A DNA stretch of 56,087 nucleotides from Acaryochloris sp. IP29b_bin.137. GTDB taxonomy: Bacteria; Cyanobacteriota; Cyanobacteriia; Thermosynechococcales; Thermosynechococcaceae. Both the position numbers and the translations under genes were made by a program. Below the pieces are notes generated by a model, which saw only the letters and a list, made by a program, of their open reading frames with translations, had not been told where the DNA came from and ran no database searches. This document shows, piece by piece, positions 1 through 56,087 of the stretch (the first letter of the stretch is position 1; each line of letters starts with the position of its first letter). The DNA is taken from the NCBI RefSeq assembly GCF_028285745.1, contig NZ_JANQOP010000047.1, forward strand, positions 1-56,087, given 5' to 3'.

Positions 1-1
1 T

Positions 2-433
2 ACACTGATTGCCATTCCTATCATTTACTCGGTCTACGTGGGCATTGCTGAAGCAGCCAGGGATCTAACAATCCAGAATGCTCAAAAACGACGAGATGAC
101 GATCACGCTTGTTACTTGGTAGGTGGTCTAGAGAATGATTTAACGAACGCAAAGTTGGTGCTTCAGCAGATGATTGCTATAGCAGCCTCTCAATCACCAA
201 GTATCGAAACTACCAACCAGATAATGATGGGTCGTACTTTGATCACCCAGTCGGTGTTGAAGGTAGTGGATGCTGCTATGGAAATTACGGGTGGACTCGC
301 ATTTCATCGTCCTTATGGTCTAGAAAAACTATTTCGTGATGCTCAAGGCGCTCGTTATCATCCCATGCGTGAGGAGGTACAGCGTAAGCTGGCAGGTCAG
401 TTAGCGTTGGGCAATGCTCAAGAAATACTCTAG
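2..433 (+). CDS. Acyl-CoA dehydrogenase family protein, C-terminal part (5' end outside window)
   Basis: The frame is open from the first bases of the window, so the gene starts upstream; a GTG at 38 is internal. The visible 143 residues match the C-terminal alpha-helical domain of acyl-CoA dehydrogenases: a GIAEAARD helix start near the beginning, then a segment ending ITGGLAF and FRDAQGARYHP, the conserved stretch that lines the FAD/subunit interface and flanks the catalytic region in the family. Family members are FAD enzymes that oxidise acyl-CoA or related thioesters; some paralogues act as flavin-dependent monooxygenases, so the substrate cannot be told from this part. The N-terminal and middle domains are not in the window. 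It ends 43 bp before a convergent SMI1/KNR4 gene. Confidence 0.85.
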   Translation, partial: TLIAIPIIYSVYVGIAEAARDLTIQNAQKRRDDDHACYLVGGLENDLTNAKLVLQQMIAIAASQSPSIETTNQIMMGRTLITQSVLKVVDAAMEITGGLAFHRPYGLEKLFRDAQGARYHPMREEVQRKLAGQLALGNAQEIL

Positions 434-476
434 AAATGACCTTGATGTGTTCTCCTTATTTGATCCTAATGATTTG

Positions 477-1079
477 TTATTGGTTGTCCTCTTTGGTTGG
501 CTGTCCATCAACGACTCGGTATGCTCCATTCTCCAGTTCTTGGGCGTAATCACGAATGAACGATCCGAAAGAATCTGAGATGACCATCCATGAACAGCCT
601 TCCCAATCAACCGCAATAATCTGGCCTGAAATTCCCCCTTCTGCTGGATTCATATCCAGTGCCCAAAAAACATCGCCGTTGCAGTCCATGATCGGAATCC
701 ATTCAGGTAAAAACAACTTTGCTCGAACTGGTCCTTCAACAAAGATGATGCCATCACGAATTTGTTGTTCTTGATCAGGCATTTCATCTGCGTAATTCTC
801 GACTTCAGCAGCAACTTGCTTTCTCTGTTTCCAATTTTCAAGAATGCTTTCAGTTCCAAGATAAGCACCATAGTCAGCAAATACTTTGCAGGGCCATCCG
901 CCACTTTCACCATTGTGAATGAGCAAGCTTGCGCGAAAGTCTGCTGGGATGGGTTGGCCGAGTTCTGCTTCCAATGCTGCGATTTGCTCTTCCGATGCTC
1001 CAGGGTTTAGATCTTCGAGCATTTCTGGGGCATTGCGATTGCCCCACTCGATGATCGTCTCCCAGCTTTCAGCAATCAT
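477..1079 (-). CDS. SMI1/KNR4 family protein
   Basis: A 200-residue acidic soluble protein without signal peptide or membrane segment. The order of motifs fits the SMI1/KNR4 (SUKH) fold: an N-terminal helix, then LNPGASEEQIAALEAELG with IPADFRASLLIHNG, the standard opening of the domain (residues about 25-55), followed by aromatic-rich strands with WIPIMDCNGDVFWALDMNP (about 128-146) and a closing DSFGSFIRDYAQELENG helix. In bacteria SUKH proteins are often immunity proteins to polymorphic toxins, and others are of unknown role; no toxin gene is visible next to it, so no immunity role can be assigned. It is convergent with the acyl-CoA dehydrogenase and divergent from the L,D-transpeptidase gene. 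Confidence 0.8.
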   Translation of the reverse strand: MIAESWETIIEWGNRNAPEMLEDLNPGASEEQIAALEAELGQPIPADFRASLLIHNGESGGWPCKVFADYGAYLGTESILENWKQRKQVAAEVENYADEMPDQEQQIRDGIIFVEGPVRAKLFLPEWIPIMDCNGDVFWALDMNPAEGGISGQIIAVDWEGCSWMVISDSFGSFIRDYAQELENGAYRVVDGQPTKEDNQ

Positions 1080-1403
1080 TTGGAATCTCCTTTATCCGTA
1101 TCAATTTTAGAGATTTAAAACAGCTTAAAGTAGGTTATCAATGGTAGTTGCTCCAGTTGCCAAAACTTACCTATAGAAACAATTCGACCAGACTCATATC
1201 CATCAAATATCTAGTGACTAAGGCTTTAGTTAAAAACACAGTTGATGCATAAAAAACATTAAATAGAACTATTTAAATAAATTAAATTTTCAAGAAAAAC
1301 AAATATTGCTTATCCAATAGCCATCGGCTAGATTGGGAGAAGACACCTTTCCTATTCTCCATATATTTAGCTCAGAGAATCCTCTGCTGTTTTTCTATTT
1401 TCC
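1080..1403. other. AT-rich divergent intergenic region
   Basis: This 324-bp stretch lies between the divergent SMI1/KNR4 and L,D-transpeptidase genes. The part around 1230-1320 is very AT-rich, as expected where two promoters face apart. I see no RNA gene, repeat or open frame worth calling, and no promoter motif clear enough to place. Confidence 0.5.
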
Positions 1404-1952
1404 ATGAAAATCGAATTTATTAAGATTGCCTGTATTGCAATATCTATTGGTACGCTAACTTTATTTGATAGAGCTGAAGCAGTAGAGAGAAACATTCCAG
1501 AAACGCCTTTGCCCAACTTGGCGCAACCTCGAAATTATTTACCTAGTGCCCATGCAACTCGCCGCTTAGAACTCAGTATTAGCCGTCGTCGAGTCACCTT
1601 ATTTCAAAACGATCAGATCCTCAAATCCTATCCAGTGGCAGTTGGAAAAGCGGGATGGCCCACGCCCGTGGGGGACTTTGCAGTCAAGACCAAAGTCCGC
1701 AATCCACCCTGGCAAAATCCTTTTCGGGGTAAAGGGTACGTCATTCCTGGCGGCGCCCTCGATAATCCCCTCGGTACCCGTTGGTTGGGATTCTGGACCA
1801 ATGGCAAGAACTGGATTGGATTTCACGGCACTCCCAATCGATCGTCCGTCGGTTCAGCGGCGTCTCACGGCTGTGTGCGGATGTATGACGAAGATATCCA
1901 AGAGCTGTTTGAGCTGGTTGCGGTCGGTACCCCCGTTAAGGTGATTCGCTAG
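1404..1952 (+). CDS. L,D-transpeptidase (YkuD domain), exported
   Basis: A 182-residue protein with an N-terminal signal sequence (hydrophobic core about residues 6-21, likely cut after AEA near residue 26). The YkuD domain runs from about residue 50, where [16 protein letters not shown] begins, to the end. The catalytic signature is present: HGTPN at about 140-144 and SHGCVRM at 154-160, with nucleophile Cys157. Family members make 3-3 cross-links in peptidoglycan or attach proteins to it in the periplasm. The length is typical for a minimal exported enzyme without a LysM or binding domain. Its last 17 bp overlap the end of the convergent maf gene. Confidence 0.92.
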
Positions 1953-2541
1953 ACCAAAGGTCGGTCACGTTGTATCCCAGCTCTAATAACATCTGACGTA
2001 GTAAGGGTAAACTCAGGCCAATCACGTTGCTGTGGCAGCCCCTAATCTGATCCACAAATAGTCCACCGCGGCCATCCAAAGCAAAACAGCCTGCACAGTG
2101 TAAGGGTTCACTTGTTTCTGCATAGGCTCGAATTTGACCATCCGTGAGGGGAGCAAAATCCACTTCGGTAATTTGGCAACGGACAAGTTGACGGTTTTGC
2201 TTGAGATCGATCAGGGTATGCCCGGTGAGCAAGCGTCCCGTTTGACCGCGCATGGTTTGCCATCTTGCGATCGCATCCTCAATCCCCTGTGGCTTGCCAT
2301 AAATTTCGCCCCCTAACTCCAACACCGAATCGCATCCCAGCACTAGCGCAGGGGGCTGTTGCTGGTGGGCAACCACTTCAGCTTTGCCTGTAGCGAGGGT
2401 GGTCACCAAGGCTTCCGGATCCGTCGTGGTGATCTGAGTTTCGTCAAAATGACTAGGGAGTACCACCGGATCGATACCGACCGTCTTCAGCAGTTGCCGA
2501 CGAGCGGGGGAGGCAGACGCCAAAATAAAAGGAATCGTCAT
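1936..2541 (-). CDS. maf: Maf-like nucleoside triphosphate pyrophosphatase
   Basis: A 201-residue protein of normal length for Maf/HAM1-like pyrophosphatases. It opens with [14 protein letters not shown] (residues 5-18), the phosphate-binding signature of the family, followed by the FDE motif near residue 33, [10 protein letters not shown] (about 67-76), and KPQGIEDA (about 83-90). Maf enzymes hydrolyse non-canonical nucleoside triphosphates (dTTP/UTP, CTP or m7GTP types) and in some bacteria influence septum formation. I cannot assign the substrate subclass with confidence. The 3' end overlaps the L,D-transpeptidase gene by 17 bp on the opposite strand. Confidence 0.93.
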
Positions 2542-2669
2542 AGGATACCAAACGGCTATATGTCTAGAGGAGTTAGTCTTCCTTTAGCCCTAGGTAAAGG
2601 TGTCATTCATGCCCATGGAAGTGGGTAAACTGAGTGCGTCTCTAGGGATATGGGGTTGACGATCATTCT

Positions 2670-3686
2670 ATGGGTAAGCTGCGAACATGGGGAATAAAGT
2701 TCGGACATTGGAGCATCATCTGTTTACCCCTTTGGCTAGGGTCCGCTGCTCAAACCCATCCCCAAGGGGCGTCCGCCATTGCTCAAAACCTAGCGTTTCA
2801 AAATCAAGTCACCCTTGAAGTAAAGGGGGATTATCGCTACATCACCAGTAACGGCATCCCTGATCATCAGCCAGGCAACTTTCCAAATCGGGGTAACCCT
2901 AACCGCATCTCACCCCAAAAGCATCAGTATCGCGTTCCTGTCCGTCCCCAACAAGCAGCAACCATTACCCCCATGAGAAGGCAGCCGTTTGGTGTGGCAC
3001 TGAATGGAGTGCCGTTTGATCCAGGAACGGCAGAGTTCTGGAATAACGATCGCCAATCAGGATGGCGATACAATGCCTTGTCAGGGTCTATCAATTTGGG
3101 ACTAGATGACCATCATGCCCACGTTCAGCCGACCGGAGCATATCACTATCATGGGTTGCCTACAGGTTTAATTGCCTCTCTCTCCTCAACCCAATCGATG
3201 ATTTTGGTGGGATATGCAGCCGATGGATTTCCCATCTACGCTCTTAAGGGCTATACCGATGCCCAAGATGCCAATTCAGAGCTAAAACAAATGAAACCGA
3301 GTTATCGGTTAAAGTCAGGCCGAAGACCCGACGGCCCCCTAGGGCTATATGATGGGACTTTTGAGCAGGACTATCAGTTTGTTCAGGGCGCAGGCGATCT
3401 GGACCAGTGTAATGGCCGGGTTGGTGTCACCCCAGACTATCCCCAAAGGATCTATCACTACTACATTACTGAGACTTATCCGTTTATTCCCAGGTGTTTT
3501 CGAGGCACGCCTGATTCAAGTTTTGCCCGCAATAATCCTCCTCCCCCACGCAGACCCTCCCAGCCCCCCTCTCATCCTAGTGGGCAACATCCTCCTGGAC
3601 ATCATCCGCCTCGGCACCGACCACCCAAGCATCGACGCCCGCCACACCCTGGGCATTGGCCCCCTCCGCCTCGGCACCGCCATTAA
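2670..3686 (+). CDS. Secreted YHYH-domain protein with His/Pro-rich tail
   Basis: A 338-residue protein. The N-terminus looks like a signal peptide (hydrophobic stretch about residues 14-27, small residues before QAS). The middle carries the YHYH domain, with HHAHVQPTGAYHYHGLP and the YHYH itself at residues 158-161, preceded by GVPFDPGTAEFW, which is typical of the family. Two cysteines around DQCNGRVG and RCFRG could form a disulfide. The last ~50 residues are almost only Pro, His, Arg and Gly. The YHYH family is widespread in exported proteins, but its function is unknown; the His clusters suggest metal binding, which is inference. The gene stands alone, divergent from maf. Confidence 0.85.
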   Translation: MGKLRTWGIKFGHWSIICLPLWLGSAAQTHPQGASAIAQNLAFQNQVTLEVKGDYRYITSNGIPDHQPGNFPNRGNPNRISPQKHQYRVPVRPQQAATITPMRRQPFGVALNGVPFDPGTAEFWNNDRQSGWRYNALSGSINLGLDDHHAHVQPTGAYHYHGLPTGLIASLSSTQSMILVGYAADGFPIYALKGYTDAQDANSELKQMKPSYRLKSGRRPDGPLGLYDGTFEQDYQFVQGAGDLDQCNGRVGVTPDYPQRIYHYYITETYPFIPRCFRGTPDSSFARNNPPPPRRPSQPPSHPSGQHPPGHHPPRHRPPKHRRPPHPGHWPPPPRHRH

Positions 3687-3852
3687 ACCCCTCAGTGCTT
3701 GCAGTTATCGTGGGGTCTATGGGGGACGATAAGAACTCTCAACCAAGCAGAGTTGAAGCGGACTTGAGAATGACCATCCGTTCTGGGCACAATAGGCTCA
3801 AACCAAATGACCTCCTGGTTTTGCTCAACTTTCGGCTAGGCCTCTATTTAGA

Positions 3853-5520
3853 ATGAACACGGTTTCTGAGTCTCCACTCGACCATCCTTCTTCTGCTCCA
3901 ACACGACCCCCAATTGATCCTGCAGATCTTCACTTTCCTAGCGGTGCGATCGCGTTAGACTCATCCCTCTATATTGAGCGATTACCCCTTGAAGCCCAGG
4001 CCTATCAGGGCATCGAGAAACCAGGCGGCTTAGTACGTATTCAGGCTCCCCAAGGTATGGGGAAAAGTTCCCTATTATTGCGGCTAACTGCTTATGCTCG
4101 CGCCCAGGGCTATCAGACGGTAACGATCAACTTTCAAACCGCGGATCAAGACATTTTTACCAATATTGGCAAGTTTTTACGGTGGTTCTGCGCTAGCGTC
4201 ACTTATCAGCTTAGAACGCCCTCTTGTTTAGATGACTATTGGGATAACGACATTGGGGCGAAGCTAAGCTGCACCATGTATTTTGAAGATTATCTGCTGG
4301 CTGAGTTAGATACCCCCCTGGTCATTGCCCTTCAGCACGTTGAAGAGATTTTTGAACATGTCGCCATCGCCGTCGACTTTTTGCCCCTGTTACGCTTTTG
4401 GCATGAGCAAGCCAAACAAGGGGATGTTTTTCAGCATCTCCGACTTCTAGTCAGTCACTCCACGGAAGTGTATGTTCCCCTGAATATCAACCACTCGCCG
4501 TTTAATGTGGGCTTGCCGATTCGATTGCCGCCGTTTAATTTGGCCCAAGTTAAAGCATTAGCCTATGCCTATGGTTTGGGCTGGGAATCCGACCATGAGG
4601 CGCAGCAGTTAATGAACTTGGTGGGTGGACGTCCTGCGCTGGTCAATATGGCCTTGTATGACATCAGCTATGGCCAAAAGACTTTAGACAGGTTTTTGCA
4701 AGAGGCCCCTACCCAAACGAGCATCTACCGCCATCATCTCCAGAAGCTCTTAACCACGCTGAATCAGCAACCGGAGTTAGCTGCTGCCCTCAAACATGTG
4801 GTATCTGCAAGGAACGGTGTTGAGTTAGAACCAGTCATCGCCTATAAGCTTAATAGTTTAGGGTTAGTGGAACTGCGGGGAAATGAGTGTCTGACCTCCT
4901 GTGAACTCTACAGACAGTTTTTCGTCCACAAAACCTTCAGTCAACTAGATGCCTGGCGGAAACGGTTAGCGCAACTAGAAGAGGAGAATACCCATTTAAA
5001 ACAGCTTGTTAATCTAGATGCCCTCACTCAAGTGGCTAATCGTCGGTCCTTTGACGAATTTATTCATGCGAAGTGGCATCAATTGGCCGAGATGCAGGCA
5101 CCTTTAGCTGTGATCTTGGCAGATGTGGACTGTTTTAAGCTCTACAACGATACCTACGGTCATCAGGCTGGAGACCAGTGCCTACAACAGGTTGCTCAAG
5201 CCATTCAAAAGTGTGCCCATCGGGCATCAGACTTAGTGGCGCGATATGGTGGCGAAGAATTTGTAGTGGTGTTGCCCCTCACCACTGCAGAAAGTGCTGC
5301 CCAAATGGCTGAGACGATACTGAACTGCATCAAAGAGAAACAGATTATTCATGCTCGTTCTCCGATTGCCGTCAAAATTGTCACAGCCAGTATGGGGATA
5401 GCCAGTGTTATTCCTACGCTCAATCAGCACCCGGCCAGTTTAATCAAAGCGGCAGATCAGGCGCTATATCAGGCTAAAGCATTAGGGCGCGATCGCGTTC
5501 AGGTTGCCGACCAGCCTTAA
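3853..5520 (+). CDS. AAA-like ATPase domain fused to GGDEF diguanylate cyclase
   Basis: A 555-residue cytoplasmic protein. Residues about 25-370 are an AAA-like domain of the kind found N-terminally in cyanobacterial signalling proteins (PF14516 type), with Walker A APQGMGKSS (K71). The Walker B position reads ALQHVEE (161-165 region), so the usual DE-x-D acids are missing. A short coiled linker (about 372-390) leads into a GGDEF domain (about 391-550) with active-site GGEEF at 466-470 and the inhibitory I-site RASD at 457-460, exactly five residues upstream. It should therefore make cyclic-di-GMP from two GTP under product inhibition. No membrane segment is seen. It ends 4 bp before the next gene, so the two are probably cotranscribed. 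Confidence 0.92.
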   Translation: MNTVSESPLDHPSSAPTRPPIDPADLHFPSGAIALDSSLYIERLPLEAQAYQGIEKPGGLVRIQAPQGMGKSSLLLRLTAYARAQGYQTVTINFQTADQDIFTNIGKFLRWFCASVTYQLRTPSCLDDYWDNDIGAKLSCTMYFEDYLLAELDTPLVIALQHVEEIFEHVAIAVDFLPLLRFWHEQAKQGDVFQHLRLLVSHSTEVYVPLNINHSPFNVGLPIRLPPFNLAQVKALAYAYGLGWESDHEAQQLMNLVGGRPALVNMALYDISYGQKTLDRFLQEAPTQTSIYRHHLQKLLTTLNQQPELAAALKHVVSARNGVELEPVIAYKLNSLGLVELRGNECLTSCELYRQFFVHKTFSQLDAWRKRLAQLEEENTHLKQLVNLDALTQVANRRSFDEFIHAKWHQLAEMQAPLAVILADVDCFKLYNDTYGHQAGDQCLQQVAQAIQKCAHRASDLVARYGGEEFVVVLPLTTAESAAQMAETILNCIKEKQIIHARSPIAVKIVTASMGIASVIPTLNQHPASLIKAADQALYQAKALGRDRVQVADQP

Positions 5521-5524
5521 GCTT

Positions 5525-8500
5525 ATGCGATATCAGATTGGTGGCAGTCTTACAGCCAATGCGTCGACCTATATTGCCCGGCAAGCCGATCAGCAGATCT
5601 ATGCTGCCCTAAAACGCGGCGAGTTTTGCTATGTCCTGAACGCTCGGCAAATGGGCAAATCATCCCTACTCGTGCAGACACGTCACCGTTTGCAGGCGGA
5701 GGGCTATCGATGTGCAGTTGTCGATATGACCAATATCGGTAGCGAGAACATCACTCCCTTGCAGTGGTATAAGGGGGTGATCAAAGATCTATGGCGCAAC
5801 TTTAAGCTGATCCGCCAGTTCGACTTCAAATCTTGGTGGCAAGACGAAGCCGATATTTCTTTACTGCAGCGATTAAGTCGATTTATCAAGGACGGGCTGT
5901 TAGATCAGTTCCCCGATCAGCAACTGGTGATTTTTATCGATGAGATCGACAGTATTTTGGGATTGCCCTTTTCTGTCGATGACTTCTTTGCCCTGATTCG
6001 CTTTTGCTATAACCAACGGGCAGTGGATCCAGACTACTGTCGACTCAACTTTGCCCTTTTTGGCGTAGCCACACCGTCGGACCTAATCCAAAACCGTCAG
6101 CGTACGCCCTTTAATTTGGGGACTGCTATTCCTCTCCAAGGTTTTACGGTGGCGGAAAGTAAGATATTGGCCCAGGGGTTGGATTTGCAGGGTAGGGATG
6201 CCGATGCAATCTTAGCTGCGATTTTGTACTGGACCCAAGGTCAGCCGTTTCTGACCCAAAAGCTCTGTCAACTCGTGGCTCAAGCCAGCGATGAAGCTGT
6301 CAGCATTGCACCGGGGAAGGAAGCGAACTGGGTCGAGCAACTTGTGAAAGACCATATCCTTCAGCATTGGGAATCCCAGGATGAACCGGAACATTTAAGA
6401 ACGGTGCAGAATCGATTGCTCAATCATTCTGCTTCTGCTGGTCGGCGCTTAGGACTTTATCAGCAGGTGTTGAAGGCTAGCGCTATCCCGGCAGAAGAGA
6501 GCCCAGATCAAACCGACCTTATTCTATCGGGGTTAGTCGTTAAGCAGGACGGACAACTTCGGGTTAAGAACCCCATCTATCGCCAGGTTTTCAATCAAGC
6601 TTGGGTGGAGAAGCAGCTGGGCCGACTCCGTCCCTACAAAGCGTCTTTGGAATTTTGGTTGGCCTCAGCGCAGCAAGATGAATCCCGGTTATTGCGTGGT
6701 CAAACCCTGCAAGAGGCGCTGGACTGGTCCCAAGGGAAGCGACTTAGCGATGAGGATCATCAGTTTTTAACGGCGTCTGTGGAATGCGATCGCAAACAGA
6801 TTCAAATGACCCTCGAAGCCGAACGGGCACGAGCTATTGAAATCCAGCTTCAACAGGAACAGCAAACCACCAAACTGCAAAAGCGCTTCTCCATTACCGT
6901 CTCTATTGCCTTCTTAATTGCTGTGGGCTTAGGAGGAGCTGCCTATCAGCAAGCACAAACGGCCCAAAAACAGACTGAATTGGCCCAGGCCAGTGAGCAA
7001 AAGACGCTAGAAAGTAACATTAGGGCGCTCCTCTCCTCTTCCCAGGGAAATATGGATTCCCACCGACAGCTTGAAGCCCTCTCCGACATTATTCAAGCCC
7101 ATCAACAACTTGATCACCTGCAAAAGGGGGCTGATGGTCTAGCGAACGAGATCCAAGCCACACTCCGTAGTAACGTCCACCGGATGGTGGAGCGGAATCG
7201 TCTAACCTTAGGCGTTAAGGTCAAGCATGTTGCGATTAGTCCAGATGGCACCCAAATTGCCACTGCCGCTGCCGATGGCTCCGTCAGTCTTTGGGGTTGG
7301 GATGGACAAAGGCGATGGAAAAAGTTTAATCACCAAGCCGAGGTCAACCAAGTCGTCTTTAGTCCAGATGGGCAAACCCTTGCTTCAGCCTCAGCCGATA
7401 GAACCGTAAAGCTGTGGAATTTACAAGGCAAGGTCACTCATACCCTTTCATCGTTTGATGCTGAGGTCCGTGCCTTAGTCTTCAATGCTAAGGGGGATCG
7501 GATTGTGACGTCTACGAATAGCCACAAAGTACAGTCTTGGACCCGAACAGGCGAACTGATGAACTCCATCACCAAGACGAAGTTTTTTGGCCACAGCGCG
7601 GATGGTCGCTATCTTGCCAATAACTACAAAGGTCATGTCATTCAAATTCGCGCTGCCGATAGCACCCTGATTCGGGAGCTGCCCCCAACCCCCCAATTAT
7701 TGCGAATCATACGATTAAGCCCAAACGGGAACTATATTGCAGCGACGGGGCTGGATCATAAAATTCAGATCAGGACCAAAAAAGGGAAGTTAGTCAGTGA
7801 GTTGCCAGGGCATGGTGCCTTAATCCGAGATATGGCGTTTAGCCCCGATGGTGAACTAATCGCCTCGGTGTCATCCGACAAAACTGTGAAACTTTGGCAC
7901 CGAAATGGCCAGTTATTGAGAACCTTCAAGGGACATCAAGCGACCGTTTGGTCCGTCACATTTAGCCCAGATGGTCAGTTTTTATTATCTTCTTCAGAAG
8001 ACGGAACAGTGCGCTATTGGCAGCTTCACAATCCCTTTTGGCAACGGTTAGTTGGCCCCACAGATTTTCTCAGCCAAGTGGCCCATCGCCCGGATGGACA
8101 GCAATTGGCAGCGATTTCCCCTAGCCACAAAATTTATCGCTGGCATCGTCAGACATCAACAACCTTTGAAGCCGTGCCTCAAGTCATATCGCCTGAATTA
8201 GGTGGTCCCTTACATGGGTTGGCCTATCACCCTAACAAACCAGAACTCGTGACAACGGATCGCGGTGGCTATATTCATATCTGGAATGCAGATGGCTCAC
8301 TTCGCACCCGAAGATCAACTCCAAGCCGCCTATGGTCAGTAGAGTACAGTCCCGATGGTCACCAGTTAGCGATAGGATCCGCTGACAATACAATTCAACG
8401 CTGGCAATTTGATGATCAAGGGCAATTGGAACAGGCTCCCTTTCAAATTTTAGAGGGGCATCAAGCCACCGTTCGTGATGTTAGTTTTAGCCCCGACGGT

Positions 8501-9058
8501 CAATGGTTCGTCTCCGCTTCTCTCGACAAGACCCTAAAACTGTGGACAAGGGATGGCACCTTAAAAGCAACGCTATCCGAGCATCGTGCGGCTGTCCAAA
8601 GTGTGGTCATCAGTCCTAACAGCCAGTGGTTTGCTTCGGCTTCAGAAGATAGCGATATCAAGCTGTGGGCTCCTTCAGGTCAATTAATTCAAACCCTGCC
8701 TGATCATCAATCTGCGGTCCAGGAGGTCGCCATTAGCCCAGATGGCAAATGGTTAGCGTCTGCGGCTATGGATAACACGGTCAAACTCTGGCAGGTTGAT
8801 CTGTCAAGCTCGACACCAGCCACATTGGTTCGAACGTTAATTGGACATGATCGTGCGATCCGTAGCGTTGGGTTTAGTCCAGATGGGAAATCCTTAGTTT
8901 CAGCGAGCGATGACCAAACCCTAATGCGCTGGAATTTGGCGAAACTTCTACAGACAAAGGAAGAGGAATATGCTTGTCGTTGGATCTCAAATTTTCTAAA
9001 AAATAATACTCAGGGCCATCAGCATCGCCACCTCTGCTCGGCCCTGCACAAGCCTTAA
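5525..9058 (+). CDS. AAA-like NTPase with transmembrane segment and 14 WD40 repeats
   Basis: A 1177-residue protein starting at the ATG at 5525; a TTG at 5504 is in frame but would overlap the previous gene. Residues about 1-370 are an AAA-like domain related to that of the upstream gene, here with both nucleotide motifs intact: Walker A RQMGKSS (K45) and Walker B FIDEID (D139, E140, D142). A hydrophobic segment at about 453-475 follows a charged helical stretch and looks like one transmembrane helix or a coil anchor. From about residue 558 to near the C-terminus I count 14 WD40 repeats, enough for two seven-bladed propellers; several have clear GH...SPDG...LW signatures. Proteins of this type are thought to be sensor/scaffold ATPases; the ligand is unknown. 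Confidence 0.92.
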   Translation: MRYQIGGSLTANASTYIARQADQQIYAALKRGEFCYVLNARQMGKSSLLVQTRHRLQAEGYRCAVVDMTNIGSENITPLQWYKGVIKDLWRNFKLIRQFDFKSWWQDEADISLLQRLSRFIKDGLLDQFPDQQLVIFIDEIDSILGLPFSVDDFFALIRFCYNQRAVDPDYCRLNFALFGVATPSDLIQNRQRTPFNLGTAIPLQGFTVAESKILAQGLDLQGRDADAILAAILYWTQGQPFLTQKLCQLVAQASDEAVSIAPGKEANWVEQLVKDHILQHWESQDEPEHLRTVQNRLLNHSASAGRRLGLYQQVLKASAIPAEESPDQTDLILSGLVVKQDGQLRVKNPIYRQVFNQAWVEKQLGRLRPYKASLEFWLASAQQDESRLLRGQTLQEALDWSQGKRLSDEDHQFLTASVECDRKQIQMTLEAERARAIEIQLQQEQQTTKLQKRFSITVSIAFLIAVGLGGAAYQQAQTAQKQTELAQASEQKTLESNIRALLSSSQGNMDSHRQLEALSDIIQAHQQLDHLQKGADGLANEIQATLRSNVHRMVERNRLTLGVKVKHVAISPDGTQIATAAADGSVSLWGWDGQRRWKKFNHQAEVNQVVFSPDGQTLASASADRTVKLWNLQGKVTHTLSSFDAEVRALVFNAKGDRIVTSTNSHKVQSWTRTGELMNSITKTKFFGHSADGRYLANNYKGHVIQIRAADSTLIRELPPTPQLLRIIRLSPNGNYIAATGLDHKIQIRTKKGKLVSELPGHGALIRDMAFSPDGELIASVSSDKTVKLWHRNGQLLRTFKGHQATVWSVTFSPDGQFLLSSSEDGTVRYWQLHNPFWQRLVGPTDFLSQVAHRPDGQQLAAISPSHKIYRWHRQTSTTFEAVPQVISPELGGPLHGLAYHPNKPELVTTDRGGYIHIWNADGSLRTRRSTPSRLWSVEYSPDGHQLAIGSADNTIQRWQFDDQGQLEQAPFQILEGHQATVRDVSFSPDGQWFVSASLDKTLKLWTRDGTLKATLSEHRAAVQSVVISPNSQWFASASEDSDIKLWAPSGQLIQTLPDHQSAVQEVAISPDGKWLASAAMDNTVKLWQVDLSSSTPATLVRTLIGHDRAIRSVGFSPDGKSLVSASDDQTLMRWNLAKLLQTKEEEYACRWISNFLKNNTQGHQHRHLCSALHKP

Positions 9059-9062
9059 CGTC

Positions 9063-9335
9063 TTAGGTACTGAAGCGAAATCCCAGAAACAATAGAGCAA
9101 TCCCTCCATAGACCAACAAAGCAGATTTCGCCTTGTCCGATAATTGGCGAGCGCATAAATCTCTGGTTCCTAACACCATGCCCACCAGAACATCACCGAT
9201 ACAACCCGTCAGCCGAAACCGATTTAAGGGAATATTGCCGTTGTCATCGACAATAAACCGGAAGTAGCCTGCCAGTAGACTCATGCATCCCAAGATAAAC
9301 ATGGGGATAAGCAGATTTTTCACGGGTGAAGCCAC
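9063..9335 (-). CDS. Small membrane protein of unknown function
   Basis: A 90-residue open frame starting with GTG at 9335; an in-frame ATG at residue 12 (9302) is an alternative start. It has two hydrophobic segments, about residues 8-27 and 72-86, and a less hydrophobic middle containing GDVLVGMVLG. I do not recognise a family. The frame begins just after the WD40 gene on the opposite strand, with only 4 bp between the stops. It is accepted because of its membrane-protein character and position filling an otherwise empty gap; there is no homology argument. Confidence 0.5.
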   Translation of the reverse strand: MASPVKNLLIPMFILGCMSLLAGYFRFIVDDNGNIPLNRFRLTGCIGDVLVGMVLGTRDLCARQLSDKAKSALLVYGGIALLFLGFRFST

Positions 9336-9477
9336 AGCCTATTTGCTCTTCATGATGCCCCACTTAGTCCTTTGCTTGAGCTATGTTTAAATTTGAAGAC
9401 CGAGCAGCGCTTATCTTAGTAGAGACCAGTAGAGTATCCACCTGCCGAACCAGTTTGGTGATGAGTGAGTAACGCGT

Positions 9478-10035
9478 TCAGTCTTTTTGTAACTCTCGCA
9501 ACCAGGGTTTATTGGCTCTACGGCGGGTTAGATTCATTTCCAGACCATAGGCTCTAAATTCCTGTTCACTGTAATATTCGCGAAACCGAGCCAAGGGCAC
9601 ACGGGACCGTCCGTCCAGAGAATGAACTACAGATGTCGGGATGCGAACGTCCCCGCCCAAATGCACAAAAGCTTCTTCTAGGGTCATCCAGGGCCGTTGG
9701 TTATCGTTCGCTTCCGTGGGAATAGCCTGTTCAAGATGACTTAATTTATCTGCCAGCCCCTTCATGACACCGCTAGGTTTGACGTTGGGATTTTGACTCG
9801 ATTTTTGCAGTTTACCCATCCATAGCTGGATCAACGAGCTGAAATATTGAAAGATGCGCTTGAGAATGCGACCACAGACTTGCAAGATACTGCCAATCCC
9901 ACCAGCTTCTCGGTCAGACTGGGTGCGACGAGAAGTGAGGGCGGCACTGGACCAGCCGCAATTTGCGCAAACTTGACGACCTGATTTAAGGGGGGGGCCT
10001 AAGCGGTGGGAGCAGCGGGGGCAGGTTTCCAGCAT
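9478..10035 (-). CDS. Zinc-ribbon protein of unknown function
   Basis: A 185-residue protein. Two CxxC pairs at the N-terminus (CPRC at residues 5-8 and CANC at about 23-26) make a typical zinc ribbon. The middle (about 55-75) has a hydrophobic/amphipathic stretch with ILQVCGRILKRIFQYFSSL that could associate with membrane. The C-terminal half has WMTLEEAFVHLGGDVRIPTSVVHSLDGRSRV in pieces, reminiscent of a small helix-turn-helix or regulatory fold, but I cannot name it. The gene is followed downstream by the small membrane protein and sits 44 bp below the VOC gene on the same strand, so they may be cotranscribed. Confidence 0.75.
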   Translation of the reverse strand: MLETCPRCSHRLGPPLKSGRQVCANCGWSSAALTSRRTQSDREAGGIGSILQVCGRILKRIFQYFSSLIQLWMGKLQKSSQNPNVKPSGVMKGLADKLSHLEQAIPTEANDNQRPWMTLEEAFVHLGGDVRIPTSVVHSLDGRSRVPLARFREYYSEQEFRAYGLEMNLTRRRANKPWLRELQKD

Positions 10036-10079
10036 AGTCAGAGTTTCCGGAGACAGGGATGCGTGACAAGGGTGAATGG

Positions 10080-10535
10080 TTATTTCAAGCTCTCTGGTGC
10101 AGATATGGGACCTAGATTATGGAGGAATTCTAACGGCAAACCATCTGCATCAGCCGCAAAGGCGACATGGTACGACTGCTTGCCAATGGTTTGGGGCATG
10201 GGATAGAGCAACACGTTTAAGGTGATTGAGGCCGCCTTTAGCCGGGCTCGCCATTGTTCTAGCCAGGTCGATAGGGTTTGCCCTGGCGAGAGATCATCGG
10301 TGATATCTATCGATAAATGATAATAGCCCACGTAATGTTCATCCCCAAAGGCATCTGCTGGCGGTTTCGGATCTGGGATTTGGATCAGTTCCAACCGGCC
10401 AGCGGGACCTTCCAACCAACACCCCAGAGTATACCCAGTTGTAAAGCGTTCGATAACTTCAAAATCTAGGGTTTGGTAAAACGAGATCGCACGATGAATA
10501 TCTCCCGTTCGAATTGACATATGATGTCCTTTCAT
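10080..10535 (-). CDS. VOC (glyoxalase/dioxygenase fold) family protein
   Basis: A 151-residue protein with the paired beta-alpha-beta-beta-beta units of the vicinal oxygen chelate fold. Near the start are MSIRTGDIHRAISFYQTLDF, with the first likely metal histidine (His5, before MSIR) and the typical helix; ELIQIPDP (about 53-60) and HYVGYYHLSIDI (about 71-82) give further candidate ligands, and EFLHNLG near the C-terminus supplies the usual terminal Glu. Members include glyoxalase I, fosfomycin-resistance enzymes and dioxygenases. The sequence does not show which reaction this one performs. Start is the ATG at 10535. Confidence 0.82.
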   Translation of the reverse strand: MKGHHMSIRTGDIHRAISFYQTLDFEVIERFTTGYTLGCWLEGPAGRLELIQIPDPKPPADAFGDEHYVGYYHLSIDITDDLSPGQTLSTWLEQWRARLKAASITLNVLLYPMPQTIGKQSYHVAFAADADGLPLEFLHNLGPISAPESLK

Positions 10536-10607
10536 CGCGCCATCCTAACCGTGCGGCTACCAGATATACCATAGCCCGATAAACCCAAGGCGAGGGATCA
10601 AAAGGAC

Positions 10608-11114
10608 TTAATCAAAAAGACGAGAGTGGGGAGAATTAACGGGGATTCCCGGTTCCTTATCCAAATCGAAATTAATCACTTGCCAACGGGGATTTTCGAC
10701 CGGGTCAGGCCCAAACTCTACCGGCAATCCGTAGAGGCGAGGACGTCCAGCCAGAGTTTTATCAGACCATGGAGATTGTTCTAAGTAGGTGTTAATCAGG
10801 GTTCGATAGCGCTGGGCAATAATGACTTTCGTGGCCCGAAACCCCTCTGTATACAGCCGATCAAGGGCTTCATGAATCTCAAAGCGAATACCATCGGGGT
10901 GGGTATGCTGTCGATACCACTGCCCATCCCACAAGCGCCAATGGCGTCCTGATTGCAAATGAACAAGGTCTTCCGTTTCAGGGTCCGCTTCAAAAGCACC
11001 GTGACGCTGACAAAGGTAAGTATCCGTAAGGGTCAGAGCTGACATCTTTTGCCGACAATGGGGACAGAGCGTCTCAGGCCCAAAAATCGGATAGTGCATG
11101 CTGACAGGTGTCAT
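10608..11114 (-). CDS. Cyanobacterial conserved protein (TIGR02652-like) with CxxC zinc motif
   Basis: The conserved part begins at HYPIFGPETLCPHCRQKM and continues through LCQRHGAFEADP, LQSGRHW and HTHPDGIRFEIHEALDRLY, which I recognise as a short cyanobacterial family of unknown function (TIGR02652-like, recalled from memory). CPHC plus a C-x2-H pair suggests a small zinc site. The reading frame is open further upstream to 11219, but the added residues do not resemble the family; ATGs at 11114 or 11099 give the expected N-terminus, and I give the longer. The 5' end lies against the start of the divergent carbonic-anhydrase-like gene. No enzymatic function is known to me. Confidence 0.78.
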   Translation of the reverse strand: MTPVSMHYPIFGPETLCPHCRQKMSALTLTDTYLCQRHGAFEADPETEDLVHLQSGRHWRLWDGQWYRQHTHPDGIRFEIHEALDRLYTEGFRATKVIIAQRYRTLINTYLEQSPWSDKTLAGRPRLYGLPVEFGPDPVENPRWQVINFDLDKEPGIPVNSPHSRLFD

Positions 11115-11802
11115 GAAGTCAGAGGAAGAACCGAAGAACGCGGATTGTCGCTTAAGTGGCTTCATTATAACTGTGATTAGCGCTGCTTTGGGTTGGGCCC
11201 TGACTGGAGTCGTCTTCATTCACGGTAGGATCGAAACGTCGTTTTGGCATCAGCAATTGGGTTTATCGTCCCCTGAATTTTGGTCTCCACCTGACCTGTC
11301 CTTAGCGGCATTTGTAGCGGAGAATGCTACGGTGTTGGGCAATGTGCAAATTCGCTCAGAGGCCAGCATTTGGTATGGAGCTGTGCTGCGAGGGGATGTA
11401 GAACGGATTGAAGTGGGTGAATATACCAATATTCAAGATGGGGCCATTCTCCATGGCGATCCTGGACAACCCACTGTGTTGGAGGATTACGTCACAGTGG
11501 GGCATCGTGCTGTCATTCACTCAGCCCATATCGAGACAGGGGTACTCATTGGCATTGGGGCCATTATTCTTAATGGGGTTCATATTGGGGCTGGTAGCAT
11601 CATTGGCGCTGGAGCGGTTGTCTCCAAGTCTGTTCCACCCCGTTCCCTGTGGGTGGGGGTTCCAGCTAAGCCCTTGCGAGAGGTGAGTGAAGCAGAAGCA
11701 GCCGATCTGCTGAACCATGCTCGGCATTACCAAAAGCTGGCTTTAGTCCATGCCAATCGAGGGACTGATTTGGGTTTCAAAACGGTTGAGCGTAAAGTCT
11801 AA
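11098..11802 (+). CDS. Gamma-carbonic-anhydrase-like left-handed beta-helix protein
   Basis: The conserved part starts at about FWSPPDLS and shows hexapeptide repeats of the left-handed beta-helix through residue ~200: AENATVLGNVQI, IWYGAVLRGDVE, TNIQDGAILHGDPG, VTVGHRAVIHSA, IGIGAIILNG and IIGAGAVVSK. His residues in LHGDPG, VGHRAVIHSA match the metal ligands of gamma-class carbonic anhydrases and the YrdA/CcmM-like families. Whether it hydrates CO2 is not shown by sequence. The start is uncertain: the only upstream ATGs are at 11098 and 11113 and give ~45 residues, including a hydrophobic stretch, not usual for the family; a TTG at 11257 would give the standard N-terminus. Confidence 0.85.
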   Translation: MLTGVMKSEEEPKNADCRLSGFIITVISAALGWALTGVVFIHGRIETSFWHQQLGLSSPEFWSPPDLSLAAFVAENATVLGNVQIRSEASIWYGAVLRGDVERIEVGEYTNIQDGAILHGDPGQPTVLEDYVTVGHRAVIHSAHIETGVLIGIGAIILNGVHIGAGSIIGAGAVVSKSVPPRSLWVGVPAKPLREVSEAEAADLLNHARHYQKLALVHANRGTDLGFKTVERKV

Positions 11803-11885
11803 GGGATTTCGATTAGAAAAATCTGACTAATTGTAGGACAATAGCTAAAAAGTGCTTTTAAAAAATTTCTGAGAGGACATTGAGC

Positions 11886-11996
11886 ATGGATGTACGTTTA
11901 TTAATTGTTTTGGCTCCTATTGCTGTTGCTGGTGGTTGGGCGTTGTTCAGAATCTTCCCCGCTGCTCTCGAACAATGGCAAGGCATGAACAAGTAA
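11886..11996 (+). CDS. psbY: Photosystem II protein Y
   Basis: A 36-residue single-helix membrane protein (starts MDVRLLIVLAPI, ends QGMNK). The charged N-terminus, the hydrophobic span at residues 5-21 with APIAVAGGWALF, and the amphipathic C-terminus match cyanobacterial PsbY, a peripheral low-molecular-weight subunit of photosystem II near cytochrome b559. GAGAGGAC-like purines (GAGAGG at about 11870-11876) sit upstream as ribosome binding site. A strong hairpin follows 42 bp after the stop, so it is a monocistronic gene, or the last gene after the carbonic-anhydrase-like gene 83 bp upstream. Confidence 0.9.
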   Translation: MDVRLLIVLAPIAVAGGWALFRIFPAALEQWQGMNK

Positions 11997-12038
11997 CCGG
12001 GACGTCATTGTTCAAGGTACTCCTTCTACGGTAATCAT

Positions 12039-12070
12039 AATGGGAGGCTAGCGTCGGTTAGCCTCCCATT
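12039..12070 (+). terminator. Hairpin terminator after psbY
   Basis: A 12-bp perfect stem (12039-12050 with 12059-12070) and an 8-base loop GCGTCGGT, GC-rich in the middle (GGGAGGCTA). Only a short T run follows, so it may need Rho-independent help or serve as an mRNA stabiliser. Confidence 0.75.
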
Positions 12071-12076
12071 TGATTC

Positions 12077-12110
12077 AGTTAGCTTGAATCAACTAAGGCT
12101 TAAGCTAACT
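12077..12110. repeat. Second inverted repeat downstream of psbY
   Basis: AGTTAGCTT at 12077-12085 pairs with AAGCTAACT at 12102-12110 around a 16-base spacer, followed by TTGATTTTG. It lies between psbY and the convergent ComEA-like gene and could act as a weak terminator for either. Confidence 0.4.
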
Positions 12111-12130
12111 TTGATTTTGCCTAAGGAGCA

Positions 12131-12652
12131 TTAGCATCGCAGATAAGGGAGTAAGGCTTGAGCGGTTTCTCCAGACAGATTTATGCGCTGCTGTAGATCG
12201 GCAAAGTTTTGAAAAGGACCATGGGCGATGCGATCGCGAATCATGTGGCGAGCAATACGCGAAGTCATGCCGGGGATGCCCGTCAACTGTTCTACCGTCG
12301 CTGTGTTGAGATTCAACGTAGTTGCCAAGGCTGCACTATCGTAGTAACAAAATTGTAGGATGGCTGCCAACGGCTGCATTCGTTGGACCGGGAGCGATAA
12401 GGCAGCCGCGACATCTTCGATGCAGTAAAACTGAACCCCATTATGCGTGAGCTGGACGAGCTGTCGGGCTTGGTGAATAGAGAGCCCAGGGAGACGGAGC
12501 CAGTCATCCACGCTGGCCTGATTCACATCAATTCTGACCCCCAGGTCTGCAGCCAGGGCAACTTCGGCTAAAGATTGAAACCGATAATAGGGGTCAGCCA
12601 GGATGCGAGCGTGAAGCTTGGGCTGTGTCCATTGAGCCAACCGATCAAGCAT
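12131..12652 (-). CDS. ComEA-like helix-hairpin-helix protein
   Basis: A 173-residue protein built from two helix-hairpin-helix regions. The first is IDVNQASVDDWLRLPGLS (about residues 41-58), the second NLNTATVEQLTGIPGMTSR (about 114-132) and the C-terminal RDRIAHGPFQNFADLQQR (about 139-156). The N-x-A-x-x-x-x-L-x-x-(I/L)-P-G pattern is the DNA-binding motif of the ComEA/HhH family, which binds DNA non-specifically in competence and repair proteins. There is no signal peptide or membrane anchor, unlike real ComEA, so a cytoplasmic role is likelier. The gene is 14 bp below the TM2/SHOCT gene on the same strand, suggesting an operon. Confidence 0.85.
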   Translation of the reverse strand: MLDRLAQWTQPKLHARILADPYYRFQSLAEVALAADLGVRIDVNQASVDDWLRLPGLSIHQARQLVQLTHNGVQFYCIEDVAAALSLPVQRMQPLAAILQFCYYDSAALATTLNLNTATVEQLTGIPGMTSRIARHMIRDRIAHGPFQNFADLQQRINLSGETAQALLPYLRC

Positions 12653-12666
12653 GGTGAATAGAACCC

Positions 12667-13080
12667 CTACCCCAAGAGTTGACGTCGTTGCTGCTCAAAT
12701 TCATAGTCTGTGACTAACCCTTCTTGGCGGAGGCTCTCAAGTTGGCGGAGGGACTCTGCGATCGCATTCATTTGCGCCGGTTCGAGAGTGGGTTGAGCGG
12801 GTTGAGGCCAAGCTGGGTTAAAGGCTTGATGAAACCGATCATCTCCTTGAGACAGATAAACCAGGGCGTCACAAACACTCGCAATCCGGGTTAGGGTGGC
12901 AATCGGTAAAGACGCCCACAAGAGGCCCGGAATCATATAGATCAGCCCCCAGCGCATTTGGCCCAAGTAGATTTTATGCAGGCCGGGTAGAATAAGGCCC
13001 GCCAAGGCTAGGGTGATGGCTACTGTCCGATTTTTGGGTCTGGGTAGGCCGAGGTTGGGTTGATTGGCGTCAAGAGTCAT
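12667..13080 (-). CDS. TM2-like membrane protein with C-terminal SHOCT motif
   Basis: A 137-residue protein. Residues about 17-60 form a TM2-like pair of helices: RTVAITLALAGLILPG, then HKIYLGQMRWGLIYMIPG, the glycine-rich turn typical of TM2 proteins. The C-terminus (about 108-136) reads LRQLESLRQEGLVTDYEF and ends QRRQLLG, the SHOCT motif, a short oligomerisation domain found at the ends of many bacterial proteins. The middle is linker. Its function is unknown; the domain pair is common in cyanobacteria. It is followed 14 bp later by the ComEA-like gene. Confidence 0.8.
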   Translation of the reverse strand: MTLDANQPNLGLPRPKNRTVAITLALAGLILPGLHKIYLGQMRWGLIYMIPGLLWASLPIATLTRIASVCDALVYLSQGDDRFHQAFNPAWPQPAQPTLEPAQMNAIAESLRQLESLRQEGLVTDYEFEQQRRQLLG

Positions 13081-13172
13081 CCGTCAGAAGGGGCTGCACG
13101 TTGGATTAGTTCTAACACATTGCTGATCTATTGGTGCAAGGAATTGAAATGGATGACGGACAAGGTGGCAAA

Positions 13173-13415
13173 CTATCGTTGTTGCTTACCCAGTAGCCAA
13201 GCAGGAATATGGAAATATCGGGTGATTCTCAGGGATAACGATTCCATCCATTGAAGCACTCGTACTAGATACGGCTTCGGGGACCGTTGGGATGGCATTG
13301 GGGCGTGGCGCTGGCAACCTTGCAATTGGTTCAGCATTCTCTTTAGATGTTGATCCTGTTCCGCCAGTTGGTGAGTTAAGCAACGGGTCTGGCGTTGACA
13401 CGTTTGACAAAGCAT
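13173..13415 (-). CDS. Small cysteine-containing hypothetical protein
   Basis: An 80-residue frame starting MLCQTCQRQTRC, with CxxC pair and further Cys/His (CLTH, GCQRH) that could hold zinc. The C-terminal part (WMESLSLRITRYFHIPAW) is amphipathic. I do not recognise a family. An overlapping frame at 13186-13425 lacks such features and looks like a shadow. Confidence is limited because no homologue can be recalled. Confidence 0.45.
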   Translation of the reverse strand: MLCQTCQRQTRCLTHQLAEQDQHLKRMLNQLQGCQRHAPMPSQRSPKPYLVRVLQWMESLSLRITRYFHIPAWLLGKQQR

Positions 13416-13594
13416 GGGAAATCACTCCTGATGAAGGGGGGCGATAGGGGCGAGCTTGTGCTCGAAAATCGCCGTTGGGGAAGATTTAGAAGAGTGAAGA
13501 GGGGTAAGGTTCGTTTATTCTAGCCAAGACAAAATAAAATGGCATCGTTTGAGGGTCAAGTTTCATGAAGCAGCGGTGCAGGTGGGCTGGAGCC

Positions 13595-14059
13595 CTAATC
13601 CACATAGGAGTGAGAGACATAAACCACATACATTTTGGGGTTGCTGGTATCGATCAGTACTTCCATCAAGGTAGTTCCGTCCGAGAAGTCTGCATATAAC
13701 AGCGAATTCATCTGTGTCCCCTTCTGTTGCAACCTAGAATCCGAAAAGATCTGGCTGGTGGTTTCCTGACGCCACTGCTTGATTTTTTGAAAGGGAACTT
13801 GCTGATTCAGAACAGGTAGATCTTGCGGAGTAATTGTAAATTCTGCTTGATAAGTGGGATTGAACCCCGAATAGCAGTTCTCTTGACGGATACGGGCACT
13901 CTGAGGCCACTGTGTAATTTTCAGGCCATCGTCAAATTTGTCACAAATAATTTCCTCACCTAGCGGATTGCCACACCCCCCCAACCCTAATATCAAAACG
14001 AAGAAGAGTTGACTCAGTTTTTTGATGTGGGTGAAAGGACTGGGTTTAAGGGGTAACAT
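13595..14059 (-). CDS. Putative lipoprotein
   Basis: A 154-residue protein. A basic, then hydrophobic N-terminus (SQLFFVLILGLGGC) ends in a lipobox, LGGC at about residues 26-29, so the mature protein should begin with a lipidated Cys. The rest is soluble, with strands and two cysteines (CDKF, ENCYSG) that might pair. It has no family I recognise. The start is the ATG at 14059. Only 15 bp separate it from the first possible start of the divergent gene at 14075. Confidence 0.7.
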   Translation of the reverse strand: MLPLKPSPFTHIKKLSQLFFVLILGLGGCGNPLGEEIICDKFDDGLKITQWPQSARIRQENCYSGFNPTYQAEFTITPQDLPVLNQQVPFQKIKQWRQETTSQIFSDSRLQQKGTQMNSLLYADFSDGTTLMEVLIDTSNPKMYVVYVSHSYVD

Positions 14060-14074
14060 AATCCGATCAGGCTA

Positions 14075-14773
14075 TTGTTCAAACGGTGGAGCTATTTTAG
14101 GATAACCAACACCCAGTCCCGACATGAGGGTGACGATGGACGGGTGACTTTTTGTTTAAATCTTTTCCGAGAGACGACGCTTGAATCTATGAGTGCAGAT
14201 CATCCATTGTGGCTTCAACAACAAGAACTAACCTGTCTTAACTTCCGAATTCTGGAAGTGACCCCAGACACAATTATTGCCGCTCGCAGAACATTTAATT
14301 GGGACTGTCTATTCACATGGGTCAATTACACCGTCTTTGTTCGTCGGGTTTCTCTCTTAACGGCGCAGGTCATGGAAACGGATCAGACCGCCTTAATGCA
14401 GAAGGCTCAACAGTCCAATCAGTCCCCCTTACCGAGGGGGTTTCAATCTGGGAATGCTGTTTTAGTCGCGTACATTGCCGATCAAGTCGATTTAGAAGCC
14501 CAACAGCTTTGCCAGCAAAGAACCAAGATTCGCTTTGCCCAGTTCTACTTGCCTGCTGCTTTAGATCAAAATCAGCACACCTATCTGATCCACAGAACGC
14601 CCCTTTGGGGTTTGATCTACTACACAAAATTTCGCTATATTCTCAACCGACTTTTAAAGCCTCTAGGAACCGCCAATCAAGAACCGCGTTCAATCGCTGG
14701 CATGATTCTGACTGGGGTAATAATTGGGTATATGCTCCTGTTGGGGGTGATATTAATTGCGATTTCCAGCTAG
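14075..14773 (+). CDS. Membrane-anchored hypothetical protein
   Basis: A 232-residue frame starting with TTG at 14075; an in-frame ATG at 14189 (residue 39) is an alternative that leaves more room for a promoter against the divergent lipoprotein gene. The protein is mostly soluble, with a hydrophobic helix near residues 207-230 (GMILTGVIIGYMLLLGVILI), giving a C-terminal membrane tail. No domain is recognised. The overlapping frame at 14299-14802 is judged a shadow because it lacks a helical pattern and a sensible start. Confidence 0.6.
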   Translation: MFKRWSYFRITNTQSRHEGDDGRVTFCLNLFRETTLESMSADHPLWLQQQELTCLNFRILEVTPDTIIAARRTFNWDCLFTWVNYTVFVRRVSLLTAQVMETDQTALMQKAQQSNQSPLPRGFQSGNAVLVAYIADQVDLEAQQLCQQRTKIRFAQFYLPAALDQNQHTYLIHRTPLWGLIYYTKFRYILNRLLKPLGTANQEPRSIAGMILTGVIIGYMLLLGVILIAISS

Positions 14774-14951
14774 GCGACTCAATGATCTTGTCAAAAAGCT
14801 AATTTTTAGCAGTGAGACTTGTTTATTCAGGGAAGGGGACATTCTCAGCAAATCCTCAAGTTTATTTATGGGCTTCTCAGGCGTAGATCAAATCCTTCTC
14901 AAAATGGCTCGGCATCATTAGGGATAAGTTCAGTCTTACAGGGAAATCGCA

Positions 14952-15410
14952 ATGAAACGTCTCGTCTTTGGCACCTTATCTGCCGTTTTACTGGCTGCCC
15001 ATGTGGTTCAGCCAAGCCTAGCGGCAAAGCCTTCTGCACCCGGAAATCCGAGTGAAAATTCTTTTCTAGTGGCTAAAAAATCGGTGATTTCGTCGGGTCA
15101 ATTTGTCACCGTTAAAAAGCAGTCTACGGGTTCTGCGCAAATTATCACCAAAAACGGTAAACGCTATTTGGAATTGAGTTCTGATTTCAGTACGGGGAAT
15201 GGGCCAGATGTAAAAGTGGTTTTATCCCGTCAGTCCATTGTGCCCAATTCTATCGATGAAGGTTCGTATATAACCCTTGCTCCTTTGCAACAATTTAGGG
15301 GCAAGCAGCTTTACGAAATTCCCAGCAACATTGACTTGGCAGACTATGCATCCGTCGCCCTGTGGTGTAGACAGTTTAATGTCACCTTTGGGTATGCCCC
15401 CCTTAGCTAA
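14952..15410 (+). CDS. DM13 domain protein, exported
   Basis: A 152-residue protein with a signal peptide (LVFGTLSAVLLAAHVVQPSLAAK, split; likely cleavage after the first AA-K near residue 25). From about residue 50 the DM13 domain shows GQFVTVKKQSTGSAQIITKN, then FSTGNGPDVKVVLS (about 75-88), LQQFRGKQLYEIPSNI (about 112-127) and a closing YASVALWCRQFNVTFGYA. DM13 domains are proposed to take part in electron transfer or redox reactions in the periplasm or cell surface; that role is from family knowledge and unproven. Start is the ATG at 14952 after an AGGGA. No partner gene is next to it. Confidence 0.85.
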   Translation: MKRLVFGTLSAVLLAAHVVQPSLAAKPSAPGNPSENSFLVAKKSVISSGQFVTVKKQSTGSAQIITKNGKRYLELSSDFSTGNGPDVKVVLSRQSIVPNSIDEGSYITLAPLQQFRGKQLYEIPSNIDLADYASVALWCRQFNVTFGYAPLS

Positions 15411-15496
15411 ACTTGTTAGGTTGCCGAACGGACTGATATTTTGATCGAATTAAGTCTTATCAGCAGCTATTTTCCACCTAAAAATGAGATCAAAAA

Positions 15497-15522
15497 ATAC
15501 CCTCGATATCGCTCGAGGGTAT
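15497..15522 (-). terminator. Hairpin terminator for the 44-codon gene
   Basis: A 10-bp perfect stem (15497-15506 with 15513-15522) around TATCGC. On the minus strand it is followed by a run of about seven T (plus-strand A run at 15492-15498), a classical Rho-independent terminator for a gene read from the right. It lies 57 bp past the stop of the small gene at 15579-15713. Confidence 0.75.
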
Positions 15523-15578
15523 TGCTTCAGAAGAGGAACTCTAATCTAACGACAGACAGCACCCATATCGGGAAAGAC

Positions 15579-15713
15579 CTAGCGCTTCGCTAATTCTCCG
15601 TGAACGGGGCGCCCATTTTCTCTTAAAAGTTCCAGCCAAGCGTCAGCATCATCGAGCTTATAGCCCGAAAACTGAATCGTCGTTTGTTGATCTGTAATGG
15701 TTCGCACCGTCAT
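15579..15713 (-). CDS. 44-residue protein of unknown function
   Basis: A short gene, easily missed by size filters. ATG at 15713, stop at 15579. It has a strong ribosome binding site (AAGGAG 7-8 bases before the ATG, at about 15721-15727) and a matching terminator downstream, so expression looks real. The protein begins MTVRTITDQQTTIQF and contains FSGYKLDDADAWLELLRENG, a pattern of one strand followed by a helix; no family recognised. It sits alone between the DM13 gene and the coiled-coil gene. Confidence 0.65.
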   Translation of the reverse strand: MTVRTITDQQTTIQFSGYKLDDADAWLELLRENGRPVHGELAKR

Positions 15714-15866
15714 GAAAAAACTCCTTGAGCATAGGACCAAAAATCCAAATGCGATTCTCCCATGCTTTTTTAGGGTGAGTCGGGTTTACTAACGCGAGAG
15801 AAATGGAATTCTATATTTCTTTGAGGACTGCAAAATTTTGCAATAAACGGCTAGCCCTCTTCCTAT

Positions 15867-18773
15867 TCATTCCAGCGATCGATCTACTCCCAATAGTTCC
15901 ATCAATTGTTGCTCCGATAGTTGGGGAATATTGTATTTTTCTGCCTTTTTCAGCTTATTCCCAGGCGCGTTACCAACGACCACGTAGCTCGTTTTTGAAC
16001 TCGGATGGGCATTGATGGTGCCTCCTGCTTCCTGAATAACTGTTTTCACTTGTTCATAACTCAATTGAGCTAGCTTGCCCGTAATCACAAAACTTTGACC
16101 TGCGAGGGGGAGGTCAGCCTCAATATTTGCCGTTTCTGGCGCAATCGCTGGAGCCGCAACTGACGGCTGCTGTTGTTTTTCCAGGGTGAGTTGTTCAACC
16201 TGCTGTTCAAAATGAGAGACCACGTCCTTGGCCATTTTCATGGCTTTTTCTAGCTCGGTTTTTTCTTGTTTAAGGGTTTTAACTTGGGCCTCTAGGTGGG
16301 TAATGTGCTGATCCGCCTCCTTCAGCGCCACCATCATCTCTTCTGGCAAGGCATCGCCCAGGTCAGGCAATTCAGCTGCCTGTTGTTCTAGGGTCTGAAT
16401 TTTTTGCTGCAGGGTGGCTATTTCGGCCGTAGCAGCGTTGTAGGTCTGCTGTAATTGGTTGCGAGCAGTCGTCATCTCTTGAAGCTGCTGTTCTGCAGCG
16501 CTGGTAGCGGATTGCAGCTCAAGAATCTGCTGTTCTAAGGCTTGGTTCTCTGATTGGAACGACGCTGTCTCTTTTTGGGTTTGGGACAACGTTGATTGCA
16601 GGGTCTGTTGGGTATGGGTGAGTTGCTCAACTTCTGCGGTTAGGGTTTGAATGGTGTTTTCGGCAGTTTGCCAAGCTTGGGTGATGCGATCGCACTCTCC
16701 TTTCACTTGAGTTAACTCCGCTTCCACCGTGGCAATATCAGGAACTCGATCTAGGGCGGTTTGCAAGTCTAGATTGGTCTGGGTTAAATCAGTGAGCTGC
16801 TGTTGCAGTTGGGCCTGCTCCGTTTGGGCTGACTGGAGTTCAGCTTGCAAGGATACGGGAAGTGACTCGGCTTCCTTGAGGGCGGTTGCCAAGCGGGTTT
16901 TCTCCTGCTCCGAAGCTTGGCACTGCTGTTCAGCCTGGTTTAACTGTTGCTGTTGGCGTTGGAGTTCCTGCTGGAATTGGGTGCAATCTTGTCGTGTAGC
17001 CTCAAGCTGCTGTTCGAGTTGACTATTGCGGGTTTCTGTAGTTTGTAAAGCGGTTTCTAAGGTCTGCTGCTGCTGCTCTAAGTCTGTAATCTGTTTCTGG
17101 AGCGGTATCAGTTGATTTTGGTGTTTCGTTAACTGGGTTTGAAATCCGTTACGTTCTTGCTGCAGTTGAACTTGGTGCTCAGCGAGCTGTTGGTTGAGGG
17201 TATCCCGTTCCGTTTGCAGGGTCTGAAGTTGGTTCTCCAGCGTTGCGATCGCTTCTGCTTGCCTTTGGCCCCTCTGATCTTGCTTCGTCGCTTGGGCTAG
17301 ATTGTTCTGTTCCAAATCCTGAATTTGCTGACGGAGGGTCGCAATGGTATCTTGAGCATCCGTTAAATCTGCAGAAAGCTGCTGATGGGCCTGGTTTCGC
17401 TCTTCCAGCTCTGATCCTGAGTCAACCGCCTGGGTTTCAAGGGTCTGCTCCAGTTCACGGACCTGCTGGCGGAGGGTATCAATCAACGTATGGGCATCTT
17501 GCAGATCATGCGTCAACTCGGTATTTAGATCGGTATCTTGAGTTTCTAAAGCCGCCAAAGATGTTTGAGCCACTTCGTACTCTTCCGCCAGTTGCTGTTG
17601 GGTCTGTTTAGTGGTGTCCAAGCGGTTTTTTAGGCTGGCGATTTCCTGTTCTTGGGCACTGATAACGGCTGTTAGGGCTTGATTCTCTTGAGTCAGGGTT
17701 TGGTATTCATCCTGGCTTTGACTGAGGGTTTGCCACTGGGCGGTCAGTTGTTGATGCTCTGTTATCAGTTGTTGATGGGTCTGGGTAAGGGCCGCTAAGT
17801 TCTGAGCCATTTCATCCCGGGCCTGGGTCAGTTGTTGCTGGGCACCCGTGAGGGTATCGACTTGCTGCGTGAGGGCATCTCGATCGGCTTGAACCTGTTC
17901 TACTGTGGTGGTTAACGTCTGTCTTTCAGTGGTTAATGCCGTGATCTGTGCTTGCAGATCGGCGACTTCAGTGGCCAGATTTTGACGCTGCTGCTCCCGT
18001 TGGGACTGTTCCTGAAGCTGGGTCTTTAGCTGCTCTGATGTTGTTGTTAAAGTGGCGTTTTGCTGCTCAAGCGCCTGAATCACGGATTGTGCTTGTCCAT
18101 ATTCCGATTCAACCTGCTGGTGGTCTTGCGATAGATCTCGCAATTGCCCTTGAAGTTGCTCATTATTTTCAGTCAGGGTAGCGATGGTTTGTTCAGCTGT
18201 TGCTAACTTTGCTTTTAAGGGTTCCTGTGTTTGAGTGAACTGCTCGATTTGGAGCTGCAGTCCACGCATTTTGGATTGAGCTTGGCGGAGGTCCACTTCA
18301 GCTTGGGTTTTGGCTGTGGTTAGCGTTTCTAGATCTGCTGCAGTGGCGCTTTGTTTTTCGAGTTCGGTGGATAATTGCTGGTTCTGCTCCTGCAGGGCGT
18401 CTCGTTCTGATTGGAGCGTTAGGAGTTGTGCCTGTTGGTTCTGGTGATCGCACTTCTCCGCTTGCAGTTGGTCCTGCAGTTGGGACACTTGCTCGGTTAA
18501 ATCAGCAATCTCCTGCGTTTGGGCCGCTGCCTCCTGTTGCGCGGTTGCCAACACTGTCGAGAAGGTCTGCTTTTCTGCTTTTAAAGTGTCCACATCACCC
18601 TGTAGTTGGGTTTGGGCCTTCGTCAGCGCCTGCTGTTGCTTGGCTGAGGCTGATGTGAGCTGCCGTTGGCGCTGTCGCTGTCGAAGCGTATCCACAGTGG
18701 TCGCTCCTAACAGAAGACCCCCTAAACTTTCTAGGACCAAACGAACATCGAGAAAACTGGACAATTCAGGCAT
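15867..18773 (-). CDS. Very long coiled-coil protein with C-terminal BRCT domain
   Basis: A 968-residue protein. After a mildly hydrophobic N-terminus (VRLVLESLGGLLLGATTV, about 11-28), residues about 40-870 are almost unbroken coiled coil, rich in Gln, Glu, Leu and Thr in heptads. The final ~83 residues form a BRCT domain like that of NAD-dependent DNA ligase: GQSFVITGKL, EAGGTINAHPSSKTSYVVVG and KAEKYNIPQLSE. BRCT domains bind DNA ends, phosphoproteins or other BRCTs. The combination suggests a chromosome- or DNA-associated tether of SMC-like length without ATPase heads; that role is inference. It stands alone on the minus strand, 171 bp from the next gene. Confidence 0.9.
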   Translation of the reverse strand: MPELSSFLDVRLVLESLGGLLLGATTVDTLRQRQRQRQLTSASAKQQQALTKAQTQLQGDVDTLKAEKQTFSTVLATAQQEAAAQTQEIADLTEQVSQLQDQLQAEKCDHQNQQAQLLTLQSERDALQEQNQQLSTELEKQSATAADLETLTTAKTQAEVDLRQAQSKMRGLQLQIEQFTQTQEPLKAKLATAEQTIATLTENNEQLQGQLRDLSQDHQQVESEYGQAQSVIQALEQQNATLTTTSEQLKTQLQEQSQREQQRQNLATEVADLQAQITALTTERQTLTTTVEQVQADRDALTQQVDTLTGAQQQLTQARDEMAQNLAALTQTHQQLITEHQQLTAQWQTLSQSQDEYQTLTQENQALTAVISAQEQEIASLKNRLDTTKQTQQQLAEEYEVAQTSLAALETQDTDLNTELTHDLQDAHTLIDTLRQQVRELEQTLETQAVDSGSELEERNQAHQQLSADLTDAQDTIATLRQQIQDLEQNNLAQATKQDQRGQRQAEAIATLENQLQTLQTERDTLNQQLAEHQVQLQQERNGFQTQLTKHQNQLIPLQKQITDLEQQQQTLETALQTTETRNSQLEQQLEATRQDCTQFQQELQRQQQQLNQAEQQCQASEQEKTRLATALKEAESLPVSLQAELQSAQTEQAQLQQQLTDLTQTNLDLQTALDRVPDIATVEAELTQVKGECDRITQAWQTAENTIQTLTAEVEQLTHTQQTLQSTLSQTQKETASFQSENQALEQQILELQSATSAAEQQLQEMTTARNQLQQTYNAATAEIATLQQKIQTLEQQAAELPDLGDALPEEMMVALKEADQHITHLEAQVKTLKQEKTELEKAMKMAKDVVSHFEQQVEQLTLEKQQQPSVAAPAIAPETANIEADLPLAGQSFVITGKLAQLSYEQVKTVIQEAGGTINAHPSSKTSYVVVGNAPGNKLKKAEKYNIPQLSEQQLMELLGVDRSLE

Positions 18774-18911
18774 GGACGTAACAGTAACCTTTGCAACGAT
18801 GATGACAATCAGGAAACGAATTCCCTTCTTTTATCCTGACGTTCTCTGCTGAGAAATGCTAGGACATTGGCGACAAAGATTCTCTCGGTCTCGTCTTTTG
18901 CAATAAGCTTT

Positions 18912-18952
18912 ATACCTAAAAATACTTATTTCTACTCTGATTTTTTAGGTAT
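18912..18952. repeat. 11-bp inverted repeat overlapping the end of the peptidase gene
   Basis: ATACCTAAAAA at 18912-18922 pairs perfectly with TTTTTAGGTAT at 18942-18952 around a 19-base spacer. The right arm covers the stop of the M14-like peptidase gene (18945). On the minus strand it could be a weak AU-rich terminator; an operator is also possible. Confidence 0.45.
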
Positions 18953-20033
18953 GAGATGAGCCGTTTAACCCCTCAAGGGCTTGGTGGACTAAAGCCACCC
19001 CCTGGGTGACGACGATCTGCCGCCAAGCTAAACGAGAGGGAGCATTGGCTTCGAGTAACAAAGATTTTGCCCATTGATAAGTAGAAGAAGTGGGCTGATC
19101 CCACCAATGGGCCTGATTCTCGGCCCGAATGGCTTTTAGCACAGGCAGCAGCGGATAGGTGCCAAACTCAACCGTGGCAAATCGATAGTCACAGTCCGAC
19201 ATTAAAGCCTGGCACCAGGGACCAATATCCCCCTGGCAGACATAGGTCGCGCCTTGCTGTCCGAGGATTTGCAGACCTTCAGCAGTAAAGGTTTGTTGAA
19301 ACCAGGGCAGATCCTTTTGATCGGCTTGGGGTTTGACGAGAAAGGTAGGAGCCGTCCAGCGCCCTAGCCCCGTATGTAAATCGAGATGCAAGACCTGCTG
19401 GGTTTGTGCCAACCAGTTCGGCAATTGGGTCGCCAAAATCCGTTGAGTCTGGGCAGGCGCTTGACCCCCGAAAAAGATCCCCTGGGGAAAATCATACTGG
19501 CCAACAGGTAGCGTTTGTTTGAGGGACGATACACCATATCGAACGGTATAACCCAACAGTTTGAGAAGATAGGAATCGCGTGGGTTTGGCGGCTGCCGAG
19601 GGTTGAGAAAAGCATCGAGCTGCGCATAGGCATCGGGACTTCCCGCGAAGGCTTGTCCTGGCAATAGAAAATTACGATTGAGATCGATATTGTCTTCATT
19701 ACAACGGCGGTTCCAGGCAAAGCCATAGGGGTTGAGGGCATGGATCAACAGCACCGCCACTCCTTTGGGCAATGTCAGATTGGGCAACAGTTCGGTTAAC
19801 GTTGCCACCTGAATGGCCGAGCCGCAATAGCCTTCTACCCCATGCAGACCACTGGAGAGGATCAGCGTTATTTGGGGAGATTTAGAGCCATAACGGGCCA
19901 CGTCCATACTTAAGGATTGGTCTTGTGGCCCCAGGGCTTTGATGGGGTGAGTTTCCAGAACACAGGCTAAGGACTGGGCGGCTTGCCGGAAGCGATCGCG
20001 CGCTTGCCAATAATCGGAGGGAAACACAGACAT
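18945..20033 (-). CDS. M14-family-like metallopeptidase (DUF2817)
   Basis: A 362-residue protein of the DUF2817 family, whose fold is that of zinc carboxypeptidases. The first zinc ligands are in SSGLHGVEGYCGSA (H..E near residues 64-67), a later His in LDLHTGLGRW (about 219-228), and a candidate catalytic Glu in ATVEFGTYPLLPVLKA. NRRCNEDNIDLNRNF (about 107-121) is typical of M14 enzymes (substrate-binding Arg/Asn). No signal peptide is seen, so it is probably cytoplasmic; the substrate is unknown. Start is the ATG at 20033. Confidence 0.85.
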   Translation of the reverse strand: MSVFPSDYWQARDRFRQAAQSLACVLETHPIKALGPQDQSLSMDVARYGSKSPQITLILSSGLHGVEGYCGSAIQVATLTELLPNLTLPKGVAVLLIHALNPYGFAWNRRCNEDNIDLNRNFLLPGQAFAGSPDAYAQLDAFLNPRQPPNPRDSYLLKLLGYTVRYGVSSLKQTLPVGQYDFPQGIFFGGQAPAQTQRILATQLPNWLAQTQQVLHLDLHTGLGRWTAPTFLVKPQADQKDLPWFQQTFTAEGLQILGQQGATYVCQGDIGPWCQALMSDCDYRFATVEFGTYPLLPVLKAIRAENQAHWWDQPTSSTYQWAKSLLLEANAPSRLAWRQIVVTQGVALVHQALEGLNGSSHT

Positions 20034-20339
20034 TTTGAAGCGGAATACTCGTTCTTTCGAATTTCTATGGAGTGAGTTTAACGGATCGAGCTTGTCCTTT
20101 AGCCAATGCTCCTTAGACCGAGCTGAGTGTCAACAGTTAGCGGATGGAAACGGAAAAAAATCCGCGAAATCACTGATCTAAGTTACAAAACTAGGCAGGT
20201 AGAATATAAATTATTTTACTAAGAAAAATTTCTTTTTGTAACAAAACCTAAAGAATAGCTGTAGAATATTGAATAAAATTCTCTTGAATGTTTCTGCAAC
20301 TTCGTCTACTACTAACGCTTGCTTCCCTTCATTGCATTA
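20034..20339. promoter_or_regulatory. Divergent intergenic region with candidate chemosensory-operon promoter
   Basis: This 306-bp gap separates the peptidase gene from the chemosensory operon. A possible sigma-70 promoter faces right: TTACAA at 20183-20188, 16-bp spacer, TATAAA at 20205-20210. An imperfect hairpin, GCGGAT at 20140-20145 with ATCCGC at 20160-20165, lies upstream of it. The rest is AT-rich and shows no RNA gene or open frame. Promoter placement is by eye only. Confidence 0.35.
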
Positions 20340-21575
20340 ATGCCTATGGAACCATCGAAGTTTGATCCGTATCAACTGCTCACTGAGCTGTCAAGCTCTG
20401 GCGCCACTGGTGTTCTTAAGGTTAGTAATGGCAAATCTGTCTGGCATATCTATTTGAATGAGGGAGACCTGCGGTATGTCGATTGCTCTGTCCAAACCCT
20501 GGCCCAGCTCAGCTATTTTCTGTGCCGACAAGGGTTAGACCAAGCATTTAATGTCCTAAAGGAAATGCCACCTGCCGCTGAGGTAGTGGAGGGAACGACC
20601 GCAACACAAGCTCAGGGCCTTATTCAACGCTCAATGATGTGGCTACAAGATCGCCAGGCCCTGGATGAGATCCAATCCCGGCAACTGATTGAAGATATGA
20701 CCCAAGATGCCCTGGAAACCTTTTTATGGCTGCGTCAAGCCAGGGCAACTTGGGACAATGGAACCCCTTCACCAGCATGGGTAACCCTAGTGTTGGGGCA
20801 AATACCGCTGCTAGATTTGGTCGATACGGTCCGATTCCTTAAGCAGCGCATGAGGGGTTGGCAAAGTTGCTGCCCACAGATTTGGTCTCCCTATCAACGT
20901 CCCTACCTGTTAGATTTCCGCCACATCAGCAAACCAGTGACGGGTGGCAAACTATCCCCAGAAGCTTTGACAAAATTAGCCCAGTTAATGAGTCGAGGAT
21001 TCAGTATTCGTCAGCTTTCAGTATTGCTCAAACAGGACGAGCTGCATATTGCTCAACTCTTTGGTCCCTACGTGAAACAGCAAGTCATTTTTCTACGGAA
21101 CCCTCAACCGCCCTTTGACCAACTCCCTCGGATTCCGATTGTACCCAAAATGCCGACGGTCACCCAAGCAGCTCAGGCGGCCCAGGCGGCCCAGCGAGTC
21201 TTTAAGATTGTCTGCATTGACGACAGCCCAACCATTTTGAGTGAGATTGAGCGGTTTTTAGGGAACACTCGGTACGAAGTCACTACCGTAGATGATCCCA
21301 TTCAAGCCTCTTCTGTCATCTTTCGGATCAAGCCCGATCTGATTTTGCTCGATATCACAATGCCCAAAATCAACGGTTACCGTCTGTGTAGTTTGCTGAG
21401 AAGTAGTGCTGTCTTTGACGAAACCCCGATCATTATGGTGACGGGAAATACCGGGCTCATTGATAAGGCCCGGGCCAAATTAGCCGGAGCCACCGATTAT
21501 TTCACCAAACCTTTTACCCAAAAAGGCCTTACAGAAGTGGTGGAAAAATACTTGACTCAACTCAATCCAGCTTAG
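20340..21575 (+). CDS. PatA-like response regulator (chemosensory operon)
   Basis: A 411-residue protein from the ATG at 20340. The N-terminal ~270 residues resemble the DUF4388/PatA-type domain of cyanobacterial regulators PixG and PilG (FDPYQLLTELSSSGATGVLKV near the start). After an Ala/Gln-rich linker (about 275-287), a receiver domain follows (about 289-405): IDDSPTILSEIERFL, phosphate acceptor Asp338 in LLDITMP, MVTGNTG, and KPFTQKGL with the conserved Lys. It probably receives phosphate from the CheA-hybrid encoded four genes on, in control of type IV pilus motility or phototaxis; the output is inferred from related clusters. First gene of the operon. Confidence 0.88.
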   Translation: MPMEPSKFDPYQLLTELSSSGATGVLKVSNGKSVWHIYLNEGDLRYVDCSVQTLAQLSYFLCRQGLDQAFNVLKEMPPAAEVVEGTTATQAQGLIQRSMMWLQDRQALDEIQSRQLIEDMTQDALETFLWLRQARATWDNGTPSPAWVTLVLGQIPLLDLVDTVRFLKQRMRGWQSCCPQIWSPYQRPYLLDFRHISKPVTGGKLSPEALTKLAQLMSRGFSIRQLSVLLKQDELHIAQLFGPYVKQQVIFLRNPQPPFDQLPRIPIVPKMPTVTQAAQAAQAAQRVFKIVCIDDSPTILSEIERFLGNTRYEVTTVDDPIQASSVIFRIKPDLILLDITMPKINGYRLCSLLRSSAVFDETPIIMVTGNTGLIDKARAKLAGATDYFTKPFTQKGLTEVVEKYLTQLNPA

Positions 21576-21692
21576 AGGCATCGGGTTAGTTCCAAAGCCT
21601 TCAAGTCAGTAGCGAGTCTGTCCCCAACCCATCCATTTCAGCGCTTACCCCCCGCCTACTTGTTCACTAAATTAGCGATCCAAGGACCTACC

Positions 21693-22058
21693 ATGAGCAG
21701 CAAAATCTTAGTTGTCGATGACCTCCAATCCGAACTGGACTTACTCTGCCAGTATTTGACAGAAGAAGGCTACACCATTGTCACAGCCACAAATGGTGCT
21801 GAAGCGTTGGAAAAAGTCAATCAGAACAAGCCCGATGCCATCGTTACCGATTGGATGATGCCCAAAATGGGGGGGTTAGACCTAGCCCGTAAGCTGCGTA
21901 AGAATCCAGAAACCGCCGATATTCCCGTAGTAGCCTGCACGGCCAAAGACCGGGATGTGGATCGCATGTGGGCTGCCAAGCAAGGGGTGGAAGCCTACGT
22001 CACCAAGCCCTGCACCAAACAAGAACTCGTCAGTGCCCTGAGAGCGGCCATGAAATAA
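21693..22058 (+). CDS. CheY-like response regulator
   Basis: A 121-residue single receiver domain starting at ATG 21693 (a longer frame opens at 21660). Conserved sites are in order: acidic pair in KILVVDDLQSELDLL (Asp pair at about 9-10), phosphoacceptor Asp53 in VTDWMMPKMGG, Thr in VVACTAKD, and the Lys in YVTKPCTKQEL. It corresponds in position to PixH/PilH. Such free receivers act as phosphate sinks or motor-directed outputs. It runs directly into the CheW gene: its stop TAA is followed at once by the next ATG, implying translational coupling. Confidence 0.9.
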   Translation: MSSKILVVDDLQSELDLLCQYLTEEGYTIVTATNGAEALEKVNQNKPDAIVTDWMMPKMGGLDLARKLRKNPETADIPVVACTAKDRDVDRMWAAKQGVEAYVTKPCTKQELVSALRAAMK

Positions 22059-22622
22059 ATGACTCAACAACCCACTGCCTCTACAACTTCTCTGTCGCGG
22101 CTGCAAGAACTGCTGCCCCAGCTCTTTCAGTCCACCCAACTCACGGGTCAGCCCTATCTGAGATTTACGGTGACAGAAGGGATTGGCGCTCTCCTGTCGA
22201 TGGAACATGTTCAAGAGTCCTTGATGGTCGAGGCTGAACAGATTACCCCCATCCCCAATATGGCCCGATCGGTGCTGGGATTGATGAATTCCCGAGACCA
22301 GGTCTTCTGTGTGGTTAATCTGTCCCAGTTATTGGGCTATCCCGATGTCACCGGTAGCCAACGTCGCTATAGCATGATTGTGGTTCGAGTCCCCCGTTCT
22401 GATTATCAACGGTCGGGGAATGAAGAGGCTTTATTGGGTTGGGCCGTGCCCCACATTCAAGGGGTAACCCGGCTACAAGCAGAGCAATTGCAAACCGACC
22501 TTTCCCTTTGTCCGGCAAACCTCAGTCCTTACGTTTCCGGGGCGTGCCAGCAGGACCAACAAACGATGTATATCCTTTATCCACCAGCCCTAGCTAAAGC
22601 ACCGGCTTTATATCCCACCTAG
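22059..22622 (+). CDS. CheW-like adaptor protein
   Basis: A 187-residue CheW-domain protein (PixI/PilI position). CheW features include the strand FTVTEGIGALLSMEHVQE near residue 35-50, ITPIPNMARSVLGLMNSRDQV (around 64-84), the arginine-containing loop typical of the receptor-kinase bridge, and VVNLSQLLGYP at about 88-98. CheW couples the methyl-accepting receptor to the CheA kinase in the cytoplasmic array. Its ATG abuts the previous stop codon. The C-terminus (residues 170-187) is Pro/Ala-rich and probably unstructured. Confidence 0.88.
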   Translation: MTQQPTASTTSLSRLQELLPQLFQSTQLTGQPYLRFTVTEGIGALLSMEHVQESLMVEAEQITPIPNMARSVLGLMNSRDQVFCVVNLSQLLGYPDVTGSQRRYSMIVVRVPRSDYQRSGNEEALLGWAVPHIQGVTRLQAEQLQTDLSLCPANLSPYVSGACQQDQQTMYILYPPALAKAPALYPT

Positions 22623-22691
22623 GTCTGGACCCACCAACACAAAGTTGACCGCTTTCTCTATACCTTATACAGCTACTTTCACAACAAGACC

Positions 22692-25094
22692 ATGACGACC
22701 CAACAGGACATTACCCCAGCCGACGTCGCTTCTAATGGCCAGAGCAACGGCAATATCGCTGCGCTAGACCAAGGCACAGACTCAGCACCAGCTGCCACTC
22801 TACGTCAAAAACTGTTAACTACCGTTTTGCCCGTGTCTCTCGTTCCAGTAGCCATTGCGAGTGGGATTGGTTATGTGCAGACCGAGGCTCAGTTAAAGGA
22901 AAAAGCCCTGTTGCAGTTAGAAGAGGTGAGCTTGCTAGCCAGTGAGGCTAGCACCATTTTCTTGAAAGACTCCCTAAAGTTCCCAGACATTATTGATAGT
23001 GACCCCTTGTTGCTGGAGGCGGTTAAAGCAGGCGCCCAGCAAGCCGAGTCCCAAGGCTTAACAGAAAAGCCGATTGAAGCGGTAGAAAAGCAGTTTGCCA
23101 GTACAAAATTACTCAAACCTAACGCTAAGTTGAATGAGTATCTGCAACGGGTGGTTAAGAACGCTCAGTTAGCTGAGGTGTTCGTCACGGACGTGAATGG
23201 GTTTAACGTGGCATATAGCAATCCCACCTCTGACTTTGTTCAGAATGATGAGCGCTGGTGGCAAATGGCCAAGGAGAAAGGGCAATTTATCGAAGAACCC
23301 GAGTTCGATGAATCAGCCAATCAAAGCGTCATTGCCATTTCCAAACAAGTTAAGGACGATGCGGGTAATTTCATTGGGGTGACGAAAGTTGGACTACCGA
23401 CCAAAGCGTTAGACGAAGCCATCAGTACCCTGATCTCTCCCAACCTGACCGAGTCAGAAATTGTCCAAATTGTCGACCCGAAACTTGAAACCAACCCAGT
23501 GGTGGACACTATTACTGCCAAAGGCAGTGATCTCCAAAACCAAGAAGTTACAGGTGGGGCAGATGTGGTCGCCGCCGCCAACCTGATTGAAGATTATCTG
23601 GAAGCCGAATCTGGGGATTTAAATGCCACGAAGGCTCAGATTCAAAATATTCCTGGCATCACCGACCTCAAGATCAAGGAACAGGAAGCGGGAGATACCA
23701 AGTTAGTGATTGCTTCCTTTACCTACAAGGATCGATTCTTTAATGTGTCCATTATCCCAGGGACAAAATTGGTGGCCATTGCCTCCGTGGAAACGGCAGA
23801 AGAAGCCGCTTTGGCCCAACAGCAGTTGATTCTATTCGCAGGTATGGGTCTGTTACTGGCCGGGATTATTTCTGTTCTGATTTACTGGCTATCCAGTACC
23901 GTGTCCAATCCCCTAGCCAAACTTACTAATACTGCTGACGAAGCCGCTAGCGGTAACTTGGAGGTTGAAGCCGAAGTAGAAGGCACCCGAGAAACTCGTG
24001 CCCTAGCCCGGACCTTTAACACTATGGTGTCTGAGGTCAAAACACTACTCGACAAAACCGAACAAGCCGCCCAGGAGCAAAAAGAATCCCGCGACAAACT
24101 GGAAATGGAAATTTATCAGCTCCTCGACGAAGTGGGAGAAGCGGTGGATGGAGACCTCACGGTTCGTGCCAGCTTGGACTCCATGGAAATGAGTACCGTT
24201 GCTGACTTGTTCAATGCCATTATCGACAACCTCAACGACATTGCCGGTCAGGTAAAAGACTCCTCCGTGCAGGTGAGTTCGTCCCTGAATGATAACAAGG
24301 GGGAAATGCAGACCTTGGCCGAACAAGCCGTCCAAGAAACCGAACGAACCCGCACCACCCTGGATTCCATTGAGCAAATGTCTACCTCCATTGAGGATGT
24401 GGCCAGCAACGCCGGTAAAGCTGCCCTGATTTCTGATCAAGCCTACACCACGGTTCAAGAGGGCAGTGAGGCAATGGATCAAACGGTGGATAGTATTCTC
24501 AACCTGCGAAACACGGTGGGTGAAACGGCTAAGAAAATTAAGCGACTGGGCGAATCCTCCCAAAAGATTTCCCAGGTGGTGTCTCTGATTGAAGAGATTG
24601 CGCTAAAAACCAACCTGCTAGCGATTAACGCTAGTGTAGAGGCCAGCCGCGCGGGTGAGCAGGGCCAAGGTTTCACCGTGGTTGCGGAGCAGGTGGGTGC
24701 TCTGGCAGAACAGTCGGCAACGGCGACCAAGGAAATTGCCCAAATTGTGGCGAGTATTCAGGCCGAAACTAAAGAAGTAACTGAAGCCATGGAAGTGGGA
24801 ACCAACCAGGTGGTCGATAGTACCCGCTTAGTGGAAACCACCAAAGAGAAGTTGGCGGTTGTGCTCAGCCGTTCTCAAGAAATTAATGACCTGATGCGGT
24901 CCATTTCTGACGCCACGGTCTCCCAAACGGAAACATCTAAAGTGGTGACCACCCTGATGCAACAAATGGCAGCACTATCCGAACAGCGGGCGGAATCCTC
25001 CACCCAGGTGGCCGAATCTATGCAAGAAACAGCAGAAATTGCCGAGAAGCTGGAAGCAGCCGTGGCCCAGTTTAAGGTCGAAGAAGCGAGCTAA
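22692..25094 (+). CDS. Methyl-accepting chemotaxis protein
   Basis: An 800-residue receptor. Residues about 1-36 are a cytoplasmic Ser/Asn-rich lead; a first membrane helix follows ([16 protein letters not shown], about 49-64), then a ~300-residue periplasmic region with a Cache-like sensor ([23 protein letters not shown]), a second helix near 375-400 ([20 protein letters not shown]), HAMP domains and a long signalling domain with the hairpin tip [20 protein letters not shown] in the C-terminal half. No GAF/phytochrome-like chromophore domain is present, unlike the PixJ photoreceptor, so a chemical ligand is likelier. It passes its signal through CheW to the CheA of the next gene. Five-gene operon order matches pixGHIJL. 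Confidence 0.93.
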
Positions 25095-25182
25095 AACGTT
25101 CGAGACTTGCCCCTATAGCCCCCTGGATTAAGACACCGGATGCCCCCCATCGACATTAGCGACCTATCATCGCCTCAGTACT

Positions 25183-28100
25183 ATGGATAAAGAACAACAA
25201 ATCCAGTTTAAATTTCTCGAAGAAGCAGAAGATTGTTACGACAGAATTGAACGGGTTCTACTCGGTCTAGCCACCCGCGTGGCTGAACCTGAGCAACTGG
25301 ATGACGCCCTCAGGGCCTCCCACTCGGTTAAGGGGGGGGCGGCCATGATGGGGCTGATGGATCTGAGTCAAGTGGCCCACCGTCTGGAAGATTTCTTCAA
25401 GATCTTACGGGTTCACTATGCATCCAAAACCCTGGAGACTGAGGTGGAAACCTTACTTTTGCAGGGGTTAGATAGCTTACGACAAGTGGGCGATCGCTAT
25501 AAGCAGGGGGCAGACATTAATGCTGACTGGCTGGCTGCGCATATCACACCTGTTTTTGACCAACTGCAGATCCATTTGGGAGAGGTGACGGATGAAGATG
25601 AAAATGCCCTACTTAGCAGCGATGACGAAGACATTGATCCAGCTTTACTAATGTTTGAGGATGGCGTGGAAGCTGTTCTTGATCGCATTGAAGGTTATTT
25701 TGGCACTTTACCCACACCCCAACTGGCGGGGGAATTAGCGATGACCGCTGAAGAGCTGGTGGCCTTCGGCCATATGGCCAATTTAGCCCCCTTTATCCAG
25801 CTCTGCCAATCGATCCAGGAACTGGCGACCCAAGTTGTACCGGAGCAAATCCCAGAACTCTCGACGGCGGCTCTCAAGACCTGGCGACGGTCCCATGCGT
25901 TGGTTATTCGCCGTAGTTTTGAGAAGCTGCCCCATGAACTCCTAGACTTTACGCCCACGATTGCTCCCAGCCCTGCGGTCAATTTTGAAACGGCCTTAGA
26001 CTCGGTCGATCTATCAGCTCTGCAAGCTGACTTTGGCACGATTGAATGGCCAGGGGAGACTACCCCAGAAGATGTCGCTGTCGCCAACCTCGCTGATGCT
26101 TCAGGGACGGATCTGCCTAGCCCTGGGCCTTTAGAATCGGTCAATTTAGAAGACATTGCTGTTGAGGATCTGGCTGTTGCCAACCTGGCAGATACCCTAG
26201 CAACCGATCTGCCTAGCCCTGAAGTGCTAGATGAGATTGCCCTTGATGATCCGGCTGTCGCTGGCCTCGCCGATGCTTTGGCCACGGATCTACCTAGCCC
26301 TGAAGCGCTAGAAGCGGTCAATTTAGATGGCATGGCCCTTGATGATCCGGCTGTCGCTGGCCTCGCCGAGGCCTTATCGGTCGAGCTACCGACGCCCGAC
26401 CCTGAGTTAGACTTTCCTGCAGAGATCCCTGCTACAGACTTTTCTCCAGATGACGTGTTCAATGCAGATGCGCTCGCTGATCTGCAGGACTCGATGGAGC
26501 TGGCTGATTTACAGCAGGCCTTTGATGTTGCCTCCGATCTCTTGGAAACCACCGCAGACCCGGAGGTTGAAGAGGAGACTGCTGACCTCCCCTTGACCCT
26601 TGAAGGTGCCGCCCAAATTTTGGAACAGGCCACGGCTGCCCAGCCAGCTGCCGCCCCCGTCAAGCCCCTCAGTGGTAAAACGGTGAGGGTTCCAGTGGAA
26701 CAGCTTGAGCAATTTAATACCTTGTTCGGGAAGTTGATTCTGGAACGGAATACGGTCAATTTGCGTTTTGAGCAGTTGCAAGCCTATACCCAACTGATTC
26801 GACAGCGGATTCGCCAGTTAGAAGCCTCCAATACCCAGTTGCAGCAATGGTATGACCGGGCTTCTATGGAAGGAATTATCCCCGCCGAGGATGCGGCTCC
26901 GGTCCAACCTGAACCTCTTGCCGAATCTAGGTCTGCGGACTTCGATGCCTTAGAGATGGACCAATATACGGACTTGCACCTGATTGCCCAGGAACAGATT
27001 GAGACGATTGTTCAGCTCCAAGAGGTAGGCTCTGATATTGACCTGACCCTCCAGGATATGGGTCAGGCCGTGCGAGATATTAACCAAACCACCCGCTCTT
27101 TACAGAATAATGTCACCCGCACCCAGATGGTGCCCTTCCGAGAAATTGTCAAACGCTTCCCCCGGGTGATTCGAGACTTAAGCGTTCAGTTTAATAAGCC
27201 AGTCAACTTGGTGATGGAAGGGGACGCCACCCTGATTGACCGAGCGGTACTGGAACCCTTGGGAGATGCCCTGAATCATCTCCTTCGCAATGCCTTTGAT
27301 CATGGGATTGGCAATCCAGAACACCGAATTTCGATTGGCAAAGACCCTAAAGGCACGATTACGATTAAAGCCCGTAATCGGGGGGCGCAAACGGTGATTA
27401 CCCTCAGTGATGATGGGGCTGGCATTCGCCTAGATAAGGTCCGTAATCGCTTGCAGGAAATGGGACTCTCTCAGTTGGAAGTCACCCAGATGGAAGAGGC
27501 CGATTTACTCGATTGTATTTTTGAGCCCGGTTTTAGTACGGCAGAGCAAGTGACTGAACTCTCTGGGCGAGGTGTAGGGATGGATGTGGTGCAGAACAAC
27601 CTCCGCGACATCCGAGGTGAAATTCAGGTCTATACCGAACGAAGCGTAGGAACGACCTTTACGGTTACCGTACCCTATACTCTCTCGATTTTGCGAGTGA
27701 TGCTGTTAGAGCATTCGGGATTAATCTTTGCGGTTCCGAGTGATAGCATTCGCGAGCTGTTGCGATTGCAAGCAGACCAAATCCAAAGTCTCGAAGTATC
27801 TCACACATTGACCTGGCAAGATCAATCTATTCCCGTCATCAACCTGGCTCAGCATTGGGCGTTTAATCAAACCCGTCGATTCTCTGAAATGCTAGGAACA
27901 CCTATCATCAATAAACCCACCATTCTAGTGGTTGGGGAGGATGACTATGTGGGTGGCTTAGAAATTGAACGGTTCTGGGGTGAGCAAGAAGTCACCATCC
28001 GCGACATCGCCAGTCCGCTGCCTATGCCCCCCGGTTTTGTTAGCTCTACGGTCTTGGGGGATGGCCGCGTCGTCCCGATTATCGATCCATTGCCCGTGCT

Positions 28101-28560
28101 CAAGTGGTCTCTGGAACGGCAGCAATCCGGTATGGCTGCTCCTGCCGAGCCCCTTCCTTCAGCCAGTTCAGACAATACCATCCTGGTGGTGGATGACTCC
28201 GTTAATGTCCGTCGCTTCCTAGCCTTGACCTTAGAAAAAGCGGGCTATCAGGTCGAGCAGGCCAAGGATGGTCAAGAAGCCGTTGACAAACTGGAAAGCG
28301 GCTTAGTCGTACAGGCAGTGGTCTGTGACATTGAAATGCCCAGACTGGATGGCTATGGGGTGTTGGAAGAAGTCAAAGGCCAGCTTCGGTTTAAAAACTT
28401 GCCGATTGTGATGCTGACCTCCCGCAGTCACGAAAAACATCGCAAGGTGGCCATGAATTTAGGCGCTTCGGCCTACTTCTCCAAGCCGTTTAACGAGCAG
28501 GAGTTGCTCGATACCTTAGCGGCGTTCATAGACCAAAAGACGCCCGAGTTAGTGGGATAG
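25183..28560 (+). CDS. CheA-type hybrid histidine kinase with receiver domain
   Basis: A 1125-residue kinase, the last gene of the operon. An Hpt domain opens it (SHSVKGGA, phosphorylated His47), followed by a second Hpt-like helical part (about 150-250), an acidic Pro/Asp/Ala repeat linker (about 290-410), a dimerisation/catalytic core with HLLRNAFDHGI, DDGAGI and GRGVGMDVV boxes (about 640-830), a CheW-like domain (about 835-950), and a receiver (about 1005-1120) with Asp1049 in VCDIEMPRLDG and the Lys in YFSKPFNEQ. The kinase should phosphorylate the PatA-type regulator and CheY upstream. Arrangement is that of PixL/PilL-type CheA hybrids. The linker is unusually repetitive. Confidence 0.93.
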   Translation: MDKEQQIQFKFLEEAEDCYDRIERVLLGLATRVAEPEQLDDALRASHSVKGGAAMMGLMDLSQVAHRLEDFFKILRVHYASKTLETEVETLLLQGLDSLRQVGDRYKQGADINADWLAAHITPVFDQLQIHLGEVTDEDENALLSSDDEDIDPALLMFEDGVEAVLDRIEGYFGTLPTPQLAGELAMTAEELVAFGHMANLAPFIQLCQSIQELATQVVPEQIPELSTAALKTWRRSHALVIRRSFEKLPHELLDFTPTIAPSPAVNFETALDSVDLSALQADFGTIEWPGETTPEDVAVANLADASGTDLPSPGPLESVNLEDIAVEDLAVANLADTLATDLPSPEVLDEIALDDPAVAGLADALATDLPSPEALEAVNLDGMALDDPAVAGLAEALSVELPTPDPELDFPAEIPATDFSPDDVFNADALADLQDSMELADLQQAFDVASDLLETTADPEVEEETADLPLTLEGAAQILEQATAAQPAAAPVKPLSGKTVRVPVEQLEQFNTLFGKLILERNTVNLRFEQLQAYTQLIRQRIRQLEASNTQLQQWYDRASMEGIIPAEDAAPVQPEPLAESRSADFDALEMDQYTDLHLIAQEQIETIVQLQEVGSDIDLTLQDMGQAVRDINQTTRSLQNNVTRTQMVPFREIVKRFPRVIRDLSVQFNKPVNLVMEGDATLIDRAVLEPLGDALNHLLRNAFDHGIGNPEHRISIGKDPKGTITIKARNRGAQTVITLSDDGAGIRLDKVRNRLQEMGLSQLEVTQMEEADLLDCIFEPGFSTAEQVTELSGRGVGMDVVQNNLRDIRGEIQVYTERSVGTTFTVTVPYTLSILRVMLLEHSGLIFAVPSDSIRELLRLQADQIQSLEVSHTLTWQDQSIPVINLAQHWAFNQTRRFSEMLGTPIINKPTILVVGEDDYVGGLEIERFWGEQEVTIRDIASPLPMPPGFVSSTVLGDGRVVPIIDPLPVLKWSLERQQSGMAAPAEPLPSASSDNTILVVDDSVNVRRFLALTLEKAGYQVEQAKDGQEAVDKLESGLVVQAVVCDIEMPRLDGYGVLEEVKGQLRFKNLPIVMLTSRSHEKHRKVAMNLGASAYFSKPFNEQELLDTLAAFIDQKTPELVG
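26065..26400 (+). repeat. In-frame acidic repeat linker within the cheA-like gene
   Basis: Three to four imperfect copies of about 27-38 residues, each with LAD-LAT-DLPSPE-type or LDDPAVAGLA phrases. At DNA level the 32-33 bases beginning near 26239 recur identically near 26335, 96 bp apart. The linker separates the Hpt part from the dimerisation and catalytic domains and is probably flexible. Confidence 0.7.
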
Positions 28561-28741
28561 TGCTTCTGGTCCTTCCGGGCCACTAAATATCTTTAAACCC
28601 TTGGCAGACCACTCTAAGGCCATAGGAGTTCTGATAGTTACTTGGCAACGAGCGATAGCGAAAGGCTGACCAGCAGGCATGGGGGCTATCATACCAAGAG
28701 CTGCTAAGGTATTTCGTATCAGGGCTGTGGGAGCGAAGTGA

Positions 28742-29125
28742 ATGACAGAAGCCATGAATGTCTTAGGAGGGCCTCTACAGATCTGCTGTACCTCGCCCAT
28801 GACCGGATTTTATCGGGATGGTAAATGCAATACCGGCGCAGGAGATATGGGAGCTCACATTGTTTGTGCTCAAGTCACTGCCGAGTTTTTAACCTATACC
28901 AAAGCGCAAGGCAACGATTTGAGTAGCCCTGCTCCCATGTATGGGTTTCCTGGGTTAAAACCAGGAGATTGTTGGTGTTTATGTGCGTCACGCTGGCAGC
29001 AGGCCCTAGAAGCCGGTGTAGCACCGCCTGTGAAGTTAGCCGCGACCCATGCCATCGCGCTTGAGCATGTCTCCCTGGATGATCTGAGGCAATATGCCGT
29101 CGATGCTGAATCTGGAAGCAGCTAG
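28742..29125 (+). CDS. DUF2237 family protein
   Basis: A 127-residue protein matching the conserved DUF2237 family along its whole length: NVLGGPLQICCTSPMTGFYR at the start, CNTGAGDMGAHIVCA (about 28-42), LSSPAPMYGFPGLKPGD (about 60-76) and CLCASRWQQALEAGVAPPV (about 78-96). The family has many conserved Cys and Gly residues but no known function; it is found in bacteria and some eukaryotes. Start is the ATG at 28742. It is 181 bp after the chemosensory operon and is followed by the PAP2 gene; neither spacing suggests an operon. Confidence 0.88.
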   Translation: MTEAMNVLGGPLQICCTSPMTGFYRDGKCNTGAGDMGAHIVCAQVTAEFLTYTKAQGNDLSSPAPMYGFPGLKPGDCWCLCASRWQQALEAGVAPPVKLAATHAIALEHVSLDDLRQYAVDAESGSS

Positions 29126-29255
29126 AGATAAACGATGCGGCCATACATTGAGCAGGATGAGCACCAATAACCTTACGTTAAGGTATATAAAGTAAAGTAA
29201 ATCCTTCAGGTTGTGTTTTGTCCACCTGCTACTTTGACGTCGATTTCATCTTTTT

Positions 29256-29933
29256 ATGTTTAAATCTCGGCAGTGGTTGGCTCAGCTAGGCCAATCGCTC
29301 TATTCCCCCTGGCAACGCCTTGGGATCGTGGCAGCAGCATTAGCGTTGGGCATCTTTGTTGTGATCGCAACGCTTCTTCCCCAATCAGAATCCCTCGACA
29401 CTCAGATTTTGCTGGCCATTCACCACCTCCATACCCCTACCTTGGATCGGTTGATGGTGCTCGTCACCTATCTGGGCGAGCCGCTAATCTTATTCCCTTT
29501 TACCCTGGGAATGGGAGGACTATTATTCTGGCAAAAACGACGCCTAGAAGCCATAACCTTTGTGATCGCGATTGGTGGTTCCCTAGGATTAAATATCTGG
29601 TTAAAAGAACTGTTCGCCCGACATCGCCCTGCTCTATGGGACCAAGTTTTACAGGTGCCCTTTTACAGTTTTCCTAGTGGCCATGCCATGGTTTCTTTAG
29701 TCTTCTACGCGGTGCTGGTTTATGGTTTGATTCGCCAGTTTCAATCCCGCCGATTTTTAATGCTGACTGTGGGCACTGGCTTGATTGCAGCCATTGGGTT
29801 TAGTCGGCTCTATATCGGTGTTCATTGGCCTACAGACGTCGTTGCAGGGTATGCGGCTGGTTTGGTGTGGTTGACCCTGTGCCTTATCGTTCAGTCTATG
29901 CTGCTAGGGCGCAGCAAGTCGGTAACGGGGTAA
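29256..29933 (+). CDS. PAP2-family phosphatase, membrane-bound
   Basis: A 225-residue polytopic protein with about six hydrophobic segments. The three signature boxes of the type-2 phosphatidic acid phosphatase family are all visible: K-x6-RP in KELFARHRP (about residue 113-121), PSGH in YSFPSGHAMVS (about 133-143), and SR-x5-H-x3-D in SRLYIGVHWPTDV (about 187-199). The last His and Asp are catalytic. Substrates in the family include phosphatidic acid and undecaprenyl pyrophosphate, so it may act in lipid or cell-wall precursor recycling; which is not shown. Start is the ATG at 29256. It is convergent with ndhD, 10 bp apart. Confidence 0.92.
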   Translation: MFKSRQWLAQLGQSLYSPWQRLGIVAAALALGIFVVIATLLPQSESLDTQILLAIHHLHTPTLDRLMVLVTYLGEPLILFPFTLGMGGLLFWQKRRLEAITFVIAIGGSLGLNIWLKELFARHRPALWDQVLQVPFYSFPSGHAMVSLVFYAVLVYGLIRQFQSRRFLMLTVGTGLIAAIGFSRLYIGVHWPTDVVAGYAAGLVWLTLCLIVQSMLLGRSKSVTG

Positions 29934-29943
29934 GGTGAAAGTT

Positions 29944-31563
29944 CTAAAATTCGGATGGCTTAAGAAGGGGAGCTTGTCGAAACTCTGCTTGCGCTAAGTC
30001 ACTGGAGGCAGAAGCGACGGTCGTTGTTTCTCGCAGAGCAATTGAGGGCACAGAGGGACGGATATAAGCAACCAACTGGGTAGTCTTAGCATCGTAAATC
30101 TGAGTAATGATTTTGGGATAGAGACCAATACCAATAATGGGAACCAGCAAACAGGCAATCACAAAGATTTCCCGAGGTTCGGCATCGACTAGCTTCTCGT
30201 GGGACGTGAGTTCCTTATTCTCAGGTCCATAGAAGATTTCCCGCAGCATGGACAGCAGATAAATCGGCGTCAGAATCACGCCAATACCCGCCAAAATTAC
30301 CACCGGTACGCGGAAGGTGAGGCTATAAGCATCGCTGGTTGCTAGGCCGACAAATACCATCAATTCAGCGACAAAACCGCTCATCCCCGGTAGGGCTAAG
30401 GAAGCCATCGAACAGGTGGTGAACATGGCAAAGATCTTAGGCATGTTCTGGGCCACGCCCCCCATCTCTTCCAGAATCAAAGTATGGGTGCGATCGTAAG
30501 TCGCGCCAACCAGGAAGAAGAGACTGGCACCAATCAAGCCGTGAGAGACCATTTGCAGAACAGCGCCACTCATTCCCAAATCCGTAAAGGAGGCAATGCC
30601 GATCAGGACAAAGCCCATATGCGAAATGGATGAATAAGCAATTTTACGTTTGAGATTGCGCTGGGCAAAGGAGGTAAGGGCCGCGTAAATGATATTGACG
30701 ACACCCAGAATAATCAAAGCGGGAGCAAAATAGGCATGGGCATCAGGGAGTAACTCCACATTCATGCGAATTAACGCATAGCCCCCCATCTTTAAAAGAA
30801 TTCCGGCCAACAGCATGTGAACCGGGGCTGTGGCTTCGCCGTGGGCATCCGGTAACCAGGTATGCAGCGGCACAATCGGCAACTTGACTGCAAAGGCAAC
30901 TAGAAAGCCCGTGTAACAGAGCAGTTGGAAAGTTAACGGATAATCTTTTGCCGCTAGGGACTGCAGGTCAAAGGTCAAGTCGGGGCCAAAGAAGGCCATT
31001 GCCAAGGCTGCTACCAAAATAAATAGGGAGCTGATGGCGGTATAAAGAATAAATTTCGTCGCTGCATAAAGCCGTTTGTAGCCGCCCCAAATCGAGAGCA
31101 ACAGATACACTGGCACCAATTCCAATTCCCAGACCAAGAAAAAGACCAGCAGATCTTGAACGGCGAACACCGCAATCTGACCACCGTACATGGCCAAGAT
31201 CAAGAAATAGAAGAGTCTTGGCTTATAGGTGACGGGCCAGGAGGCCAGGATCGCCAAAGAAGTAATAAATCCTGTTAGCAGAATCAACGGCATGGATAAG
31301 CCGTCTGCTCCAACAGACCATTGCACACCTAGTTGGGGAAGCCAGTCGTAGTGTTCCACCATCTGCAGCCCAGACTCGGCAAAGTCGTACTGGGTGTAAA
31401 AGGCGTAGATCAATAAGACAAAATCAATCAGGCCAATCACCAGTGCATACCAGCGAATGGGATCACCTTTACCCTTTGGATCTGGAATAAAGGGCAGAGC
31501 GACGGTGGCCACAATTGGGAAGAAAATCAGAGTTGACAGCCAAGGAAATGTATCTGGATTCAT
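29944..31563 (-). CDS. ndhD: NAD(P)H-quinone oxidoreductase subunit 4 (NdhD)
   Basis: A 539-residue protein of normal NdhD length with about 14 transmembrane helices. It carries the proton-pumping antiporter-like signature of NdhD/Nuo[22 protein letters not shown] (split; charged Glu in the WELELVP loop), [18 protein letters not shown] (residues around 200-235), and [13 protein letters not shown]. It belongs to NDH-1, the thylakoid complex for respiration and cyclic electron flow. The pairing with ndhF immediately upstream is the layout of the D1/F1 respiratory-type set; I infer this subtype, as the sequence alone does not prove it. The ATG at 31563 follows ndhF by 56 bp. Confidence 0.96.
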
Positions 31564-31619
31564 GAACCGCTATCTCTATTCAACGGATTGAGCAACGACG
31601 AGGAAAAAATGAAAAGACG

Positions 31620-33683
31620 TTAGATGACCGTGGCAATCGAGATCCCCAAGACTGCCATAAAGATGATGAACAGGTAGAACTGGATACGGCCACTTTCCAA
31701 GTACTTAAGCCCTTCCCCAGTCAATACTGCGAGGAATCCAGCGAAGTTAACGATGCCATCGACGACTTTGAAGTCAACCTCTAGGACCTGACGGGCAATC
31801 CGGCGACAGCCCTTGATGATGGTGCGCTCATAGAGGTCATCAATAAACCACTTGTTGAGGGAGAACTCATACAGGGACGGGAATCGATTTGCGATCGCAG
31901 CCGGATCCACTTGCCGAGTTCTATACATGAGTGAGGCCAGGGTGATCCCAATTAAGGCAATACCGACCGAATTCCCGGCCATCAACAAAAACTCAGACCA
32001 TTCAAACTCAGCCGCTGCTTCTAGAGCCGCATTGGCTTCACCAGGAGCGTAAATAAAAGCTTCAAACCGATTGTTGAACGGCATGCCCAGTAGACCGATA
32101 GCAATGGAGGGCAGCGCCAACACCATCAACGGCAGGGTCATGGTAATTGGAGATTCATGGGGTTCATCCGCATGGTGATGATCGTCATGATGATGAGCCT
32201 CTTGCTCAGCCACCATCGTCAACTCCCGGGGATCCATGGCGCCAGGGCCGAAGTTGAGGGCCGGGGATTTGCCATCAATCTGTTCACGCAAAGCATTGAT
32301 ATTGCCCCGGAAGTCTCCTTCAAAGGTGGAGAAATACATGCGGAACATATAAAAGGCGGTCAGACCTGCGGTTAGCCACCCCACTAGCCACAAGGCAGGA
32401 TTGGCTGCAAAGGCAGAACTGAGAATCTCATCCTTAGACCAAAAGCCCGCAAAAGGCGGAATACCGCAAATGGCGAGGCAACCGACTAAAAAGGTCAGTC
32501 CTGTGACGGGCATATACTTGCGAAGGCCGCCCATCAAGCGCATATCTTGAGCCAGGGCGGGGTTATGACCGACCACTGCTTCCATACCGTGGATGACCGA
32601 GCCCGATCCTAAAAACAGCATGGCCTTGAAGTAGGCATGGGTCATCAGGTGGAAGAGACCCGCAGAATAGGCACCGATGCCCATGGCCATCACCATATAG
32701 CCCAATTGGGAAATGGTGGAGTAGGCCAGACCTTTCTTAATATCGTTTTGGGTGACCGCAATCGTCGCTCCCAAGAAGGCGGTAATCGCGCCAGTCCAGG
32801 CAATAAACTGCATGGCGGTGGAGATGCCCGAGAACACGGGAAACATCCGAGCGACTAGGAAGACACCAGCAGCCACCATCGTTGCTGCGTGAATCAGGGC
32901 CGAAATGGGAGTCGGACCTTCCATGGCTTCCGGTAGCCAGACATGAAGGGGGAACTGGGCTGACTTAGCCATGGGTCCCATAAATACCAAAATAGCGAAG
33001 ATGGCCGCCACCACTCCGCTGAGTTCACCGGTCGACACTAGAGACTGCAACCGCTCTCCCATAATGTCGAATTCAAAACTATTGGTGGCCCAATACAGGC
33101 CTAAGATGCCGAGCAGTAACCCAAAGTCACCGACTCGGTTTGTTACAAATGCTTTTTGGCAGGCGTTGGCGGCGGGCTTGCGGTCATACCAGAATCCCAC
33201 CAGCAGGTAGGAACACATCCCTACCAATTCCCAAAAAATATAAATTTGCACCAAGTTAGGGCTAACGACGAGTCCCAACATGGAGAAGCTAAATAGACTT
33301 AAATATGCATAAAACCTTACATAACCAGGGTCATGAGCCATGTACCCATCGGTATAAATCATCACCAGGAAGGCAACGGTGGTGACCACCACTAACATCA
33401 GGGAGGTCAGATGATCGATGGTATAGCCCATCGTCAGGTGAAACGCTCCTGCTGAGGCCCATTCAAAGGTCATTAGATAAGGATCATGATCTTGAATCTG
33501 ACTCCATAAAATAGCGAAGGAGAGGACCATTGCCGCTCCCATCAAGGAGACAATAAAGGCCGCATTGATTTGACGGAGAGCGTTGGTTTGTTTGTTATAG
33601 GAAATTAACCCTAAACCAACGAGAAATGCACCGCCCAACGGCAATACAGGGATAAGCCAAGCAAATTGATATAACGAGTCCAT
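31620..33683 (-). CDS. ndhF: NAD(P)H-quinone oxidoreductase subunit 5 (NdhF)
   Basis: A 687-residue NdhF of normal length. Core motifs include YIFWELVGMCSYLLVGFW, KAFVTNRVGDFGLLLGI, SAQFPLHVWLPEAMEGPTPI (about residues 245-264) and HLMTHAYFKAMLFLGSGSV, the broken helices and charged residues that drive proton pumping. A His-rich loop (EAHHHDDHHHADEPHES, about 497-513) is common in cyanobacterial NdhF. With NdhD it forms the distal membrane arm of NDH-1. It starts at the ATG at 33683; the upstream region is AT-rich and has a short palindrome (see 33710). Confidence 0.96.
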   Translation of the reverse strand: MDSLYQFAWLIPVLPLGGAFLVGLGLISYNKQTNALRQINAAFIVSLMGAAMVLSFAILWSQIQDHDPYLMTFEWASAGAFHLTMGYTIDHLTSLMLVVVTTVAFLVMIYTDGYMAHDPGYVRFYAYLSLFSFSMLGLVVSPNLVQIYIFWELVGMCSYLLVGFWYDRKPAANACQKAFVTNRVGDFGLLLGILGLYWATNSFEFDIMGERLQSLVSTGELSGVVAAIFAILVFMGPMAKSAQFPLHVWLPEAMEGPTPISALIHAATMVAAGVFLVARMFPVFSGISTAMQFIAWTGAITAFLGATIAVTQNDIKKGLAYSTISQLGYMVMAMGIGAYSAGLFHLMTHAYFKAMLFLGSGSVIHGMEAVVGHNPALAQDMRLMGGLRKYMPVTGLTFLVGCLAICGIPPFAGFWSKDEILSSAFAANPALWLVGWLTAGLTAFYMFRMYFSTFEGDFRGNINALREQIDGKSPALNFGPGAMDPRELTMVAEQEAHHHDDHHHADEPHESPITMTLPLMVLALPSIAIGLLGMPFNNRFEAFIYAPGEANAALEAAAEFEWSEFLLMAGNSVGIALIGITLASLMYRTRQVDPAAIANRFPSLYEFSLNKWFIDDLYERTIIKGCRRIARQVLEVDFKVVDGIVNFAGFLAVLTGEGLKYLESGRIQFYLFIIFMAVLGISIATVI

Positions 33684-33709
33684 CGTTGACGCTGTTTGCG
33701 ATAGAAAAC

Positions 33710-33724
33710 TTTACAGTTTGTAAA
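33710..33724. promoter_or_regulatory. Small palindrome upstream of ndhF
   Basis: TTTACA-GTT-TGTAAA, a 6-bp inverted repeat with 3-base centre at 33710-33724, 27 bases before the ndhF ATG on the other strand. It may be an operator or belong to the 5' leader. No regulator is known for it, and such short palindromes arise by chance. Confidence 0.3.
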
Positions 33725-33863
33725 ACTTTTTACATTGTTACATATTTCCAGGCCGTTTTTCGACTTGAAAATCTTAAGATTAACCGACAGAATATCGGTC
33801 CCAAAGACTATCTAGGATATTGTTGTGGGTTAATCCGCTCGCACTCAGGGATGTAAAGTTAGG

Positions 33864-34214
33864 TTACCCTGCCAGTAATAGCGATGGAACAATCTGACAT
33901 AGCCCTTCCTCCAGCAAGTGCAATGCGTCGGTGCGATCACAAAACTGGTCAATCCGATGGACCAGGCGACCCTGGTGGAATAGCAGCAGGCTGGGAATAT
34001 TCGTTAGCCGATATTGACTGGCAATGGGAAAATTTTCGTCAGCATTGATAGTGACAATTTTGAGTGCCGAACCGTAATCTGCTTGGATCTGGATGAGCCA
34101 CGGTTCTACCCAGCGACAGACTCCACACCAAGGAGCCCAAAAACTGACTAAAACGGGCGTTTCAGACTGCAAAACGTCTGGGTTAAAGGTTTGGGTATTG
34201 GTCGAAGGCAGCAT
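33864..34214 (-). CDS. Thioredoxin-like protein with CGVC active site
   Basis: A 116-residue thioredoxin-fold protein: VLVSFWAPWCGVCRWVEPWL holds the active site W-C-G-V-C at about residues 29-35, followed by ITINADENFPIASQYRLTNIPSLLLFHQG with the cis-Pro (I-P) near residue 76. The CGVC in place of the standard CGPC is a variant of the active site, seen in some cyanobacterial paralogues. The protein has no export signal. It is likely a dithiol oxidoreductase in the cytosol; the client is unknown. It is 45 bp upstream of the NnrU-like gene's end, same strand. Confidence 0.9.
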   Translation of the reverse strand: MLPSTNTQTFNPDVLQSETPVLVSFWAPWCGVCRWVEPWLIQIQADYGSALKIVTINADENFPIASQYRLTNIPSLLLFHQGRLVHRIDQFCDRTDALHLLEEGLCQIVPSLLLAG

Positions 34215-34259
34215 GCTCAGCGGTGATTCAGAGAAGAGATTTTATCAGCTGGGATCATG

Positions 34260-34982
34260 CTACCAGCGAACGTTGAATGCTGCACGCATCATCAGGGGAT
34301 GGGCAATCCAAAACAACCAGACAAACCCAGCTACCCCGACATAGGCGAGCTTAAAAAACTCTCTCAGTTGAAAGGTTTGTTTGCCCTGGGCAATGGCCAG
34401 AAAGGGCACGATGGAGGTGCGAGCCTTGACCGCTGCAAAGGCCTCTCCATAGCGTTTAGCCAAACGCTGATCGCCATGCCAGACGCCGAATAAGTGATAG
34501 CCAATCAGTCCCAAACAGGTGGCCAACGTAAACGAAGTGCCAACCCAGAGCAAGTGGGCAATACACCAAATCACCTGGCCCACCATTTGGGGATGGCGAC
34601 AAATACGAATAATGCCCGTTTCGTAGAGATGGACTTGGGGTTTTTGGATGGCCGCAATTTCTAGCAGATTAAAGGTGGCAGGATAGAGAAAAATAAAGGA
34701 AATGGCCGACAACGCCCAGACAAAGCTTTTCAAGCCAGGGGTGCCCTGCAGCTGCCAGAGCTGCACCCCATCGTATCGATGCTTGAGAAAATAGCCGATC
34801 ACAATCACGGCTGCAGTGATACTCGCTAAGGCAAAAATCACGCGATAGAGTCGCGCCCCTAATTTTTTCTCTGCGGCCATGCGCAGGGAGGCCAAACCGC
34901 TATGGGTTAACCCAAAGCCGCCCAGTAAGGCCAACATGATGAAGTGAGAGGGGGCAAACCAAGAATGGGGATCAGTGGACAT
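34260..34982 (-). CDS. NnrU-family membrane protein (15-cis-zeta-carotene isomerase-like)
   Basis: A 240-residue polytopic protein, with 6-7 hydrophobic segments. It shows the NnrU/isoprenylcysteine-methyltransferase-like pattern: LLGGFGLTHSGLASLRMAAEK in the first helix, LYRVIFALASITAA, and ICRHPQMVGQVIWCIAHLLW (around residues 128-147), where HPQMVGQ is the family motif. The plant carotenoid enzyme Z-ISO is a member of this family; whether this protein isomerises zeta-carotene or has another function is open. It is next to the YaaW-like gene (12 bp below it), same strand. Confidence 0.75.
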   Translation of the reverse strand: MSTDPHSWFAPSHFIMLALLGGFGLTHSGLASLRMAAEKKLGARLYRVIFALASITAAVIVIGYFLKHRYDGVQLWQLQGTPGLKSFVWALSAISFIFLYPATFNLLEIAAIQKPQVHLYETGIIRICRHPQMVGQVIWCIAHLLWVGTSFTLATCLGLIGYHLFGVWHGDQRLAKRYGEAFAAVKARTSIVPFLAIAQGKQTFQLREFFKLAYVGVAGFVWLFWIAHPLMMRAAFNVRW

Positions 34983-34994
34983 TTCGAATCATAC

Positions 34995-35813
34995 TCAAAC
35001 AGACTGCCAAGACGCGTCCCCCCGAATAAGACGAATTTGGGCCAGGGTAAAGATCACTGGAATGACGCGCCCGTAGTTGGTTGCGATCGCACGCCAACCC
35101 AGGTCTGCAAACAAGCCAATCCACAGAGCTGAACTCACTACCGTCAACGCCCCGCGCATCACGCCATATCGGGCTGCATTCCAAGCCATACCACGTCGTG
35201 CTGCTTGCACCGCGATTTGTCCTTCGATTTGGGGGGCTGCTTGTCGAGCCACTTGATACACTGCCATTTGAGCCGCAAATTGCCGCGCCAAATGCTTTAA
35301 CAGCAAGGGGCGCAACACTGATGATACGGCTAAAGCGCTGCTTCCTTCCAGCAGCCATCGCCGGGGATCCGTTTGGCAATTTACGGGTAAGGGCGTCCCA
35401 GGGGCCTCAGCCAACGCTTTTTGGATTCGCTGTTGCAGCTGCTCCTGCTGATTCTCCGGCAACTTCTGCCAAGCTTCTTTGATCAGGTGCAAATAGATCT
35501 CAGCTTCTAAATCTGTAGTGGATAGGGTCGGTGAATAGCGAATTTTGAGGTGACGGCTAACTTGCACCAGGACTTGGCGATAGCTCAAGGTTTCCGTTTG
35601 CCCTTTCAGGACCGTAAATCCGTCGGCGGCTACAAAGCGGAAGCGGTTTTCAATAGCTTCTAACCAATCTTGGCGACTGGTCGCTTGGACCTGATCTGGC
35701 GTCGGTTCTTGCAGGTAATCGAGGGGGTTATATCGGCGTCGAAACAGCAAATCCGTCAGGTCTTGCAATTCTTCTTCCGTCGCTAATTCTAGTGCCTGCC
35801 TCAGCTCGTTCAT
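34995..35813 (-). CDS. YaaW-like (UPF0174) protein
   Basis: A 272-residue protein. The N-terminal half is acidic and helical; LSYRQVLVQVSRHLKI and STTDLEAEIYLHLIKEAWQKLP (split) resemble the conserved core of the YaaW/UPF0174 family. The C-terminal half has hydrophobic stretches around 155-200 and 215-245 that may associate with membrane. The function of the family is unknown. The call rests on pattern memory, not an alignment. The start is the ATG at 35813, and the gene is close behind the LD-carboxypeptidase gene with 59 bp between, same strand. Confidence 0.6.
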   Translation of the reverse strand: MNELRQALELATEEELQDLTDLLFRRRYNPLDYLQEPTPDQVQATSRQDWLEAIENRFRFVAADGFTVLKGQTETLSYRQVLVQVSRHLKIRYSPTLSTTDLEAEIYLHLIKEAWQKLPENQQEQLQQRIQKALAEAPGTPLPVNCQTDPRRWLLEGSSALAVSSVLRPLLLKHLARQFAAQMAVYQVARQAAPQIEGQIAVQAARRGMAWNAARYGVMRGALTVVSSALWIGLFADLGWRAIATNYGRVIPVIFTLAQIRLIRGDASWQSV

Positions 35814-35872
35814 GCCTAGGGTCCTGATGGTCTCTACCTTTTACGATAGCGTACAGATTAAAAGACGGATCC

Positions 35873-36766
35873 CTAGGGAGTCTCAACGGTCAATGTCCCC
35901 TGATCGCCGTCTAACTGGGCGGGGACACCCACCGGTAAGGCCGCGTTGGGAGCACCATGGCCAAAGGGTAACGCTGACACAATCGGAATGCCTAAATCCC
36001 CCAAGCGATCGCGGAGAACTTCTTCCACCGTTAAGCTGAGAACCCCGGCAGGGGCTTCGCAATCACTAAAGCGTCCAAGGGCAATCCCTTTTACCTGCTT
36101 CAATACCCCACTCATGCGCCATTGGGTCAGCATCCGATCCAGCCGATAGGGCGCTTCCCCCACATCTTCTAGGGCTAAGATCACCTGATCTAGCTGCGGG
36201 CAGAGAGACGTTCCTAAGATATGGGTCGCCACCGTTAAATTACCGGGTAATAAGACACCGGTTGCTTTGCCCTGGCCCCAACCTTGGCCTGTTAGAGCTG
36301 GAATGGGGCGACCGGCGAGCCAATCAAACAGTCGCTTCTGGGACCAGTCGGGTTCCTGGGCCAAGGTGGTCATCACCGGCCCGTGGACACTGGCAATCCC
36401 CTGGGTGGCCAGTCCCCAAAGCAGAGCCGTCACATCAGAAAACCCCACCAGCCATTTGGCAGGGGTGGGAGGCCAGTCCCAATCCTCTAAAAGTCGAGCG
36501 CCGCCATAACCACCTCGTCCACAAAAAATGCCGGAGTAGTTGCCTTTGAGCCCTTCGATCAGGGCTTGTCTGCGCTGAATATCGGTGCCAGCAAGATAGC
36601 CCCACTGGGCGGTGATGTTCGGGGATAGGTGGATGGTGTAGGCGTGAGATCGCAACACTGCAACTCCTCGATCAAAGTCGTTCCGTTCTCTTAATACCCC
36701 ACTCGGCATCGTTACCCAGAGGTCATCCCCCGGTTGCAAAAAAGGAGGTAACTGACAAGCTCTCAT
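35873..36766 (-). CDS. LD-carboxypeptidase (peptidase family S66)
   Basis: A 297-residue protein from ATG 36766; a longer frame to 36832 adds non-family residues and overlaps the upstream gene. It begins RACQLPPFLQPGDDLWVTMPSG, typical of the S66 N-domain. The catalytic serine lies in WLVGFSDVTALLWG (about residues 96-109), preceded by FCGRGGYGGARLLEDWDW. A Glu in LALEDVGEAPYRLDRML and a His in ALPFGHGAPNAALPVG complete the Ser-Glu-His triad. S66 enzymes cut the D-alanine from muropeptide tetrapeptides during cell-wall recycling, or process microcin-like peptides. It directly follows the glycosyltransferase gene with 4 bp between. Confidence 0.9.
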   Translation of the reverse strand: MRACQLPPFLQPGDDLWVTMPSGVLRERNDFDRGVAVLRSHAYTIHLSPNITAQWGYLAGTDIQRRQALIEGLKGNYSGIFCGRGGYGGARLLEDWDWPPTPAKWLVGFSDVTALLWGLATQGIASVHGPVMTTLAQEPDWSQKRLFDWLAGRPIPALTGQGWGQGKATGVLLPGNLTVATHILGTSLCPQLDQVILALEDVGEAPYRLDRMLTQWRMSGVLKQVKGIALGRFSDCEAPAGVLSLTVEEVLRDRLGDLGIPIVSALPFGHGAPNAALPVGVPAQLDGDQGTLTVETP

Positions 36767-36770
36767 AGGG

Positions 36771-37856
36771 TTATTGCTCTGGTTGAGATAGGATTTTGGC
36801 AAACCATTGTTCAAGACGCTGAGCAAAGGCAATCAAAGAATACTCCTGCTCGGCTTGCTGCCGACAGGACTGCCGATCAATCTCGGGCAATTTGCCAATG
36901 GCCGCAACCAGGCCATCGACACTGTCAGGTTCTACGAGCCAACCCGTTTTTCCCGGCTGCACAATTTCTGCTGGACCGCCCCTGTTGTAGGCAATGACCG
37001 GAACCCCACAGGCCAAAGCTTCAATGACGACATTGCCAAAGGCCTCTACCCAGCGAGGCGTCACCAGTAGGCCTTGGCTATAGCGTAAGACCTCTTGCAT
37101 CGCAGTTGTATCGAGAAACCCCAGATAGTCGATGTTGGCATGGGGAAACTGAGCCTGAATTTGATCAAAATAGGCCTGATCTTGAATATGACCCATAATT
37201 TTGAGAGCTTGGCCTGTTTGATCCACCGCGGCTACCGCATCTTCCAACGCTTTCTCAGGCGCAATCCGTCCGAGCCAACATAAATAGTCCTCTGGATTAG
37301 GGGTGAATTGGTAAAGGTCTAAATTAAAGCCGTTCCTCACGGAATAGCAGTGCTCGGCAAAGGGAAAGGTATTGGCCTGTGCTTGGGTATGCACGCCGAT
37401 GGTGTGGGGAAATTGGTTGGCAATTTGACCAATGATTTGATCCATCGCGTCGGTCAGCGACCCCATGCTAATCAGATGGGCAATGGGAGTGTCTAGAAAG
37501 GGCGTTAAGTAAAGGGGGAGCCAATCGTAGGCAAAATTGACGATCAGATCAAACTCAGATTGCAAAGTTTGAACCTGCAGCCACATGTTGGCAAGAACCG
37601 AGTTCTCAGGCATGTGAACCGGAGTATGCCGAACTTGAGTTTGGGCTGGAATCTGAGGAGACCCGGCCACAGGAATGACTTCTGCTTGGGGCAGTTGAGA
37701 CTGCTGAGGAGCCATCACCTGGATTTGATGCCCCTGCTGGGTTAATGCCTCCAGCATATTGAGAAGGGTCAGCTCCACTCCGCCCCCTGCCCCAGAGCCC
37801 AGAGGGCCGAGAGGCGTAGAGACAAATAGTAATCGATAGGATTGACCCGCAGACAC
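36771..37856 (-). CDS. Glycosyltransferase family 4 protein
   Basis: About 361 residues from a GTG at 37856; the frame is open to an ATG at 37958, but a terminator hairpin for the upstream gene lies over 37936-37969, so the start must be downstream. The N-domain opens RLLFVSTPLGPLGSGAGGG, and the C-domain shows YLCWLGRIAPEKALEDAVAA, ALKIMG and the E-x7-E element in EAFGNVVIEALACGVPVIAY with NRGGPAEIV. GT4 enzymes transfer sugars from nucleotide donors, retaining the anomeric state. Donor and acceptor cannot be read from the sequence. No recognisable ribosome binding site is seen before the GTG. Confidence 0.85.
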   Translation of the reverse strand: MSAGQSYRLLFVSTPLGPLGSGAGGGVELTLLNMLEALTQQGHQIQVMAPQQSQLPQAEVIPVAGSPQIPAQTQVRHTPVHMPENSVLANMWLQVQTLQSEFDLIVNFAYDWLPLYLTPFLDTPIAHLISMGSLTDAMDQIIGQIANQFPHTIGVHTQAQANTFPFAEHCYSVRNGFNLDLYQFTPNPEDYLCWLGRIAPEKALEDAVAAVDQTGQALKIMGHIQDQAYFDQIQAQFPHANIDYLGFLDTTAMQEVLRYSQGLLVTPRWVEAFGNVVIEALACGVPVIAYNRGGPAEIVQPGKTGWLVEPDSVDGLVAAIGKLPEIDRQSCRQQAEQEYSLIAFAQRLEQWFAKILSQPEQ

Positions 37857-37935
37857 CAACGATAAGAACTGATTGAATAGCTTCAGCAGTCTAACAGAGT
37901 TGAACAACCCCGGGAATAGGATTTGGAGAAAAAAT

Positions 37936-37969
37936 ACACCGATGGATGAGGGACTCAAACCATCGGTGT
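37936..37969 (-). terminator. Hairpin terminator after the 47-codon gene
   Basis: ACACCGATGG at 37936-37945 pairs with CCATCGGTGT at 37960-37969 with a 14-base loop. On the minus strand the stem is followed by ATTTTTT (plus-strand A run at 37929-37935). A clear Rho-independent terminator for transcription arriving from the right, just 28 bp past the stop of the 47-codon gene. Confidence 0.8.
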
Positions 37970-37997
37970 GGGGTGATTTTGATGGGAGACATCCAGC

Positions 37998-38141
37998 TTA
38001 GGCAGCGGGATTGAGAGTGCCTTCCTCTTGACTCAGGGCGATTACAATTTCATCTACTTCATGGGGAGATAAGCGGGTCAATTCTCGAACCCAGAATCGG
38101 AGGAGTTCTTTTTGATTAGTATTGTCGCAAATAGTCGTCAT
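37998..38141 (-). CDS. 47-residue protein of unknown function
   Basis: ATG at 38141 with a GGAG about 7 bases upstream decides this start; the same frame opens further at 38183 without such support. The protein, starting MTTICDNTNQKELLRF, is helical and acidic near the end (SPHEVDEIVIALSQEEG). No family is recognised. Own terminator downstream. Expressed short proteins of this sort are common in cyanobacteria but not annotated uniformly. Confidence 0.65.
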   Translation of the reverse strand: MTTICDNTNQKELLRFWVRELTRLSPHEVDEIVIALSQEEGTLNPAA

Positions 38142-38483
38142 ATGTAGACTCCGATAGCTTCGATACCCGTGAAGTATATACACCCTGCCAATGGATATGT
38201 GGTAGGCTGCGCTACACCTTCGTAAAAAATTGTGTAACCCTATTTACAATAGGTCCATAACTGCTGATTTTTCCTTTCGATTAATTAACCGAAAGGAACT
38301 GGGATCGAACATTCCTAAAACAGTGTTAAAGGGTACCCCCTTTCTCTGTTCGGTCAATTACTGTGAGATATGGTTACACTAGGTGCATAAGCCAGAAACT
38401 CCTTTGGATGACCTAACTGCAGCAACCAAACGCTGTCGTTCGCTCAGATAAACACATAGATAAGAGTGGTTGAGAATTGACCT
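38142..38483. other. Long intergenic region upstream of CP12
   Basis: This 342-bp stretch separates the divergent 47-codon gene and CP12. It holds an almost perfect 28-bp palindrome at 38271-38298 (listed separately) and a smaller repeat CCTAT-TTACA-ATAGG at about 38239-38253. No RNA gene or additional open frame is visible; it is likely the promoter region for both flanking genes. Confidence 0.5.
38271..38298. promoter_or_regulatory. 28-bp near-perfect palindrome, candidate operator
   Basis: Arms TTCCTTTCG at 38271-38279 and CGAAAGGAA at 38290-38298 enclose ATTAATTAAC; with the centre TTAATTAA the whole 28 bp is symmetric except for one base pair (38280 and 38289). No T run follows on either strand, so it is not a usual terminator. 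It lies about 185 bp before the CP12 start codon and could bind a dimeric regulator. Confidence 0.45.
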
Positions 38484-38711
38484 ATGAGCAATATTCAAGA
38501 AAAGATTGAAAAAGAACTAGAGCAAGCCCGCGAGACTTGTGATACCAGTGGTGCAACATCTGGTGAATGCGCAGCGGCTTGGGATGCCGTAGAAGAATTG
38601 CAGGCAGAAGCTTCTCATCAGCGCAAAAGCAATAACGAGGGCAAAAACTCCCTTGAGCAATATTGTGATGATAATCCTGATGCCGCTGAGTGCCGCATTT
38701 ATGACGACTAG
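38484..38711 (+). CDS. CP12 protein (first copy)
   Basis: A 75-residue protein of the CP12 family with both redox pairs: Cys19/Cys29 and Cys61/Cys70, plus the core AWDAVEELQAEASHQ (residues 32-46) that identifies the family. CP12 is intrinsically disordered when reduced; oxidised in the dark it ties phosphoribulokinase and GAPDH into an inactive complex and so controls the Calvin cycle. The C-terminus CDDNPDAAECRIYDD binds GAPDH. A strong terminator follows 43 bp after the stop, so it is monocistronic. The second CP12 gene is 1.2 kb downstream. Confidence 0.95.
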   Translation: MSNIQEKIEKELEQARETCDTSGATSGECAAAWDAVEELQAEASHQRKSNNEGKNSLEQYCDDNPDAAECRIYDD

Positions 38712-38753
38712 TTTTGCCTTCCAAGGCTAGGGTATCGATTCATAAGCTTCTTC

Positions 38754-38784
38754 AAAAAGACAACCTGATGAGGTTGTCTTTTTT
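38754..38784 (+). terminator. Strong Rho-independent terminator after CP12
   Basis: An 8-bp stem AGACAACC/GGTTGTCT (38758-38765 with 38772-38779) extended by an A run before and a T run after (TTTTTT at 38779-38784). Loop TGATGA. Confidence 0.9.
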
Positions 38785-38811
38785 CTATGGTTCAGGGTCT
38801 AGGAGGTGGAT

Positions 38812-39681
38812 ATGTCCGTATGGACTGAAATTCAACACCAGATTGGCCAGGTGTTAGGGCGAGACTTTGTGATTGCGGATCGCAGATCCGTCGGGGGGGG
38901 CAGTATCAATCAAGCCTTTCAAGTGAATGATGAGCATCAGTCCTATTTCGTAAAGCTCAATCAAGCCAGCAAAGTTGCCATGTTTGAAGCTGAAGCGGCA
39001 GGTCTCAAAGAAATGCAGGATTCCCGAACCATTCGGGTCCCCCGACCCTTAGGATGGGGCACCGCTGAAGGACACAGCTACATTATTCTCGAATGGATTC
39101 CCCTAGGCCATGGAGATTCCCAGGCTTGGTTTGCAATGGGCCAACAATTGGCAACCATGCATCGCCAAACTCACGAACAAGGGTTTGGCTGGCATCAGCG
39201 CAACACAATTGGCGATACTCCTCAACGGAATCCCTGGACAGCAGACTGGGGAGAATTTTTTGCGGAACATCGCATTGGCTATCAACTGCAACTTGCCCAA
39301 CGTGGCAGTCATTTTCGCCACTGGGAAGCGCTTGTGGATAAAATTCCCACCTTATTAGCTCACCACCCCGCCCCCTCTTTGGTACATGGCGATCTATGGT
39401 CGGGGAATGCCGCTTTTAGTCAAGGTGGGGAACCCATTATTCTGGACCCTGCGACCTACTATGGCGATCGAGAAGTCGATATGGCAATGACCGAACTGTT
39501 TGGAGGATTTCCACCAGCGTTCTACAAGGGCTATCAAGCGGCTTGGCCGCTGTCCGAGGGATATCAACAGCGCAAAATTCTCTATAACTTGTATCACATC
39601 CTCAATCACTTCAATTTGTTTGGAGGAGGATATGCATCGCAGGCCCAGCAGATGATTGAGCAAGTTTTGAGGACGGTTTAG
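38812..39681 (+). CDS. Fructosamine kinase family protein
   Basis: About 289 residues from the ATG at 38812, chosen because AGGAGG at 38801-38806 is correctly spaced for it; the frame also allows a GTG at 38806 inside that ribosome binding site. The sequence fits the fructosamine/ketosamine-3-kinase fold: GGGSINQAF in the N-lobe, YFVKLN for the ATP Lys, ILEWIPLG hinge, and catalytic HGDLWSGNAAF (about residues 195-205) followed by LDPATYYGDREVDMAMTELF. These kinases phosphorylate glycated protein residues so that the sugar comes off. It sits between two CP12 genes; no functional link is visible apart from position. Confidence 0.9.
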   Translation: MSVWTEIQHQIGQVLGRDFVIADRRSVGGGSINQAFQVNDEHQSYFVKLNQASKVAMFEAEAAGLKEMQDSRTIRVPRPLGWGTAEGHSYIILEWIPLGHGDSQAWFAMGQQLATMHRQTHEQGFGWHQRNTIGDTPQRNPWTADWGEFFAEHRIGYQLQLAQRGSHFRHWEALVDKIPTLLAHHPAPSLVHGDLWSGNAAFSQGGEPIILDPATYYGDREVDMAMTELFGGFPPAFYKGYQAAWPLSEGYQQRKILYNLYHILNHFNLFGGGYASQAQQMIEQVLRTV

Positions 39682-39862
39682 GCCGAACTGGGTCGGTACT
39701 ATTACGGAGTTAACGCTATCTTTGCCGAATAAACCGATCGAGGAGTTACGGGTTTCTACCGCTGTCGGTGCCAGGATGGCCTAGCTAGGTTAGAGAGGAA
39801 GTTTTCAGAGTGATGGTTCTCATGACGCCACTCTGGCCGCAACGTTAGGAATGTGATTAAAA

Positions 39863-40126
39863 ATGCCCCTTACTTTAGAGACAGCTACTTCTACCCTTGA
39901 ACCACCCGTCGCTATGGAAAAGCGGATGCAAGATGCTTTGTCCCAGGCTCGGGCAACTTGTGCCAACGAAGGTGCCACATCTAAGGCCTGCGCAGTTGCT
40001 TGGGATATTGTCGAGGAACTGCAAGCTGAATATTCTCATCAGAAAGTGCAAGAGCAGCCTTCTGAGTTCGACGGTTTTTGCAATGACAACCCCAATGCCG
40101 AAGAGTGCCGCGTCTACGACGTTTAA
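39863..40126 (+). CDS. CP12 protein (second copy, longer N-terminus)
   Basis: An 87-residue CP12. The paired cysteines are at 33/43 and 73/82, the core WDIVEELQAEYSHQ at 47-60 and the C-terminus CNDNPNAEECRVYDV. It has about 14 more residues at the N-terminus (rich in Thr, ending MEKRM) than the first copy; an ATG at residue 18 (39914) would be an alternative start. Function as for CP12: dark inactivation of PRK and GAPDH. The differences outside the Cys motifs suggest paralogues that may be used under different conditions; this is inference. Confidence 0.94.
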   Translation: MPLTLETATSTLEPPVAMEKRMQDALSQARATCANEGATSKACAVAWDIVEELQAEYSHQKVQEQPSEFDGFCNDNPNAEECRVYDV

Positions 40127-40223
40127 CGGGCCATTGTTTTATCCCATATTGGGCCGTCAGCATAGGTGAAGGTTAGATTGGTGTTACTTCTCAATCTCCT
40201 TCCTCTTGCTGATATCCTCGAGT

Positions 40224-40640
40224 ATGCGATCGCAACCCCGATTAAAATGGCTAGCGCTGATCTACGCTGCCCTATTTGGCTGGATACTGGTTTTAGCCTA
40301 TACCGGAAATTTACCGTCTCAACTAGCGGTTATTCCTTACTATGACAAGTTTGGCCATATCATTCTGTATGGTGTGGCCACTTATCTTGGTCATCGTCTT
40401 CTCCATCGATTTACTTTCCGCTTGGGCCATTTTCGCCTTCCCCTATGGGTAATAGCGTTTAGTACATGGACCTTAGCAGAAGAAGGAGCCCAGTTTTTTG
40501 CTCCAACCCGCTCCTTGGATGCCCTAGATCTTGTTTGTAGCGCGCTAGGGATCGGAACTGGATACTGGCTTGCAAAGCAACAACTCTCCCAGCCATCAGC
40601 CTACTCAGACGGCTCACAGCTGCCAGAATCAAAGCACTAA
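40224..40640 (+). CDS. VanZ-like membrane protein
   Basis: A 138-residue protein from the ATG at 40224 (a TTG at 40206 is in frame). Four hydrophobic segments; the family pattern is visible in WILVLAYTG (first helix region), YYDKFGHIILYGVATYLGH (around residues 40-58), and WTLAEEGAQFF with TRSLDALDLVCSALGIGTG (around 80-115), where the EE and the D-x-x-D are the conserved acids. VanZ proteins are linked to teicoplanin resistance and otherwise unknown. Followed by a GC-rich hairpin terminator. Confidence 0.82.
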   Translation: MRSQPRLKWLALIYAALFGWILVLAYTGNLPSQLAVIPYYDKFGHIILYGVATYLGHRLLHRFTFRLGHFRLPLWVIAFSTWTLAEEGAQFFAPTRSLDALDLVCSALGIGTGYWLAKQQLSQPSAYSDGSQLPESKH

Positions 40641-40650
40641 ATCAAGATAA

Positions 40651-40680
40651 AAAGCCCCTCAACTCACGTCGCGGGGCTTT
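40651..40680 (+). terminator. Hairpin terminator after the VanZ gene
   Basis: AAAGCCCC at 40651-40658 pairs with GGGGCTTT at 40673-40680 around 14 bases. Poly-A before and TTTCTG after allow it to work in either direction, mainly plus. Confidence 0.75.
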
Positions 40681-40984
40681 CTGTAATTGTGGTGATGTTT
40701 TCGCAAGAAAATACATCTGTCTTTAGTTATGCCCTATTGCAAGTTCAGATCTATCTACCCCATCTCGTTTTTTGCATCGATATGATGCAATTATTGCGTC
40801 GTCAGGTTCGGTATGAGGAATAAACTGAGCCGAAAGAAGGATGCCAGAGAAAATTATGCGGGCTGAAAACTTAATTCCTGAGCAACATAGGCAAAACCAA
40901 ACCTTTCGTTGTCTGAGATGATTTGATGGATACAAAGAAATACGTTCATCTCATACCGCTGCCAGTATCGAGTTTACAGCTAGC
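40681..40984. other. Intergenic region without recognisable genes
   Basis: About 300 bp between VanZ and the acyl-carrier-like gene. A 70-codon frame on the minus strand (40723-40935) has no recognisable features and is not called. There is no terminator apart from the VanZ one, and nothing I can identify as a mobile element, though degenerate remains cannot be excluded. Confidence 0.35.
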
Positions 40985-41542
40985 TTATATGGCTATCGTT
41001 GTTTCTCGGCCAGCATTAGTACTCATCTGATAACCAATAAAGTCAACAAGATTTTTCACGGTTTGAATATTTCCTACGGCTTGATCAGGGAGCTGAATAT
41101 CGAAAGCAGCTTCTAGGTCGTTTAAGATCTTAAGAAACTCACGCTTTTGAGCTAACTCATCAATGCGACTCGCCATATTGACCCGATGAGCACTAACCTC
41201 TGTACATTTACAAATCACTGAACAAGTTTTCAAAAAGATCGATCTAGTAAAGTCTACGTTAGTCCGGCTTGGCGTCTCTTTTTGAGTATGACTGCCTAGC
41301 CTCTTCTTATGAGAAGGGTAACTTTTTCTTTCTTCTAAATGGATATCAATCAAATCGCGAACCATCGGTAGCTCAACTTTGTGGCCGCTATAGGTGTAGA
41401 TTTTAGTGGCCATTTCCCAGACGAGTTGATCTCGTTCAGCTTCAGTTACTTCTGAATCTAGAAGAGATTCGGATGACTTTTTCTCTAGTTCGTTATCAAT
41501 GACCATCTTAAAAATGCTAAATGTATAGTCTTGATCTTTCAT
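40985..41542 (-). CDS. Hypothetical protein with acyl-carrier-like C-terminal domain lacking the serine
   Basis: A 185-residue protein from the ATG at 41542. The first 110 residues are unrecognised, charged and helical, with VKLPMVRDLID-like spacing (here VELPMVRDLIDIHLEE at about 57-72) and a basic patch. Residues from about 125 resemble an acyl carrier protein: helix II as FLKILNDLEAAFDIQLPD (FD at 147-148), then GNIQTVKNLVDFIGYQ as helices III-IV. In true ACPs the phosphopantetheine Ser lies 14 residues before that Phe; here the residue is Lys133. It cannot carry an acyl chain in the usual way, so it is perhaps a structural or interaction domain. Own terminator is not visible. Confidence 0.7.
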   Translation of the reverse strand: MKDQDYTFSIFKMVIDNELEKKSSESLLDSEVTEAERDQLVWEMATKIYTYSGHKVELPMVRDLIDIHLEERKSYPSHKKRLGSHTQKETPSRTNVDFTRSIFLKTCSVICKCTEVSAHRVNMASRIDELAQKREFLKILNDLEAAFDIQLPDQAVGNIQTVKNLVDFIGYQMSTNAGRETTIAI

Positions 41543-41833
41543 CAAACTATGCCCCCCTTATAGAAACAGGTAGATATATCGCTTATTATCTCAAGGCAGA
41601 ATATTCTCTAAATCATAAGTACATTTATTAAGTCTTTCTCTCTCGGCACTTGAACTAAAAAAGCCATGCAAATCGAGTAGTCTAAAATAGGAAATAATAT
41701 TGATATTGGCCCTTGCAAGGTCTCACCATAGATGTAGCTTAAGAAGTTTACGACGTTCAACAAATGACCTCTGCAATGAATTTAATAAAATTCAGGGTTT
41801 TGGGAGTTACGTTAATTTAGCTTGCTAATGTTA

Positions 41834-43267
41834 CTAATTTTGACTACTAACTAAACATAGGGTAGGGCCTATCTCTACTGATAAATTCAACTCTGCGTTT
41901 CTCAATATTTCCAGAATAGTGAGAAATTCTGGAGAAGATGCCAGTAATTTCAGTTTGTTTACGGTGAATGCCGTAGATATCGGCTCTGGCAGGTATCGTA
42001 ATTCTGAACCACTGAGAAAGGAGATGGCCTCTGGAATGGGTAGGGATGGCCAATAGTGCTCTCTTTGATAATGAACAAATTTGAGCGTACGAAATGCATC
42101 AAACCACACTCTCATGAAGAACTGGAAATGTTCAAGGTCATGGCATTGTTGGAAAGCTTGCTCAAGGGCTTGCTCCACTTGGAGATGGCGCAAGGTTTGC
42201 AGAAGAGAATGGCTCAGGCCTTGTTTTTGCCCCCAATCGTGGAGCTGCATCTTTTTCTTTGTCCACGTTTTCGTGTGAAACTCATTCCACAGCAACCGAT
42301 CGAGCTTTAGCCAACGCTGTAATTCCAGAAAAATCTGGGGATGATAGAGCTTGATGATTGGGTCACGAGCGAGTTTAACCATTGCTGCGCCTGTCCCAAA
42401 AGGCACCCGATGGGATAGCCGAGAAGATAGGGTCACCGCTGGTCCTCTTAAGCGCACCACTTTGCCCGTCTTGGCGAGCTTATTGAGCATATAAAAATCT
42501 TCTGCTGCTTGACGTTTGGGGAACCCTCGCACTTTTGCATAGTGCTCAGCGTTGATTTTCAATAAACTACCAATCGTCTGAAAAGCATAGGGGGAAGCAG
42601 CCTGGGATAATCCGAGGACATAATACCGTAAAGAAATTTCGTACTGGATGATCCCTGAATGCTGAGGGTGGTGGCAAAACGGGTAAATTGCGACCGCCAC
42701 ATCTGAGCCCAAGTCTGAGGTGTGAAAATAATCGTCTGGCAGTTTGACATCACCATCTGTGCAGTGAACCCAAGGAATGCTTACTTTTTGAGCAGCGATG
42801 CAGGCTAGGGCAATGTCACCCCCAATTTTGCGGGCCAGGCCCACACCCTGCTTATGGGGGAGTTGCCGAGTCCTGGTACAGCAATCAATCAGAAGTAAGG
42901 TATTTCCCGATCGTTGCTCAACGACGGTAAAGGAGACCTCTGGGTGGGGATTAAATTGTGCTAAGAACGCTTGGGTGCGACGGGTAGCAGCCTTATCCGC
43001 ATCCACTGAAGCATTCACCACCGCAATAATGAGCGTATTGCTCATGGTTTTAGGTAAGATGCTTTCCAGACAGTTGAGGGGTTCATCAAAGAGGGGAATG
43101 GCTAGGACAAATTGGTAAGTCTGGCGCAGGGTTGCTAGCCACTCGTTTTGAATAGTAATGACAATAGGTTCGGCATAGCGATCCAAGTAACGGCTGATTG
43201 TCTTAGCGGTCATAGAAGGAGGGGCGGATTTGAGGTCGTCGCACGATACTGCATCTGATTGAGCCAT
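41834..43267 (-). CDS. Glycosyltransferase of GT-A (family 2-like) fold
   Basis: A 477-residue protein from the ATG at 43267. After a short N-terminus (about 1-50), the GT-A half shows FVLAIPLFDEPLNCLESIL (about 53-71), TLIIAVVNAS, RKIGGDIALACIAAQK (about 144-160) and the divalent-metal motif as CTDGDVKLPDDYF (about 168-180; D-G-D in place of D-x-D), then GSLLKINAEHYAKVRGFPKRQAAEDFYML, which matches the acceptor-side ED motif. The C-terminal ~200 residues are helical and unassigned. Donor and acceptor are not readable from sequence. Downstream neighbour is unrelated; the gene is 56 bp from miaE on the same strand. Confidence 0.78.
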   Translation of the reverse strand: MAQSDAVSCDDLKSAPPSMTAKTISRYLDRYAEPIVITIQNEWLATLRQTYQFVLAIPLFDEPLNCLESILPKTMSNTLIIAVVNASVDADKAATRRTQAFLAQFNPHPEVSFTVVEQRSGNTLLLIDCCTRTRQLPHKQGVGLARKIGGDIALACIAAQKVSIPWVHCTDGDVKLPDDYFHTSDLGSDVAVAIYPFCHHPQHSGIIQYEISLRYYVLGLSQAASPYAFQTIGSLLKINAEHYAKVRGFPKRQAAEDFYMLNKLAKTGKVVRLRGPAVTLSSRLSHRVPFGTGAAMVKLARDPIIKLYHPQIFLELQRWLKLDRLLWNEFHTKTWTKKKMQLHDWGQKQGLSHSLLQTLRHLQVEQALEQAFQQCHDLEHFQFFMRVWFDAFRTLKFVHYQREHYWPSLPIPEAISFLSGSELRYLPEPISTAFTVNKLKLLASSPEFLTILEILRNAELNLSVEIGPTLCLVSSQN

Positions 43268-43323
43268 CACAAGTGATTTTCGGATTTATCCTGCCCATGG
43301 GTAGCGGGCATGGGCATTGCCCG

Positions 43324-43899
43324 CTAATGCAACATGGCGCGATGCGGTAGCTGTTCCAAAATATTAGCCTCAGCCGTCAGTAGCAGGTCTAGGCGACATT
43401 GTAGGTCTGAAGCAGGACAATGCTGCTTCGCTAGGTTGACAAATAAGTTGGCATGTCGTGCTTCGGAGTGGGCAATCGCTTGATAGAAGCCTTTTAAGGG
43501 ACCACTGGGCAACGCTTGAGCAATTTTGGTAAAGCGCTCTAGTCCACGAGCCTCGATAATTCCTGCGACTAAGAGGCGATCAAGAAAGTAATTTTCTGTT
43601 CCTTTGCGGATCAGACCTCGCAATTGATTGACATAAGGGTCTTTGGCATCAGGAGGAATCGTTAAGTGGCGTTCTCGAATTAATTTGAAGACATCACGGT
43701 AATGACTCAGTTCCTCAATGGCTAAGTCAATCATGGCGGTTACTAGGTCAGGCTTATCTGGATAATGAGCGGCTAGATTCAGGGCAACCCCGGAGGCTTT
43801 CTTTTCGTTGGCAGCATGATCGAGCAGGAACGTATCAAAGTCTGCCAGAACAGTTTTTAGCCATTCTTCAGAACTTTCACAATGTAGGAGGATGGTCAC
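43324..43899 (-). CDS. miaE: tRNA-(ms2io6A)-hydroxylase-like protein
   Basis: A 191-residue protein of the MiaE family, starting with GTG at 43899. The di-iron ligands are visible in the ferritin-like four-helix bundle: HAANEKKASG (about residues 29-38), IEELSHYRDVFKLI (about 62-75), IIEARGLERFTKIA (about 114-127) and AHSEARHANLFVNLA (about 143-157), each with E or E-x-x-H. MiaE hydroxylates the isopentenyl side chain of ms2i6A-37 in tRNA. It ends downstream against the glycosyltransferase gene and is 21 bp below the HD gene, so it may share a transcript. Confidence 0.9.
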   Translation of the reverse strand: MTILLHCESSEEWLKTVLADFDTFLLDHAANEKKASGVALNLAAHYPDKPDLVTAMIDLAIEELSHYRDVFKLIRERHLTIPPDAKDPYVNQLRGLIRKGTENYFLDRLLVAGIIEARGLERFTKIAQALPSGPLKGFYQAIAHSEARHANLFVNLAKQHCPASDLQCRLDLLLTAEANILEQLPHRAMLH

Positions 43900-43920
43900 A
43901 CAGACTCTCCATGCTGCAAC

Positions 43921-44565
43921 CTATCCATTATCCTCAATGTCAGGGAGAATTCTGGCCTGTAACCGTGAGATAGCAGTTTGTAGATTTGAGCGGGCAACGT
44001 CATCATACCGCTCCTGGAAATAAGCCGTTTGATAAACATGGGAACGTTGCAAAAATGTCTCTAAAATTTCACTGCGTCGCTGACAGTATTCAGCCACGGG
44101 AATCCAAGCATATTCCTGGCGAATATGGGTTTCAAAATTAGCAAAAGCCTGGGCGTCTTGACCCAAGATCGCCAAATCAATATCGACCATCAAAGCGGTA
44201 TCTAGATCATCATGCAGTACATGATCCGCAGTTGCCATGATCAGATGATGAACTTGATGGCATTGATCCTGAGCGACACCTGCTTGCTGCAAAAAATGAA
44301 CGGCCCAAGCTGCACTGTCTTGCTCATTTTGGTGGGATTGAGTTTGATAAACAGCATCGTGAAACCAGAGCGCAATTTCCAACGCTACAGGTGTTTGGGT
44401 TAGAGGTTTCACACCGTCGAAATGATGCAGACAGGCATTGATATGATCGATGGTGTGATAGTAACGATGAGGTTCAGTGTAGGAGCGAACCAACTGGCGA
44501 TAGGTGTCTAGAGAGAGATTAGCTCCCAAATGATGCATTAAGGTTCGCCAGCGTTGCTCATTCAC
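43921..44565 (-). CDS. HD-domain metal-dependent hydrolase (predicted)
   Basis: A 214-residue protein, start GTG at 44565. The HD superfamily ligands are in HRYYHTIDHINACLHHF (about 33-49; first His), LWFHDAVYQTQ (HD pair, about 67-77), and a late Asp in MVDIDLAILG (about 126-135). Proteins with this layout are called predicted metal-dependent phosphohydrolases; the substrate is unknown. The middle has LQQAGVAQDQCHQVHHLIMATADH, supplying an additional H. It lies directly between serC and miaE on the minus strand. Confidence 0.85.
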   Translation of the reverse strand: MNEQRWRTLMHHLGANLSLDTYRQLVRSYTEPHRYYHTIDHINACLHHFDGVKPLTQTPVALEIALWFHDAVYQTQSHQNEQDSAAWAVHFLQQAGVAQDQCHQVHHLIMATADHVLHDDLDTALMVDIDLAILGQDAQAFANFETHIRQEYAWIPVAEYCQRRSEILETFLQRSHVYQTAYFQERYDDVARSNLQTAISRLQARILPDIEDNG

Positions 44566-44615
44566 TATGGTAGAAGGTTCAGGTTTTAGGTTGGTTCAAT
44601 AAATGTGCAGTTGGT

Positions 44616-45776
44616 TTAACGGTGGCTCGTCTTCATCTGTTCATAAGCCCAGTCTAACCAAGGTGTCAACGCTTCAAGATCAGCGGTATCCACGGTAGCT
44701 CCACCCCAAATCCTCAACCCTGGAGGAGCATCTCGGTAAGACCCAATATCATAGGCAACTCCCTCCTTATCTAAGAGGGAAGCTAGCTGTTTTGCTCCTT
44801 TGGCCTGGTCTTCGGCAGAAAGCCCGGTATACCAAGGATCAACGATTTTGAGGCAGATGGATGTGTTAGAACGAGTAGCTGGATCAACGGCTAAAAAGTC
44901 AACCCAAGGGGTTTGATTCACCCAGTTGGTGATGGCAGTGAGATTGGCTTGCGATCGCGCCATCAATGCCGAGACCCCACCCAGGCTCTCAGCCCATTTC
45001 AGCCCATCTAAAGCATCTTCTACACAGAGCATTGAGGGGGTATTGATCGTTGACCCTTGGAAAATTGCCGCGTTGAGCTTGCCCTTTTTGGTCAACTGAA
45101 AAATCTTCGGCAGCGGCCAAGCGGGGGTATAGGACTCCAACCGCTCAACAGCCCGGGGGCTAAGGACTAACATGCCGTGGGCTGCTTCACCCCCCATCAC
45201 CTTTTGCCAGGACCAGGTGACCGCATCCAGCTTGGTCCAAGGGATATCCATAGCAAAGACAGCAGAGGTAGCATCCGCAATGGTCAGTCCTTGACGGTTA
45301 TCTGCAATCCAGTCGCCGTTGGGAACTTTGACCCCGGAGGTGGTGCCGTTCCAGGTGAAGACAATATCGCGATCGCAATCCAGTTGCGACAGATCCGGCA
45401 AATGACCATATTCAGCCTTGGTAATGCGGCAATCTGGCAGTTTCAATTGCTTTTGTACATCCGTCACCCAGCCAGAGCCGAAACTTTCCCAAGCCACCAT
45501 CTCTACACCGCGAGCACCGAGAAGCGACCACATGGCAATTTCCACAGCACCCGTATCAGAAGCGGGGACAATGCCGCAGAGATAATCTTCAGGAATGCCG
45601 AGGATTGCCTTGGTGCGATCAATTACCTCTTTCAGACGGGCTTTGCCGGGACCAGACCGATGGGAGCGACCCACCAACGCATTATTAAGAGCTTCCAGAC
45701 TCCAACCAGGGCGCTTGGAGCATGGCCCGGAAGAGAAGTAAGGACGTTGAGGACGTTGGCTAGGTTGGGGAGTCAT
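44616..45776 (-). CDS. serC: Phosphoserine aminotransferase
   Basis: A 386-residue enzyme of normal SerC length from the ATG at 45776 (longer frame to 45818). It starts with [20 protein letters not shown] and has [14 protein letters not shown] (about residues 40-53), the PLP Lys in [17 protein letters not shown] (K about 195), [14 protein letters not shown] and [10 protein letters not shown] near the C-terminus, all characteristic. It converts 3-phosphohydroxypyruvate and glutamate to phosphoserine in serine biosynthesis, with PLP. This sequence type is the long alphaproteobacterial/cyanobacterial group. Standing alone in the reverse orientation; the next gene up is divergent. Confidence 0.93.
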
Positions 45777-45978
45777 ATCAAATTCCACATCGGAGTCAGG
45801 ACTATCGAAATGCAGCAAAACTTGAACAGCTTGCCCTATAAGTTAATTGAACGAAGTTAATTAGTCTAAGCTGCTTCGCCTGGGATCTAGCGTTCCGAAT
45901 TATTTTTTTAAGATCTGAAAGGGGCTTGCTAGAGCACTGATAAACTTGAGTTCTCCCGTCGCCCACAATCTGTAACCC

Positions 45979-46272
45979 ATGCCGCCAGAGAACAGTCTTA
46001 AGGATCAACGTCATCCGCAGCAGGATCGCGATCGCAACACCCTCAATCGCCTGTTGCGCGAAGACCCCAATGAACTCAATTTGGCTGAACTGGCTCGGCT
46101 CCGTATTCGGTACACTGGATTTCCCGGCAGTCGAGATATCCAAAAAGATCTCGATCAGTTACTCGAGAAATGGGAACTCACTGAAGACCAACTCTTCGAA
46201 AAAACCCGCGAAATTCACGCCACCCAGAAAGTTTACACAGTCCGCACCAATAAAAAAGAAGACTGGACCTAA
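45979..46272 (+). CDS. DUF3288 family protein
   Basis: A 97-residue cyanobacterial family. Recognised by LKDQRHPQQDRDRNTLNRLL at the start, NLAELARLRIRYTGFPGSRD (about 34-53), and LTEDQLFEKTREIH (about 66-79). No function is known. Its stop codon is directly followed by the sixA start codon (stop 46270-46272, ATG 46273), so the two are cotranscribed and perhaps linked in role. Confidence 0.88.
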   Translation: MPPENSLKDQRHPQQDRDRNTLNRLLREDPNELNLAELARLRIRYTGFPGSRDIQKDLDQLLEKWELTEDQLFEKTREIHATQKVYTVRTNKKEDWT

Positions 46273-46770
46273 ATGTCCCTCAAGCTCTACTTCATTCGAC
46301 ATGGTATTGCCGAAGAACGGCAACCCCATGTCCTCGATGAACAGCGGGCCTTGACGACTAAGGGGCGTGAGAAAACTCAGAAAGTGGCCCAAAGACTGCA
46401 GACACTCGGCCTGCACTTTGATGATTTGCAAACAAGTCCCTTGGTCCGAGCCCATCAGACTGCTGAGATTCTTCAGCAACAGGGGTTAGTCAACGCGATC
46501 CATATCTCTGATGTGTTGAGCCCTGAAGGGAGCTGCCAAGATTGGCTCGATTGGTTACAAACTTGGCGCAAACTGGGTTTAGCAAGTTTGGCCTTAGTGG
46601 GCCATGAACCCAACTTAAGCGAATGGGCAGAAATCTTAGTGTGGGGCCAACCCCGTCAGCAACTGGTTTTGAAGAAGGCTGGTATGATTGGATTACTCCT
46701 GCCAGAGCAAACCAACCCTGTGGGTCAAAGCACCCTGTTTTGGTTAACTGCACCTAAATTGCTGCTTTAG
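46273..46770 (+). CDS. sixA: Phosphohistidine phosphatase SixA
   Basis: A 165-residue protein. The histidine phosphatase motif RHG is at LYFIRHGIAEER (residues 5-16; catalytic His11), with TSPLVRAHQTAEIL (about 55-68; second Arg) and LALVGHEPNLSEWAE (about 108-122; second catalytic His). Length fits SixA. In bacteria SixA removes phosphate from Hpt domains such as that of ArcB; in this window the chemosensory kinase has an Hpt domain, but there is no reason to link them. It directly follows the DUF3288 gene. Confidence 0.9.
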   Translation: MSLKLYFIRHGIAEERQPHVLDEQRALTTKGREKTQKVAQRLQTLGLHFDDLQTSPLVRAHQTAEILQQQGLVNAIHISDVLSPEGSCQDWLDWLQTWRKLGLASLALVGHEPNLSEWAEILVWGQPRQQLVLKKAGMIGLLLPEQTNPVGQSTLFWLTAPKLLL

Positions 46771-46859
46771 TTCCGATACACTTCCTCGCCCAGTCCAGTT
46801 TCCACCTCAGTTCATCCTGGCTGCTTGGCGACGTTATTTATCTTCATTTGAGAGATGTT

Positions 46860-47996
46860 ATGGTCGCTTGTGAATTTCAACCCGGTTTAGAAGGTATTCC
46901 TGCTGCTCAATCTCAAGTCAGCTTTGTGAATGGTCAAGTTGGCAAGTTGGAATATCGAGGCGTGCCGATTGAAGCCTTAGCGGAAAAAAGTAGTTTTCTC
47001 GAAACAGCCTATCTATTGATTTGGGGAAAATTTCCTACAGCGGATGATTTAGAGGCATTCCAAGAGGACATTACCCACCATCGCCGCATCAAATATCGCA
47101 TTCGGGACATGATGAAATGCTTTCCTGAAAGTGGCCACCCGATGGATGCATTGCAGGCGTCAGCGGCAGCGTTAGGGCTGTTTTACTCTCGGCGGGCGTT
47201 AGATGATCCTGCCTATATTCGCGGGGCTGTGGTTCGCTTACTCGCTAAGATCCCGACGATGGTGGCAGCCTTTGAGCATATTCGGAAGGGAAATGACCCG
47301 GTTCGCCCACGGGATGACTTGAGCTATGCCGCCAATTTTCTTTATATGCTGAATGAACAGGAGCCCGATCCCTTCTTGGCCCATGTGTTTGACACCTGTT
47401 TGATTCTGCATGCAGAACATACGATGAATGCCTCGACCTTCTCTGCTCGGGTCACCGCTTCCACACTCACGGATCCCTATGCCATTGTGGCCTCGGCAGT
47501 TGGCACCTTGGCAGGTCCTCTGCACGGTGGTGCTAACGAGGAAGTGATCACGATGCTGGCAGAAATTGGCTCGGTTGAGAAGGTTCAGCCCTTCTTAGAA
47601 GAAAAGCTGGCCACCAAATCTAAAATTATGGGATTTGGACATCGCGTTTATAAGGTTAAGGATCCCAGAGCCAAGATTTTGCAAAAACTAGCCGAAAAGC
47701 TGTTTGCCCGCACTGGGGGTGATCCGGCCTATGAGATTGCTTTAGCGCTGGAAAAAGCGGTGGCCGAAAAATTGGGGGGTAAAGGCATTTACCCGAATGT
47801 TGATTTTTACTCCGGGTTGGTCTACCAAAAGTTGGGAATTCCCACAGATTTATTTACGCCTATTTTTGCGATCGCACGGGTCGCAGGTTGGCTAGCCCAT
47901 TGGCGAGAACAGCTGGAGACCAACCGCATCTATCGTCCTAGCCAGGTTTACATTGGTGAGCATGGTCTGTCTTATATCCCACCCGAAAGCCGTTAA
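46860..47996 (+). CDS. gltA: Citrate synthase
   Basis: A 378-residue enzyme from ATG 46860; a TTG at 46848 is in frame. The active-site residues are visible: LHAEHTMNASTFSARV (about residue 188-203, His), GPLHGGANEEV (about 221-231, His), MGFGHRVYKVKDPRA (about 258-272, Arg/His), and the Asp in YPNVDFYSGLVY. It condenses oxaloacetate and acetyl-CoA to citrate, the entry to the oxidative branch of the cyanobacterial TCA cycle. Dimer-type, shorter than the E. coli hexameric enzyme. It precedes the ndhAIGE cluster by 155 bp, with no terminator obvious. Confidence 0.96.
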   Translation: MVACEFQPGLEGIPAAQSQVSFVNGQVGKLEYRGVPIEALAEKSSFLETAYLLIWGKFPTADDLEAFQEDITHHRRIKYRIRDMMKCFPESGHPMDALQASAAALGLFYSRRALDDPAYIRGAVVRLLAKIPTMVAAFEHIRKGNDPVRPRDDLSYAANFLYMLNEQEPDPFLAHVFDTCLILHAEHTMNASTFSARVTASTLTDPYAIVASAVGTLAGPLHGGANEEVITMLAEIGSVEKVQPFLEEKLATKSKIMGFGHRVYKVKDPRAKILQKLAEKLFARTGGDPAYEIALALEKAVAEKLGGKGIYPNVDFYSGLVYQKLGIPTDLFTPIFAIARVAGWLAHWREQLETNRIYRPSQVYIGEHGLSYIPPESR

Positions 47997-48151
47997 TCAG
48001 GGTATTGACTCCAATCAATCCTCTTCCTAAACCCGTTTAGCACTGAATGTCGGAGCGTGAAGTTATTCTCCTAGAGATCGTCCTAGACGTATATACTGGT
48101 TTAGGCATCAAGAAACTTTACAAATCATAAATTCGGTAAGAATGGGCGGCA

Positions 48152-49270
48152 ATGAACCCAGGAATTGATCTTGAACAACGCTTCGTCGAAACTTTAGTGG
48201 AATTGGGGTTAACCCCCGGTGTGGCCAAAACGATTTGGCTCCCCATTCCCATGTTGTTGATGATTATCGGTGCAACGGTGGGGGTGCTGGTTTCGGTTTG
48301 GTTAGAACGAAAAATTTCAGCGGCGGCCCAGCAACGAATTGGCCCCGAGTATATTGGTCCCTTAGGCATCCTGGCCCCGGTGGCTGACGGGATTAAGCTA
48401 GTTTTCAAAGAAGATGTGGTGCCCGCCAATACAGACCCCTTACTCTTCACCTTGGGGCCGATTATGGTGGTGATTCCGGTCTTTTTCTCTTACCTGATTG
48501 TCCCCTTCGGCCAAAATATTCTGATTACAGATTTAGGGATTGGCATCTTCTTCTGGATTGCCCTTTCCAGCATCGCCCCCATTGGTCTGCTGATGGCGGG
48601 ATATTCCTCCAATAATAAGTACTCTCTCTTGGGAGGACTGCGGGCCGCCGCTCAATCGATTAGCTATGAGATCCCGCTAGCCTTAGCCGTCTTGGCGGTG
48701 GTGATGATGTCCAATAGCCTCAGCACGATTGATATTGTTAATCAGCAGTCTGGCTACGGTATTTTGGGTTGGAATGTGATTCGTCAGCCCATTGGTTTCT
48801 TACTGTTTTGGATTGCTGCGCTTGCTGAGTGCGAACGGATGCCCTTTGACTTGCCAGAAGCGGAAGAAGAATTGGTGGCGGGTTATCAAACCGAATATGC
48901 CGGGATGAAGTTTGCCCTGTTTTACTTGGGGTCCTACGTCAACTTGGTGCTGTCCTCGATTTTAGTGGCCGTCCTTTACTTTGGCGGTTGGGACCTACCC
49001 ATTCCGGCCACCATGATTGCCGACTGGATTAATGTCGATCCCAACAATGCCATTTTTGAATTGGTGACGGCAGGTTTAGGACTGGTTATGACCTTGCTAA
49101 AAGCCTATTTCTTCCTCTTCTTGGCCATTCTGTTGCGCTGGACGGTCCCTCGGGTCCGTATTGACCAGCTTTTAGATTTCGGTTGGAAATTTCTCCTGCC
49201 CGTCGGTTTAGTCAATTTACTGATTACGGCTGGGTTGAAATTAGCCTTACCCTTTGCCTTTGGTGGGTAA
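48152..49270 (+). CDS. ndhA: NAD(P)H-quinone oxidoreductase subunit 1 (NdhA)
   Basis: A 372-residue protein with about 8 transmembrane helices. The NdhA/NuoH core includes [20 protein letters not shown] (about residues 50-69), [19 protein letters not shown], and [20 protein letters not shown] (about 230-249), the quinone-site helix region. It forms the junction between the hydrophilic arm and membrane arm of NDH-1, together with NdhI encoded next. The first gene of the ndhA-I-G-E cluster; ATG at 48152. Confidence 0.97.
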
Positions 49271-49340
49271 GCATTTTCAAGGCAAATTTTCTAAGCTTTA
49301 GTTAGTCCCCGCACCTGCCGACATCTGAGAGTGAACACCC

Positions 49341-49943
49341 ATGCTCAAGTTTCTGAATCAAGTCACCAATTACGGTAAAGAATCTATTCAAGCCGCTCGC
49401 TACATCGGTCAAGGTCTATCGGTGACCTTCGATCATATGAAGCGTCGCCCAATCACGGTTCAATATCCCTATGAGAAGCTGATCCCGTCCGAACGCTTTC
49501 GGGGCCGCATCCACTTTGAGTTTGATAAGTGTATCTCTTGCGAAGTCTGTGTCCGCGTCTGCCCAATCAATCTTCCGGTGGTGGACTGGGAGTTCAATAA
49601 AGAAATCAAAAAGAAGCAGCTTAAGCATTACAGTATTGACTTTGGGGTCTGTATTTTCTGTGCCAATTGTGTGGAATACTGTCCCACCAACTGTCTCTCG
49701 GTGACTGAAGAGTATGAGCTATCGACCTTCGATCGCCATGAACTCAACTTCGATAATGTGGCGATGGGACGCTTACCCTATAAAGTGACCCAGGATCCGA
49801 TGGTGACACCGATTCGCGAGTTTGCTTACTTGCCGGAGTCCGAGATCGATGGTCATAATGTTGACCATACGGCCCCCCGAGCAGGACAAACCCCGGCAGA
49901 GATTGTTGCCAGCACACCCAAACCAGAACCTAAGGAGGACTAA
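49341..49943 (+). CDS. ndhI: NAD(P)H-quinone oxidoreductase subunit I (NdhI)
   Basis: A 200-residue iron-sulfur protein of NDH-1. Two 4Fe-4S binding sites: [19 protein letters not shown] (about residues 63-81) and [19 protein letters not shown] (about 103-121), in each case C-x2-C-x2-C-x3-C-P. The N-terminus is basic and helical, the C-terminus acidic and Pro-rich. It brings electrons from the donor (ferredoxin in cyanobacteria) to the quinone site at NdhA. Ends 4 bp before ndhG, whose ribosome binding site AAGGAGG lies inside this gene's last codons. Confidence 0.97.
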
Positions 49944-49947
49944 GTCA

Positions 49948-50544
49948 GTGAATCTTGCAGAAGGGGTTCAACTAGTCACCCTGATTATTTTGTCCGTAAT
50001 GATGATTGGTGCTGCCCTAGGGGTGGTGTTGTTCGAGAACATTGTCTATTCCGCCTTTACCCTGGGGGCTGTGTTTATTAGCATCGCCGGGCTCTATATT
50101 CTGCTGAATGCTGACTTTGTCTCTGCCGCCCAAATCCTGATTTATGTCGGGGCGGTCAACGTGCTGATTCTGTTTGCGATCATGTTGGTGAATAAGCGGG
50201 AAGCTTTTAAACCGCTGCCTCGGCGCTGGATTCGCAAAGTGTCCACCGCCTTTGTGGCATTAGCCCTTTTTACCTTGCTGGCTACGATGGTGTTGCAAAC
50301 GAACTGGGCGGTGGATCTCTCCCTCAGTCCCCCTGCCTCCTCTGTGGAGACTATTGGTATTCATTTCTTTACGGATTATTTATTGCCCTTCGAATTGGCA
50401 TCGATTCTGCTGCTGATGGCCTTAGTGGGTGCGGTGGTTTTGGCCCGTCGCGAGACCATTATTGGCGAGGAAACTGCCATTGTAGGCGAAGAACCGGCTC
50501 CCGTACTGGAACTACCCGAGCGTCCGAAAGAGCCGATTGCTTAG
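49948..50544 (+). CDS. ndhG: NAD(P)H-quinone oxidoreductase subunit 6 (NdhG)
   Basis: A 198-residue membrane protein with 5 helices. The start is the GTG at 49948 beginning (M)NLAEGVQLVTLIIL; a frame open further upstream to 49822 is inside ndhI. The AAGGAGG at about 49931-49937 confirms this start. Family marks are FSAFTL-type (here YSAFTLGAVFISIAGLYILL) and ISAAQILIYVGAVNVLILFA (here VSAAQILIYVGAVNVLIL), the NuoJ-like core. Residues beyond 165 are a charged tail. Confidence 0.95.
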   Translation: MNLAEGVQLVTLIILSVMMIGAALGVVLFENIVYSAFTLGAVFISIAGLYILLNADFVSAAQILIYVGAVNVLILFAIMLVNKREAFKPLPRRWIRKVSTAFVALALFTLLATMVLQTNWAVDLSLSPPASSVETIGIHFFTDYLLPFELASILLLMALVGAVVLARRETIIGEETAIVGEEPAPVLELPERPKEPIA

Positions 50545-50589
50545 CCAGTTAACCCTTTTAAAGTTTTGGAGATATTCTAGAGAATCCCT

Positions 50590-50895
50590 ATGAACCTTGA
50601 GTTCTTTCTACTCCTAGCGGCTGCCCTGTTTTGTATTGGCATCTATGGTCTGGTGACGAGCCGTAACGCGGTACGAGTGTTGATGTCGGTGGAGCTACTG
50701 CTCAATGCCGTGAATTTGAATTTAGTGTCCTTCTCCAATTTTTTGGATGGCCAAAATATTAATGGTCAGGTGTTTACGGTCTTTGTGATTACGATCGCAG
50801 CGGCTGAGGCAGCAGTTGGGCTGGCGATTATCCTCTCTATCTACCGCAATCGTGACACAGTCGATATGGAACAGTTCAATTTGCTGAAGTGGTAG
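50590..50895 (+). CDS. ndhE: NAD(P)H-quinone oxidoreductase subunit 4L (NdhE)
   Basis: A 101-residue, three-helix NuoK/NdhE protein of normal length. [20 protein letters not shown] (about residues 28-47) and [20 protein letters not shown] (about 68-87) contain the conserved membrane Glu residues (E in VELLLN and AEAAVG) used in proton transfer. Start ATG 50590, with TTGGAG about 14 bp upstream. Last gene of ndhAIGE. Confidence 0.96.
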
Positions 50896-50976
50896 CAAGC
50901 TCCGATGAATTGGGTCTAGAGTGGCGATCTTATCCTTGGGCTGATTATGCTTGAAAGGTAGCGCATCGCAACCTGC

Positions 50977-51540
50977 ATGAGAGATCAACTCAAAACCCAA
51001 CTGCAAATTTTAGGACTGTGTGCGATCACACTTTGGAGCATCCAACTGATCAATTCGCTGACGAGTGATTCACTCACTCAGTTTGGCATTCAACCCCGTA
51101 CCCTAGTCGGTCTACGGGGCATTCTGTTTGCCCCCTTTTTGCACGGTAGCGTCAAACATTTGCTAGCCAATACAGCCCCCTTTTTAATTTTGGGTGGCTT
51201 GGTCATGGTGCGCCGGATTATGGACTTTTTCTCCGTTAGCGTGATTGTGATGGTGGTGGGTGGCCTGGGCACCTGGTTAATTGGCGGCAGTGGTTCAAAC
51301 CATATTGGGGCCAGTGGACTGGTCTTCGGCTACCTTGGCTATCTCCTATTTCGGGGATATTTTGAGCGCAGTTGGCCCGCCATCTCTCTGTCGGTATTTG
51401 TGTCCATTGTCTATGGCAGTATGCTGTTTGGCGTGTTACCGACGATGCCGCATATTTCCTGGGAAGGCCACCTATTTGGATTTATTGGGGGTGGACTGGC
51501 GGCCAAATGGCTGACCGCAAAACCCCGATCAGCAGCTTAA
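50977..51540 (+). CDS. Rhomboid-family intramembrane protease
   Basis: A 187-residue polytopic protein. The rhomboid catalytic serine lies in GSNHIGASGLVFGYLGYLLF (GASG at about residues 110-113), the catalytic His in EGHLFGFIGGGLAAKWL near the C-terminus (about 164-180), and the conserved H-x3-N at HLLANTAPF (about residue 54-62). These enzymes cleave transmembrane segments of client proteins; the client is unknown. Start is ATG 50977. It lies between ndhE and uvrA. Confidence 0.9.
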   Translation: MRDQLKTQLQILGLCAITLWSIQLINSLTSDSLTQFGIQPRTLVGLRGILFAPFLHGSVKHLLANTAPFLILGGLVMVRRIMDFFSVSVIVMVVGGLGTWLIGGSGSNHIGASGLVFGYLGYLLFRGYFERSWPAISLSVFVSIVYGSMLFGVLPTMPHISWEGHLFGFIGGGLAAKWLTAKPRSAA

Positions 51541-51601
51541 TTCCCCCTGGAAGCTTACAAATTAGCGGTAGAATTATTAAGTAATTTTTCAAAATGTTAC
51601 T

Positions 51602-54600
51602 ATGCCCCGCCGTGCTAATGCTTCCAAACAAGAGAAAAAAGCAGCGGCTAGTCGTGCATCTACTAATGGTCGGGTCAAGAAAGTCCAGATTCCCGCAGAC
51701 CATCGAATACGGATTCGAGGCGCCCGTCAGCATAACCTCAAAAATATTGATTTAGACCTACCCCGCGATCAGCTGATTGTGTTTACAGGCGTATCGGGGT
51801 CGGGGAAATCTTCCCTGGCCTTTGACACCATCTTTGCAGAGGGGCAACGACGCTATGTGGAATCCCTTAGTGCCTATGCCCGCCAGTTCTTAGGCCAGGT
51901 CGATAAGCCGGATGTGGATGCTATCGAAGGTCTGAGTCCAGCGATTTCCATCGACCAAAAATCTACATCCCATAACCCCCGATCCACAGTGGGGACGGTG
52001 ACAGAGATTTACGACTACTTGCGCCTACTGTACGGACGGGCAGGAGAACCCCATTGTCCCCATTGCGATCGCACCATCACCCCCCAAACCATCGATCAGA
52101 TGGTAGATCAGGTGATGGAACTGTCGGAGAAAGCGCGATTCCAGATTCTGGCCCCCGTGGTTCGAGGTAAAAAAGGCACCCATAAAAAGCTGCTGTCGAG
52201 TCTGGCTTCGGAGGGATTTGTTCGAGTGCGGGTAAATGGTGACGTGCGAGAACTCAGCGATGCCATCGTCTTGGATAAAAACTTCAAGCATGACATTGAA
52301 GTGGTGGTTGATCGATTGGTGATGAAGCCAGGGATTGAGGAACGACTTGCAGATTCGCTATCCACGGGACTGCAGCGCGCTGAAGGCATTGTAATGGTTG
52401 AGGTCCTGCCTACCCCCTCCGATAAAGTGGTGCCCATTACCCAAGCTAAATCGCTTAAGGTGGCCGAAGCAGAAGGCAGTTATGGCGACGACACCCAGCC
52501 CAAACTCTTTGTTTTTTCCGAGAACTTCGCCTGTCCTGAGCATGGGGCAGTGATGGAAGAACTCTCGCCTCGTCTGTTCTCTTTTAACTCACCCTATGGG
52601 GCCTGCCCGGCATGTCATGGATTGGGGAGCCTTAAGGTCTTTTCTGAAGATCTAATTGTCCCGGACCCCAATCTGCCTGTCTATGCCGCCATTGCTCCCT
52701 GGTCAGAGAAAGACAATACTTACTACTTTTCGCTGCTTTATAGCGTGGGGCAGGCGTTTGGGTTTGAGCTACAAACGAGCTGGGCTGATCTAACGGACGA
52801 GCAGCGCCATATCGTCTTACATGGCACTAAAGAACCGATTTATATGGAAGTGGATTCTCGCTATCGAGAATCGAAGGGCTATCACAAACGATATGAGGGT
52901 GTGATTCCCCTGCTGGATCGGCATTACCGGGAAACCACCTCCGAGCAGTATCGGCAAAAGCTAGAAAAATATCTGATTCAGCGGCCCTGTGAAGTCTGTG
53001 GGGGGCGGCGCTTAAAGCCAGAGGCATTATCGGTGCGGATGGGCCAATTCTGCCTGCCCGATCTGACTAGCGTTTCTATTCGCGATTGTCTGGAACGGAT
53101 CAATGCCATGACCTTGAGTGCTCGCCAGGCCAAAATTGGGGAGCTGGTGCTTAAGGAAATTAAGGCTCGTTTGCAGTTTTTGCTGGACGTGGGGCTGGAT
53201 TATCTCACCCTAGACCGAACCGCCATGACCCTATCGGGAGGTGAGGCCCAGCGGATTCGTCTGGCGACTCAAATTGGTGCGGGGTTAACGGGGGTTCTCT
53301 ACGTATTGGATGAGCCCAGTATTGGTTTGCATCAGCGGGATAATCATCGGTTGCTGCAAACCCTAACCAAGCTGCGAGACCTCGGTAATACCTTGATTGT
53401 GGTGGAGCATGACGAGGATACGATTCGAGCTGCGGATTACCTAGTGGATATCGGTCCAGCGGCGGGGGTACATGGCGGCGATATTGTTGTGCAGGGGGGC
53501 TTAGAAGAACTGCTGGATAACGGCGAATCCTTGACGGGGGCTTACCTGTCTGGGAAACGGGTGATTCCTACCCCGCCTGAACGCCGAGCCGGGAATGGCC
53601 GGGCGCTGCGACTCCACAATGCCTATCGCAACAATCTCCAAAGCCTGGATGTGGAGATTCCCTTGGGCAAGCTGGTCTGTATTACCGGGGTATCGGGGTC
53701 GGGTAAATCGACGCTGATGAATGAGTTGCTTTATCCCGCTTTGCAGCATCACTTGGGCTTTAAGGTGCCGTTCCCGAATGAGTTAGACCGGGTGGCGGGT
53801 CTGAAGAGTTTGGATAAAGCCATCGTTATTGACCAATCTCCGATTGGCCGGACGCCTCGTTCTAACCCCGCTACCTATACGGGGGTATTTGACGTGATTC
53901 GGAGTGTGTTTTCGGAAACGGTAGAAGCCAAGGCCCGGGGCTATAAACCCGGTCGTTTTTCCTTTAACGTTAAGGGCGGGCGCTGTGAAGCCTGCGGTGG
54001 GCAAGGCGTAAATGTAATTGAGATGAATTTCCTGCCGGATGTCTATGTGCAGTGCGAGGTTTGTAAGGGGGCACGGTATAACCGGGAAACGCTGCAGGTG
54101 AAGTACAAGGGTAAGTCGATTGCGGATGTGCTGGCGATGACGGCGGAGGAAGCCCTGAAGTTTTGTGAGAATATCCCGAAGGCGGCGAATAAGCTGCAGA
54201 CGATGGTGGATGTGGGATTAGGATATGTGCGGCTTGGGCAAACGGCACCCACTTTGTCGGGAGGGGAAGCCCAGCGGTTGAAGTTGGCGACGGAGTTGTC
54301 TCGGCGGGCGACGGGTAAAACGCTGTATTTAATTGATGAACCGACGACGGGTTTGTCTTTTTATGATGTGCACAAGCTGCTGGATGTGTTGCAGCGGCTT
54401 GTGGATAAGGGCAATTCGGTGTTGGTGATTGAGCATAATTTGGATGTGATTCGCTGCTCGGATTGGGTGATTGATCTGGGGCCAGATGGGGGCGATCGTG
54501 GGGGTGAGTTGGTGGCGACGGGGACACCCGAGACGGTTGCGAATGTGGCTAAGTCTTATACGGGGCAATATCTTAAGCAGGTGCTAGCGCTTCATCCGCC

Positions 54601-54622
54601 CACCATTGCTGCTGACGCTTAA
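51602..54622 (+). CDS. uvrA: UvrABC system protein A
   Basis: A 1006-residue UvrA, slightly longer than the usual ~940-970 because of a basic Lys/Arg/Ala N-terminal extension of about 35 residues. Two ABC ATPase halves: Walker [10 protein letters not shown] (about residues 62-70) and GVSGSGKST (about 698-706), with signatures [14 protein letters not shown] and [14 protein letters not shown]. Zinc-binding [18 protein letters not shown] and [10 protein letters not shown]...[10 protein letters not shown] sites are present. UvrA finds DNA damage as a dimer and loads UvrB. The TIR-WD40 gene follows 118 bp downstream on the same strand. Confidence 0.97.
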
Positions 54623-54739
54623 GACCGCTAATTCACGTATTAGAATACAGTTGCAATCTGATCATCCTGATTGCTCTTGATATAGAGCAAATTCAAGAGA
54701 TTAATTGTTGGCTTTTCAAGGGTCGGCCAGGAGCAATGA

Positions 54740-56087
54740 GTGGCAGCTAATTTCCAATACGATGTATTTCTCAGCCACAGTACCCAGAATAAAGATGTAG
54801 TGCGGAGGATTGCAGAGCGTCTTAAGTCTGATGGGGTGGAAGTTTGGTTTGATGAGTGGTGCATTCAACCTGGGGACAATATTCCAGCCAAAATTGAGGA
54901 AGGGTTAGAACAGTCCCGAGTGTTGGTGCTGTGCATGTCGGCTGAGGCATTTGGGTCGGATTGGGCACAGTTGGAGAGCTATACCTTTCGATTTAAAGAC
55001 CCACTAAACAAGGACCGTCGCTTTATTCCCCTAAAGTTAGATGACGCCCCGATCAAAGGATCGTTGGCACAGTTTAGCTATATCGATTGGCGTAGGCAGG
55101 ATAGCTCTGAAGCATATGGCAAACTGCTGACAACTTGTAAACTTCAGCAAGACGCTCCATTACCAAACCCAAAACAACTCACTCAAGACGAATTTAAGTT
55201 AAAGATTCTATCGCTCGGACACACTGACTCCGTCAGGAGCGTGGCCTTCAGCGCCGACGGTCGCCGCGCCCTCTCCGGCTCTGATGACAACACCGTGCGC
55301 TTGTGGGACGTCGATACCGGACAATCCCTCAGGGTCATGGAAGGACACACTCACGACGTCTTGAGCGTGGCCTTCAGCGCCGACGGTCGCCGCGCCCTCT
55401 CCGGCTCCTCTGACGGCACCGTGCGCTTGTGGGACGTCGATACCGGACAAACCCTCAGGGTCATGGAAGGACACACTGACGACGTCAATAGCGTGGCCTT
55501 CAGCGCCGACGGTCGCCGCGCCCTCTCCGGCTCCTATGACGACACCGTGCGCTTGTGGGACGTCGATACCGGACAATCCCTCCGAGTCATGGAAGGACAC
55601 ACTGACTCCGTCAGGAGCGTGGCCTTCAGCGCCGACGGTCGCCGCGCCCTCTCCGGCTCCTCTGACAACACCGTGCGCTTGTGGGACGTCGATACCGGAC
55701 AAACTCTCCGAGTCATGGAAGGACACACTTCCTCCGTCTATAGCGTGGCCTTCAGCGCCGACGGTCGCCGCGCCCTCTCCGGCTCTGATGACAACACCGT
55801 GCGCTTGTGGGACGTCGATACTGGACAATCCCTCAGGGTCATAGAAGGCCACGCTCCAGACGGCGTCAGTGTGTCCTTCCATGACTCGGAGGGATTGTCC
55901 GGTATCGACGTCCCACAAGCGCACGGTGCGGTCATTAGAGCTGGAGAGGGCGCGGCGACCGTCGGCGCTGAAGGCCACGCTCCTGACGGAGTCAGTGTGT
56001 CCTTCCATGACTCGGAGAGTTTGTCCGGTATCGACGTCCCACAAGCGCACGGTGTTGTCAGAGGAGCCGGAGAGGGCGCGGCGACCG
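54740..56087 (+). CDS. TIR domain fused to WD40 repeats, continuing past the window
   Basis: GTG start at 54740, supported by AGGAG at 54729-54733; an ATG at 54736 is in another frame and stops after four codons. Residues about 5-140 form a TIR domain: FQYDVFLSHSTQNKD at the start, VWFDEWCIQPGDNIPAKIEEG, SRVLVLCMSAEAFG and a W-x3-E motif (W75, E79), the glutamate position used by NAD-cleaving TIR enzymes. From residue 160 five WD40 units of 42 residues follow, DNA almost identical. At 55844-55852 the array turns to reverse-complement copies, so the remaining translation (still open, no stop) is not WD40-like. No ATPase domain lies between TIR and WD40. The role as immune or death effector is inference from TIR families. 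Confidence 0.8.
   Translation, partial: MAANFQYDVFLSHSTQNKDVVRRIAERLKSDGVEVWFDEWCIQPGDNIPAKIEEGLEQSRVLVLCMSAEAFGSDWAQLESYTFRFKDPLNKDRRFIPLKLDDAPIKGSLAQFSYIDWRRQDSSEAYGKLLTTCKLQQDAPLPNPKQLTQDEFKLKILSLGHTDSVRSVAFSADGRRALSGSDDNTVRLWDVDTGQSLRVMEGHTHDVLSVAFSADGRRALSGSSDGTVRLWDVDTGQTLRVMEGHTDDVNSVAFSADGRRALSGSYDDTVRLWDVDTGQSLRVMEGHTDSVRSVAFSADGRRALSGSSDNTVRLWDVDTGQTLRVMEGHTSSVYSVAFSADGRRALSGSDDNTVRLWDVDTGQSLRVIEGHAPDGVSVSFHDSEGLSGIDVPQAHGAVIRAGEGAATVGAEGHAPDGVSVSFHDSESLSGIDVPQAHGVVRGAGEGAAT
55217..55846 (+). repeat. Five direct 126-bp WD40 units
   Basis: Units begin with GGACAC at 55217, 55343, 55469, 55595 and 55721, exactly 126 bp apart. GTGCGCTTGTGG starts at 55295, 55421, 55547, 55673 and 55799. 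Between units only a few codons vary (e.g. the two or three after GHT and those after SGS), the rest is DNA-identical, unlike the other WD40 gene in the window, where the repeats are diverged. Such homogeneity implies recent amplification or gene conversion. Confidence 0.92.
55844..56087 (-). repeat. Reverse-complemented WD40 units (inverted part of the array)
   Basis: From the shared GAAGG-n-CAC at 55844-55852 to the window end, the plus strand reads as the reverse complement of the 126-bp unit. CGCAC sites recur at 55920 and 56046, again 126 bp apart. On the minus strand the sense WD40 translation resumes: SGSSDNTVRLWDVDTGQT, then a variant unit with SSSNDRT and GHTDAVWSVAF. Because these variants do not occur in the direct units, the right part is not an exact mirror. 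Confidence 0.88.

Follow-up and report, generated by a model that had tools for sequence, protein, structure and literature searches.

An apparent strand switch within a cyanobacterial TIR-WD40 gene and its probable origin as a fold-back or misassembly at a contig end

Does the WD40 array of a TIR-WD40 gene in Acaryochloris sp. IP29b_bin.137 reverse its orientation within an open reading frame, or does the apparent reversal originate from the assembly of near-identical repeats? The window, i.e., the whole stretch of DNA analysed here, is the entire contig C68 (56,087 bases) of a draft genome that comprises 373 contigs and 5.5 Mb and is 87.8% complete. The contig stops at position 56087, and the inverted stretch constitutes its final 244 bases. 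The features that define the locus are the following:

51602-54622, plus strand: UvrA-like gene (ORF of 1006 aa), the syntenic anchor 5′ of the TIR-WD40 gene, with 87.5% DNA identity to the same-genus genome G001
54740-55216, plus strand: TIR domain and linker, the N-terminus of the gene, with the GTG start as listed (TIR_2, E 8.6e-29)
55217-55843, plus strand: five 126-nt WD40 units in sense orientation, as delimited in the unit table (WD40, E 2.2e-65)
55844-55848, no strand assigned: GAAGG microhomology at the orientation switch, pairing with CCTTC of GTGGCCTTC in the upstream units
55844-56087, minus strand: reverse-complement WD40 sequence up to the contig end, read here as a fold-back or misassembly, without a functional plus-strand feature

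The first of these ORFs is presumably UvrA-like, as judged from its sequence. The sense units begin at 55217, 55343, 55469, 55595 and 55721. The original prediction placed a flip of the array at 55844; five sense units are indeed followed by a 244-nt reverse complement, but the sense sequence ends at 55843, not at 55846. No site-specific recombinase was detected among 10 ORFs of the window that were chosen by size and scanned for families. Elsewhere in the window, two adjacent genes (3853-5517 and 5504-9055) each open with an AAA_35 domain, one of them containing GGDEF and the other a large WD40 region, and two minus-strand ORFs of 478 and 400 aa (41837-43270 and 44619-45818, respectively) have no Pfam match at E <= 1e-5.

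The junction and the inverted tail

The orientation switch is located inside a blade. At the junction, the sense units read CATGGAAGGACAC, the inverted donor GCTGAAGGCCACGC and the contig CATAGAAGGCCACGC, the common part being GAAGG. Position 55843 is an A, where the other sense units carry G and the inverted donor would be expected to contribute T; along with 55822, it is one of two bases in the last sense unit that deviate from all other units, and both may be errors or variants.

The tail (55844-56087) and the sense stretches form inverted arms of 244 nt with 90-93% complementarity, far above chance. Its terminal part, 55994-56087, is the exact reverse complement of C68 55636-55729 (94 nt, unit 4 plus 9 nt of unit 5), and its initial part, 55844-55928, is the exact reverse complement of positions 227-311 of C132, another contig of the same assembly (85 nt); altogether, exact reverse copies of known sense sequence cover 179 of the 244 tail bases. 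The remainder carries the SSSNDRT variant. SSSNDRT and GHTDAVW had both been described as confined to the tail, which is accurate for SSSNDRT, absent from all sense units of C68 and C132, but not for GHTDAVW, present in one sense unit of C132. The argument against a fold-back that was built on these supposedly private variants thus fails, at least in part, given that SSSNDRT may come from the missing middle of the array.

The minus strand of the tail codes for normal WD40 sequence, and the tail units differ from other units almost only at codons that are variable among the sense units too, which implies that these were sense units until very recently. Judging from this pattern, the tail looks like the middle units of the same array in reverse. 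Following the unit-4-like sequence, the sense copy continues into SSVY, whereas the tail reads DSVR-SSSNDRT. The exact 20-mer of the unit occurs 8 times in the genome, 6 times on C68 and twice on C132, and a genome search confined it to these two contigs; thus, the assembly lacks the central units of the array, from which SSSNDRT can originate. A template for targeted hypermutation, i.e., an exact copy of the unit elsewhere in the genome, was also considered and rejected because the 20-mer search returned none.

As originally predicted, the plus frame continues past the junction, and it has no stop up to the last base of the contig. Stop codons number 0, 3 and 16 in the minus frames of the five-unit array and 0, 0 and 5 in the plus frames of the tail, so the open frame across the switch is likely to have arisen by chance; with two of the three plus frames of the tail open, we discarded the open frame as a sign of function. 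The corresponding array of G001 also has an open antisense stretch, of 223 codons.

Probable continuation of the gene on a second contig

To determine the orientation of the array, it had been proposed to look beyond 56087. This position is the end of C68, but C132 (3889 bases) opens inside a matching sense array, in which a partial unit precedes three full units and a diverged last unit. The WD40 units are followed, without an intervening stop, by a Roc/Ras GTPase domain (Roc, E 7.1e-17), a central region lacking Pfam matches and a DUF4365 domain (E 6.5e-25). PADLOC models of Ago-associated nucleases likewise match the DUF4365 part (E 2.9e-11). No COR family was found among the 4 Pfam matches at E <= 0.01 of this Roc-containing protein. 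The next gene on C132 is FAD-binding monooxygenase-like.

In G001, the locus lies on a single 4.5-Mb contig with all genes on one strand, in the order ndh-like, UvrA-like, decayed TIR, sense WD40 array, DUF4365 and FAD monooxygenase. C68 and C132 map to opposite sides of this locus, collinearly and on the same strand: the ndh-like and UvrA-like genes at the end of C68 match G001 over 5.7 kb with 87.5% identity, and the DUF4365 and monooxygenase regions of C132 show 81% and 88% identity, respectively, with no match to the Roc part of C132 at the G001 locus. Given this collinearity, C68 and C132 are most likely the two ends of one locus, with the gap inside the array. The C132 monooxygenase is closely matched in only 2 of 7 genomes of this genus, namely the source genome and G001. 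The G001 array comprises seven units, every one in sense, and the only minus-strand matches of C68 to this locus come from the C68 tail, so the comparison with a related genome, which had been suggested as a check for an inversion, did not bear one out. The TIR remnant between the UvrA-like gene and the array in G001 has 44% identity. Overall, the G001 locus (L249, G001:C1:2665000-2679000, approximately 5716-7399) has the appearance of a decaying syntenic copy, in which the TIR remnant contains four stops, the WD40 frame comprises seven units, DUF4365 is encoded in a frame of its own and the Roc part is missing.

Window positions 54740-55843 and positions 3-2519 of L009 (C132) are therefore likely to belong to one gene with the architecture TIR - WD40 array - Roc/Ras GTPase - DUF4365, so that what was probably recovered is a true gene divided between two contigs. 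Joined in this way, the gene has candidate effectors at both ends, with the DUF4365 part being nuclease-like by its PADLOC match. By analogy of domains, its product might sense an invader and trigger the TIR or the DUF4365 part.

Origin of the orientation switch

The properties of the contig ends are informative with regard to how the switch arose. In a survey of 156 readable ends of 93 contigs, C68 and C132 included, 45 ends match another place in the fetched sequence exactly over at least 20 bases. For 42 of these 45, the match is 94-99 bases long, which points to an assembly graph with a k near 99. At the right end of C68, the match extends over 94 nt and involves the contig's own unit 4 in reverse orientation; of the 42 ends, this is the only one with a partner internal to a contig. 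Thus, the contig appears to stop where the reversed path meets sequence that it already contains. By contrast with these overlaps, the strands match over 5 nt at the junction, so a graph with k=99 alone is insufficient and the join must be present in the reads, be it through a chimeric read or through a rare molecule that is real. We also searched for fold-backs at the ends of sister contigs, using C132 together with 100 further contigs, each over its first 20 kb; with C68 excluded and 9 of the 101 sampled contigs left out because they were all N, none was found at the 154 ends of the remaining 92 contigs, so the artefact reading gains no support from them. Separately, both ends of L175 (G000:C169; 1-97 and 4812-4908) form a perfect 97-nt inverted repeat of graph-overlap length, and its final 98 nt also match L216.

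Inverted units were not detected in 148 loci outside the source genome, 112 of which have direct-repeat arrays of at least 300 nt; after removal of duplicates, the survey covered 133 loci, 103 arrays and 189,108 nt. The positive control, the tail of the window, yielded six inverted matches, and the survey would overlook strongly diverged arrays. Self-palindromic matches in L022 and L256 (63-68% identity) were taken as noise. A literature search on inverted WD40 units found no paper, which is not proof of absence.

We conclude that the orientation switch is very probably a fold-back chimera or misassembly at the end of a contig, within an array that short reads failed to resolve. Misassembly was one of three options in the original prediction and is the best supported of these. 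Under this explanation, the genome would contain one long TIR - WD40 array - Roc/Ras GTPase - DUF4365 gene, the near-identical 126-nt units of which would not be separated by a de Bruijn graph at a k near 99, such that the array would be split between C68 (5′ end) and C132 (3′ end), with the middle units lost from the assembly. At the end of C68, the 3′ terminus of a sense unit, ...GAAGG, would then have become linked to the complement of the CCTTC of a different unit: such a terminus could anneal to the CCTTC within the GTGGCCTTC of any unit and prime synthesis backwards on its own strand. The path would return on the opposite strand of the middle units, through DAVW, SSSNDRT and a unit-4-like unit, until it met the reverse strand of unit 4, where the contig would terminate. 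The join was presumably made by a chimeric molecule or read, generated by a library hairpin or an amplification fold-back, and we infer that SSSNDRT represents a middle unit of the sense array. The direct observations behind this scenario are the position at the contig end, the sense continuation on C132, the all-sense collinear relative, the exact reverse copies and the k of about 99. Counted against it are the junction match of only 5 nt, which demands that reads carry the join, at least as a chimera; the lack of a general excess of fold-backs in the assembly (154 ends, 92 contigs); the occurrence of SSSNDRT in the inverted tail only; and the fact that C68 and C132 would also be compatible with an inverted segment inside the array and a return to sense units after it.

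The last point is the core of the main competing scenario, in which a real inverted segment, fixed or present in part of the population, arose within the array via fold-back template switching or recombination. The open frame across the junction, the return of C132 to the sense orientation, as an internal inversion needs, and the requirement that the join be in the reads given the 5-nt strand match are all compatible with such an event. However, neither the 112 arrays among the 148 other loci nor the syntenic array of G001 contain inverted units, the inverted units keep the minus-strand WD40 coding expected of units that were in sense until very recently, the switch interrupts a blade and the tail end resembles an ordinary graph end. 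Furthermore, no antisense-to-sense return junction was found in the assembly, which has a single junction, with the 5-nt match. The in-place inversion, which was among the original options, gained no positive support and is, in our assessment, unlikely. If it were true, the protein would include a non-WD40 stretch, perhaps a variant or a switch. One specific version, in which part of the population carries a true GAAGG/CCTTC fold-back inversion, such that a portion of the sensor is replaced by an antisense-coded stretch whose frame is open owing to codon usage, is quite improbable; if real, it would be an unusual route to changing a sensor domain. The third of the original options, a further, minus-strand WD40 gene converging on the TIR-WD40 gene, could account for the WD40 units coded on that strand from the contig end inward, but the minus-strand array breaks mid-unit at the junction, after which the frame remains open and enters the antisense of the first array. 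In addition, the exact unit 20-mer is restricted to C68 and C132, and both C132, with its sense array and the 3′ part of the gene, and the collinear order in G001 indicate that a single gene, on a single strand, occupies the interval from the UvrA-like gene to the monooxygenase. Lacking a 3′ end of its own, the convergent gene was rejected as highly improbable. Nor do we favour a mixture of strains, in which two array alleles of related cells were misjoined without a chimeric molecule: SSVY and DSVR-SSSNDRT after the unit-4-like sequence might be two alleles, or else two repeats, but alleles alone leave a strand switch with 5 shared bases unexplained, and an inverted molecule or read would be needed in any case, which makes this explanation extremely doubtful.

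Reading the switch as an artefact removes a striking, probably false lead. It also calls for caution, because arrays of near-identical WD40 units in draft genomes may end in reversed copies with open frames that mimic fused or switched genes.

Relationship to known artefacts and proteins

Two published artefacts offer parallels. Star et al. (2014, PMC3946424), in the excerpts considered here, describe hairpin fold-back during library preparation that yields reverse-complement 3′ ends, and according to the excerpts of Lasken and Stockwell (2007, PMC1855051), inversions make up 85% of the chimeras in MDA, with short stretches of complementarity as primers. In both cases, as in the C68 tail, sense sequence is followed by its nearby reverse complement with a short complementary join; unlike those artefacts, however, the present one is known from a contig rather than from reads, and most of its template belongs to array sequence that the assembly lacks. 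The fungal NLRs HET-D and HET-E, as presented in the excerpts of PMC12222747, similarly contain 126-nt (42-aa) WD40 units of very high identity for which short-read assemblies are unreliable, with repeats dropped or invented, although there the array belongs to a fungal NLR and here to a bacterial gene with TIR, Roc/Ras and DUF4365.

With respect to the protein itself, the excerpts of PMC7159879 and PMC10907252 cover conflict systems with propellers and TIR domains and do not treat the TIR-WD40-Roc/Ras-DUF4365 architecture. We scanned six relatives for families. Among the matches listed, the bacterial proteins L248, L252 and L258 share the Roc/Ras GTPase domain with the protein reconstructed here; as in the latter, WD40 precedes Roc in L248 and L252, and TIR is present in L252 and L258. 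The TIR domain is N-terminal here, in contrast to the C-terminal position in 3 of the 6 relatives (L251, L252 and L258, among the matches listed). L248 (G000:C106, 2066-5821), a second WD40-Roc protein of the source genome, ends in a metallophosphatase domain, whereas the present protein ends in DUF4365. Judged by its domains, the TIR-WD40-Roc/Ras-DUF4365 protein thus resembles the known WD40-Roc proteins with effector domains and would at most add a new representative to a kind of protein that is already known.
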